From contig BCHU01000001.1 of assembly GCA_001599715.1 (NCBI GenBank), forward strand, positions 1,473,634 through 1,537,633: DNA of 64,000 nt, written 5' to 3'. Under the pieces are notes generated by a model. The model ran no database searches, was not told the DNA's origin, and saw only the letters and a list, made by a program, of their open reading frames with translations. A program made the translations under genes and the position numbers. Positions 1 to 64,000 of this stretch are shown here, one piece after another (positions within the stretch are counted from its first letter, which is position 1; every line of letters begins with the position of its first letter). This stretch comes from Phaeotremella fagi. Its lineage: Eukaryota; Basidiomycota; Tremellomycetes; Tremellales; Phaeotremellaceae.

Positions 1-1075
1 AACTTAAGTCAAAGTGAGGTTTATTGCCCGTTAAGGAGATTTTATATGTTCAACCCTAACTGTTCAATTAGCCGATGGGTGAGAGAGAGGGGGGGAGGGA
101 GAGTGAGTGAGTGAGAAAGAGACACAGGTACTGTAAGAGAGGCAAGAGTGCCAGTATCCATCCATCTCTATGTCATTCATTGGGATACTCGGTCCATATC
201 GAAAGCCGTAGCATACAGCAATAGAAGAGTAGATAATATTATCAATTCATCTCCTACTCCAACACCATCTCCCACTCCAACTCCCTTTTCATCTTCCATC
301 GCACGTTCGCTCTTAGTTTAAACTATTTCCCTAAACTGCGGGTCTGACTCCAACCAAAGCTTGCAAGCTTGAACCAATAGAACCAATTCAATAATTGATC
401 GGCAACGTTGATCTACGCTAGTTCACCTTTAAATTAACAGAACCTGGCAAAGACCCAAAAAAATACCCTTGCGTCATTATTCATCTCGTTGGCTGTGGAT
501 TTGGTTCACCTTGTCAAAGTAACAATTAACTTAACAGTATAGCTGTCGTTGTATCCCACTGCATTCCAAGACTTTTGATACTTTTTCAACTCAGGTTCCC
601 AAGTCGAGACTTTTCTTGGCGATTTTACCTTGTTCACTGTAATCGCCATAACAACTTATATCTACATCATCGATTATTGCTCAATTTCAATTTCAACTTT
701 TACTCCAACATATTTATCAACTATCATCTTTGTGATCAACATCTGAATTATTATATATACACATCGATTTTTAAAGGATCAGTTTAGGACCCTCCCACCC
801 TCAGTGAAAATTAATCTATTAATAATCACTCTACCAGCTCACCCGGACTACGTCGTTAAATATCGATTCAACGCATATCTTTCCTTGTCGATTTTCTATT
901 AGTCACTAAACGGTTACCGATACGTTAGCCAATCAATACAAGGCTGTGATTTCACTGCTTTTCTCGTTTCCACCTCTGAAACTAGATTTCTATATATAGG
1001 TTTCGAACATTTCCGCCTATTGAACTCAAACTTGATTGGATCTCCTGGCAGACATTCCTTTGATATTTCACAACA
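1..1075. other. intergenic / 5' region of the TVP38-like gene
   Basis: No convincing coding region. The stretch holds a purine-rich low-complexity tract near its left end, CT-rich pyrimidine tracts around 240-300 and AT-rich sequence with a TATATATA element at about 993-1000, roughly 80 bases before the ATG at 1076. Short open frames here lack codon structure or homology that I can recognise. It probably contains the promoter and 5' UTR of the downstream gene. Confidence 0.5.
79..124. repeat. purine-rich simple repeat (GA)n/(GAGT)n
   Basis: A GAGA run followed by a G-rich stretch and several GAGT units make a 45-base almost pure purine tract on the plus strand. This is ordinary low-complexity DNA, typical of fungal promoters. 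Confidence 0.7.
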
Positions 1076-3095
1076 ATGGTATATAACCCATTCGCTAAAA
1101 GGAAATCAGTTGCTCTTCCAACGACGGATCAAACACCCTACGTGATGTCAACGTTACCGACTTTACTATCCAATCAACCCCCAGTACATACCTTACCAAC
1201 ACCACCAGCTTCACCTACAGATGGTGTTCCACCTTCACCTTTCGCCGATCCAGATCCAAATAATCTAGGTAACATGCCTTTAGACGAGAAAAGGAAAGTT
1301 AAATTCATGGAACGACCGATGATAAAATTAGTTAAAGACGATGTGATAACGATTTATAAATTCGCTAGAGGATTAGATTGGAAACAGGTTTTGAAGTTGT
1401 TAGTGAAACGAAGCATGTGGAGTGAGTTGTTTTCCCCTTTAATTCTTTCCCTACGGACAATACTGATACACAATTTTAGAATGGTACGCGATAGTCATAG
1501 TCGCTATCGTTCTCACTGCACTTCTTTCCGCTAAACATGAACAAATCGTAGATTTCTGTAGACCCCTTAGTAGGGATATAAGAAATTTACCAGGTGGATT
1601 CATGATTCCAATTTTAATTCTTGTTGTATTAAGTTTCCCACCATTAGTCGGTCATGAGGGTAGGTTGTTTACTTGCTTTAACAGCTATCACTTGACTGAT
1701 TCTCTTGTAGTTGTCGGAATTCTCATTGGTTTGGTATACGGTATCGGTGTCGGATTCGCTATTCTTGCAGCAGGTACTTTCTTGGGTGAAATTGCTACCT
1801 GGATAGCATTCAAATGGTGTTGTCAAGCTAGAGCTGCTAAATTTGAAAAATCAAACAAACTCTACTCATGTTTGACCCAAACGATAAGAGAAAAGGTTTG
1901 TGATATTCCATTGTCAAGAAACATTTTCACTGACCTCTCAAACTACAGAGTTTCATGTTCGTACTGGTTCTTCGATTCTCAGCTGTACCTGGTCATATCA
2001 CAACTGCAGTCTCTGCTTCGGCTGGTGCAAACTTTTGGATGTATCTGCTTGCTGCTTTCTTGACTTTGCCGTGAGTTACTTTCCCATTTTGACAATGAGG
2101 GTATACTGACCCACCACTTTAGGAAACAATTCACGATCGTCTACTTGGGTCAAGCATACGGAGTGAAAGATTTCAAAAACACTTTAATCTCGACCATCGC
2201 CACTGTCGCAACACTACTTGGAACTGTGGTTGCAGCAGTTTACATTTATTATCAAATGAGAATGGTCATGTTACGTGAAACAGCGATCTTACCTACATCG
2301 ATTGATGCAGCTGACGGACCAACTTGGGCGGATGTAGCAGCAGCAGAAGGTGGACCAAGAGGATCAGTCGCCGTACCAACCGACGAGAAAGATATCGATC
2401 TAGTCAACGTCGTACCAGCCGAAGAGGGATTAGCGTCCCTCCACGCCAGACGACCTTGGTTATACACAGCTCATTCATATCTCTCAACATCATCGAATTC
2501 ATCTAAAAAAGCCCTTCGAGCAAGAAGTTTACCTGGACCAATGACCGAAGAAGAAATGAAAGATTGGGTCAATGAATTGGAAGAGGGTTCAGGAGTTTCC
2601 ACACCTGGAATCAGAGTTGATGAAGACGGAAACGATAAACTACAGAATTCAGGGAAACTACCACAATTCTCACCGGAATTTTTAATGTCCTCGAAAATGC
2701 CTTCATCGAGATTGAGTACTAGTACGAGTATACCTGATTCACCTGTATCATCACAAAGCAATCTACTACCTCCAACGGCCTACGAGGAACCACCATCGAC
2801 ATCCAAAAATCCAACAATCTCATATCCACCACCAAAGAATTCTTGGGGTGAGAACACACGGGGTACGGTATCGCTGGATCATGGTTCGAGACCATTGAGG
2901 AATTCTAAATCTTTAGGAAACGGGGTGGGAGGGGGTAGGGAGGTAGCTGATGATGCTGATGCGTATGCTTTTGGACGGGGAGCTAGGAGACCGGATTATG
3001 GGAGATTTAGAGGTGAATCTAGAGCGGCGTTGTTAGGTCGTCCGGCTAGTCTTGAAGATGATGATTCGGAGAATGGTTCGGTTAGACGATCTTGA
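1076..3095 (+). CDS. TVP38: TVP38/TMEM64-family Golgi membrane protein (VTT domain)
   Basis: Five exons (1076-1421, 1480-1659, 1711-1895, 1949-2070, 2123-3095) give about 601 residues in one frame. The central part has several hydrophobic segments: WYAIVIVAIVLTALL, then IPILILVVLSFPPLVGHE, then a glycine-rich VYGIGVGFAILAAGTFLGE segment, then FVLVLRFSAVPGHI. This order is that of the SNARE-associated/VTT (TVP38, DedA-like) domain; family members are multi-pass proteins of the Golgi and other endomembranes, some with lipid-scrambling activity. The last 270 residues are hydrophilic, Ser/Pro rich and predicted disordered, much longer than in yeast Tvp38. The N-terminal 85 residues are also Pro/Thr rich. 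The start is the first ATG of the coding exon. Specific function in this organism is inferred from the family only. Confidence 0.85.
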
Positions 3096-3624
3096 GATTT
3101 GGGTTTTGGGGTTTGTTGCATTGATTAGGTTTGCCGTTTGGTTGTGGGTTCTGTATGGTGTCGGTTTTTTTTTGTTTCTCTTCTTCTCTCCTCATCTACA
3201 AATATACTTTTCCATCATTGAAATCCTCGTCATCATCAATCTTTGATCAGTTGTATTGTCGTTATTTCCCTCTTTTCTTTACCATTATCTTGTGCTTTGT
3301 ACTCTTACTATCGTCCTTGTCGTAACATTATCCTGTCCTATTTTATACTAAACTATACTTTATACTCAATACATTAAACAGATGAAAAACGGAATCAATA
3401 TAAAGCATTGGAATGGAGGTTGACTCAACCGCTTAAAACATGAAACCGGCTCGTCCACTACTAAGATTTGTTTACATTTACAATTCCAACTTCAACTTTC
3501 TTCTTCTACATTCAGATATATTCCTCTCATCAAATCACTCCATAGCTCTACCAGAAGCAAAAACTGGGATACCCATCATCAACCAGAAGGTAGGCTTGGG
3601 GTGAGCCCAGGATCAGTCCAAAAA
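3096..3624. other. intergenic: TVP38-like 3' end and PIF1-a promoter
   Basis: T-rich 3' flank just after the stop (3160-3320), then AT-rich sequence up to the PIF1-a start. I see no gene. A GTAGGCTTGGG sequence near 3590 could be a splice donor of a 5' UTR intron, but this cannot be decided from sequence alone. Confidence 0.4.
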
Positions 3625-6282
3625 ATGGACTCTAGTCCATCAAACCCATCCACCCAAAACCAAAACCCCAATCCCAAACCTAAACCAAAATACAACTACA
3701 AATACTGGTCAAAGGGTACAGGAGAACGTCCAGAGAGTAGATCCAGTTCCAGTTCCAGCCATTCAAACCTCAACCCCAACGTCAACGTATCAATTAAAAG
3801 ACAACGATTGAGTAAAAGTCAATTTTACGGAGTTAAAGTTGGAAGGATACCTGGGGTTTATGAGGTTGAGAAAGATGCTTTGGATCAGGTATGTTTCTTT
3901 TCCCGACCTTGAAATTTGGACTGAGGTTAGGGTTGGGGGTTTAGGTCATCGGATTTCCGGGGGGGATGCATAGATGTTTTGAAAGTAGACAACAAGCTTT
4001 AGTAGGTTTTGGGTGTTTTTTTTTTGGACGTTTATTGGTTGTTGATTGGTTGTATTTAGGATTTCGTTGGACCACCCGATAAATCTTTACCTGGTTTCAT
4101 CAAGTTGCATCCAACTAGTCGAGATGACGAGAGTCATTTTCTTTCAAAATCACGCTTGGAATTCTTGGAATTACTCCATCAAAAGAGACATGAGAGGTTA
4201 ATTGAAGAATTCAATCGAAACAATAATGATAACCTTGACGATACCGGGAACGGTGACGATGACGATAAAAACCAAAATATGGATTCTTCCAAAAAGAAGA
4301 TCATAGCTGGTTTAGGTACAGTTAACGAAGATGACGGAGGAGGAGGACCGGTATTGACTGAACAACAACATAAAATATTGAATAGGATTTTGAAAGGTGA
4401 AAATATTTTTTTCACTGGTTCGGCTGGGACTGGGAAATCTGTACTTTTGAGAGCTATCATTAAGGCTTTTAATGAGGAGAGTGGGAGACAGTTCATGGAG
4501 GGTCGGAAGGGTGAGGGTGGGTCTGGTTCAAAAGTTCCTGTACGAGGTTGGAGACTTGGCGTTACTGCTAGTACTGGATTGGCTGGTGTGTGAGTGTATT
4601 CAAATTTTATGCCTTGTACTGGAGCTGATTATCTGGAAGTAATATCGGAGGGACTACTCTACATTCATGGGCTGGGTTGGGTCTTGCGGATAAATCTGTT
4701 ACGATCTCAGTTGAGATTATACAACGTTCAGTACAAGTCCTTGAACGTTGGATGAATACTGATGCTCTGATCATTGATGAGAGTGGGTGATTCACCGGAA
4801 AACGAGGGGCTGATTGGATTTCAGTTTCAATGATTCATGGAGCTTTGTTAGACAAATTTGAGGAGATTGGGAGAAAAGTCCGAAATGATCCAAGACCTTT
4901 TGGTGGTATTCAAGTAAGTATCCAGCGTAAAATCAGTTTCATAATCTAACCAACTTAAATTCAATTGTATAGATAATCCTATCAGGTGATTTCTTTCAAT
5001 TACCACCAGTCCCTCAACTGGACCCCATCACGAAACAGAAAGAATCTCTATTCTGTTTCGAAGCTAATTGTTGGGAAAGATTGATTCCATCAGATAACAT
5101 TGTCAGTTTGACTCGTGTTTTCAGACAAAGTGATTTGGACTTTATCAGGATTTTGGAGAAGATGAGAAAAGGTTTGGTTGATGATGAAGACATGATATTC
5201 TTGAGATCGAAGAATCGGAGAATCAGTTATCCAGATGGGATCGAAGCTGTTCAACTGTAGGTCATGACCATTGTTGATTGGATTTTTGGGTCCATTGATT
5301 AATTGACCCTAGATGGCCAACCCGGAAAGAAGCTGACGACGTTAATCGAAATCGATTGGCCGCTTTGATAACTCCAATGAAAGTTTATGAAGCTCATGAT
5401 TCTCCTGGTGTCAATTCTAAAGGATTTCCTATAACCCTGGAACACGCTACTAAACTTTTGAATGCGAATACTCGATGGCCGGAGGAATTGAATGTGAAAG
5501 TTGGTGCTGCAGTCATGTTGGTTACAGTGAGTATTTTGATATGTGTCGTATTGAATTATCACTGAATCTATCAATGTAGAATCTCAAAGTTGGTATCAAC
5601 TCTCATATTCAACTTGATTCATTTTCACTGATTATACGTACAGGGTACAGGACTAGTCAACGGATCAATAGGCAAAGTCATAGATTTCATGACGTTATCC
5701 GAAGCAGCAAGGAACCATATCGAAATGACAGACCTAAGTGATTCACCCTCACTAACAACAGTCTGGCCAGTTGTCGAATTCGTCTTCTCCAAATACGCAG
5801 CGATAGAACGCGGGAACCGATCAAATAAATGGTTGATCCCCATGATGTCGATTGATATTCAGAACGCTCAGGGTGGAGCTGAAGCTGTTAGACATCAAGT
5901 TCCACTTATGCTTGCTTGGTATGTGTTTCTTACCATTCATCGTTATGATCTTTTGGTACTGATTTGTGAATCGATGTAGGGCTTTGACTGTTCATAAAGC
6001 ACAGGGTCAGACGCTTGATCGTGTTAAAGTCGATTTAGGGAATGCGTTCACTGATGGACAAAGTTACGTTGCGATCTCGAGAGCGACGAGTTTAGAAGGT
6101 TTAGAAATTCATAATTTCAGTGCTAAAAGGTGAGCTCTTGTTTAACACTAAATGTTCATCACCGACGATGAATTCATAGCGTCATGGCAAGTCAAAAGGT
6201 TCTGGCTTGGGCTTTACCTATAGAAGATAAACAGAAATTGGATGAGGAGATGGATAATATTATGGCTGCTTATGAATTTTGA
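3625..6282 (+). CDS. PIF1-family 5'-3' DNA helicase with N-terminal RNase H1-type hybrid-binding domain
   Basis: Many exons; the first are 3625-3888, 3945-4001 and 4060-4589. Residues about 67-112 ([14 protein letters not shown] ... [20 protein letters not shown] ... LDFV) match the RNase H1 N-terminal hybrid-binding fold, whose usual pattern is YAVxxGRxxGIY, FPGAxxKxF and EALxF. The domain is split over two introns. Next comes the helicase core: Walker [29 protein letters not shown], Walker [21 protein letters not shown], and the C-terminal [13 protein letters not shown] ... SYVAISRA motifs. A 9-nt exon (5580-5588) supplies Asn-Leu-Lys of the conserved NL-GLVNGS block. Pif1 helicases unwind G-quadruplexes, R-loops and forked DNA in nucleus and mitochondria. 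A hybrid-binding domain would fit R-loop or RNA-DNA targets (inference). The start is the first in-frame ATG, 24 nt into an open frame that begins with GTG. A tandem paralogue lies 308 bases downstream. Confidence 0.87.
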
Positions 6283-6590
6283 TGAGGGGTTTGGACTTAT
6301 GAGTTTGAGTATTGTAGATATATGATGACGAAGGGGGGTTGTACTGTGTATATAAATATTCTCAGCATTCTTTTATACCTTATATTCACAATTTATGTAT
6401 TTCATGGACGTTTTATTGTTGAGGTTGAAGTTGCTGAGTGACCGCTAATTTGATGAACCGGTTGGTCCACTTGAATCACTCGAACAATTCGTTATTTACA
6501 GTTGCTCTTCTCCTTTTTTCTACTTGCACCCATAGACTTATACCTCTGATCAGATTAAGGACAACTTACAGTATCTTCCTCACACTGATA
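6283..6590. other. short spacer between the two PIF1 paralogues
   Basis: AT-rich spacer with a TATATGATG and TATATAAATATT stretch (6320-6365) likely to hold the 3' end of the first helicase transcript, and pyrimidine-rich sequence before the second start. No gene and no clear repeat between the two copies was seen. Confidence 0.4.
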
Positions 6591-9283
6591 ATGCTCACCT
6601 CACAAGACCTAAATCCGTTCCAACAAGATATCTCATCATCTATCGATACTCATTCACCAAAATCGACAACTAAACGCATGGAAACACAACCACAACCTCG
6701 ACCTTGTAAACGACACAAAGATGATCTTTATCAATCCACTATAAGCACGAGTACGAGTGCAAGTACTGGTACGGATGCTTCAACGTTCTCTTCCTTGGCT
6801 TCACCTTCGATTTTGGGAACAGGTACTACTATCGATGAAGTTGGAGACGAGTTCAGTGATTATGAAAGCGATAGTGATGTTGATTATCAGGAGGTACGTT
6901 CAATACTGTATAGCCTTTAGGGGAGAGCTGTTGATTTGTTCATCAGCTTTTCGAATCTCAAGAACAAGTCGATGTAAGCTATAGTATTTGGTATATAGTT
7001 TACCGAGGACAAATCAGAACCCCGTAAAATCGACTTTACAAACAAAATCGAAACCCCATCAATCGATCGTACAGATTAACCCTGATGACCATCCAAATAG
7101 AAAAGATTGGATGGCGTTCCTCGACCTTGAGTTGGAACGAGAAATCAAAAACACGTTGTCGAACCCAAAGAAAACTTCTGATTCCGATCTAAAAGAGAAA
7201 CACACTACATCCAGAAATTCCCTCCATCAAAACCAAGAATACCCAACCCAATCCCAAACGATTGATTCTAACGAACCTGAATTGTCGTCTCAACAGCAAC
7301 ACGTTTTGGAAAGGATTTTGACAGGTGAAAGTATCTTTTTCACGGGTTCGGCGGGAACTGGGAAATCGGTTTTATTGAGAGCTGTCATTAAAGCTTTTAG
7401 AGAGAGACAGAAAGATATTTCAGGTGGAAGTGGTGATAATGGGGTTGGTGATAAATTTGAGAAAATTAAAACTTGGAATCTCAAGGTGACTGCTAGTACA
7501 GGTATGGCTGCTTTGTAAGTTATGAAATTCTGCCTCTCATCGGTTTATGGTGAAACAGGAAACTGATTAGGATTTGAAACCTTTCTTCATAGGAACATCG
7601 GAGGTACCACTTTACATTCTTGGGCTGGCTTAGGTGTCCCAATGGAAAAGGTCGGGGAACTCATCGATCGAGTTCAAAAAAATCGTGATTTACTTAACCG
7701 TTGGCGTGGTACCAGTGCATTGATCATTGATGAGAGTGAGTTGAATTCTGTTTCTCGTGCACTGTATTTATTTGGGTAAGAAGATTGACGATTCCTTGGG
7801 TAGTTTCGATGATCGATGGGAAACTGTTGGACACATTCGAAACTATTGCTCGAACGGTTCGAAATGATCCAAGACCTTTTGGTGGTATTCAGGTAAATTT
7901 TGATGTTTCATTGTGTATCTTGAGTATTCAGCTTACACTATCGCATTCTTAGATAATCCTCTCAGGCGATTTCTTCCAATTACCTCCAGTCGGTGATTTA
8001 GTCGAAGGAACCGATCAACGTACCTACAAATTCTGTTTTGATGCGGATTGCTGGAACGGTTTGATACCAAAGTCCAATATCGTCATTTTACAAAAAGTTT
8101 TTCGACAAAAGAATCAAAGATTTATCGACACTCTTGAGAAATTGAGGAGGGGGACTATGAGATTACCTGAATACGCTGTCTTGAGGGCTTGTGAGAGACC
8201 ATTGATTTATGATGATGGGATAGACCCTGTTGAACTGTTTGTCAGAACTCCTACTGAGTATATGGATTTGAATTCGCTGATTTGTACTTCATCGCTAGGT
8301 GGCCAAGAAGGAGAGACGTTGAACGAGTCAATTATCGGAAATTGAAAGCTTTAAAAACACCCTTGAGGACTTTCAAAGCTTTTGATGTTGCTGGATACGA
8401 TTATAAGATGAATCCACTCACTTTAGCGGATGCAACTAAGAGTCTCAATAAGAATACAAGATGGGTTGAGACTCTTAAGATCAAAGTTGGAGCTACGGTC
8501 ATGCTTGTCACTGTGAGTCATGCAAGCCATTCAATCGACTTATTATTAACTTTGTCTTTCTCGTCAGAATCTCAAGGTAAGATATTAGATATTCTCTATC
8601 AATATCACTCGAACTGATAAACTTGGGATGACAGGGCTGTGGCCTTGTCAACGGTTCCATCGGAAAAGTTATAGATTTCTTAACTCTACACGAAGCTTTG
8701 GAGCAAGATGTTCAAATACCACCATTACCACAGGCTGTTTCCTTTAAAGTCCAATGGCCAGTTGTCGAATTTATCCCCTCCAAATATTCTCGCTCAGATA
8801 ATGAAAATCATAAATGGATCATGCCTATGATGTATGTCGATATTCCTTGTGCTAAAGACAGATTCGAAGCTCAGAGGTATCAGGTTCCACTGATGCTGGC
8901 TTGGTAAGTACAGTACATACATACTCTACACCAATATTGAGATTTACCTTACCTGAATTCTACCTAGGGCAATGACAGTTCATAAATCACAAGGTCAGAC
9001 TCTGGACAGAGTCAAGATAGATCTCAAAAGTGCTTTTACGGATGGTCAGAGTTACGTCGCTATTTCAAGAGTTACAAGTTTGTTTGGGTTGCAGTTACGG
9101 AATTTTGATGCTAGACGGTAGGGAGGATTCCTATTTTGATCTGATACTAGCTATTAGCTGATTACTTGACTTTTTTGATTAAGGGTGATGGTTAGTGATC
9201 GAGTTATGGAATGGTATCGCTCGTTGGAAGGATATGATGAGGATGAAGAATTGGAGGAAAGTTTGGGTAATGGTGATTCATGA
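6591..9283 (+). CDS. PIF1-family 5'-3' DNA helicase, second tandem copy
   Basis: The helicase core is intact: Walker [70 protein letters not shown] and SYVAISRV. Intron positions around the core match those of the upstream paralogue, including a 9-nt exon (8568-8576) coding Asn-Leu-Lys between introns of 55 and 58 nt. The N-terminal 100 residues are acidic and Ser/Thr rich, and I see no hybrid-binding domain, unlike the first copy. I place the start at the ATG at 6591. The second exon is less certain: 6921-6973 keeps the frame, whereas the more protein-like reading from 6947 runs into a stop. Role by family: unwinding of DNA structures during replication and mtDNA maintenance. The two copies have probably split these duties (inference). 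Confidence 0.83.
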
Positions 9284-9590
9284 TGATTATATTAATTGGA
9301 CTTTGGGCGTTGGGTTTTTGGTAGATTGGGTAGTAGACTTTGGTTAACTTTGGATTCTGAGTTGTACTGTAGATAGATATGCTAGTTCTAGTTACCTGTC
9401 CTGTATGAAATATTACTCGTACTCTTACTTGACTCTTGACTCTTGACTCTTGGTCTATTGTTAGCCACAATTAGATTTGCCACCAAGGCACCAATCTCTT
9501 GGTTGGTTACTCTCAAGCTGTGCAGGTGCATTCAGAATATCATATACTTAGATAACAACTATCACCCACCTACACCTACCCCCGCCAACA
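9284..9590. other. intergenic, with short (GACTCTT)n tract
   Basis: AT-rich spacer. At about 9425-9452 there are four imperfect copies of TTGACTCT/TGACTCTTG in tandem. Nothing else stands out; the start of the next gene lies just after a CCAACA-AATG context. Confidence 0.4.
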
Positions 9591-11453
9591 ATGTCATTAA
9601 GAGATTCATCATGCTACACCCTAACCCTCATACCCTCCCTAAAAGACCCAAACGTCCTAGAACTAGTAGACAAACTAACACCCCTAAAACAAGAAGCTCG
9701 TTTCGTCAGAGTCAAAGAAATCAAGAAAGATGAAATGTACAGTAGTGTAGTTTATGGTATGTATCTAACTAGTATTTGATATGAGCTGGTGCTGAAGCCA
9801 GGGGGGTTTGGTGTTGTAGACGCTTATTCTGGAGCTCAACTTGCTGCTAGCGGTTATGTCAATGATAAACTCAAATCTAGACGGTTACAGCTTTTCGGAC
9901 CTGATGTGGTCGTTCCTTTCGATTTTACTGGGAGATTGTGAGTAGGAGCTGTTACAACTTAGATGAATGGTTTCGTTGATTATCTGACCTTTTGTAGGGG
10001 TTTCGTAAGTCTTTCAGATAACTCTTTGATATCAAGTTCAATCGCTAAACGACTTCAATCTCTGGTAGGAATGGACATTCACTTTCGAAGGGTAATTCGA
10101 ATTTCTAACCAGACACGGATATGAAAAGCTGATAATGGTGTAAAGGAATAAATATCATTGGACCAAATCGAATCTTACCAAAGATTACGTCTGTTCACTA
10201 AACAGGAAACCCGATCCATCAGTTGAAATCTGTCTGTAAGTCTTGGATCCTCATTCAAAATGGTTTTTGATATCATCGTCTGATTTAAGAACTTTTTTAG
10301 AGCTAGGGACGCTGATAAAAATGGTCCTGGGAAATTACAGATTCTGCATTATAATCTCGACAGATTCCCTGATGAGATTAAAGATTTACGGGGATTGGAG
10401 ACTTTGTTGGTTACCAGGTGAGTCGATTGATTTTCACCAGCGTCCCCTCGTTGACGTCTTACTCCAGTCTGATGTGTCTTATTGATACCGCTGCATCATC
10501 TTCAACTTCCTCCATACCAATCAATAAACCATTAACTGGGACGATCGCTACCCCTCCTATACCCGGAACTATACCTGATCGACCATCTATCGCTACGAAC
10601 ACTTCATCATCATCTTCTGTTTCTTTATCTTCTTCGCTACCTGCTTCGACTCCAGCTTTGAAACCCCCAACACCTGTTCGAGTTATTAGTGAGGAAGATT
10701 TCGAACCTGTAAGCGGAACTTCTCTTTAGAGACATTTCCAAAAATCTAACTATATCGTGGTAGGAAAATCCAAATGAAATCATCGTGGGATTGGATAGTA
10801 GCGTTGATGCGCATGTTCATAGAGCGATTGGATTACTTCAGGTCAGTTACACCATGTTTGTGGACTTCCTGTAGTTGATGTGCAATACTAGGATCCGGCT
10901 GTTTTGTTCATTGTTATACGTTCGAGATCACCTCAGGCTACTCACAAAGCTTTAGAGGTGTCTTTAGGTGTAACCAGGTGTGTAACAACGATTTTTCTGA
11001 CTGAGAATTTTGTATTCACTGAACCCACTTGAACAGATATAGACATCGTGAATCGTTACCCGATTTACATCAATACGTTACAGAAGAGGAGGAGATTATT
11101 CCACAGAAACCTGGACCGAAAGTGATCAAACTAGATGCCCCTCAGTGAGTTTCCTCCATTCGGGTATGCACAATATTGACTCCCGTTATAGACAGGAGAC
11201 AAATAAATCAAGCAAATGGACACCACCACCTAACGTAGTGATTTATCTTTCAACGATAGAGTTACCAGATTTAAAACCTGGTAGAAGGGAATCAATCAAG
11301 AAAGCTCATAGTGAATCCTCTGTCAAATCGACCAATAGTATTGGGAACGGTGCTGCTTCGAACGGTAAATCGTCTACACCTGTGAATGGACAATCTAGTG
11401 GGAATGGTAATAAAGAAAAGAAGTCATCTGGGATATCTAAATTATTCAAATAA
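9591..11453 (+). CDS. uncharacterised protein with tubby/LURP-like beta domain and Ser-rich C-terminus
   Basis: Spliced from about ten exons: 9591-9756, 9820-9937, 9998-10004, 10069-10091, 10146 onward. The third exon is only 7 nt (GGGTTTC). The N-terminal 150 residues contain the run LGFEWTFTFEGNKYHWTK, then KPDPSVEICLARDA and GKLQILHYNLDRFP. The pattern of a W-x-F-x-F-x-G-x-x-Y-x-W strand followed by a polar, alternating C-terminal strand pair resembles the tubby/LURP-one/scramblase-like fold, but this is fold recognition by eye. The middle is Ser/Thr/Pro rich; the C-terminus ends in GISKLFK after an Asn/Gly/Ser-rich linker. I do not recognise a named family. A phosphoinositide- or membrane-linked role would be speculation. 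No signal peptide or membrane segment is visible. Confidence 0.7.
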
Positions 11454-11715
11454 GGTGGATGGATTATACTCAATCATGCATTTCTTGTGAAGGAATACCT
11501 AAAATCAATCTTGGTCGTAAGTTGATAAGTCAAAACAAAACAAAGATTCTCCTGTCAAAAGATGTAAACCCGAAAATTCGATTATACTTGAAATACATCA
11601 AAAAAAAAAAGATGAAAATAAAAAAAGGTCATGAACATCAAAAGGGTAAAAGAGAAAGTATGAATAATGAATATGAACTGCCCCACCACCACCACCGCTG
11701 TCGTCGTCGTTAACC

Positions 11716-12566
11716 CTACTCTTCATACAACCTCATCATCCAAGCTTTAGCAACCTCATAATCTTTTTTACATCTCGCCAACAAATCTTTAATAACTTCC
11801 AAAGCTTCATCTTCTTTCACGTCGATCCCTTTAACCTCATCACGGAGGTTACCAAAGTGTTGCATTTTTTCGCATGAATTTTGAACTTTGATTATTCCTA
11901 GAGCTGCTGAGGAACCTTTTAGGAAATGACCTAGGGAAGAGAGTTCTTGGAGTGATCGTGAGGCACTATGGGATTTTGGGTTAGTGATAGTTTTTTTTTG
12001 AGGGGACAGATTTGGGGTTGGGACTGAGATTGAGATTGGAGGGTTTATATGAGAATGTTGGAGAGGGTGAGAAATGGGTTGATTAATCGTTTTTCTGATG
12101 AATCACGATTGACCAGTGACCAAGAGATTGACAGTTAAATCACGACCAAAAGGGAACAGCCCAATTTCGTTCCATCCAAAGGTACCCAGGAGCATGAACA
12201 AAGAAAAAATCCCCACTCACATAGCCTTCTCCATCTGAACAAAAGTAGCTTCAGCCTGATCGAAAAACCCCCAAACGATACTTCTACTAAAACTACGTGC
12301 CCCCTCTACATCCCCATCTTCTTCGTCGTCTTCATCGTCCATATCTCTTATTTGAGAGAAGACTTCCATGTCGATAATCCCTTCTGGGGATGTTGGGATC
12401 TAGATGGAAGTTGTGGTTAGCTAGTTGCTTGTAAGGGTGATTGGGTCGAACGAGATGAGTTCGTGATTCATCGATCAATTAATCACGAGGATATTTCCTC
12501 TTTTTGACTTACTTGAACAGTTGCTTCTTTATCTTTGGAGATCGCTTTGGGTGAAGTGAACGACAT
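11716..12566 (-). CDS. YPD1: histidine-containing phosphotransfer protein Ypd1
   Basis: Three exons on the minus strand (12566-12513, 12399-12221, 11965-11716) join in frame to 160 residues; yeast Ypd1 has 167. The key HPt sequence LGHFLKGSSAALG is intact, with the phosphoaccepting His in it, preceded by FDQAEATFVQMEKA and followed by a long helix (NSCEKMQHFGNLRDE) and LLARCKKDYEVAKAWM. Ypd1 carries phosphate from hybrid histidine kinases to response regulators (Ssk1, Skn7 types) in osmotic and oxidative stress signalling, shuttling between cytoplasm and nucleus. The second intron (255 nt) is four times longer than others nearby. A hybrid histidine kinase that would feed it is at the right end of this window. 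The gene is convergent with its left neighbour, with a 262-base gap. Confidence 0.92.
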
Positions 12567-13568
12567 ATTGGGTGGATGAAATTATTCTTGACTGATACCT
12601 AGGTCAACTGATCAACCTGATCGAGATTGAGGTTATGGGTTGACAACAATAGGTTTTATTTGTTGGTAATGTTTGAATCGATACCAACAGAATTGGATGT
12701 AGATTTGATTGGATTGATGGTATATAATAAAAGGTAATGAGGAGTAAAAAGGAAGGCAGGAAAGTCAGCTTCTTTTATCCAAGTTGTGTGATTGATAAAA
12801 AAAAGGTTTTTTTTTTAGCTCCTCTTTTCTTCCCTCTCCTTTGTGATTATCCAGTATTTCAATTGATTCTATGGTACAATAGAATGAACGATATTTTATG
12901 GATGGATTTTAGGAATGAGAAATGGGAAATGGGAATACAGACGAGGTAATAAACGAAAATTGATGGTAACACAGTCCGTGCTTTAACTCACCTTTTATGA
13001 CGTCGATGGCGAAATGGGGATGGTGATGGTGAAAGTGATGGTAGTGATGGTGATGCAGGTGATGATGACAAGGAGGTTGATAATGTGGTGATCTTCAAGT
13101 CAAAAGAAGGATCTATCTGAATATTCGTATATTATTCGATAATGTCTTTAATTGAAGTAAATAACATGCATAGTATGGTATTCTCTATTCTCCACCTGTC
13201 CACACGTCGGGGTTTTTTTTTTCATTCAAGTACTTGTACAGGTACCTTGCTTGCTTTTGACGTTGACGTTTCTTTTCTTAGGTACTGAGTTACCCTCAGG
13301 ATGCATACCAGTACCTCTTCCCCATCTAACCTTTATTCATCATACATACAATCCTCTCTTCTCTCTTCTCTCACTGTCTCTCTCTTTTCACCACTCACCA
13401 CCGACGCCAGTGGCGTTAAGGTAACACAACCAATTCATCAACTAAACTAAATCCAAACCGGCGGTGACGGCCGTATGTATGTACACTTGTCAAAAATAAA
13501 GGTATATTTATGGATAAGTATATAAACCTTTTGGACTAATGTACAAGTTTTCGACAGTATACATCTCC
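12567..13568. other. intergenic, about 1 kb, no gene seen
   Basis: Upstream region of YPD1 and 3' flank of the DUF2347 gene. It holds several homopolymer T runs, a GATGGT-rich simple repeat (about 13011-13070), and CT-rich tracts near 13330-13390. Short open frames here carry no recognisable domain. Possible positions for a YPD1 promoter, but I identify no specific operator. Confidence 0.4.
13011..13070. repeat. imperfect (GATGGT)n / (GGTGAT)n simple repeat
   Basis: About ten imperfect hexamers based on GATGGTGATGGT, interrupted by AAAGT and GCAG. The reading frames are not part of any gene that I can support. Confidence 0.65.
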
Positions 13569-15376
13569 CTATGAGAGCATCTCCGTATCCTCCTCCGCAC
13601 CCAACCTGATACCCAAATTCCAAAACCCAACCAAATCATTCCAAAACTCTTCAGCGTCCTCACCACCCCCCAACCAATAATTCCCGTCCAATTCTCTGAC
13701 ATCCCTCTTCTCCAACCTATACCTCCCGTTTTCATCAACGTTAACACCGATTCTTGAATGATCAAGATCCTTTGATCGTTTCTCCAATGTTTTGGTTAAA
13801 TTCGTGTAATAATGATAGGTGTTATGTAAGAAATGTGATAATAACAATATCGACTTTTGAGTGTGTGGTGTTGTACTAGTTCCTAAACCTGAATTACCTT
13901 TGGTAGAATTTATCAACGGTTCTTCTTCCCCTTCCTCCTCATATTCATCATCGTAATCATGTGGTAAAGGATATCTTTGATTGAAATCTTCATCATCGCC
14001 TAGAACCACTCCTCGTCCAACGGCATATCCACATACCCCAACACAGACTTTCCAAACTGTCGTCACGAGATTTAAAGCTATTAACCACCATGTACCGGTT
14101 TCGTTGATCATAAAATTATCTTTGTTGACTAGGATCAAGAGTGATTTGTAGAATACTAGATCTTGGAAGGTGTAGTTTAATTTTTTGGTTGGGGTCGTTA
14201 GTGCTGGTGTCCAATTGGGTTTGGGTTGACTTTGGACATCGGTACTAGTTTCGTTTTCGTCGTCCTTTTCTTCATGTATTAAATTACTGAGATCACAAGT
14301 CGAAAGATCTATATAAACATCATACAACTTGGAATGAGATTTGAAAATCGCGTCAGAAGTAGCTAAAACCAAAGAATCAGTGCTAAACCTTCCAACAAAT
14401 CATGAAAACTCACTTGCCACCCAATTCCCGGATTTCTCTTTGACACTATCAAGATCCATCAAACCGATATTACCCAACCAAGAACTGGATTTTGATTCCA
14501 CGTTGTCAGGAGGAATACCTATGGCCCAGATACACCAAGCTAACGAGGTTAGGGGTAACAACGGTGGAGGGGAGTAGAGTAGCTTTGCAACTGGTTTAGT
14601 GAGGGATATGGGAGTGGTGACGGACGTACGATTCTTTTGCCTGATAATGAAGCTTTGTAGACTGCAACGATGGATGGGCCGAGGATAGAGATAAGATTCG
14701 GTAGGTAGTTTAATGGATGTGATGACTATATAAGTAGATTGTCAGTTAAGAAATGATCACGACAGAGTTGATGACTCACAGATATCTTCGATCTACTAAA
14801 CACGATTTTTCGAATTTCATCCACATCCCCACCACTCAATGATGACAAAGAAACCAAATTCGACACCGACTTGGATCGTTCCCAAACACCCTCCAAACAA
14901 TCAGTAACCTCCTTATTATCCAAATCAAAAACACCCAATCCCCCAAGAGATTCAATCTGATCAAACATCTTTCCTAAACAATCTCGAACTTCAATAACAG
15001 TCGACCAATTCTGCTTCCCATCCAGAATTATACCTAACGAACCCATCCTTCTTCCCCTGCCAACTCCACTTAATCTGGATCTGAAGATACAGCCGGAAAC
15101 TAACCCATCGTGGTTGAACGTGATATAATCCTGTGAGAGGAGATGTAGACCCGATGGTAGGGATTGATGTTCGATGTTATCTTTTTTGATACCTATGATA
15201 TTGGGGTTATTAGCTTTCATTCGTGCTGTACTGTTTGGTGCTCGCTGCACTCGCTCGCTCGCTCGCTTACCGTCTAGACTTCTCCAGAATATCGTCGATT
15301 GACCTTTGGTATCTTCGAAGTGCGTTAGGTAAATTGCTGAGATTGGTGGGAGGTTTATTGGGGTTGATGTTGACAT
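13569..15376 (-). CDS. DUF2347/LCHN (DENND11, Anr2-like) family protein
   Basis: Minus-strand gene of at least four exons. Landmarks in order: ISAIYLTHFEDTKGQSTIFW at the N-terminus, IEHQSLPSGLHLLSQDYITF and GCIFRSRLSGVGRGRRMGSL, then after an intron HPLNYLPNLISILGPSIVAV-KASLSGKRI, then LLYSPPPLLPLTSLAWCIWA and IGIP, and ATSDAIFKSHSKLYDVYIDLS. This order is that of the LCHN/DENND11 family (DUF2347), distant relatives of DENN proteins thought to regulate Rab-type GTPases in vesicle traffic. The C-terminal third is acidic, then helical. A GTAAGC sequence in a (GCGA)n run near 15265 looks like a donor, but no acceptor keeps the frame, so I read through it and obtain an extra basic segment. Family assignment rests on remembered conserved blocks; exact role unknown. 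Confidence 0.75.
15240..15270. repeat. (CGCT)n tetranucleotide repeat inside coding sequence
   Basis: Four to five copies of CGCT on the plus strand, read as Arg/Ala/Ser/Glu codons on the minus strand of the DUF2347 gene. Repeat-length changes here would shift the frame, which makes it a natural place for strain variation. Confidence 0.6.
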
Positions 15377-15675
15377 TGTTCAGACTGGTTTGATAGTCTT
15401 GTCGTACCAATCTCGGGTATATTTTTGTATGAATTCAAATGAGAAAGTAGAAAGTGAAAGTAAGAAATCAAACGGTATTCACATCTCAACAGTCAATCTC
15501 GAGTTAAGGCACCGAAACATTGCACTGCACTGCTATCTGATAACACCCACACATAAGAGTATCTTAAATAATCTACATTCATAAATCATGAACAATGAAC
15601 AAAAAATAGAGAACCAATAATGAATCATATCACTTCCCATTCAACCCACTCCCTCGTCCAGAACAACCAAACAAT

Positions 15676-17767
15676 TTATGCAAAGTACTATACAAAAACG
15701 TTCATCAGTAAAATACACTTGGCAGCCAAGAACTCTTAAACTTACATGATGTTCTTTCGCTTTTCTAGCTTGGACCTCGAGAATACCTCTACATCCGATT
15801 GTCAATCATCAAGAAATAACATGAAGTCATAAATCACTTACCCATGGAAATGTTCGTGCGTGAGTTGAGTAGCGTTTTGACGTAATGCCAACTAAAAACT
15901 CCATCAATACTCAAAATCCTCAACCAGCCAAAACAATCAAGACCCACCATTCCAGCTTCAACACAAACCGCCTTCAATTGAGCTCCATTCATATCTTCCG
16001 TTGATCTAGCTAACTCCTCGAAACTGCAACCAATTCACAGTTAGTAAACCGTCTTGTGATTTTAACGAAGGGACCCACTTGACACCAGTATGATTCAATT
16101 TTCTTGCGTGGATTTGTAAAATTCTTTCTCTGGCTGCTTCGTTTGGTAAAGGGAATTCGATTTTTCTATCTAAACGACCGGAACGTAACAGAGCTGGATC
16201 AAGAATATCGATTCTGTTGGTAGCGGCAATAACCTAACGGGGGAGAGTTAGACAAAATTCACCTATTGTAACTTTTAACTCACTTTGATTCGACTATCAC
16301 TACTGAATCCATCAAGTTGATTCAACAATTCCATCATAGTTCTTTGAACTTCTCTATCACCATTTTTATCACTATCAAAACGTTTTGTACCGATTGCGTC
16401 TAATTCATCGATGAAAATGATAGCTGGTGCTTTCTCTTTAGCGAGTTCGAAAGCGTCTCTGACTAATTTTGCACCGTCACCGATATACATCTAAATCTGG
16501 GTTAGCATGCTGATCGGGGAATCATTTGGGTACTTACTTGAACCAAAGATGGACCTGCTAATTTGAGATAGCATGCGTTGGTTTGTGCAGCACATGCTCT
16601 GGCTAATAACGTTTTTCCAGTCCCTACATATGGTGTCAGTTGGTAGCTCCGAAAACATCAAAAAATGCAACTGACCAGGAGGACCATACATCAAAGCACC
16701 TTTTGGTGCAGTTATACCCAAAGTTTTGAATTTCTCAGCTTGCTGCATAGGAAGAACACTAAATGTGAAGTTAGCTTGAATCCTGATGAACCCGCTTCCC
16801 CAACTTACATCGCTTCAACCAATTCCTCAATCTGTTTATCCAAACCACCGATATCAGTATAAGTCTCCGTAGGTCTTTCATCGACTTCCATAGCTTTGAC
16901 TCTAGCGTCGTATTCTGTAAAAGGAAGTTAGTTGTGGGTTCAGACCATTTCAAGACAACTACATACCAGCTGGTAAAGCGTCTAGAATTAAATAAGAATC
17001 TTTGTTGACACCGATTAAATCTCCTGGACGTAATTTTTCATGTGGAACTAGACCGATGATGGGTAAAAAAACCGTCTTAAAGTATATGTCAGCTGTTACT
17101 CCTATTCAAAAAGAACTACTTGGAGACTGTCAAAACTCACTTGACGTGTCGAAGTTTTAATAACAGCACATTTCGATTTCTTAGCAGTAGACTCATTATG
17201 AGTAGCACCTTCCTGAACTTCAGAATCGACATCAAGTATCTAAACCAAGGTTTTAGTGTTTGATTCCCAAGATAAATCATAACCTAAAATTGAAAAAGAT
17301 AGAAAAAAAAACCAACCTCAACAACTTTCGATACTAAATACGGTAAAACTTTGTTCTGCTTGATCTTGGTATTGTTATCTGCGATTTTATCTTGCATCTG
17401 TTCCTTCTCATGTGAAAGTCGTAGATTCTCTTGTCTCATCATTTTGATTTCGTTATCAATCATTCTGGCGTGCATTTTGATTTCTTGTGCGTCACCCTGG
17501 AAAGTATAATTGGATAAGTGATACAATTCAGTGGAGAGCAGAGACAAAGGGAACTCCCAGACTAACCTTCAAAACGTGTTCTGGTACATCCTGATAACTA
17601 TCTTCTTGGGTTATCTCTTTTGCTTTCTCTTTTTCATCCTCCATTTTCACATCTTCAGTTGGTTGAATCGTCGTTGTGTCATTTGTTGTAGTTGATGATT
17701 CAGGTTTAATGTCGTTGGTAGGTGGTTGAGGAGGTTGTTGAGGTGGTTCTGAAGATTGATCTGACAT
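15676..17767 (-). CDS. RPT5: 26S proteasome regulatory ATPase subunit Rpt5 (6A)
   Basis: Intron-rich minus-strand gene. After a Gln/Pro/Thr-rich N-terminus there is a coiled coil ([20 protein letters not shown]), the OB domain ([17 protein letters not shown] ... [15 protein letters not shown]), and the AAA core: [20 protein letters not shown], Walker A GPPGTGKT, Walker [51 protein letters not shown]. This is the Rpt5 signature. The ATPase ring unfolds substrates and its C-terminal tail docks into the 20S core and opens its gate. The last exon (15676-15687) is only 12 nt and codes Tyr-Phe-Ala-stop after a 58-nt intron. The usual HbYX tail would have Tyr in the penultimate place, so the Phe is noteworthy. 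The gene shares a 175-bp divergent promoter with the plus-strand gene that starts at 17943. Confidence 0.95.
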
Positions 17768-17942
17768 GGTGGTGGGTGAAGTGTGGATTGTAAATGAATA
17801 AACAAGTCAGTAGTCGAGACAGGAGTCAGTGAGTTGAGCGCGCTGACGAGTTCTAGAATGGTGGAGCGGAGTTTGTCTAATCTCCGTAAACTACTACCAT
17901 TTACATCTTCGATCCAGTCATCTTCCTTGATCTCTACCACCA

Positions 17943-19535
17943 ATGTCAGCTTCAACTTCATTCTCAACAAGGAATGCTTACTATCTAAGAGCTTCCAATT
18001 ACAGAGTAACTCCTCTATTTTTGTATCTAGACGAGAGACATGTAAGTAATCATCTGGACAGCATGACAAGGAGCTAACAATCACTTCACTAAGGTCGATT
18101 GGATGAACGATAGGATCCTTCAATTAGTTATAGCTGAATTACAACCAAAGTTAGCTGCTTCTCCTTTACGCTTGATATCCCAGCTCACTAACTACTAAAA
18201 GGATCAGTTCGTTATTGTTAACCGGGAAATATCAAAAGAAACATAAAGTTTACGTTCAACGTGGTGGTAAGTTGTATCGTACTCTATCGAAATGCTGTCG
18301 TTGACGATAAATGAATAGTGGGATACCAATACTGTTATTTCTTGAGAACAACCACGAAAACAGAAGTAGTTCTACTAAAAGTAGGTAAAACCATCCATGA
18401 TCTGATCTAACAAAACCCCAGCAAAAGACATATAGTCTTCGAGCGCAAACTCCACCACCCGAACCCGAACCCATCCCAGAACCAACATCCAAAAGGAAAC
18501 GAAAATCAACCGTTCCACCTTCACCGCGTGCGGGTAACACCAACAGATCAAGATCAAGATCCAGTAGTCTCATAGCCCGAGAAACTCAATCAAGAGCCGA
18601 AACACCATCATTGAATTCCATCGATGACGTTGAAATCAAATCTGAAATTGATAATGACGGATTTGAGATTCAACCACCAACCGAATCCGTCGTTATCGAA
18701 GAGGAAGAAGAACGAGGGATCAAAAACATGAAACCAGACGTCGAACTTTCCTACAAAGGTATGATTAAAACCCCTTCGTCGAAATCGAATCCAATGAACT
18801 GATCCGACCACAGGCTTCGGTACCTCCTCCCTCCAACTGGTCCTAATAATCGAACCTTATCCCGCACTACCCCCCGAATCCTACGCACCACCTTCATCAA
18901 GACTCTCCTCCCGTTCCCAATCGATCAACTACGTCTCCAACTCCCAAAATTCAAGATCCAGATCCAGACAGAACGGAACTGGGTTGAACGACCATGACAG
19001 ATATTCGACTGTCGATGATAGGACAGCAGCTTCAGTTTCCGCTAGTCCAATACCGTCTTCGAGGAACGGTGGGAAGGGTATCAGTATCACGCCGGTACCG
19101 AATTCACGTAGAGGTGGGAGTCGACTTGAATCGTCTACCCCCGGTCCTGGTACCAATCCCGAAAGAACACGTAAAGAAACCCCATTGTTCATGGAGAGAG
19201 CAACACCTTTCGACGAAGAGGACGAAGAAGAACATGAAGCTTATGAGAGGGATCTACGAAATGGGAGATGGAGATTACCATCAATTTTAGACGGTGATGA
19301 CAGCGATAGCGACAGCGTTAGGAGCTCTGATAAAAGGAAACGTAGTAGGAGTAGAAGTGCACGAGTGAGAGAGGAGGAGTTGGAAGATGTACCTGATGGA
19401 ATGGAGGTTATAGGTGAGAGACTCGTTAGGGCTAGTGAGATTTCCGAAGGGGTGCTGAGTGTTAGGAGTGGTTGGGAGGAGATTGGGGAAGGTGAATTTA
19501 GTGCTGTCATGGGTAAAGATCAGTTGGGTGATTAG
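17943..19535 (+). CDS. uncharacterised, probably nuclear protein with a structured N-terminus and disordered Ser/Arg/Glu-rich tail
   Basis: My splice model has six exons: 17943-18041, 18094-18149, 18202-18266, 18319-18380, 18422-18758 and 18814-19535, all phases matching, 446 residues. The first 105 residues look folded: NAYYLRASNYRVTPLFLYLD, VDWMNDRILQLVIAELQPK, LLLTGKYQKKHKVYVQRG, VGYQYCYFLRTTTKTEVVLL. A second hydrophobic block follows the acidic linker at GFGTSSLQLVLIIEPYP. Between and after are Pro-Glu, KRKRK (nuclear-localisation type), Arg-Ser repeats and acidic stretches. I do not recognise the family. The divergent pairing with RPT5 may mean shared regulation. An alternative start at 17858 is in another frame and does not join the later exons. 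Confidence 0.7.
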
Positions 19536-19800
19536 GGGTTGAAGGTGATAAGGTTTTCTTAGACTTTAGGAATGAATCCTTTTTAGTTGTATTTATAATA
19601 ATGAAACGCTTGTATTTAATTGCTATATGTATTTCTGGTATAACTCTCGTTTGCCCACCCAAATAAACTAAAAACAATGCATGAAAAAAAAGGAGAGATA
19701 ACTAAGAAAAGCAATTCTCGAGAGAAACACTTGAAAGAATAAAAATAAAAATCTCAATGAAAAACCTTGATATAAAATTCTCTTTTTTCGATAACTACGC

Positions 19801-22314
19801 TTAATCAACTTCTTCCATTGAACCACCAACTTCCTCAAGAGCAGGGACGTCGTCTGAAGAAGCTGCAACTGGTTCAGGTTCAGAATCGATTGAGAGACCT
19901 AGAGAGATCATTCTGTTGATTCTTTGAGCGAAATCTTGTGGGGCGGTTAAGGTGAAACCGGATGTCTATTTTGATTTTTCGTTTAGCTTTCATGTGTGTC
20001 ATAGAGTTGGGGGGTACTTACAAGAAGAGCAGTCTCGAATAAGAGATATGTAAGATCCTTAACGGTCTTGTCAGCTTTATCTTCGGCGACTCTTGATTTG
20101 AGTTCCTTGATGATTGGGTGGTGGGGGTTGAGTTCCATGGTCTTCTTTGATGCCATGTATGATGACACTAGGCAAGCGGTTAGCTATCGTTCTTCGCTAT
20201 TGCTAAGAGAAAAGACTCACTGGATGAATCACGGAGAGCTTGAGCTTTCATGATTCTCTCCATGTTTGATGACCAACCGAATTGACCAGTGACGAGAACA
20301 CATGGTGAATCGGTGATACGGTTGGAAACAACGACTTTCTCAACCTTGTCACCGAGGTTCTCCTTGATGGCTGAACAGAGGGTTTCGTATTCCTTAACGT
20401 CCCTATGATATGTGTCAGTTTCACGGTCCAATCCAATAAAATATTAAATCACTCACTTCTCTCTCTCCTCCTTCTCTTCTGGGGTCTCTTCAAGTTCAAG
20501 TCCCTCCTTTGAGACACAGACCAATTTCTTTCCGTCAAACTCTTTAAGTTGAGTAACGGCGTACTCATCAATCGGGTCAACGAGAAGTAAAACTTCAAAG
20601 TTCTTCTTCTTGAGAACTTCAAGGAATGGAGAGTCCTTGACAGCCTCCAAAGATTCACCGGTAAGGTAGTAGATGGATTTTTGAACCTCTGGCATACGGG
20701 TGATGTAATCTTTAAATGAGGTCATCTCGTCAACTGATTTGGTAGAGTGGAATCTGAGGAATTCGGCGATCTTGGATCTGTTGGCGGCATCTTCGTGGAT
20801 ACCAAGTTTGAGGTTCTTGGAGAAGGCTGAGTAGAATTTGTCAAAGTTGTCCTTGTCTTCAGCGATTTCTGAGATGAGGTCAAGAGTCTTCTTGACAAGG
20901 TTCTTTCGGACGACCTGGGGTGATAGTTAGTGTCTGAATGTAGATGCAATTGAAATGCTTACCTTGAGGATTTTGTTTTGTTGGAGGGTCTCACGGGAGA
21001 TGTTAAGAGGGAGATCTTCAGAGTCAACAACACCGACGGTGAAGTTGAGGTACTCTGGCATTAAATCTTCGTTGTCCTCAGAGATGAAGACACGTCTAAC
21101 GTAAAGTTTGATGTTGTGTCTCTTCTTCTTGGTCTCGAAGAGATCGAATGGTGCACGCTTGGGGATGAAAAGCATGGCCTTGAATTCAAGTTGACCTTCA
21201 ACGGAGAAGTGCTTGACGGCAAGATGGTCTTCCCAATCCTATTCAAAGTCAGTTGATATTCCTACTACAGTAATGGGACTTACGTTGGAGATGGACTTGT
21301 AGAATGAGGCGTACTCTTCTTGAGTAACGTCGGATGGGTTACGGGTCCAGATTGGTTTTTGCTTGTTGAGCTCCTCGTTTTCGGTGGTGGTTTCCTTGAC
21401 CTTCTTAGTTTTCTTGGTCTTTTTGTTGGCAGAGTCTTCGTCCTCAACCTCTTCGATCTTGGCATCACCTTCGGTGGCCTCTTCCTCCTCTTCAACTTCC
21501 TTCTCAGTCTCCTTGGTAACAACAAGTTGGATTGGGTAGGAGATGAACTCGGACTGTGTCATGGTATCAGTATCAATTGTATCTGTTTGTAAATACAACT
21601 TACGTGTTTCTTGACGATCTCCTTGATCTTCTTCTCCTCGAGGTACTCCTTCAAGTCTTCCTTCATGAAGAGTTTCATGGAAGTACCACGACCGAGACGT
21701 GGACCAGTGGTGTCCTCAGTGATGGTGAAAGTTCCACCAGCAGCAGACTCCCAGATGTATTGTTCGTCATCGTTGTGTTTGGTGGTGACTTGAACCTTTT
21801 CGGCGACAAGGTATGAAGAGTAGAAACCAACACCGAATTGACCTAAAAATGAAGTTAATTTAAACAATCCTCTCACAATCAAAACCACAAAACTCACCAA
21901 TCATGGAAATATCAGCACCTGATGAAAGAGCTTCCATGAAAGCTTTAGTACCAGATTTAGCGATCGTACCAAGATTGTTAACCAAATCAGCTTTGGTCAT
22001 ACCGATACCAGTATCGGTGATGGTAAGAGTACCTTCCTCCTTGTTAGGGGTGATACGGATGTAAAGATCTTTCTCAGTGTCGAGTTGAGTTGGATCCGTG
22101 AGAGCGGAATAACGGATTTTGTCTAAAGCATCGGAACAATTGGAGATCAATTCACGAAGGAAAATTTCCTTGTTGGAATAGAAAGTGTTGATGATGAGAT
22201 CGAGAAGTTGGGAAATCTCGGCCTGGATGATGGGGTCAGTGAGGTGAAGGCGTTGTAGTGGCAAGAAGAGATGATACTTACTTGGAAACCGAAAGTCTCT
22301 GTAGCACCAGACAT
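19801..22314 (-). CDS. HSP90: HSP90 family molecular chaperone
   Basis: Minus-strand, multi-exon. The N-terminal ATPase domain has [57 protein letters not shown] and [20 protein letters not shown]; then an acidic/basic charged linker ([19 protein letters not shown]), the middle domain ([17 protein letters not shown] ... LYVRRVFI ... [20 protein letters not shown]), and the C-terminal dimerisation domain ending in MEEVD. Thus it is the cytosolic/nuclear form, whose MEEVD tail binds TPR co-chaperones. The first exon is very short: 11 residues, with Gln of GFQ at the splice. A GTAAGT at about 22424 (minus strand) and an acceptor near 22350 suggest a 5' UTR intron. The heat-shock-type site upstream fits stress control. 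This is a conserved essential chaperone for kinases and transcription factors. Confidence 0.97.
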
Positions 22315-22817
22315 TTTGATGATATTTTTTGGGGGGTATGTAAAAGGACTCTTGAGAAAGGAAAAGGAGGTCAGTGATGGGAACAGGATGAGATTGCAGT
22401 GTGGATGGATGTGATAAATGACTTACAAGTGAGATGGATAGATGGTATTTGAGTATAAGATAAGACTGAAGTGTTGTTTATATCACGACAGAAGAATAGA
22501 TGAGAGAAAGAGAGTTGAATAAATATACCTTTCAACCAACCTGACCTGTACCAACATTTGGCGGTGAGGTGGAGATGAGTAGATATTACTGGAAGGTTCT
22601 TTTAAAGTGGGGGGTGTAAAGAAAGAGAGAGAGGGTTGAGTCACGTGTATGCAATGGAGATTTAGTCAAACTCCATCACTAATGCCCGATTCTACCTTGC
22701 CGCATGCCCGATGTTTCGTATGCGTTGGAACCTAGTCAACAGAACTAACTGGCAGTAGAATTCACATTGAACGTGCAATCTTACCATCTTGATATTCATT
22801 CTACACTCTTCTCAACA
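22315..22817. other. divergent promoter region of HSP90 and the Zn2Cys6 gene
   Basis: 503 bases between the HSP90 start and the Zn2Cys6 regulator start. It includes the likely HSP90 5' UTR intron, purine-rich tracts around 22620-22640, a heat-shock-element-like site (22590-22600), and a GTCACGTGT E-box (about 22640-22648). No coding region is seen. Confidence 0.5.
22590..22601 (-). promoter_or_regulatory. heat-shock-element-like site upstream of HSP90
   Basis: On the minus strand the sequence reads AGAACCTTCCAG: two perfect inverted nGAAn units (GAAccTTC) followed by a partial third. It lies about 280 bases upstream of the HSP90 start codon, a plausible position given a 5' UTR intron. Hsf1 binds nGAAnnTTCnnGAAn, so this is a minimal match. 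Confidence 0.4.
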
Positions 22818-25800
22818 ATGTCCACAACAGCTTCAACTTCACCAGATGATAAAGAATCTTCTCCCAACTCCACTTCAAACCCTCCAAAAGTATTAGCAAG
22901 GGGTACAGCTTGTCATCAATGCCGGTAAGTTTGTTGATACAAAAAAGGAGAGCAAGAAAAGCAATTTATTAACCCCATTGCACAGCCGCAGAAAACTAGT
23001 TCGTCTTTTTTACATCTCTCCAACTAACACTCACTGATAATTCCACTAGAAATGTGACGCCCAAAGACCGATTTGTTCACATTGTGCGAAACCAAGAATC
23101 AGAAACACGGGTGATAACCAAGACACGGAATGTACATGGGATGAAATCAAAGAACCAAGTGCCAGAACCAGAAGGAAAAGAGAAGCAGCAGCTAAAGAAT
23201 GTAAGAACGATGACATCAATGACAACGATAGTGGAACTGGGAACGAGGATGAACGGATAGCCAAGAAACAAGAAAAACTCGATAGATTGGAAGACAGGAT
23301 AGCTCATTTCGAACAAGTCCTCGCGAATTCTAATTCGAACTCGAATTCAAATCCAGTTTCAGGCTTCACGAGTGAAAACAACCAATTCAGCTCGTTGGGG
23401 CAACAGGAATTCACTTTTAATCAGTCTTCAACCAATTGGCTCAATCCAGCTCAGACGTTCGCCTTTGAGAGTTCAACGTCTGATCTTCAGAATATGAATC
23501 CTTTGTGGCAAGCTGATAGCGGAGTGCAATCTGGACCCGATTTCATTCCTGACACGTCTTTAGCCGATCAGGCTGCACTGAACGAATTTTTGGGATTGAT
23601 ATGGCCAGAGTGAGTAACAATATAATGCACTCGTCTCCGTTGTACTAACTGTATCATCTAGCTGGCCGTTGGATCTCCCTACCCAGAATGTTGTCGAGGT
23701 CAGTGCTGCTTAACTATCCAGAGATAGAACTGTTTTCTGATTCTTCGATAGCATTTTGTTCAACTTTTCTTCGACAAAGTGCCAACAATACCTAAAATGC
23801 TTCATAAAGCTACATTCATGCAAAGTCTTCAACTTCCCCCTTCACATTATAAATTTCCAGTACGTACACCTGATTTCCCTGTATGACTTGGCTCATCACG
23901 TCTTCAGGCTGTCCCCCTTCTACACGGTATCCTAGCTATCACAGCAGCATACATGTCAGAAAGTGCTCTATCAAACCCAGCTTATTTCCCAGTTGGAACA
24001 CCCGCATCCTTCACTTCACATCCAGTGAAAGACCTAGATAACACGAAACCTTTACCCAGGACAATCCCAACTGGCAGTATCCATCTTTCTGGGAAAACAG
24101 CTGTAGAAAGTGAAAACGATCTTCAACGTTTTCAGGCTTGGCACAGACGAAAGGCTTTCGAAGGGATTACAGTGTTATTCGACCGTGGAGAAAAACTGAT
24201 GCAATGTTTACAAGGTAGGTGTTAGGATTGACTTTTTGATTGATCGAATTAGCCCATATCATCGCTACGAGTGTTGATTGGAATAACGCTTGGTATGTCT
24301 CATTCGGTTATCATGACTGATTAGATAGGTGGACGGATTTGTGGCTTGAGAGTGGTACGATGATCAGACTGGCTGTACCTTTAGGAATTCACGAATCGAT
24401 CAGTGAGTTTTGAGCATCCGTTCAGAGCTAATATCAGATCGTCCTGAAGGAACTCTTGAACGGGACACGCATACTCTTATTCAACCATCGGCGACTCCCT
24501 TGGAACAAGCTGAAAGAGAACGGACTTGGTGGTATGTTTCTCGACGAAAACGTCTTGCTGATACCACAGGATGGCTTATTATCTTGAAAACTCTATTACA
24601 CTTTCTACCACTTGGCCAAGTGTGAGTCTATAGCCAATGAATGTTAGCAGATACTGATGCGACTCTTAGGCGCTGGCAGATGAAGAGATCACCGTTGAAT
24701 TACCTGTTCTACAAACAATTTATGATCAAGGTACGGGAGATTTAACTGGGGTACAGACCTTGCAGTAAGTTGCCTATCTTGATTCTGGAACCTTGCTGAG
24801 ATCATATCAGGGCACCGGATTTCTACTCCACGCGTAGGTCATTCAAGATATCCCGAGACAAATACTGAAATTCCCCAGATCCCGCTCATCATCTAGATCC
24901 ATTCTGTCTATTGATCAAATCAGTCAAACTGTTTTCCGATGTGAACCGATTCGTCCGTCGATATTGTCGTGGGTCACACACTCTAACGTAGGTTACTTCA
25001 AACGTCTCGTCGAATCCGTGGCTGACAAGTAACAGTAAATACCTTGCCGATCCGAATCTTCGATTACTTCTTTCGCACATCAATTCTTTCAGATTAAGTT
25101 TCCCACCCCATATGAGGAAACCTACGAAAAACGCGAATGTCGGTCAGGTGAATGGGGATTTACTTTCCGCTATCATGATAACACATGGGTAGGTTGTGAT
25201 CGTTTTTGATACGGATGGAGCTGATCGATTGGTGTAGTGCTACTCTCAGTCTGGGAGAGCCTCTGATATCCAAGGAAACTTGGAACACTGAAGTTGCTAG
25301 GATGACATTGTCCGCCATCCGCGCGATCTTGTCGTTACTTTACGATAGTGAGTTATGTCGGTGGCCGTGGAATTTCCATTAACTTTCTATATAGTTACCA
25401 GCACGAGTTTTGATAGTAGGTAAATGAATCAGGACTGAACTGACTAGAAGTTTGTTTCCTTTCGCCCAACGTTTCTTTCGTTTGGTGTTTATGTGCAAGA
25501 GGTTTGGTGCGATTCATGGAAGCAGCTCGTCAAAGTGGTGATTCAGTTTCGGTGGCTGTTTTCAGATCTGAATTCCAGGTTTTCAGGTTAGCTTCTGTTG
25601 TTGTGCATTTTGATGGAAGTAAGCTGACAGATGGATAGATTGGCATTGGGTCAATATGGTGAAAGGATTCCTGTTGGTAGAAAACAGGTTCACGTGGTGG
25701 ATTCAGTATTGAATCGACATGATCTATCTGAAAATATTGGATCGTTGAGTTCAATGTTTGAGTGAGTCATCTGATACGTCTGGAAACATGGATATTCTGA

Positions 25801-26332
25801 ATCTAATCAATCAACCTCTCGTAGCTGCGGCAACGAAATTATCTTCAACAAGAAACCGGGTAGTACGAGTACATCACCTGTTTCTGAAATTACACCTTCG
25901 TCAGGTGGCATTTCTTCTGGAACAGGTTCGACACCTTTATCGAACAATTCGGAATTGCTTAATCAGCTATACGACACTTCGTTCAATTCACCAAACAACA
26001 CCAACGTCAACGCCAGCGTCAACGTCAACATCAACACCAACCCACTCCAATTCCAACAACCGTTCAACATCAAGAAAGATCCATCAACAGGTCTGACCTT
26101 TGTTCCAAGTTTCACAACCAACCAAAGTTTCGATTTCAACACGTTAACCTCGGTCGATCAACATAACTTCGTTGGACCTAACGCTACAGGAAACGCTATT
26201 TTCAATATGCCCAGTGTGGACGGGTTCGATATTTCTAGTTTCAGTTTCGATACGGATTCTTTGTTACATGTCTTAGGTGGTTCTGATCAGTATTTCGATG
26301 GGAACGATTTCGGTTTGAAACAGTTTGCGTAG
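22818..26332 (+). CDS. Zn2Cys6 fungal transcription factor with fungal-specific TF domain
   Basis: Spliced N-terminus reads GTACHQCRRRKLKCDAQRPICSHC-10 residues-ECTWD, a complete six-Cys binuclear cluster. The codons for Arg-Arg-Lys-Leu lie on a 13-nt exon (22986-22998) between introns of 61 and 51 nt. A short coiled coil (KLDRLEDRIAHFEQVL) follows, then an Asn/Ser linker, then the fungal_trans domain: FVQLFFDKVPTIPKMLHKATF, AVPLLHGILAITAAY, WTDLWLESGTMIRLAVPLGI, ERTWWMAYYLENSITLSTTW, DEEITVELPVLQTI. The C-terminus has Asn-Thr-Val repeats and an Asp/Phe-rich end (FDISSFSFDTDSLLHVLGG) that looks like an activation region. Target genes cannot be told from sequence; neighbours are HSP90 and a hydroxyacid dehydrogenase. 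Confidence 0.88.
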
Positions 26333-26421
26333 GGTTCGTATCATTTTTGGTAGTCTATTGCTTTTGTTCATGTATTATTCATTCGAGATTAGATGTTTTA
26401 TTTCGTTGCCAAGAGGAAACC

Positions 26422-27825
26422 CTAAATTTTAACTTGGGCAGGCATCACTTCTCCCAAAGCACCAGCGATGACGTTCCGAACACCTGTTAACGTTAGTCCA
26501 AATCAAATGACCATAAGTCAACTCACAAAGTTCAGCCATTGCCTTTCGAGTGTCCATATCAGCTGAACCCATGTGGGGGAGAACGAGGCCTGGATGTGAA
26601 TTCAGTATTCAGTATTGACAAGTACGAGTACAACCTACATTTAGGATGTTTGACCAGAGGATGATCAGGCGAGATATGTGGTTCTCCGGTGATGACGTCC
26701 AAACCAGCTCCGTAGATGATATCGTTATCCAAAGCTTCAGCGAGATCTTCAGAATTGACTATTGGGCCCTATAGACAATTAACGAACGAAAGGTTAGGTC
26801 ACGGAAACATGCACCCACCCTGGCACAATTAACCAAAACCGCCGATTTCTTCATCAACCCCAAAAACCTCTTATCGACCAAATTAGCAGTCTCCTTCGAA
26901 AGTGAACAAAGAACCACCAATACATCAGCCCCCGCAGCCAATTCATCAATAGATCCAGCTCTCGATATTTGAACTCCGAATTCATCACTCAATTTTTTAT
27001 CTATCTCATCTTGATTAACTCTTTTGTAGGATGATTGATAAGAGATCGTTGGGGGGTGGGTTGGGTTGGTGAAAGCTAATAACCTTTTGAGGGTTACTTG
27101 GGCTATTCTGCCGAAACCTAGGAAATTTATTTGGAGGGATGGATGGGAGATTGATTGGCCTGAGAGAACGAAGGGTGCCCAGGGGAGTTGGGGCCACTGG
27201 ACAGTTGCAGTATCAGGTTTCGATTCAAGTGGTTGAGATTTGACTTACACCACCTGATTTCACTAGGGCTATACCTTCTTCGATCCTTCTCATCGTCATC
27301 AACACTAACATTGCAGTCAAGTCGGCGACTACATTTGATTCCAGGGTTAGCAATGATTTCTTGAAAACGAAACAAACGGTTTACGTACCAGCGTTATCTA
27401 ATACTCCAGGTGTATGACCAACAAGAATCCCTTTATCGTTGGCACCTTTAACATCGATATGATCTATAACAAATCAAGTCAAATCCAAATCCAACACCAA
27501 AAAGGGCCATAACCTACCAAACCCAACACTAAAAGTTGAAATAACTTTAAGATTCTTATTACAAGCGGCCAAAAATTCTTGATCGACTTTATCGTTTTTC
27601 TGTGAATGCATCAAACAGATACCTACAACCTCTTCATCTTTAAGATTCTCAAGTACCCATTCACGAGATGGTTCCTCGTCTTTGGGGTTGATTATGAGTT
27701 CGAAAGGTGAGTTGGTTAGGATTGAGGTGGCTTCGGGGCCTACGTTACGGGTACTACGAGTTATTAGTTTTAATGATCGTTTGTCTAATTTTGTGTTGGG
27801 GGACTTACATTAATAATTTTGGCAT
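26422..27825 (-). CDS. D-2-hydroxyacid dehydrogenase, glyoxylate/hydroxypyruvate reductase type
   Basis: The first exon codes MPKLL only, spliced to ITRNVGPEATSIL. Landmarks: VISTFSVGFDHIDVKGANDK and GILVGHTPGVLDNAVADLTA (the substrate-binding region with the family's hTP-vltdxvAdlt pattern), then FLGFGRIAQVTLKRLLAF (NAD(P)-binding Rossmann Gly motif), ADVLVVLCSLSKETANLVDK, SAVLVNCARGPIVNSEDLAE (catalytic Arg), IYGAGLDVITGEP (Glu) and GLVLPHMGSAD (His). All catalytic residues (Arg, Glu, His) are present. Family enzymes reduce glyoxylate or hydroxypyruvate with NADPH. No targeting signal is visible, so cytosolic location is likely. The extra loop between the Rossmann motif and ADVLVV (Pro/Thr-rich, HPPTISYQSSYKR) is a normal length variation. 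Confidence 0.88.
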
Positions 27826-28139
27826 TGTTTATTTTTTCCTATAGCAGCAAGATGGTTGGGATAGATTGTTAGGTCTTATCTTGAATAAATCACACTCAAC
27901 TGGTGAAATGTCCTCTGAACTCTGTTCCGATGTCCAGAACGGTAATCAGCGGGAATGTCGGACCGAGCATTGATTTTGTTCACATCTTATCACTTTTGTA
28001 ACTGATCATTCAGATATCACTCTACAAGCCAAAGAGCCAAAGAAGGAGGAAGTAGTGCACCGGAAAGATCCCAGAGGAAATCCATTCAATCTATAAACAA
28101 AGCGATGAAACAAAAACCAAACGCGCTGCGCCCTGCGCC
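27826..28139. other. intergenic between two minus-strand metabolic genes
   Basis: 314 bases that hold the promoter of the hydroxyacid dehydrogenase and the 3' flank of the amidohydrolase. Nothing distinctive beyond a short GCGCTGCGCCCTGCGCCC direct repeat at 28120-28138, just past the amidohydrolase stop. Confidence 0.35.
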
Positions 28140-29998
28140 CTAATCAAAGCCCAAATCCACATCAACTTTCCCAATCCCATCCAAAAATTCAGCTCTAGCC
28201 ACAACGACTTTACCATCCTTGACAACCCCCCAAATCCCTTTCGCACCACTATCAAGAATCCTACAATCTTCTAAAGGGTTTCCAACCAATACCAAACAAT
28301 CTCCATAAGCCCCCTTCTCGATTTTACCCAGTTGATCGTCGTTAAGTTGTTTGGCGGCGTTGATTGTGGCGTGAGCCATTACTCTGTGTGAAGGGAGGAG
28401 TTGGTGTCTCTGAGTGAATTCTTCGCTTTGGAGATATCCCATTCTAAGTTGGATTATCTTCAGTCAGCCAAAACTAACAATCTTATACTTTTAGAACCCT
28501 TACCCAATAGTCAAATCCGTTCCGAAACAAACACAAACCCCTTCCTCCTCCGCTATCTGAATAGCCCGTCTCCCAGCATCCCTAATCAGCGCATTCTTCT
28601 CTCTCATATACTGAGGTAAATTCTCATTCCAAGGAGATCGACCTTTAGCGGTAGAAATCATTAATGTCGGTGTCAAGAATGTTCCCGTTTGAGCGAGCAG
28701 TTTCGCAGTGTCTCGATCGAGAAGATTACCATGTTCGATACCTCTTACACCGTTTTCTACCGCTCGACGGATAGCTTTGTTGGTATATGCGTGGGAGGTT
28801 ACGAGGGTTCCACCCATATCTTCTACTACTGAGACTATCGCTCTTATTTCTTCGGGACTGAATTGGGTGCTTTCGAGTTTATCTGTTGGGGAGGAGACTC
28901 CACCGGAAGCGCAGATCTATAAAACGGTATTCAGTGTTTAGTTGGTATTGATGTGTATGGTAAGACTATAGACCCACTTTAACGTGTTGAGCACCTTTCC
29001 TCATTAGATCTCTCGCAGCATGTAGACAAGCCGGTACACCATCGACCAATCTTGCGAATTCTCCTGAAGCAGGACAACATAAACCGTGATCATCTTGTTC
29101 ACGAGATCTTCCATCTCCATGTCCACCAGTCTGACTAACTATAATGAAATTGAGTTATCAGGTTGAAGACTTATCGATAGGAGGATAAATCAATGGACAT
29201 ACGAATATCACCACCTTGGAATAATCTTGGTCCTGGCGTTAACCATTGATCGATAGCTACCAAACCCAATCAGTTCAACATCGTCTCATAAAAATTAGGT
29301 TTGCCTACCTTGTTTCTGGAAAAATGTAGCACCGCCCTAGAACAGACTTCGTTCAGTATCAAGATCATCACCCCAAACAAAAAATAACACCCACAACATC
29401 CCGTACAGTCGTGAAACCTCTACTAAGCATTCTCCGAAGTGTATAAGTAGCTCGTAAATGAGGATCAACATAACCAGTAACCGGTCGACCATCTGACATA
29501 TTAATATGGACGTCTAAATTCAAATCAGTATAGTGGTCCAAGTAGTAGTAGATAGGGACGTACGACAATCGATTAAACCTGGACACAAGAATAGTCCATC
29601 TAGATCAACCACCCTGGCACCTTTCGGATATCTAAATACCACCGATGAAGGTTGTACAGAACTGAAAAGGCCTTCTTCGATGACCACGGTCATGTCGTTA
29701 TGTACAGTGTTATTAGCGACATCTACAACTCTAGCGTCTAATTTCAATTTCATCAGCTTTTTAACAATCAAATCCTAGTGAGAAGAGATTCGGACATACT
29801 CAGAAACACTATTGGTGAAGCCGGACCGTTGACCCATGGTAAGGTGTTTATATCCCCATTCGGAGGTTCTTGGGGTACATAAACCTCTGGAGCACTCCAA
29901 TTCCTATTATACACTTTCTGGAACATTGTTTGGGTTCGATGGTGGTTGAACGACTTGCAGATGAATCCAGATACAAGACACAGAATGGAAATGACCAT
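28140..29998 (-). CDS. membrane-anchored amidohydrolase (imidazolonepropionase/prolidase-like)
   Basis: ATG at 29998 gives an N-terminal hydrophobic anchor (VISILCLVSGFIC), then a short luminal linker. The frame then joins FLNARVVDVANNTVHNDMTV across a 62-nt intron with a GTATGT donor. Metal-ligand motifs of the amidohydrolase TIM barrel are all present: LIDCHVHI (HxH), RDVGG, KGAQHVKI (Lys), LVTSHAYT (His), GIEHGNLL (His) and FGTDLTIG (Asp). The C-terminus has the usual beta-sandwich return (KIEKGAYGDCLVLVGNPLED ... KDGKVVVARA). The family hydrolyses cyclic amides, dipeptides or related substrates; the substrate here is unknown. The start lies 112 bases from the POL12 stop codon. Confidence 0.82.
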
Positions 29999-30110
29999 TC
30001 CGGTCAAATGCGAGGTTCTCGGTCTCACCGAAATTTACCGTTTACCGATCGTAGATAGATAATACATTTGAGATGTACAGAATATATGATGGTATAAGAA
30101 AAATGGTCAT

Positions 30111-32613
30111 CTACACCCTCCAAATTTCAGATCTAGCACGTTCCCATATTCCATGTTCCCTCATTTCCTCTATTCCATCGACATCCATTGAATTCTCAAG
30201 TTCCTTCTTTGGTGTAGGATGAACAATGATTTTCGCGTATGTACCAGCTGAATGAGCTCTGGACAAATACGCTGGATTAACGACTAAAGTTGAGTCCACG
30301 ATCTGATAATGTTTATTAGTATGCAGTTCTGGTAGCTAGTGAAAAGCGATTGACTGACCTTTGAGAAATGTTTCAATTTACTTGGTAAAATCAAAATATC
30401 AGGTGCCGCACCCTCCATCTTCAATAACTTATAATGCGTAACATCAAGATTAACTTCCGCAGCGTGATTCTCTGGAGGTGGGAAAATAGGATAGAAACTA
30501 CGTTGACCGAGTACATGTCTGACTAAACCTGCCATTGGATCTTTGATTTCGGGGGTTATATCGGTTACGTCGGATGGTTGAGCTTTTTGAACGAATTCTT
30601 CACGTCTGAGATGGAATAGTATATCGACTGAGGAGAGGGAAACTACGATTTCGTTTATACTGAATGAACATGGGTTGGGGAGGACTTTGATTCGCTAGAT
30701 TTATGGATCAGTATTAGTCTGATTTCTGGATTTGAGAATGAAATTTGGAATCTACTTACCTTGGGTAACCCTAATGCATCTTTTTCCAACATCGCCTGAG
30801 GGAAAGCAACATGTCTACTAACCATGTCTCTCACACTAGGAACCAAAATAACAACAGTGCCAGGTGAAGCATCGACTAAACGTTGTAAACGACCACTAAT
30901 TTGTGATTTGAAAATATCATTTGGCATTTGAGTGACAGCACCCATAGAGATCATGGGATGTGCAGAATCGACAAAAGGTCCCAGCTGTTCAAACAATTAT
31001 CAGAAAAACACAACAGCCGATTGCTTTAAAACATAACATACCATGATCAAAACATCTGGTCGTTCAGAAATGGCAGTGTTAACCAAAGCCTCCAATGGTT
31101 CATAAAGCAAATCATCATCCAAAGTATAAGGACCAGCAGCGATCACCATAGACAAAGGTTGACCATTCAATTTTTCATGTTGGAAATTGATCAATTCATC
31201 GGTAGGAGATTGTGACAAAGCACTCGGCGGAGGCTACAAGTTTCTTTAGTGCCCATTCACAAAACCGATTCAATTAACCCACCATCAAAACCTCATCAAC
31301 AACGAATACCCCACCCCCCCCATTCCTACCTTTAACACCGATCAGACAACCTGGGAAAACCCCGAATCCCTTGACACCAGGCGATCCACCGCTAACCCTC
31401 AAATTGGTCGAGAACCTTAACGCGATCCGTTTACCCGCCCCCAACAATCTTGACGATTCGAGAAACAAAGAATTCGAAGTTGCCTTTGAATTGTCTGTAG
31501 GTGGAGATAAGATCCTTCCGACGGTGAAAATAGATTCTTCAGATTGGAAATGTGGATCACCGAGTTCCGTGATGTTGTAAGCTTCTTTGATCGTTTCTGC
31601 GAATTCATCGATCAGGTCATCGAGCGATTCACTTCTTTGTGAGATCTTCTCAAACATGTATCGATATCCCCAATCTTTTGGGTCTGCTGATGAAGATAAT
31701 GAAACTCTCGGTTTGGAAGTTAGGTTACCTGTTGATGAAGATGATAAATGGGGGTTGAGAGTTTCGACTAAAGTATGTGGTTGATCTCTTAGACGGAAAG
31801 GTTTGGTTGTTGGTGTCAACCTAATCCGAAGTCATCAGTACCTATACAAATGCCATCTACTCCTAAACTCACTCTGAACCAGATTCATTACCACTAACAG
31901 GACTCGAAGGAGCTAATCCACCATTCCTACCTACAGGTGAACCATGACCAGGGGTTTTAGAGGGAGGGGCTAAAGAAGAAGGTCGATAGTTACTACTAGA
32001 AGCTGAAGCTTCGTTGGGCGTAGCACGTTGAGGAGTTGAAAATGTGTTTGGACTGAAAGCTGAACTTGAAGCTGAAGCTGGTGAAGGTATATTGGCGTTA
32101 TTACCTGTGTTAGATAATTTAGAAGTGTTAGATCGAGGTCGGGAGGGTGTAGTCAATCCGTCCAAACTGTCAACAATTCAGTTCTAAACCCTTTGAAGAG
32201 AAAGAGGGGATACCTACAATCCACCAAGATCCGTCATACTTCCTTTACCTTTCTTGATGATCCCAATTTTAGGTGTATCACCTTTCCCATGACCGTTGCC
32301 GTTGTTCAGAGATAAAAGTTTATTCTGTTGTTCCCTCTGGATATCTTTCTTCAGTTCACGTACAGTCTCCAAAGTCAATGTTGATAGTTTGACACGTAAT
32401 CCTGAAGGTCTTTGCATGAGGAACGCTTCGTATTTATAGAACAGTGTTGAAGGTTGGAGATTGTATATTCTTAGGATGCTTAGACCTGGGTTATGTTAGA
32501 GTGTATATGACCCGATTCGACTTACATTCTGCCATTACATCTGGATGATCTGTTACGGCTTCATGAAATAGATCTGATAGCTCAGTACGAGCTTGAGCTT
32601 CTGGTATAGACAT
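30111..32613 (-). CDS. POL12: DNA polymerase alpha subunit B
   Basis: Minus-strand, multi-exon. N-terminal helical domain (ELSDLFHEAVTDHPDVMAE), a Ser/Pro-rich disordered linker with many possible phosphorylation sites, an OB-like region (SPGVKGFGVFPGCLIGVKG) and the phosphoesterase-like domain: SMVIAAGPYTLDDDLLYEPL, ERPDVLIMLGPFVDSAHPMI, TVVILVPSVRDMVSRHVAFP, RIKVLPNPCSFSINEIVVSL, VLGQRSFYPIFPPP, DILILPSKLKHFSK, TLVVNPAYLSR. These are the characteristic blocks of the B subunit that tethers primase-polymerase alpha and regulates initiation of lagging-strand synthesis. Like other B subunits, the metal-binding His/Asp of true phosphoesterases are lost. The first ATG (32613) begins MSIPEAQARTELSDL. 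Confidence 0.93.
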
Positions 32614-32784
32614 TGTTGGGGGTGGTGTTTCTTACTTTTCAACATTAACAACATTAATAGTCGCGTCAAACAGCGCGTTTGTTACCTTATTTACTTCCCC
32701 CATTTATTATATCGTAATATCCTTGCATGAATATGTATATGACTATGACCGATATGAACAAATATACCATCCAAGATCCTCCAT

Positions 32785-35700
32785 CTAACCCTTCAAGAAC
32801 CCCGGTAAAGCTTTAACACCTTTCGAAGCAGCTTCCTCATTAACCATCCCGAATCTCGAACTACAATCCAACAATATACGCAAAGCGTTTCTAGCTCTAA
32901 CTCTCGATATATCGGTTGGAACAGTTCTGGCAGGTCTCGCCAATGCTTTGGCGTCGTCTCCGTATGGGTAAGGGAAATGTTTATGGAACAGTTCGTAGCA
33001 GACTAGGGTTACTGCGAATTGGGGGGATGATCGGATAACACTGTTGGTGTTAGTTGGATCTATCTTTTACGTCCTCTTTTTAAACTGCTTACCGAGCTAG
33101 ACCACCTTTGTACAACGCTGTGAATGTTGTTAGCATGAAAACTTTTCAGTAAAGCATCAGACGCACCTCTAAGACCCTCTTCTTGATAAATCTTTCCTAA
33201 CCCATCAATAACCCCTTTATAAACAGTTTGTCCAGCTCTTTGTTGAGATTGTAACCGTGTTTTAACAACATCTATGAATAAAATCAACAAACTACCCCTG
33301 CTCGAGTCAAGCAGAAACCATACCCGCAGGCGTCGTCAAATAAGCAGCTAAAAGCAAATATCAGCAAAAGAACAACCCTAGTATACGAGACAAAACTCAC
33401 CTGGCATACCGGCAACACCAGCAGCAGTCAATAATTCACCAAAAGATAAAACCTTTCCTCTACGACCTTCATGGAAGACGTCTTTCTACTCTATTGTCAG
33501 ACATCTGATCAAGAGAGCAAAGAGAAAAATAGACCTACTTTTAAATGTGCGTATCTGAAATGAAATTTCAAATAATTATTAATGGATCATCTCAAAACGA
33601 TAGCAATCAACATACGATGTGAAATATATGGCGGACTGTTTCAGGTTAATTGATGTACCTTCTCTCCGACCAAATATCACTTACGAAAGGAACGTCACGA
33701 CAGAAACAAGCGAAAGCACCCTACACAGATTAGCAAGGTTTGCATGGACCAGAAATCGAACCTACCTTGTATAACCCAACGAGACCGAGCTGTCTGATGA
33801 TATGTATAGCACCTCTAGGAACAGCATTACCACCTTCTGCTCTTGTGATTTCACCAGCCTATTTATGACGATTAATGTGGTGTTTCATAACAGCAAAATT
33901 GGAGTCAACGTACCATCTGTAATCTAATCTTTGTAACCTCTGTTCCAAACAATCAGTCAATCATTGATCTATTCCCTGAATCCAAAAAAAAGAAAACATA
34001 CCCAATGGATTAGTAACAACCTAAACGTCCATCAATAACAAAGTCAACCATTATCACCAAAAGAAAAAAAACACGTACGACCTGACAACCACCAGCCGAA
34101 GCACCAGCCAAAATCTCCATGGGTAAAGTGATTACCCCTGTTTCCGGATCAGTCATCTTCTTTCTAACCAAATCGTTGACCGTCAATTTAATAGCTTTCT
34201 CAGGAGCGACTCCAACAAGTTGGGGTGCGACACCACGATAGAATCCTCTGATACCACCTTCGTTTTTGTAAACTTTCCTGACGCAATCTGCCGCGTTTCT
34301 GTATAAAACTTCTCCTACGACTGTTGAACGTTGATTTTGGAGACGGGTTTTGACTAGATCAATTGGGTAGACGGTCTATGTAGATTATTAACAGGTTGAA
34401 CCCTTTGTGTCACGCAGGGTCACTCACAAATGCACCTATACCACCTGCTATACCACCTTGAACGAAATTGAACGTAGATCTAGCTAGTTCCGATAAGAAA
34501 GATCCAGTTTTGACAGCTTCCGAATCAATAGTAGCTTGAGGTGGTTGCCACTAGACATTGTTGTCGGTCAAAAAGTAATTAAAGAAAGAAAAACCCCACC
34601 TTAGCATCAAGTAAGGCTTGGAAATCACTCAAAGTCAATCTCGTCGATGTGCCGATAGCGCCTCTTCCAGCGAAATGCCAAATGATATTTGCCTTCAAAG
34701 CCATTAGTAAAACAACTACATCAAGGTTAAGCTTGAACTCACCTCCATAGGCGTGAAACCACCGTATCTCATAGAGTTCCCAGCTTCGTTCAAGAAATCT
34801 GATACGTCTATTCTACCATCTTTTGATTTTTGAACGGCATGTTGAATGATTTTCTCAACTGTGTCCATTTCCCTTATAACTGAAGATTTGGTTTCATGGT
34901 TAACGTTTTGGTGAGTTTTTGAGAGGGAGGAGTGAGAGACGTACCATTATGGAACGCAATGACTTCTGAATAACTGATTTTCTTTCCTGGATTCATGGTA
35001 CATAACGTGGGTAATCTTTCTAAAACAGATTCAGAGAGTTTATGTCCAGCGATTTCCTAGATAGAATGTGTCATTAGGATTTGATAGATGACAAGATCTG
35101 ATAGAACTTACAACAATGATTCGTTGGAATTCATCAGGATCGATATACCCATCACCATCTTTATCGAAATAATGGAATGCTTGACGTAACCTCTCCCCTT
35201 GATATCCTTTTATGAGTTGAGTAAATTCGTGGTCTATCCGTTATCAGTTTGATGTTTTCTTTCGACCATCAAATAGGTGCTAGACATACATCCTAAAACA
35301 TGTGTACCACCCCTTCTACCAAGATACAATTTCATCCAATCACAATCGAAATCGAAAGCTAATCATCGATTTATCAGTATGAAATTGTAAGATCATGAGG
35401 GGAGAATAGACTCACGTATACCCTGTGGACCAATGTTTGCAGATAAAACAGCTTTGAATTCATCGAAATCAACAAATCCCGATGCGTCGCTGTAAATAAA
35501 AACAAGTCAACATGAAATGCTGCCATTACCATCCAAAAAAGATTGATCAAAACTTACACATCGAAAACTTGGAAAGCCAATTGATAATCTGCGTCGGGCT
35601 AAAATAGATCCACTTTATTTAACGCTTGATCAAAAAACAACAAAGTGAAAGTATACTGACCCTTTTTAAAAGAGTTTCGAAAACGACAAAATCTTCAAAA

Positions 35701-36176
35701 GACAGTGCACCTCTTTTTGAACCGTCGGCGACTCGAAACACTATCGAGAGATACCAGTATTAACATTCCTTTCCACATTAAGAAACTACAGCTGTCACTC
35801 ACAAACACTATATTGATCTCTTTTGATTCTACTAAACCCTTCATCGGTGGGTGCGATAGCATCAACGAATTGGGATGGTGATAAATATCTAAAAGATTTC
35901 GGTTTAGCCGGGTCGAAAAGAAGAAAAAAAAACAAAATCGAGTTGTTCAAAGGAGCATTCATTTCGTTCATGACAAAAATGAAATCTAAATGACACCCCC
36001 CAACACTGATAGCAAGGTTAAACTCACTTTTTACCATCCCTCTCGTCTAACGCGAATTTATCAAATGTTCGTCTCCATTTCGTTAATTCACTTTCAGCGG
36101 GTTTGGCGACTGAAGCTAAAGAACCTGCTGTTGATTTTATTGTATCTAGGATTGATTTCGGTTGGGTGTCTGACAT
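32785..36176 (-). CDS. AGC1: mitochondrial aspartate/glutamate carrier with EF hands
   Basis: Minus strand, about 15 or more exons. The N-terminal half has EF-hand-type loops: FQVFDVDASGFVDFDEFKAV and YFDKDGDGYIDPDEFQRI are complete (DxDxSG and DxDGDG); the others are degenerate. The C-terminal half has the three mitochondrial-carrier repeats with Px[DE]xx[KR] signatures: YPIDLVKTRLQ, NPLEVTKIRLQ and TPADVVKTRLQ, with GGIAGGIGAF, ILAGASAGGCQ and LTAAGVAGMPAAY before them, and the RG-type segments GGIRGFYRGV, LGLVGLYKGA, GLRALYKGGLAR. This is the aralar/citrin architecture. It moves aspartate out and glutamate in across the inner membrane under cytosolic calcium control, part of the malate-aspartate shuttle. 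A 28-nt exon (33094-33121) codes the ALYKGGLAR segment. Confidence 0.93.
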
Positions 36177-37199
36177 GGTGTGTACGTGTATACTATCTAT
36201 GGTCTATGAGATGTATGTATAAACGCGTTGTTGATAAGACGTTTACTACTCGTTGACTGTGAGTGTAACCAAAGTTTTAACCTTACTTACAAACAGGGTA
36301 CACACAACGCTTTTCCGGACCGATACACACTCAAAGTGGGATATCTCCGCTCGGTGAGGCGGGGCAACAAAATTTCTTTTCTATTCCTCGGATTGGTTGG
36401 AAATGACAACAGACATATCGAGGTTATTGGTAATGTGGAGCGATGCAGTGTATCATGAAGCACATCTACTCTTATTGATGACAGGTATCCATCTTTTGCG
36501 GTTTGTACACATCAAAACGCTTATATCGATCATTAATATCGATCGAACGAGATAGTGGCACCTGAACGACCTACCATCGAATCAACGATTACCAGTGAAA
36601 TGTTGGATATATCATCAATCGTGGTGATGACAAAACATGTGCTATGGCTTCAACCAGATATTGACTTTCGTTACAGTTGATTACAGCCAATGAAGATGGG
36701 AAAATACCTAGTTGAATTGGGAATCTTTCAACGCTCACGGGTAGGATGAACCACACAAACTTTATTATGGTCAAAGATGCTTACAAAGGCGAACCGATTG
36801 ATGTCAATCGATTGATAATCTATCACGAAACCGGTCGGTACTCATCGACTATCAATTTGAACAACAATGAGGAATCGACATTCTTAAACAGCATAAAAAG
36901 GGGGAAATCGTCAACAAAGGTGTTTTTTTTCTTAACATTACCCCCTGCGTTTATTTAGAGTGACAATGATGATTTCCTTAAGCTTCTTCACTGTCCCATC
37001 GTTCAAACTGGTACCCGACACGGCATATTCTCATTTTCAGAGTTCGATTTCCAATGCTGCCTCACATCCAAGTTTGAACATCTCCTCGGCTCACTGTTTA
37101 CCGAACAATGTTTTATTCGCAACTTGCTCATCAGTCAAATGTTCTCAAAACCAACGACAAAAACAACTCAACTAAAATTACTCAATATCCTTAAGGATA
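36177..37199. other. intergenic, about 1 kb
   Basis: Divergent promoter region between AGC1 (minus) and the RGG-protein gene (plus). Several short open frames on both strands have no recognisable content. I note a CGGACCGA and a CCGCTCGGTGAGGCGGGG stretch near 36310-36365 of higher GC than its surroundings; otherwise the region is AT-rich. No RNA gene could be supported. Confidence 0.4.
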
Positions 37200-37838
37200 A
37201 TGGATCTAGAAAATCTAGGTTTACCGATATCTTTTGGTAAATCCAAGACCGTTGCTCGACCCAAATCCCTCCCCAGCGAGACAATAAATCGAAAAAATGA
37301 GAATGAAGTTGGTTTAGGTGATCAAACAACGACAGAGAATAGGGGTGAGGGTAGTTCGAGAGGGTCGAGGGGGATAGTCGGGGGTGGTAAACGCAATAAA
37401 AAAGGACGGGGTGGGGCTACATCGACACCACAAGAGGTTGTTGACATCTCTGCATCTTATCGAGGTGGTCATCGTGGACGGGGGAGAACAGTTGATTCAG
37501 GATGGGGAGGGAGGGTTGAAGCTAGGTCAACGGATTTTAATGAAAGTTCGAAAGTGAGTTATCAGACCGTACAGCGTAAAACAGGGGTACTGATGAAAGA
37601 ACAGCGTCCTCATCCTAATTCACCACCTGATGCGAATCTTGTTGTTCAGCAGGAACAAACTCCGTTTAGAGGGTTCGTTAGAGGACGTGGTGGGAGAGGT
37701 GGATTTGGTGGGAGAGATGGAGATGGAAGGAGTGGGGGTGGTGGTCATGATAGTAGTACTAGAGGGTTTTTCAAAGAGAGTTATTGTGAAGATCCTTGGA
37801 AGGAGTTGATGGATGCTAGAGCTGTGAGGGGGGTTTAG
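37200..37838 (+). CDS. small RGG-rich, probably RNA-binding protein
   Basis: Single exon of 212 residues, unusual in this intron-rich window. It starts MDLENLGLPISFGKSK and is dominated by Arg-Gly boxes (GGHRGRGR, RGFVRGRGGRGGFGGRDG, RSGGGG), with basic patches GGGKRNKKGRGG. It ends with a motif FFKESYCEDPWKELMDARAV that is not low-complexity and may be the conserved part. RGG proteins bind RNA and are methylated by PRMT1. No further family is recognised. The ATG is in an AAGGATAATGG context. No membrane segments. Confidence 0.75.
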   Translation: MDLENLGLPISFGKSKTVARPKSLPSETINRKNENEVGLGDQTTTENRGEGSSRGSRGIVGGGKRNKKGRGGATSTPQEVVDISASYRGGHRGRGRTVDSGWGGRVEARSTDFNESSKVSYQTVQRKTGVLMKEQRPHPNSPPDANLVVQQEQTPFRGFVRGRGGRGGFGGRDGDGRSGGGGHDSSTRGFFKESYCEDPWKELMDARAVRGV

Positions 37839-38194
37839 GGTATTGTTAGCATCTATCTGGTGCTGTGATCAAGATGGTCTATAAGGGTTGTATTTTAGTA
37901 GTTACTGTACAGATATCTATCAAAGATTATGTTCCAACGTATTCTCTACGTCAAGTGATCAGTGCGTTTCAAGTGTGATGTTGTGTTGTGTGGTTGGATC
38001 TGAAACTCTGTACTTAGTATTTATATTTCTGATTCCTTCTTTTCATTTCTATCTCCAATTATTTTCTTTTCTTATTTAGTTGCTTTCTTTCTTTGTTCCT
38101 TCACTGTATTGATACATCAACCTCACACTCCACCTACGAAGGAGATCACACTTCTCAAGAATCGGTTCTACCAAATCTCACTTTAACGTTCATC
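37839..38194. other. intergenic spacer
   Basis: T-rich 3' flank of the RGG gene and pyrimidine-rich 5' flank of the LRR-like gene. No coding potential recognised. Confidence 0.35.
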
Positions 38195-41100
38195 ATGTCC
38201 TCCAAATCATCGTTTGAAGGTGTGTCGTCAAAGGACCACACCAATCCAAGAGATTCGAAGGATCTAGAAACTTTGTTCAGAGGTGTGTATTCTTCATCGA
38301 GTAGAGTACCTGGAGTCTCTATACAAAATTGCATCTGAACCTCACCCCATCACCCAATACCAGTCACTCTGCATACCAACTGATGTCCTCTCAGCGCTCC
38401 TTCCAACCTTACTCGAACTTTCACCTGATCGTACCCATCCTTTGCTAACAGCTGGAAACTCTATTCTCCACCAAGAGACCCAAAGGGTATTTCTCAAATC
38501 TTTGATAGTCTACGTTTCGCCAGAGAAGGGTATCATTCAACATGACGAGGAACTGGTCGATACCAGAAAACTTGACATGATCAAAAGGTGAGCTACGCCG
38601 AGCTACTCTAACGTCATCAAGCTCATTGTATTTAGAAACCACGACCTATCGAATCTAGTACAGATTCTTACGATCAAAGAACACATCTCTACAGATACTT
38701 CCACCCGGTTGAAAGACTCCCAACAGATTGACACCACGAGTGGCGATTCTAGAATCAAACTCTGGCAAGAGATCAGTGACACTTTAGAAGCCTTTCGTAC
38801 TGTCTCCACCCTAAAAGTGGAGCTGGGCTTCGGAATAGGTGGACCAATGTGGGATGTAAGTGTCTTCAACCAAAGTGTGCTGACTACAGGTGATCGCCCA
38901 TATGACTACATTGAAACATTTGAGCTTAAACTTTCCCAACGATATTTCAGGCTCAACAACATGTTTTCCAAAGCTGTCACCTACTTTACAACATTTCAAT
39001 AACGGCTTACAAATTTTTCAAACTGATTTACCAGATTTAGATAATGGGATTTTGAAACCCAAAGCAATAGGCCAAGGGGGTTGGGGATTAGGTATCGGTT
39101 GGGAAAATCTAGAAACTTTAGAGATCGAAAATTTATCTCAATCCGCTGTAAGTAACCTTCGTTCTGGGTGTTTCAAAGATTAATGAATAATAGGCGAAAA
39201 CCCTTGGAATCCATTGGAGACTTCTGAGCACCAATCCTCCACCTCTACGTCGATTGGATATCTCAACGGCTTTTCTTGATGCCACCCTCTGTTCATCAAT
39301 CACTTATATGGGATCATTGGGTAATCTACGACATTTAGATTTTAATACTACAGGAACTAGACTCACTGGGGAATGTATCAAGGAAGTCATTGAGGGTTGT
39401 GGTAAACTTGAATCATTCCGGTTAAGGGATGTTGAGGGTAAGTCAATTTTATCTAATGGTTGGCCCTCAATTGCTTGATTGATTTGTATAGGTCGATTGG
39501 AGAAGGACACTTGGGCAAAAATCGATTTTTGGCCTCAATCGTTTAACAGTCTACAAATCGATATAGCTGAGAGTGGAAATCATCATTCGTAGGTGTAACC
39601 CATTTATCAATAACTAACCCTTGTGCAGATGGGTACTACATCACCTCTCCTCACTAAATCACGTACCATTCGATCAACTTCAACATTTCAGCGTCCAAAG
39701 AATGGTTCACCCAATTGCGAAACTTCCGTTTCGACCCCTAAAAATTCGTAACCCAGAAATCCAAAATGGTTTCGGCCTTGTGGCATTCCCTGAAAGTTTG
39801 TTGGATTCGATCTGTGGATCAGCTACGGTGCTTGAAAGTCTTTGTTTAGATTGGTGGGAAGTCGATCTTAATCAGTTGGAAAGGCTGTTGAAATCTGCTC
39901 CGAGACTTAGAGATTTGCAGGTGGCAGTTTCGGATTCCGTGGCTAAAGTTGTGAGTTGTTGGTAATGCACCATTACGTCAATTGAAACAACTGACATTTA
40001 CTACAGATTTCGATGACGAACGCATTTGCAAATGTCTGTCAATTAGAGAAACTGGCAATAACCTCTCAACCAGTTCATAATACCGCTGCTTTAACGACCA
40101 AAAATCGAACATCCATCGATAAAGCTTCATTACTTCCCGTGGAACTTCAAGAAAAGGTCACAGTTTCAGATCCGACATTACCAGAGATCAGGGAATTACG
40201 GCGTTTCGCCAGAAAACTGCCATTCTTGAAAGAAATCTCTTGGATCGGTAGAGGTGGTAAAGGAATGTGGAATTTCTCGACGTCGACCAAAAAAACATCA
40301 TTGATTCCAGTTGAATTCGTTCATTCAGCAATTCTAACTCTGGATATTTGGTTATCATGTCAGAAATCTTCTGAAGATAAAATGGTGTACAACGATTTTC
40401 CGATTGATAACGATAAAAATAATAATCAACTTTTAAAATTTCCTTATATACCCCCTGTTACGCCTACCAGTGAATTCCCGGCTCTATCAAGAAGTACCAC
40501 TAATGGGAGTAGTAATTCTTCTCAATGGAGTGTGGTAACTCCAAAAACTATTCCTGGTAAACGAGGATCTTTACAACCACCTGTAAAGATTAACGAAAAT
40601 GTTGAAGACGGCTTGGGAATTCCTGCGAAAGAAGATGAAGTTTTCCAAAATAAAGCGGTTGTTTCTCAACCTCCATCCCCTGGTCTAGTTTCGTCACCTT
40701 GTTCAGACTTGCCAAAAAAGAAAATCCAACCACCAAAAGTCGAGATGAAAAAAACTAAACCTAATCAAAAGGAAAGGAGGGAGTTGAAGTTACATTTGGA
40801 GGATATTATCCTTCCAAAAGAGGAACAATATGGAGAGGGGTATGACGATGAAGAAGATGATGGTTTTTACAACGAGGTCGACGAGAATCCAAAAACAAAA
40901 CAAAAATTAAAACCGAACAAGAAGAAAAATTCGAATCCTATTCCAACGAAAGCGAAATCTATCAAAACGACATCAACCCCCAACAGCAACAAAAAAGCCC
41001 CTTCTTTAGTCCTCAATCCGAAACCAACGAAATTCTCATTAGATGTTCCAGACAAACCAACTGAAAAACAATCGGTTGGTAAAAGAGTAGTCCCTGGTTC

Positions 41101-41275
41101 AGGGGGGATATCGATTTCGACGTCTACCCCAGCACCTAATAAAGGTTTGATTAAGAATAAGAGTAAGAAGAATGGTGAGAAAGGCGATGGGGCGGTTATG
41201 GGGAATGGGAATGATGGTTGGACGACAGTTGGGAATGATTCCAAGAAGGGGGATGAGAAGAAGAAAAGAAAATGA
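38195..41275 (+). CDS. leucine-rich-repeat-like protein with long basic disordered C-terminal tail
   Basis: The ATG at 38195 is joined by a 61-nt intron (38220-38280) to EEVCILHRVEYLESLYKIAS. A CIPTDVLSALLPTLLEL segment may be a weak F-box-like start. Then come irregular LRR units: HLSLNFPNDI, LETLEIENLSQSA, LRRLDISTAFLD, LRHLDFNTTGTRLTGECIKE, LESFRLRDVEG, LESLCLDWWEVDLNQL, LRDLQVAV, LEKLAITSQP. This is like fungal F-box/LRR proteins, although the F-box is not convincing. The last 300 residues are disordered, with an acidic block (YDDEEDDGFYNEVDE), Lys-rich regions and a GNDGWTTVG near the end. Aromatic clusters (FPALS, SQWSVV) in the tail look like short linear motifs. Function unknown. Confidence 0.75.
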
Positions 41276-41824
41276 TCGTCTCTTCCTGGATTTGCCTGTA
41301 TATAGATTCTTTATTGGGGGTTGGTCGCGTCACTCTATGGATTTGAACATACTGTATATAGATTTACTATCATCGAGGGGGAGTTTTTAGTTTCTTTTAA
41401 CCAAATAAATACTTCATCCTTCTCGATGACGCATTTTTCATCATGCACATGCTCATGTACAGTAATCGTACACTGTACGAGAAGATGTGGATCTCTTACA
41501 TTGGATTGAAACATTTTCTTTTCGATGCAAAGGGTGTACAGAGTCGTACATGCCATTCCTGAAATGATACTCGTGTTCTTACTCATGAATACATACTGTA
41601 TATACAAACAAAAAAAGGGTGGAGAAATATGTTATTATAATCAACAATTGTAAGAAAATGTAAAACTAATCGATCGTAAAGAAAAAGTAGAAATGAATGA
41701 AAATGTTGAATGTGTGAAAATAAAAGTAAATTGACTATTATTCGTACAGTACGTATGTTAAGCTATCTGTTCTATGAACTTGATCGAATCCAAGCCCTCC
41801 CAGAAACCAATGATCAAAGCCCAT
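41276..41824. other. convergent 3' region
   Basis: Between two convergent genes. Contains TGTATATA elements on both sides (41296, 41353, 41596), of the UGUANAUA type bound by Puf proteins, and a 7-bp inverted repeat GTACAGT/ACTGTAC (41457-41463, 41472-41478). No coding region is supported. Confidence 0.45.
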
Positions 41825-43310
41825 CTAGAGCTCTTCATCATCCCTTGAACCAGCCATGACTGGATTATTAAGTGTCGAACCCCAAATCCCATTTCTATTT
41901 GACTGATTTATCAAGTGATTATTACCGCCAAACCCAGAGACATGGTTGTTAGAAGGGAAAGTTGAGTGTCGTCCTATCAACCAGCCTAATTCATTGATGA
42001 ATTTATTCTTGATTGGTATCAGCGCTTCCCTAAATGAAATCACTAATGGATGTTCGATCGTGTCATTTGAATTTAGGTGATGTTGATTGAAATCTGAATT
42101 CCAATTGTTGGAAAACATCGAATTCGACGATGTCGATCTTGACATTGAAGGTGTAGATAATTTAGTTAAGTCATCTAAAGAATCTATCCAACTTGAAACC
42201 ATTGAATGTGGATACATTCCACTTTTTTGATTGACTTCGTTAGATAGATTCGTTGACCATTCCGTCCATTTCGTTAAGACTAGATTGGCGAGGTTTAATA
42301 ATGGTTTGACTGATTCCGGATGAGTGTTTGATGTTGGGATTAAGGTTAATATTTGATAGATACAAGAAGTCGTTTCTTGGAGTAATGGATGGATGTTTGG
42401 GGTGGGATTGACTTGAGACGAAAAATAGTTTAAATAAGTTGTAGCCTGAGAAATCCTCATTAGCATTCTATATCATATTGGTGCTATAGAATTCACTTAC
42501 TGATGAACAAAAATTCCCTACATCATTCTCCAATCTCATCCACAATCTCTTGCTTGCCTGACTATCCAATCCATCATTCAAAACACCGTCACCTCGTTTT
42601 CGTTTAATCCTTTCCATAGATTTCTGTAAGATACCTATACATTCCGACATGTCAGGTTGAGGGATTTGAGCTAACACTGTAGCTGATAACGATGGATTTG
42701 ATTGTAGTATTTTAAGAAGAATGGTGAGATGAACAGATGGAGGCATGGCAGCTGTCAATGGTGTTAATATCACTGACATTCAAGATGAAGACAAACACTT
42801 ACCAAGAAGAACACCTAAATCCACACCTTCCTCATTGGTCCCTAACGTCGGTTCACTATTTTCTTGTTTGACTCTTTTCAGTTTACCACCGATTTTCCTA
42901 TCTCTATCATCTTTAACAACTAGTCCCCCGACGTCATTCGAAAGATCCACTTCTTTATCTCTACCAACCCGAAGTCTCTGATAAGGATGAGAAGGTGTAG
43001 GAGGGGGACTGGAAGAAGATGAAGATCCACTATTCCTTCTTGATCGTTTAAGAGTAGATTGATTAGGACTAACGATAGTTGGTCTAGGTGAAGTGAAGAA
43101 TCGTTTGGAAGTTGAAGGTAAGGGTGACGGTGAACCACCGAACCCGAATGAAGTAAAATTGCCACCACCGGTCGCTGATGTTGATTGACCAAAAGTGGAT
43201 GTAGAGAATGAAGGTGATGGTTGACCGAATCCAAACGATAATGGAGACGGTCGAGATGCTGAACCGAACGGTATCGCTGATGGAGGTTGTTGAGTTAATG
43301 GATGGGCCAT
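41825..43310 (-). CDS. STS1: nuclear proteasome tether Sts1/Cut8
   Basis: Three exons on the minus strand. A Gly/Ser/Phe-rich N-terminus (SFGFGQPSPSFS, FGFGGSP) is followed by basic NLS-type clusters (LKRSRRNSG and KLKRVKQE). The Cut8/STS1 helical domain follows: VILTPLTAAMPPSVHLTILL, ILQSNPSLSATVLAQIPQPD, ECIGILQKSMERIKRKRG, then a C-terminal helix bundle (LQETTSCIYQILTLI). Sts1/Cut8 holds the 26S proteasome at the nuclear envelope and is itself short-lived. The FG-like N-terminal repeats are more abundant than in yeast Sts1. RPT5, a subunit of the same machine, lies 25 kb to the left. Divergent from RBG1, with a palindromic E-box in between. Confidence 0.85.
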
Positions 43311-43786
43311 GGTTGAAATTTTGATGGGATTGATTATGAACGCGCAGGCGGCGGGGCTGGGTTGGAACCTTTATTGAACTTCCTACTCTTTGTGCTTAGA
43401 TCTTCATGAAGGGCGGTGAGTTATGATTGGTGATTGTAATTGACGCCAAAGAATGGTCTCTGTCTAGTAGATGGGAAGTCGATTTATAATATATGTTATT
43501 AAAGTTATTGTTAATGTTGATGAAAGAATTTACAGTCCAACAACGTTGAATATTGCTATCTGCGTTAGCTAGCGCTAAAGCTAGGCAAGCATATGGAGTC
43601 ACGTGACTTGATTTGATCACATAAATTCAGCAGAGTCATTCAAAACATTTTCGTTTTCAACCTTGTCATAAAATCATTTCTCACATCGGTCTGCTAGGAC
43701 AACTTCAACATAGGCTATCAGGATAAACAACAGGAAATTGACGGAAAAAGACCATTAACATCAACGAAAAAGAATAGTCGCCCATC
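43311..43786. other. divergent promoter of STS1 and RBG1/DRG1
   Basis: 476 bases. The region contains a 12-bp palindrome around CACGTG (43597-43608), a TTAGC/GCTAA inverted repeat with a 4-base loop (43565-43578), and an AGCTAGCGCTAAAGCTAGG cluster next to it. No coding region is seen. Confidence 0.5.
43597..43608. promoter_or_regulatory. palindromic E-box AGTCACGTGACT
   Basis: A perfect 12-bp palindrome with the CACGTG core of bHLH factors such as Cbf1, about 290 bases upstream of STS1 and 180 upstream of RBG1. GTCACGTGAC matches the known high-affinity extended core for Cbf1-type factors. Confidence 0.5.
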
Positions 43787-45632
43787 ATGACGACAGCTCA
43801 AAAGGTGGGTTAAAAATTTTGGAATGCTGGAAAGGTATATAAGGATTAGGTAGCTAACATAAGGACTAGATCAAGGAGATCGAGGAGGAGATGTCCAAGA
43901 CTCAAGTATGTTGTATAACCCTGTTTTTTTTTATTTTGGAGTTAGACTAACTCGTGACAGAAAAATAAAGCTACATCGTGAGATTTTCATTTAGTTGGGG
44001 ATTTTAAGCTGATTGATTAAAGATATCATTTGGGTCAATTGAAAGGTTAGTTGTCGGTTGTTTGAACTCCATGAATCTCAACTGAATTCAATTAGCCAAA
44101 CTCGCAAAACTTCGAAGAGAACTTATCGCACCTCCTTCTGGGAGTGGAGGAGGTGGTCCCGGTATAGGTTTCGATGTTGCAAGGACGGGTATTGCCAGTG
44201 TTGGATTCGTAGGATTTCCCTCGGTGGTATGTCTATTTCTGCTGCTAATGATCACTTGCTAACATGCATTACTTTAGGGGAAATCAACTCTCATGTCGAA
44301 ATTAACGTAAGTGTGGAAAATGCATCATGGAGCAAAAGGTGACATCCTTTCAGTGGTACACACTCCGAAGTTGCTTCTTACGAATTCACAACTCTTACAA
44401 CGGTTCCCGGAACTATGATGCACAACGGTGCAAGAATCCAAGTGCTGGATCTTCCCGGTAAGTCTTCTTCCTGCGTCCAATCAATATTTCATCTCCTTTG
44501 TCAACTGATCTTTTTCATATTAGGTATTATTGAGGGTGCCAAAGATGGTAAAGGTCGTGGTAGACAGGTTATAGCAGTTGCTCGAACCTGTAATTTGATT
44601 TTTATCGTTTTGGACGTTTTGAAACCGTTGAACGATTTGGCAATTTTAACGAATGAACTGGAAGGATTCGGTATCAGGTTGAATAAAAAACCTCCTGCCA
44701 TCAGCGTGAAGAGAAGAGAGACGGGTGGTGTGAGTCGATAAGCATTGTGTTTTGGTATAATTCTGATAATATTTAGATCGCTATCACGAACACTGTTCCA
44801 TTGACCAAAATCGATGCTGGAGAAATAAAAGCTGTCATGTCGGAATATCGAATGCACAGTGCAGCTGTTCAAATTCATGAACCTGATGCAACAATCGAAC
44901 AGTTCATTGATGTTGTAGAGGGTAACAGGTGGGAAATCTCACTTCATCTTCCTAGGTTGTCCACTGATCTTTCTCCAGAGTGTATATTCCAGCAATTTTT
45001 GTTCTCAACAAGATCGACGCCATTAGTATCGAAGAACTCGATTTACTATACAAGGTTTGTTTGCGAGAAGCTGGGTTATGTGAACTAACGATTTGAACAG
45101 ATTCCTAACTCGGTACCAATCTCTTCAAAATTATGGTTAAACATTGATGAACTCAATGAGGTCATGTGGCAAAAACTCAACTTGGTCCGAATGTGAGTCA
45201 AAGATTTATCTTGTCAAAGGTTTCCAGAATGCTCATCGTTGATATAGCTACACGAAACCTCGAGGTCAACAACCAGATTACTCCTCACCAGTCGTTCTTC
45301 GTCGAGGAAGGTGTTCAGTGGAAGATTTCTGTAACGCTATCCATAAGGAAATCGTGAAACAATTCAGGAATGGTAGGTTTCCTTCACTTCTGTGACATTG
45401 CATCGATCTGACTCATCGAACAGCTGTTGTTTGGGGAACTTCGGCCAAACATTCAAGAGGACAGAAAGTTGGTTTAGAGTGAGTCACCGGATTGATACTA
45501 CCTTTTCAAGCACGACTGACTAATTTTCTCGTTTTTAGACATATTCTGGAGGACGAAGAGTAAGTTTTTGAAAATTGATTTCCAAGTTTCTACTGACAGT
45601 TCCTTAGTATCATCTGTATCTATAAAAAGTAG
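43787..45632 (+). CDS. RBG1: developmentally regulated GTP-binding protein 1 (DRG1/Rbg1)
   Basis: Very intron-dense 5' end: exons of 18, 36, 17 (43961-43977) and 23 nt (44023-44045) code [24 protein letters not shown] and YHLGQLK. These join to [21 protein letters not shown]-domain motifs: G1 GFPSVGKST, switch [14 protein letters not shown]3 [21 protein letters not shown]4 LNKID, G5 ISS. A C-terminal TGS domain is present ([20 protein letters not shown] ... GQKVGLDHILEDEDIICIYK). Rbg1 with Tma46/Gir2-type partners binds ribosomes and relieves translation stalls. Full length, close to 370 residues as in yeast and human. Stop at 45630-45632; the next gene is convergent 52 bases away. Confidence 0.95.
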
Positions 45633-45684
45633 TTTATCACATGCATATATATCTTCACCCCGAAACCCAAAACAAAAGCACTGA

Positions 45685-47847
45685 TCATAACAAACCTCTT
45701 TCCTGTGCATCCCTCAAAGCCCGACCTCTAGGTCCACCCTGTCTGATAATCTGCTCAACACCAAACGTGGAATCTCTACGACGCATATCAGGCGTTTTAG
45801 TGAAATTATCGTCTGCTGTCGTGGATCTACATAACGTTATTGTTGATTGTCTACTTTTCGATTTTTTGGGGGGAGGAGGAATAGGTTGGGGAGGTAACGA
45901 TTGAAGAACTTGGATAGCTTTGTTTCTGACGTCTGACATTCTTTAAGAAGATTAAATGAGAAATCTCTCACTGGGTTATAGAAGAAGTAAGAACTTACTT
46001 TAACCGATATTGAGGTGGTGTCAAACCTTTCCCAAAAGTTCTATGATGGTTTGTTATTGTATTTTCGAATCAGGTACTGAGGAAAATCAAACTTACTTGT
46101 CAACGTGATTTGAACAAATCAAAGCTACGATTATATTTATCAAATGGAATGGAATGATCGTGAAGGCGACGGTCGAAAACAACTTTAAGGAATCATGTTC
46201 GAAATCATACCAACTGGCTTTACATCCTGGCAGCATCGTTCTCGGATAACAATCGTTGGTCAAAATAGCGTCATCTGATGTACAGTATACATTCCATTCT
46301 AATCAGCTAACAAAACCCCTATTAACAAACATGAACCTACGATAAGGATTATAATAACCACAACAATCTAATAAATCCTGAATCAAGAATTTATCTTGAT
46401 CAGATAAAAATTGACTCCAACTTTGATCAAGTTTCCTTGCTAGATTCCTATCGAACCTTTTAAAACTTGTGTAACCGACTAGACAAAGTGAAAGTAAACT
46501 TGGCCAGAGGAGGAGGTTGTAGAAAGCTAAAATTGGTCTTGAAGATAGGATGACTCCTGTGATCCCTATGAGTGAGGTTAGGGTTGTCAACAGTGATGCT
46601 AACGTCAGATCTACGTTTTGTTAGTTAGCTCCGACTGAGTTTACTGTAGCTTACAGATTATTATATCTGGATCTGAGATTATCGAAATTTCTGAGTTCGT
46701 TTCAGCTGGATTTGATCATCAGTCGTTACACCGCATCTCCAAGCGGAGCTACTACCCACATCGAGAAAGGATGAAGATCGACCAAACAAGTCCAGACAAA
46801 CTACAAACAAAAACCTAAACATGGTGAAATAAAGTAATCGAAATTAGCTGTAGACCCGACGCAAAGAAAATCGACAAAGTGACATACGATGACAACAGAA
46901 ACCATTAGACACCATTTATAAATCGTCCACGGTTCTTCCTTGATATCCCTCCCATTGGACAGTCCATGAACGGGGAATTTGGAGGTTAAAACACTGTCGA
47001 AACTATTGGAACTGAAAGTCGAAGATTGACTATAATTATAACTCATACCCAAAGATTCTTCTCCCCTTTCATGGAATTGACCACGAAAGTTAACCGTGGA
47101 TTTATCTTTATGCTTTTCTGATGCTGATGAGACTTTGTCGAAAAATCGATAATCATTCTTCATAGGTCTCAGTCTCTCTTGTAGATTCGAACTACCATCT
47201 GAAAATGAACATGAATGAGAATGTGGAATTTCCGAATGAAAATCTGAACCCTCCCTTGAATTTTTTGTCGATTGCGTCAATCGTTCCCAAGGTGAAATCA
47301 AATTCTTGAAAGTCGATCGAGAACTTTGTGTCCAATCTAAGAATCTTGATGATGATCTATCCATACTCGTTTGTTTATCTCTATGGGGTGGGTGAGAGAA
47401 AACGGGAAGTGGTGGTAAAGCCCGATTCAACCTGATTTCCAAATTTGGATTGTACAGTGGTTTCTTTTGGTTCACGTCGTCGTATCCACCAAATCTATCT
47501 TCAAACCCAACTCCAATTTTTATCCCCTGATCAACCTCTTCTCCAATTATCGAACACTCATCAAAATCACCATCATGTTGAGGCTTAACCAATCGTACAG
47601 ATCTCCCACCAAATAAATCATCTTTGGAAAAAACAATTTCATCCCATGAATCACAATCTTCCCCATCAGCCAAAGGGGGCGAAGGCAGATGATATCTCTT
47701 TGTCGAATCGATGAACCCAACTCCCAGACCGGGACTCGATGACAGGAACGGCGAGAGATGGTGTGAACTTGAGAATCCTTCTTTGTTTGGATTCGGGGAT
47801 GTTGGGTTGGGGTTTGGTGATCGTTTTCGTAGACCATGGATTGACAT
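45685..47847 (-). CDS. fungal tetraspanin with long cytoplasmic N-terminus
   Basis: The first exon codes a 330-residue Ser/Pro-rich cytoplasmic region before the first membrane segment (WCLMVSVVIVCHFVDFLCVG). Further hydrophobic segments: DLTLASLLTTLTSLIGITGV and PILAFYNLLLWPSLLSLCLVGY. The large extracellular loop has DLLDCCGYYNPYRR (the CCG motif of tetraspanins) and CYPRTMLPGCKASWYDF (the PxSC-like third and fourth Cys). The last segment is FTIIPFHLINIIVALICSN, then a C-terminal tail TFGKGLTPPQYRLK. This matches the basidiomycete Tsp2/Tsp3-type architecture. Tetraspanins organise membrane domains; in pathogenic fungi they are linked to appressoria and lignocellulose signalling. The long N-terminus is unusual for the superfamily. 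Confidence 0.8.
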
Positions 47848-48068
47848 TTCTGGAGTGTGTTGTTGAATTCGCTTATATGGTGTTGTTAAAGGTTTCTGTA
47901 CTCTTTACGGTTTTCTGAGCTGTGGTGCTGTGCGGACAGATATCGCGATTCGGACTGCCATTCTCAACAGCCACAATCGGCCACCCAATGAACGCAGTGA
48001 ATCTTATTGCGCAAGCAAGAGAAAGTTATACTCATGCACTCAAAATCCAATGCATCTTAATTCTTTTC

Positions 48069-50392
<2,324 letters not shown>

Positions 50393-50857
50393 TTTGTCTG
50401 ATGTTTTCTTTTGTTTCTCAATGGGATCTGTAGTAGATGATGGTATATTGTAAGCTGAGACAAAGTGGTTATAAAATGTAACTAACTTACCACATCGCAC
50501 TGAGCACCGTGGATCACCTCCACAGAACAAATGATCTCATTAACGCATAATCTCGCCGAAGTTGTTCCGTACCATGTGCGGGCGGTGGCATGTAGCTGAT
50601 CAGACCTAAGCTGGCCTTCGACTCAGACTTGCATGATATGTAATAAGTGTCAAGGAGTGCAAGTCACCTGTTATAACTTTAAGGTAGTGTAGGCTTCTAC
50701 TTAGGATTTTTTGGGTTTTGACAAGGTTCAAGTTGGCCATTTGCGATGAGGTGCTAGTGTATGCAGATTCAAAGGTTGAGGCAGCTTCTTGGGTTTCAGC
50801 TGTTGCATGTATCGCATATCTCATCAGTCTTATACATATTAATCTATCTAACAGTCT
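50393..50857. other. intergenic: maltase promoter and 6PGDH 3' end
   Basis: 465 bases between two minus-strand genes. No open frame with family resemblance. Nothing striking except a GGCATGTAGCTGATC cluster near 50590. Confidence 0.35.
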
Positions 50858-52910
50858 TCATTTCCCCTCAAGTATATCAGTGAAATTGGTATGGTGCACC
50901 CCCTTTTCGTGACCAGGCTTGTCTTCCCCTTTAATATCGTAGTTGTGATGACCAAAGTCTATCAAAAATCAACAAAAGGCCTATCAAGAACACTCACAAT
51001 CCAACTCCATTTCCTCAAAGTTGGTCGGTAAATTCTTCCCGCCAACGGCCTTGAGCCATTCGAGAGTAGCTCCGACAGCGGGTGCGACTGCATCAGTGTC
51101 TAAAGCTATGGAATAGATCTTCTTGATACTAGCGTAACTTTCTGATAGCTGTTTGCCAACGTCTGGAAGGGATTTCAGAAGGTTTTGAGGTTCTGAAGGT
51201 TTGAGAGGTGATAGAAGTGGAAGTAGGAATTCACTGATTGCGTCTGATCACTGTTAGCACCGGTTTTACTGGGATTTTGGACTTACCAGATTGAATTATA
51301 CATCCAGCCCTCCAGATTTTCATGCAGTCCGCCAATTGAACATCCCATTTCTGAGTGATTAGTCGTGATCATAACCAGAACCTACTTCTTGCTTTGAAGC
51401 TTTGGCAATAAGCTAAAACACACAGCGTATCAAAAATTGTACTCCCATTTCAAAAAATCACAACCCACCTCGAGACCCATAACGAAGGCAGCCAAAAAGC
51501 AACCATACGTTGCAGTATGGAAATCTTCCAACAACTCTGACATTTCCTTTTCATCTAGTTTACTATATTTTGAAGATTTAGTAGGTTGGGGGATTGAGAG
51601 GTTGCGAATAACTTCAAGACGTTCAGTCCTGTTTGCTGATATGATACGGAGGTCGTGAGCGGCATTGAAAGATGGAGCTGCTACATGTCGAAGAGCTGTC
51701 TCCTAAAGATGTTGAATAAGCTTTGTTTTTCAATCTAAATGTCCAAACGTACCTCGGCAGACCAAGTTCCTGATCCCTACAAGAAGAAAGATCAACACAG
51801 TATTTGTACAAAAATCCTAAAGAAAACTTACCTCTGAGTAATCAGCATCCTGAGTGACTTTATCTTCAATATCTTCAACAATCCCTTTATCATTTTGGAT
51901 CCCATCACCTTCCTTGAATTTAAGCGCTTTGAAGCCAATACCGATCAAATAATTTCCACGTAAGGGTCCAGATTTATCCCATGACTCGAATATTTCCGAG
52001 ATTCTGTCGTTGTCAAGTCCGATTTGGTGGGCTAACAGACCACGAGCTTCGCAGAGGATTGACATCTGAGCGTGCTCTGATGACTGTGAGATGGGGTAAT
52101 GAGAATTGGAGAAGAACGTACCGATACCATTGTGAATCATCTTCACATCTAAGATATCATATTGAGTCGAGCTCAAAGAAACTCAGATGGATGACTCACA
52201 ATGCCCGGACCCGCCAGGCCCTAGACGTAGTACACAAGGTTCCCCCTCTTTCGTCTTCGCCGCCCAAGTCTCACAAATCGGTTTGATGATCTTCCAAGCT
52301 TCTTCTGAACATCCAGGTGACATCGAGGGACCATGTCGTGCAGCTTGATCTGCGAATTTGTGATTTAGAGCTATTTGAAAATCAGAAATCCCTTGAACTT
52401 ACATCCACCGCTGACACCGCAGCCTACCCATTCGATCCCTTTCTCGCCGGCGATCTTCTGTCGTCTGGCAGTGTTGTTGTAATGTTCATTCCCACCGTCG
52501 ATGATAACATCCCCTTTACTGAGTAGAGGTAGAAGATCATCCATAATTCCATCTACAGGTTTGCCATGAGGTAAACTAAGAATAACAATTCTTGGTTTCT
52601 TATTTTTATCTTGATCGCCTTCCTTACTTTCTGGGAAAGCTGCGACTAATTTCTCTAAAGTTGAAAATCCATGGACTGCAGATTCATCGACTCCATCTTC
52701 GTCTTTAGCTGATTTCATCAGACGTTCGACGGCAGATTTGTCATAATCGTAACATCCGACTTTACTTCCTTTTTCTGCGAACAGTAAAGTCATACCCTTG
52801 GGATTGATTTAGTATTCGCTTCTTGTGAATCGATTTACCTTTCCCATGGAGCCACTTCCTACTATCCCAACTTCAATGTCTTTGACTGAGTCGTTATCAA
52901 TATCTGCCAT
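50858..52910 (-). CDS. 6-phosphogluconate dehydrogenase, decarboxylating (divergent homologue)
   Basis: Minus strand, many exons. NADP-binding start VGIVGSGSMGKGMTLLFA, with GxGSMG in place of the usual GLAVMG. IVILSLPHGKPVDGIMDDLL, GDVIIDGGNEHYNNTARR and VGCGVSGGYQAARHGPSM follow; the family's usual SGGEEGAR is here SGGYQAAR. LRLGPGGSGHYVKMIHNGIE (catalytic Lys and HNG) is intact across a 27-nt exon. The C-terminal half has GTWSAEETALRHVAAPSF, GCIIQSEFLLPLL, LDYFGHHNYDI and HHTNFTDIL, corresponding to the family's YFGAHTYER and FHTNW blocks. The enzyme makes ribulose 5-phosphate and NADPH in the pentose phosphate pathway. The divergence suggests a second, specialised isoform (inference). Confidence 0.83.
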
Positions 52911-53162
52911 CTTGCCTCTAGATCTGAATCTTGGAAGTTGATTTCAATTGAAGTTATGATGTGAGAGGCTTTCTTGTACATCTTCTCCCCCATAGATATA
53001 CACCTCCCATGTCATCTATGACATCAAGATTCCTTTGAACACATCAGCAGTTTCCAAACCAAAAACGTCACCAGAAGTATTTTTATATGCGTGCCTGAAA
53101 TGCAAACACCGGGTCAAAACTTTGTTCATTACCGTAAAGTCGCGAGGCCGAAGGTCCGAGCC

Positions 53163-53248
53163 GTGAGCGACAGCTCACGTGACCGACAGGTCACAACAGT
53201 GCGACAGCACTGCCACAATGCGACAGCATTGTAATCCCGACAGGGATT
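53163..53248. repeat. array of five hairpins with invariant loop CGACAG
   Basis: Five perfect inverted repeats in 86 bases: GTGAG-CGACAG-CTCAC (53163-53178), GTGAC-CGACAG-GTCAC (53179-53194), CAGTG-CGACAG-CACTG (53197-53212), ACAATG-CGACAG-CATTGT (53215-53232) and AATCC-CGACAG-GGATT (53233-53248). The linkers are 0, 2, 2 and 0 bases. The loops are identical and in the same orientation, while the stems are all different yet pair fully. Loop spacing is 16, 18, 19 and 17 bases. The pattern is directly visible; the function is unknown. Confidence 0.95.
53175..53182. promoter_or_regulatory. E-box TCACGTGA at the junction of hairpins 1 and 2
   Basis: The right stem of the first hairpin and left stem of the second abut to form TCACGTGA, the core bound by Cbf1-type bHLH factors, which in yeast control sulfur genes. 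It lies about 495 bases upstream of the sulfite pump. This may be chance. Confidence 0.35.
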
Positions 53249-53265
53249 TCATAACGCCTAAAACC

Positions 53266-53362
53266 GGAGTATGGTATCCCCTTCAGTTTTTCGAAAGTCG
53301 ATTAAAGTTCAGGAGTATGGTCATTTAAGGTTCAGGAGTATGGTGTCCAGCGACCATACTCT
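53266..53362. repeat. GGAGTATGGT direct repeats ending in an inverted copy
   Basis: Copies at 53266-53275, 53312-53321 and 53335-53344; the last two share the longer unit A-A-[AG]-GTTCAGGAGTATGGT. The inverted copy ACCATACTCT is at 53353-53362, so the third copy can form a 9-bp stem (53336-53344 with 53353-53361) over an 8-base loop. Confidence 0.85.
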
Positions 53363-53676
53363 AATCAAACTCTTACGTAATCTGATCTTCACCGGTTAAA
53401 AGTATTCGGAATTCCAGATGTTGTGACAGGAGTGAATTTACTTTTGAATCCGAATATTTGAACAACTTCCTAATAATCATCTCGTTCTATCCGGAAACAG
53501 CACGCGATGTTCGAGTCGTAAACTACGAATACCTTTCGACAAGAAAATTTCTCTAAAACATCAAATAGATGATGGTTTTTATGACAATCTACTTTCATGG
53601 CCTTGCCACTCGAACTCGAAATATCACCTGACATTCTATAGCCCAAGTATAACTTTTCTAACGCATCTATATCGAC

Positions 53677-55099
53677 ATGGACGATATTCAACACGATCGT
53701 TTGTTTCCAGGAGTGAACGGTTCGATGGCAGAGTCTCAACCTTCAACCTCGAGTCTTCATCCTAGCTCGATCCTGGCATCCGAAAGTCCAATCAATAATC
53801 CACCTTTACCTGTCTGCAAACCTCCTTCTAAAACTATCAGTCAAAGAGTCGAACATGCCGTACTCAACTTACCCCCCTCCTTCTTCTCTCTCAACATGGG
53901 TACCGGAATAGCTTCCATTCTATTATACAATCTACCTTACAATGGTGTCTGGTTACAACGACTGGGTATCGTCATTTTCGTGTTGAACGTTCTTCTTTTC
54001 GTTCTGCTATCAATAGCCAATGTTATACGGTATACCCGTTGGAAGGGTGTTTTCATGAGTGTGCGAAATCATTTGGTATCAAGTTTATTCTGGGGTTGTT
54101 TACCTATGGGTCTTTCAACTATCATTGTGAGTTTGAAAAGAACGTGAACAGTTCTGATACAGTATCCAGAATATGATCGTGTTTGTTTGTGTTCCAGCTT
54201 GGGGTTTGAATTGGGCTCATCTAGCTCTCGGTCTTTGGTGGATTGATGTTATAATATCCCTCTTGGTGAATCTGGGAACGGTTTTCATCATGTTCGTTTA
54301 TCATGTTCATACTCCCGAATCACTCTCTTCCGCCTGGCTTCTCCCCGTCGTCTCGTCAGTGGTCGCCGCTTCTACGGGGGGTATCGTTGCAGAAGGACTT
54401 TTACCATATGATCCTCGTTTGGCACGTTCGACGGTTATCGTCGCATATGTCATCTGGGGAACGGGTGTTCCGTTAGCCATGTTCATCACTACACTCTGGA
54501 TACATAGAACAGCTATCACCGGTCTTCCGCCAGTTGGAGCTTTACCAAGTGTCTTCATACCGGTCGGTCCATGTGGTCAAGCTTCATTTGGAATTGTCGT
54601 TCTAGGAAGATTAGTAAGGGATCTGGCTTATGATCATGGTGTTGGCTTTTCAATTTCAGTCCCTAATTCAAATTCGAATTCAATAGTGGTGATCGCAGAA
54701 GCCATTTATGCAGGCGCATTGATCACTGGTCTTGTTCTTTGGGGATTAGGTTTTGTTTGGTACATCATAGCTACAGCTATCACCATTCACCACATATGCA
54801 GTGATATCAATTTCATCAAACCCAAATCAGTCAACATCGGTTGGACAGCCTATACTTTCCCAATTGGAGTTTTCGCATCGGGAGCCACTATCCTCGCTAA
54901 TGAACTCGATTCACCGGCGTTCAAGGTTATAGGAACTTTCCTCTCAGTACAGGTGGTACTGAGTTGGCTTTACGTTTTTCTCGTAGTTTTGTGGAGGTCT
55001 TGGGATGGTTCAATCTTTGTTGCACCAGAATTGGCGTCTTTTTCAAATGGTCCTGCATTACGCTGGGCAAAGAAACTTGATGAAAAGGGACAGGTGTAG
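53677..55099 (+). CDS. SSU1: sulfite efflux pump, SSU1-like (TDT family)
   Basis: Two exons: a 5' exon to 54126 and a second exon from about 54173. After a 60-residue polar N-terminus comes VLNLPPSFFSLNMGTGIASILL, the family's hallmark start of the first membrane segment, followed by about ten hydrophobic segments: LGIVIFVLNVLLFVLL, SSLFWGCLPMGLSTII, LALGLWWIDVIISLLVNLGT, SAWLLPVVSSVVAAST, VAYVIWGTGVPLAMFITTLW, VFIPVGPCGQASFGIVVLG, GWTAYTFPIGVFASGATILA and VVLSWLYVFLVVLWRSWDG. Ssu1 exports sulfite and protects from its toxicity in sulfur-amino-acid catabolism. The protein could instead move malate, as other TDT members do, but the MGTG and PVGPCGQ motifs favour SSU1. The gene sits downstream of the hairpin array. 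Confidence 0.88.
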
Positions 55100-55213
55100 G
55101 TAGTCTGGTTGAGATCTGATGATCAGAGCATATACCCATTGCATTACAACTATACCATCTCTATTCTATACTGTATGTAAATCTATGAACATGGTGCGAC
55201 ACATATACCCTTT

Positions 55214-56042
55214 CTAGCACAGTTTAGCCGTGAACTTCACAGCGTCAAACGGAGGATAACCAGTTGAAGGATCCGTAGGCCTGACATAACGATAGACTTC
55301 TTGAAACCCAAATTTCCTGAGTACATGATGAGACTTTTCGTTAGAAGCTTTCGAGCCCTGTGGCATCCATAAGCCCCCATCACTCATAAGTAAGACTCGA
55401 CGTACCGCTGATAACTGATTCAATCCCATGTCTGGAATGAGAAATCCATGAATCAAGGTTTTGACAACAGCTTGAATCCAACCCTGACCAGAGTAAGATG
55501 ACAGCAGACCATATCCAAGGTCCCATGTCTTATTGGCGTGCTCATATTGCGTAAGAGTGAACGGAGTAACCTCTCGATCGGATAATGTAACGTTGACATA
55601 GCCTTCAAAGTATTCAGCACAAGAAACAAAGCAGGAAAAAAGGGAATAATACCTATCGCCTGACCAGATTCTAACCGTATCACATCGAACGGACATCCAT
55701 CTAATGGTTTCTCGCCGTTTCTCAGCTTTGCCAAGAAAGGAGCAGCTTTTTCTAATTTCGTGGTAACAGCTTTTTTTGCAGCTTCAATCGTATAACTATT
55801 TTCGTCAGTTGTTGAGATCTACAATGTAAATTTACGGGACTGGACCTCTAAAATTCTGAACAGCTATAGGAGGATCACTGTATATTTGTAGCTTATCTCC
55901 CATCAGTCTATTACCTCCAGCTGAGATGATAACTCACCCAAGCGTCTACGTCATCCTGTCTTATTGGTGTGATTCGAATTGAATCGTTCACTCGAAGAAA
56001 CGGTTCGTTGGATACATTCCATTCAATAGATGAGGCTGACAT
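55214..56042 (-). CDS. GNAT-family N-acetyltransferase
   Basis: Minus strand, about four exons. MSASSIEWNVSNEPFLRVND and SIRITPIRQDDVDAW open the GNAT fold. CPFDVIRLESGQAIG-GYVNVTLSDRE supplies the beta4 strand, DLGYGLLSSYSGQGWIQAVV corresponds to the beta4/alpha3 (acetyl-CoA) region with an imperfect Q/RxxGxG/A motif (SGQGW), and LSAGSKASNEKSHHVLRKFGF is the typical alpha4 N-x-x-S-xxVLxKxGF end. It resembles the RimJ/RimL type that acts on protein N-termini or small amines. The acceptor is unknown. Convergent with the sulfite pump, 114 bases between the stops. Confidence 0.8.
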
Positions 56043-56483
56043 CGCTTAAGTATGCATGTGATATGCATGTGATTGTGCTGTTCACAATTAAGGATGAGCA
56101 ACACTGACGTATCATGCTTTTCCACAGACATTCAGGCACCGAGCAGGATTTCTGGAATCAAGTTCTAGATGCAAAACATCCCTATCAGGTAAATTGTAGA
56201 ACTGAGACTTCTTCACATCAATTTACTTATTCTTGCATTCTTCACTTCTCACGTCGAATAGATTTGGACATTACCGAGTGTCGTTTCAATTTAACAGGAC
56301 TTCAGTATCATAAACATAAACAAGAGTCGTGATCGAAGGGTTTGCATCTAGGCCATTGGCAAATAAAATTCAAGGTGGAGCTTGTTGGAGATATATCCAT
56401 TTGACATCAATACTTTGATTCCAAACTCGACTTTCATATCAACTCAAAGAGGGATAGACAGATTGATTGATCACAATTCGATA
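56043..56483. other. divergent promoter of the GNAT gene and the hybrid histidine kinase
   Basis: 441 bases with a short TATGCATGTGA tandem repeat (56052-56072) next to the GNAT start. Open frames on the plus strand upstream of 56484 are short; one joins the kinase frame but has only non-ATG starts, so I begin the kinase at 56484. Confidence 0.4.
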
Positions 56484-59400
56484 ATGCTACCTCTACCGAC
56501 TATCGAAACTTTCACTCAGCATGGACTAACAGACGTCGAATTAGATGAACCTTTACCTTCCACTTCTTATATTGGATCACAGTCTTCTCTATCTATATCC
56601 GAATATGGGTTGATATCTGGAACGGCAAAACTAATACCTACCGACTTGTATCCTCTGACGATTGAGAACTCGAGTTATGAAGATGATCGACGTGTATCTT
56701 TCTGGTAAGTGATGATAAATGATTTTGCGATCATACAGAAACATTAATGCTGATATCTGTTCCAATAGTCTGTGTAACTCTGACAATATGTCTAGTAAGT
56801 CTTTGTATATGAAACTCCCGTTGACATTAGCTTTATCCCGATTCCGTCGTCAAGCTCAATTCACCGCTTTGGACGTTTATGAACCATGGTCATCACGACG
56901 ATCAAGCACCAGTCGTCCTTCAGATTCACAGTCAATGTCTCAATTAAATTCCAGACCAATGACGAGAGTCAACTCAACTACCAGCTCAATACAGCCTGAA
57001 GGACCTCGATTCACATCTGCGGAAAATTTTATTGCTTGGTGGGAAGATGAATATGGTTATTGGCTTGTGACGGAATCCAAAACTAAATCCAATGTTCAAT
57101 TACCAGAATATTGGACTAGTACTTTAGGAGAATTGAATCCAATTATGGATCTTGATTCTGGGTTTGAAGGTTTGGATTTGGGGACGAGAATGATTAGGCA
57201 TCAGACAGACCTAAGCAAGTATGGCGACGCTTGTGATATTCTTCTACTGGTTGTTGATTGTTTGATCGTGAGTTCATATTTGGCTTGAACGGCTTCTGAT
57301 CAATTAGGCTTTGAACAATAAAGGTCTTCAGCTGGCAACTTGTCGTCCTTCGACATTTACTGTTCATCGTGAACCCAAACCTCAAGTTCTACTTTCACGA
57401 TACAATGATGTTGTACCTTCGAATGGTTTCACTCGACCAGAACAAGCCTTTTTCCTTTCTTCGTTATTCACCCAAGATCCTGTGGAATCAATAACCAGTC
57501 AACTCTCTGATTCGTATACTCGAAGAAACCTTCGGTATCTAGCGCCAGAAACCGTGACATCTCGGAGAGCTTCACCTGTGGGCGACATTTACAGTTTCGG
57601 TGTCCTTGCGTATGAGATGATCACTTCCTCGACTATCGACGGTGGACCAGAATCGCCTACAGGAGAAGATGTAGACCTTTTAACGGATATTCAACGTCAT
57701 GTCACGGCGGAACTCACTTCGCCTAACCAGTATCTCAAAAGAATGGCTGATCTTGGTGCATATCGACCTACACTTCCACCATCTCAACTATCAGATATTG
57801 TCATGTTATGTTTGTCAAGGGATGTAGACACCCGATACAGCTCACTCCAATCTTTGGCCTACGATCTCAGAAAACTCTCTCAAATATGTAAAGTCGGGGG
57901 AGATTTGACGAAATTCAACGTCGGTGAAGTGGATCGAATGTCTAGATTCCGCTTACCTTCTCGACCAATCGATCGTAATCGCGAGTTGGAGGTGTTGACA
58001 GAAACTTTTAACACAATGTCAAGCACATCAACTTCACCCCTACCCACTCATACCGTTAATTTATGGGGTTTGAGTGGAAGTGGTAAATCTCGTCTGGTGG
58101 AGAGTTGGGTCAGTGATATGGAGAACGACGAGAGTAGTCCATGTTTAGTGGGGCAAGGTAAACTTGACGAACATATTGATAAACCTTTATCATCGTTTGT
58201 TCAAATTTTCCAGTCCTTACTTGATCGAATATATACCGATCCAAAGGAAGACCCTAAGAAATGGAACACCTTGATCAGAGAGACTCTTGGTAATCAATTT
58301 TCTATCTTTCTGTCCCTGCTCTCTGTCGAGTTTAGGCGGATCGTATCCGGCGGGGTTAAAGCAGAACCGGTGGAAGCGATCGATGTAAGTCAGACTTTCA
58401 GAGTATTACTAACGTGCAGTGGGACAATTTCTTGGCCGCTTTCAGATCGTAAGTTTCAATGCTTGAGTATGGCTAACTCTGCAGATGGTCGAAAAAGTTT
58501 CTTCAGTTGTTTGCTACACCTCACCGACCTCTGATCCTCATCGTGGATGATATCCAATGGCTGGCAAAGGATGAGTTGACAATGTAAGTACGAGCTTTTA
58601 CGAGAACTTACAACCCAGATGGCGACATTTACTGGATGGACCCAACCCTATCACCCATACCATGATCATCTCACTGTACCGAATTGAAACTGAAGCCATG
58701 GGTGGACCATCCACTTCGTCTTTACTCTCTGCTCGGACCAGAAATATACATATCGATCGGCTCACAGAAGAGGGTGTACGCTTATTCATCAGCACTTGTC
58801 TCAACGGTCGAGCAGATCATGGAGGTACAGGATTAGCCAGTTTCTTGTTCAGTCAGACCGAAGGAAGTCCGTTGTATTTGAGAACGTTGATGACGACTTT
58901 GGTACGTACTTTGTTGGAATCCTAGCTGATCGAAACAGATCAAGGATCGTGTCGTATACTTTGATTTTACAATCCTTTCATGGTGGTTCGATATGACCGC
59001 ATTACAGCGTCACCTGGCTGCAGAAGGCGTGGACGAATATCTCGACAGACTTTTGTCTTTTTTGCCCGCAGACGCAAAAAAGCTTCTAGGGGTGAGGAAT
59101 TTCAATCATGAATTAACGCTGATGACAGATTTTATCATGCTTGCCATCGAGCGGCTTTGATATAGGCCTGCTATCAGAGATCGTGGAGATTCCCCGGACG
59201 GAAGTGGATCTATTACTCAACACCATTCTTGTAAATACAGGCATAATCTTCATCATTGCTCAAAAGAATGTCAGATTCGCTCATGATCGTCAAAGAGTAG
59301 GTTTATGATCAATTCATTGCTGATCCATAGACTGCCGCCTATCGTTTACTATCTTCTAAAGAAGCTGCCGCAACTCACTTACGTGTATCATTGTTCCTTC

Positions 59401-62400
59401 GTCGTCCTGGTCTCTTGGATGATTACATATTCGACGCAGCTGATCACGCATTGGCGGCTCATGATGCTGGAGTTTCGCAGGAGAACGACGATGATCTGGT
59501 CAGATTATTGTTACATGCAGCTTCACGAGCAGCTTTGTCGGCTGGTTTCACTGGTGCCAAACGATTTTTAGACGCTTCAAACAGTACGTGAAGACGGACA
59601 ACACGTTGCTTACCTTTGTAGGATTAATCAACGCCAGTGGTGGGAGTAAGCTTTGGTACTCTAAACACCCCAAACTGTACTTCCGCTTCGTGACCTTGCT
59701 AGCGGAAGTTTTTGGTGTTCTCAAAGAGCACGAAATGGCTTTCAAAACTGTGAGCACAGTCGGTTGATCCTCACCTGATTTCTAGCTCGATGATCTAGCA
59801 GCGATCTGTCAAACACCAGCAGAGGAGATTAGGGTCGCCACGCTGGTCATTCGACAGCTGATCACTGCAAATCGCATTGGCGAAGTATCTGATGTTACGA
59901 TAAAAATTCTTACTCGTATGGGGTACGATCCGTGGAACCCAACTGCCATCTCTTTGTGGGAACCTCAATCACCAGAAGATGTCTATGAATTGGGACAATT
60001 GTTTCATCAGACGAGACCAGAAACATCACATGACGAGATCGGCCCTTTAATCATGAGCATGCTAGGTGAGTCTTACTCCTGAATTGAAATTGACATTTTC
60101 AGCTTTTGCCGGACCCACGATCTATGTCACAGATCCAGCCAGACGCAAAGCGATCTACGATTTGGGTATGGCTCTTGTTGCTGCTGACACTCGGGTCTTC
60201 GAAGCCACACCTTACATGTTGACTGTTTACGCCTTGACGATTGCAGATATACCAATCAAACAGGCGTTGAATATGATAGCTAGGCAACAAGCTCTAGCTC
60301 GTCCAGCTTCCTTTCTTTCATCCTCAACAGTTTGTGCTGCAGCAGGCCAAGTTCATGTGAGTCGCCGCAAATTACTCGAAACTAATATGCAGTGCTGGAT
60401 ACCTTTGGGGGAAGTTGGCGAAGAAAACGAAGTGGCCTTCGAATTCAATTTGGGTACAGGTAATTACGAATTGACAGTTTGTGAGTGCAACAATCACAGA
60501 ATGGTATTGACGTTCAGACCTGTTCATGATTGATTTGGGCTGTCGTGTGTTTTCGGAAAAACCCATCGACCTTGACCTCCTGGCACGCCGCTACGAGTTC
60601 CTTCGATCAAGTCTTTCGGCACCTCAACGCTTTGCTATTCACGCCCCTTTGCAACTGGCGGAGAACATGATATCACTTCCTGAAACGGGTGATCCTTGGG
60701 ATCTCCATGGATCTCTTTTGACCAAGGTCGAATCAGACTCTGTACAGGGAGTACCTATGTTGCTCGCTCTTGGCCAAACATTGTCTTTACGTTTAGCAAT
60801 ATTCTACGACGCCCCGCGGGAAACTATCGATAGTCTTCTTTCAGCTGGTCAAGCCAATATTGAAGCAGCCTCTGGACTGGTGTATGGTGTCGAATGGTCT
60901 TTCCTCAGTCTTCTTTGCGCTGTCCGTAGAGGAGACAAAGATTGGCAGGATTCGGCGGCGTACAACGATCTTCATCTACACCGTAGAAGTGAGTTTAATA
61001 TGATGATAAGAATTGATGGGTTTTAGCTTTGGACTTTGGTTTGAGATTGGAAATGCTGCATCTGATAGATCAAGTTGGAGTCAACCCTTTGGCATCACTT
61101 GATAAAGTCGAAAAGATGCTTACACAACTGATTGAAAGTGGTCAACATCCCTTGGCTGGATTGTTAGCATATATCACATCTCAGTATATACTTCAATCCA
61201 CCAACATCCTGAATATCGCCACCGGCTACATTCGCACTGCATTTGTTGCTTATCGAAATGCAGGGATGATAGGCTTATGTCGAATGCTGAAGGATAAATA
61301 TCCCGGTATCTGCCCAGCGGTACCTTCAACTCCAAGACTGCCCTCCAAAGCTCTCAAGTTAGATGTCTTACCCTCACCACCTGAGTTGGTTCGATCCCAT
61401 GTGTCAACATCGACTGATGCATCAAAGTCAATGTCGTCCAGGACAGGATCGTCAATCGAGCGGACTACAGAGCAATCAATTTCTTCACAGGAGGATCATC
61501 TGGACACGCTAGCGTAAGTTTTTCTCGTGGTTTATGGCTAATGAGCAGCGTTATGCGATCTTCACTAGCTTTAGCAGGAGAAAAAGATCCATTGATCTTA
61601 CTTTCGACTCTTCTTCGCATTTTGTGTCAATATGTGCGGGCTGATTATGCGGCCATCGCTTTGTTCGATGATAGTGACCAATCAACACTTCGCTTACTTG
61701 CTGCTGGACCTTATGGTCGGATTCAACCCTATGACCTGTCGATGAACGATGAAGCTTGTCATGGAGTTTGTCCTGCCTCATACATGTTGCATGTCGCACG
61801 GACTGGAAAAGTGAGTTCCAAAAAATTGCTTAGACTGACGTCAGCCTATCACCACATCGATACTGTCTCGTGTCCGCTCTGATTCGTTCTACGCCGGTCG
61901 TAACCCACGCACCCTTCTCTGTCTACCAATCTTGAATCAAGGAGTTCAAACAGGTGTCATAACGTTGTCGTCATCGACAAGTATCAGTTCTCAAGCTCAT
62001 TCAGTGAATGCCAAGGAAGTCATTTCGACATTGTCTACCTTTGCCACGATTATTATCACCAATCACAGATTTACGAGGAGACTGAAGGCTGAAGTGGAAC
62101 AAAGAACTAAAGAGCTGAGTAATGCTTTGCAAGCGAAAACGGTGTTCTTGTCGCAATGTAGTCACGAACTGAGAAGTCCCTTATCGGCAGTCCTGGTGAG
62201 TAGCATTTACCTGATAAGTGGTTTTATTACTAACTCGCTGCAAGGGTTTGGCAGCTGTACTTGAAGCAAGTCCAGGTTTGACCGCAGTACAGCGAGAGCA
62301 TTTGAGGACTATCTCTTCAAGTGGAGAGGATCTTTTGGGATTGATAAACAACATTTTGGATCATTCTCGTCTGGAAAGTCATCAAGTCACACTGGAAAGG

Positions 62401-64000
62401 ATACCATTCTCCCTCCGTGAACTTGTGGAAACAGCCCTGGATACGATGGCCCCAGTAGCGCAAAAGAAGAATATCGAAATCTGCTTGACCAGCTCTTTCA
62501 AACAGGACCCTCCTGGATTGTTAGGAGATCCCTTCCGTATCAAACAGGTTCTTCTCAATTTCATGTCTAATGCTGTTAAATTCACACCTGCCAATGGGCA
62601 AGTGACTGTTCGTTGGAGAACCGAGAAGGACTCGGATGATAAGATCAGAGTTATCTTAGATGTTCAAGACACCGGCGTTGGGATTCCCGCTCAAAGTAAG
62701 TCAAGGTATATGAGTAAGTACTCACCGTTCGCAGAAATGGACAAGCTTTTCCATTCGTTCAGTCAACTGGATGCTTCGATAACGAGATCGTATGGGGGAA
62801 GTGGACTTGGTCTTATTATTTCCAAAAACCTTGCGATCCTTCTTGGAGGAGATTGTACAGCCGCTTCCGTTTATGGTAAAGGAAGTACTTTTACATTTAG
62901 CTTCGTCGCCGAGAGGCATTCAACCGGATATGTTGAATACGAAGCTTTCAAAATTTCACGAAGTTGTTTCATACTTTGTCCAGCCGGACCATGGTGGGAT
63001 ATGCTTGGTGAAAAGTGAGTGTTGATCACTGTGCCATAGATGTACTTATGCTGATCGACGTCCAGCCTACAACTGCTAAACTGTGATCCTGTCCGTTTCG
63101 TCGACTCTGTCTCCAAAAGTATTGCGGAGGGTTACCCTAAAGGATTGGATGATGGTATGAAGTACGATGTGATCTTCGTCGATACACAAATGGTCAACGA
63201 AAATGACGTCAAGGAAATGCAGCGTTTGCAATCTCAAGCTAAAGTGAGTTTTTGGTGAGAGGATTATGACTGATTATCAGTTCATCTATCTCGTTCGCGC
63301 GATGGACTTAGCCGATTCCATGAGAAGATTCGACATAAAGGTGAGTGTTTGAAAACTATGTTTTCTATCTTTGCTGATGTGGGATTAGCGAGAATCGATC
63401 GTAGCGAGACCCATAAAGTTCACTAGTCTGTATAATGCTCTTGTCCCTACTACGGTATGTTGCTTTCAGCTCAAAAATTGCGTCAAATACTGAGTTATCT
63501 GGGTAGGGGCCGGACAGTACCAAAGCAATTGTTACAAATCAAGGTCAAGGCGAGAAGGCGTTGAAGAAGAAGAAGATCAATAAACAACTCTCTATCTCCT
63601 GTCCACTAGACATTCTCTTGGTGGACGACAACCCAGTGAATATCAGTGTGGGATCCAGGATACTCGAAATGTTCGGTTACGCAAATATCGCGACTGCTAC
63701 CGACGGTTTGAAAGCTGTCGAAGCGGCTGAAGCACATCAATACGATCTCATCTTGTGTGATCTGTCAATGCCAATCTGTTCTGGGTTCGAGGCTCAAGAA
63801 CGAATCAAAGCTAGTCCTTTAGCTGGAGATCCTTGTATTGTTGCCTTAACCGCCAACGCCGACATGGTAAGTTTTATATTGACTTTCGTTTCTTTCACGG
63901 CTGATATGAGAAAATCAGGAAACACAACAACAATGTGCTCAAGCCGGATTTTTCTCGTATCTCTCCAAACCCATGAACATCCCCAAACTTGAAAATATCT
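56484..64000 (+). CDS. large hybrid histidine kinase (degenerate protein kinase, AAA ATPase, GAF, HisKA, HATPase, receiver), 3' truncated
   Basis: Order of domains: a kinase-like fold with RRNLRYLAPETVTSRRASPV and GDIYSFGVLAYEM but no recognisable HRD or DFG; a STAND/AAA-type ATPase with Walker A LWGLSGSGKS and Walker B LILIVDDIQW; a long helical region; a GAF domain (VRADYAAIALFDDSDQSTLR); coiled coil VEQRTKELSNALQAK; H-box FLSQCSHELRSPLSAVLG; N-box NFMSNAVKF; DTGVGIP and YGGSGLGLIISK; then a receiver domain with ILLVDDNPVN, LILCDLSMPICSGFEA (phosphoacceptor Asp) and YLSKP. The HATPase and receiver are complete or nearly so; the window ends just after LSKPMNIPKLENI. This matches the Chk1/Mak2/Phk-type group of fungal hybrid kinases, which sense oxidative or other stress and pass phosphate to Ypd1. 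The N-terminal kinase is probably a pseudokinase. Confidence 0.88.

Follow-up and report, generated by a model that had tools for sequence, protein, structure and literature searches.

Tandem hairpins with a constant GACA tip at three loci of the Phaeotremella fagi genome: a small structured element, possibly a noncoding RNA gene

What would keep five short hairpins side by side, on different stems and with one and the same tip, in the DNA between two genes? The question is raised by an array in the window, i.e. the whole stretch of 64,000 nucleotides analysed here. The initial annotation had reported five tandem perfect hairpins with CGACAG loops, and both the sequence and the folds confirm them: on the + strand, positions 53162-53248 hold five back-to-back perfect hairpins, in which CGACAG starts at 53168, 53184, 53202, 53221 and 53238 and is enclosed by inverted arms of 6, 5, 5, 6 and 5 bp, all of them perfect. 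The C and the G at the ends of CGACAG form a base pair, which reduces the constant loop to a GACA tetraloop closed by C-G and brings the stems around it to 7, 6, 6, 7 and 6 bp:

53162..53179, + strand: hairpin 1, CGTGAGC-GACA-GCTCACG, 7 bp
53179..53194, + strand: hairpin 2, GTGACC-GACA-GGTCAC, 6 bp (base 53179 is common to hairpin 1)
53197..53212, + strand: hairpin 3, CAGTGC-GACA-GCACTG, 6 bp
53215..53232, + strand: hairpin 4, ACAATGC-GACA-GCATTGT, 7 bp
53233..53248, + strand: hairpin 5, AATCCC-GACA-GGGATT, 6 bp

CGACAG itself occurs 31 times in the window (17 on the + and 14 on the - strand), and only the five array copies are flanked by a stem of at least 3 bp. As the initial annotation had suggested, the array was counted against dinucleotide-shuffled sequence. 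With stems of at least 5, loops of 4-8 and gaps of at most 10, the window yields 8 same-loop neighbour hairpins, that is 4 real pairs each scored under loop CGACAG and under loop GACA, against a mean of 0.03 and a maximum of 2 in 100 shuffles; the array is thus not a product of chance. Twenty places on the same contig (199,899 bases) contain no same-loop neighbour hairpins with gaps up to 30, and neither GACA nor TGTC caps any of the 65 tetraloop hairpins with stems of at least 6 bp in these sampled bases. Folding gives a z-score of -8.6 for the + strand and -4.3 for the - strand as RNA, and of -8.3 as single-stranded DNA; the RNA and the DNA fold show the same five hairpins, and the longer segment 53139-53292 reaches -6.75 as RNA. 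The covariance model that had also been suggested was built from a single hairpin; it places the five window hairpins at ranks 1-4 and 6 of its 15 matches in the window.

The stems turned out to be less independent than the initial annotation had assumed. It had stated that they share no sequence, which is not so: hairpins 1 and 2 (GTGAG/GTGAC) differ by one compensated pair, and the same holds for hairpins 3 and 4 (CAGTG/CAATG). These near-duplicates mean that the five hairpins are not independent events, and the earlier argument from five independent pairings has to be given up. The smallest tree joining the five hairpins requires 9 pair changes, none of them in the loop. When the five stems are aligned, all 30 cells are Watson-Crick paired and 5 of the 6 pair columns have changed on both sides; the covariation score was reached by 0 of 500 shuffles, while 45 of 500 reached the measure of pairs with a change on both sides and 10 of 500 that of further pair types, the rows being five copies inside one locus and not orthologues. 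Pairing kept through two-sided changes, as expected of a structured RNA, is hence found on the five window stems as copies within a single locus, and to all appearance their pattern is one of duplication followed by compensated change. This supports the initial annotation's alternative of structural constraint or a hairpin-copying mechanism, as pairing was kept through the changes. The constancy of the loop within the window comes to 0.048 if every base mutates alike and to 0.015 with the closing pair counted, so that the window alone lends the constant tip modest statistical weight.

A search of the whole genome (22,626,164 bases on 24 contigs) by letter patterns and DNA likeness, which the initial annotation had proposed along with the possibility of a repeat family, found a second and a third locus. 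The second array occupies 160 bp on the minus strand of contig C3 and consists of four perfect GACA hairpins on other stems, of 5, 8, 13 and 13 bp:

C3:1698495-1698654, - strand: perfect hairpin GTCGC-GACA-GCGAC
C3:1698495-1698654, - strand: perfect hairpin CACGTGGC-GACA-GCCACGTG
C3:1698495-1698654, - strand: perfect hairpin CCTGGGGGCGACT-GACA-AGTCGCCCCCAGG
C3:1698495-1698654, - strand: perfect hairpin CCAGAGCCCCCGT-GACA-ACGGGGGCTCTGG

Two of these four are closed by T-A and not by C-G. The invariant CGACAG loop thus holds for all five window hairpins, but what is constant across the loci is GACA. As RNA, the C3 array folds with a z-score of -9.7 on the GACA strand versus -6.8 on its complement. 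Hairpin 1 of the window (CGTG-A-GC) and one of the C3 hairpins (CGTG-GC), compared by eye, differ by a whole base pair that is present or absent on both arms. Taking the nine distinct perfect hairpins of the window and C3 together, and leaving out the imperfect hairpin of the 5' motif described below and a damaged one at the third locus, 71 of 71 stem pairs are Watson-Crick; because Watson-Crick matching served to define the stems, the absence of G-T inside them is partly by construction, and folds that allow G-U return the same stems at both loci.

The third locus, C17:90044-90187 (144 bp), is a near-identical, damaged copy of the C3 array in which one arm of the third hairpin is missing. Its last hairpin has 15 bp, two pairs more than the C3 counterpart. 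With two nearly identical loci among the three, the independent sample is two. The flanks of the two copies are unrelated (15 of 40 positions identical on the left and 8 of 40 on the right, ungapped); if a 4-base gap is allowed, some weak likeness may extend about 15 bases further to the right, and the right boundary is uncertain by about that length.

Further arrays were sought with several patterns. Three CGACAG in succession match 9 genome places (3 in the reversed control), of which 3 lie in the window array, 1 at C3 and 1 at C17; the other 4 are direct or spaced CGACAG repeats without such hairpins and were rejected. Two CGACAG 8-20 apart occur at 38 places (control 32), including 4 in the window, 2 at C3 and 2 at C17. 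Short-spaced GACA triples are found at 76 places (control 95), and a middle stem of at least 5 bp is present in 5 of them (3 window, 1 C3, 1 C17); among the rest, one has a 3-bp middle stem and the others fewer pairs. The pattern VNNNGCGACAGCNNNB has 4 perfectly paired cases among the matches listed (100 of 186), 3 in the window and 1 at C3. Two patterns for G+C-rich stems gave 3 perfectly paired places out of 8 (C3, C17 and C11; control 1) and 3 out of 13 (two at C3 and one at C17; control 2). Arrays with long stems or wide spacing may exist beyond these short-spacing searches. The C11 hit, TTCGGCGC-GACA-GCGCCGAA at C11:395658, was judged unrelated and set aside: it stands alone beside a U6 gene as one GACA hairpin, without the 5' motif. 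In viral contigs, 85 stretches fit the 5' motif pattern and at least 120 carry three CGACAG; neighbouring GACA hairpins are present in 3 of 205 viral loci (L178, L209 and L234; 2,028,254 bases), where all stems are GGACC/GGTCC, and we read these as a simple repeat and take them to be unrelated.

The loci have more in common than their hairpins. Two blocks precede the array, and a run of T follows it, which would delimit a candidate transcript:

53108..53138, + strand: upstream block ACCGGGT-N16-ACCGTAAA, common to the window and C3
53142..53161, + strand: conserved 5' motif GCGAGGCCGAAGGTCCGAGC, directly before hairpin 1, a possible small hairpin with a GA/GA internal loop
53287..53291, + strand: T5 run, candidate transcript 3' end, read from the sequence and suggestive only
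53142..53291, + strand: proposed extent of a putative RNA of 150 nt, from the 5' motif to the T-run

The 5' motif is 20/21 nt long and common to all three loci, in the form GCGAGGACGACAGTTCCGAGC at C3 and C17. Its pattern GCGAGGN{0,10}TCCGAGC occurs at 5 places in the genome, 3 of which are the array loci, and at 0 in the reversed control; the other two, C10:1105424 and C17:81548, fit the pattern without GACA hairpins and were rejected. A loosened form finds 19 places (control 2), of which 7 belong to the three array loci and 12 were viewed as strings. The fold of the motif is no better than that of shuffles (z -0.7 and -1.3). The C17 copy begins a single base ahead of GCGAGG, and to the left of that point it is unlike C3, from which we conclude that the motif marks the left boundary of the unit.

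The upstream block comprises ACCGGGT and ACCGnAAA at the window and C3, and is missing at C17. The pattern ACCGGGTN{14,30}ACCGNAAA fits 3 places in the genome, two of them directly upstream of the window and C3 arrays (reversed control 1); the remaining one, C11:691398, has no GACA hairpin of at least 4 bp nearby and was rejected. The 60-bp collinear alignment of the upstream regions has a score that 7 of 2996 random segments reached, and their local alignment an ordinary one reached by 248 of 2996, the comparison having been chosen after the resemblance had been seen. On the 3' side, the window and C3 show no likeness beyond chance (368 of 3000 in local and 1216 of 3000 in global alignment). 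Scans with bacterial consensus sequences gave no terminator-like site, and 3 promoter-like sites compared with 2.5 in shuffles.

The loci have a common start that bounds the unit, two of them a common upstream block, and their hairpins vary in number while all ending in one tip; as far as sequence can tell, this suggests either a small RNA gene or a DNA element of a kind of its own. Likewise, the blocks common to other loci suggest a self-contained element rather than part of a 5' UTR. We thus tentatively favor the reading, which we hold to be quite possible, that the three loci belong to one undescribed family of small structured elements, probably noncoding RNA genes of about 150 nt (+ strand in the window), in which the GACA hairpins serve as equivalent binding sites and the stems are kept perfect by template switching. 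Such an element would comprise the upstream block, the conserved 5' motif close to where the RNA starts, and a run of GACA-capped perfect hairpins. Each hairpin would be an interchangeable copy of one putative binding site, with the tip rather than the stem being recognised, and one RNA would display several such sites to the same putative partner. Hairpin number and length could accordingly vary, from five short ones in the window to four of 5-13 bp at C3, and new hairpins would arise by tandem duplication. The stems would drift freely, template switching during DNA synthesis copying each change into the other arm.

At both the window and C3 the better fold of the two strands is that of the GACA strand, which modestly favors an RNA read in that direction. 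RNA selection would allow some G-U; we therefore think that the arms are kept identical at the DNA level, by template switching. If real, the absence of G-T is not what one would usually see in an RNA maintained only by selection. Template switching accounts for the perfection of the stems but leaves the constant tip unexplained; this constancy, taken with the second locus, speaks for GACA being recognised. We know of no partner for the GACA tip motif.

The main rival starts from the same stems. The hairpins may be a functionless by-product of an inverted-repeat hot spot, generated by tandem duplication and template switching from arm to arm, with a loop that is constant only through the youth of the copies. 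The 71 of 71 Watson-Crick pairs, the one-pair duplicates 1/2 and 3/4 and a loop constancy of only 0.015-0.048 per base all agree with it. A mechanism has been put forward as well: in the pertinent passages of PMC8794818, template switching is proposed to make and mend RNA stems, and PMC3820800 proposes such a mechanism for yeast quasi-palindromes. The RNA hairpins of the former resemble the array in their perfect stems and in compensated changes that arise in one step; these passages concern stems of RNA genes in general, whereas the array has many stems that all bear one tip. What the by-product reading leaves unexplained is why a second locus should have GACA again, on 13-bp stems that differ in sequence, and why the 5' motif and the upstream block are shared. 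Moreover, the 0 of 65 sampled tetraloop hairpins with GACA or TGTC and the lack of other same-loop neighbours in that sample suggest that such a process is not general across this genome. We regard this reading as a serious possibility, albeit on the unlikely side. Either way, one genome with free stem sequence, perfect pairing and a fixed tip is a clean case for the question whether compensated changes arise by selection through intermediates or by one-step template-switch copying, and it bears on both explanations because template switching predicts no wobble pairs, as seen.

A third reading, in which the DNA itself is the functional form, requires a look at the surrounding genes. The window array is flanked by a 6PGDH-like NAD_binding_2 domain on the - strand and a SLAC1 family domain on the + strand, which fits the initial annotation's placement in a divergent promoter, with a 6PGDH homologue on one side and a putative sulfite pump on the other; with start codons read by eye, 252 bp separate the start of the array from the 6PGDH-like ATG (minus strand, 52910), and the array ends 429 bp before the SLAC1-family ATG (plus strand, 53677). 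According to ORF lists, taken without gene models, the C3 array lies between a sulfatase ORF and an acyl-CoA dehydrogenase-like ORF, and four ORFs near the C17 array have no Pfam match. The ORFs that overlap the arrays at C3 (137 aa) and C17 (138 and 92 aa) have no Pfam match up to E 0.1, and no ORF of at least 100 aa crosses 53162-53248; the C3 and C17 arrays thus lie outside ORFs with recognised domains, and a protein-coding repeat was rejected, as no open frame with a recognised domain runs through the arrays at the three loci. No common gene function stands out around the three loci. A sulfur link between the sulfatase ORF (L031 16-1323) near the C3 array and the SLAC1-family gene near the window array is possible, and C17 gives no support to it.

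The position of the window array between divergent genes and of the other arrays outside ORFs with recognised domains would suit hairpins that, extruded or single-stranded, bind a protein between genes and control the neighbours, i.e. a cruciform or promoter array. Further points in its favor are the fold of the array as single-stranded DNA (z -8.3), the fact that every counted pair is Watson-Crick, and the GACA loop closed by C-G, which belongs to the stable d(cGNNAg) DNA loops. CACGTG, which we take to be the E-box of bHLH factors such as Cbf1, stands at the junction of hairpins 1 and 2 (53176-53181) and in both arms of one C3 hairpin. However, extrusion of a cruciform from duplex DNA would normally call for stems longer than 6-7 bp, and there is no common gene context (6PGDH-like and SLAC1 at the window, sulfatase and acyl-CoA dehydrogenase at C3, no Pfam domain in the C17 ORFs). 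A DNA element of this kind is in our view quite unlikely.

That C3 (160 bp) and C17 (144 bp) carry a common block within unrelated flanks is what a foldback or SINE-like unit moving as a block of about 160 bp would leave, yet such a mobile element is improbable: just three loci were found in the genome searches, the right flank has no A tail, and neither C3 nor C17 has a target-site duplication (the longest shared word at C17 is 3 bases, while random segments mostly give at least 4). Nor are single hairpins scattered, since the 4 perfectly paired cases among the matches listed (100 of 186) all belong to the window or C3.

Least probable is that the array acts in cis, as a tandem aptamer or translational element within the 5' leader of the pump gene. 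It does lie on the same strand, 429 bp before the SLAC1-family ATG, and tandem hairpins are also the layout of guanidine-II elements (as depicted in parts of PMC12335538). Yet the region has no Rfam match up to E 1, and one translated frame after the array has many stops. At C3, the array faces the 3' end of the sulfatase ORF and has the acyl-CoA dehydrogenase-like ORF behind it, so that no leader exists there as far as the ORF lists show.

Returning to the putative noncoding RNA, the element is undescribed as far as our comparisons reach, in line with what the initial annotation had supposed: Rfam 15 contains no family matching 52000-54500 up to E 1 and none matching the arrays over the C3 and C17 loci, its only hit being U6 on L037, and a literature search conducted mostly without subscription journals found no description of such an element. 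There is a likeness in layout to sponge RNAs of the CsrB/RsmZ type, in which a short RNA carries numerous equivalent hairpins, all with one loop motif but with free stems; these are bacterial and carry a GGA motif, whereas the present genome is eukaryotic, as a U6 snRNA gene and a split coding gene in it show. The conserved loop of guanidine-II riboswitches is ACGR, whereas the loops here are GACA (+) or TGTC (-), and this identity was rejected on that ground and for lack of an Rfam match. Guanidine-II (mini-ykkC) elements do share short tandem hairpins with the array, occurring in bacteria and vertebrates and in one case as a cluster of nine hairpins, according to sections of PMC12335538. A GACA tetraloop caps the RNA hairpin of domain IIIe in an avian calicivirus IRES, where a tertiary contact has been proposed; the relevant passages of PMC8789048 present it as a single loop inside the IRES and not as an array. 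Palindromic hairpin elements of organelles are likewise compact palindromic units in noncoding DNA, but those of PMC7218506, PMC2670323 and PMC4478555 are mitochondrial or plastid, whereas the arrays here lie at three loci on contigs of 0.28-2.4 Mb.

If transcribed, the array would represent an undescribed multivalent RNA with a GACA tip motif in a eukaryotic genome. The broader claim, namely a new class of eukaryotic RNA or single-stranded DNA element whose tip holds the only selected letters, whose free stems are rewritten by template switching and which forms a multivalent scaffold growing by duplication, strikes us as unlikely on present evidence.

Some minor observations concern sequences near the C11 hairpin and the window array. 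At L037 2743-3000 (C11:395343-395600), a full U6 snRNA match is followed by a weaker, partial U6-like copy below the family cut-off, with N nearby, possibly a tandem duplicate or an assembly fault. Beside U6 on the minus strand (L037 ~3056-3150), a row of G+C-rich stem-loops that ends in the C11 hairpin set aside above and an A run looks like another structured RNA, with no Rfam match. Just 3' of the window array, at 53266-53361, GGAGTATGGTATCC, CAGGAGTATGG and, in reverse, GACCATACTC recur and may be regulatory sites.
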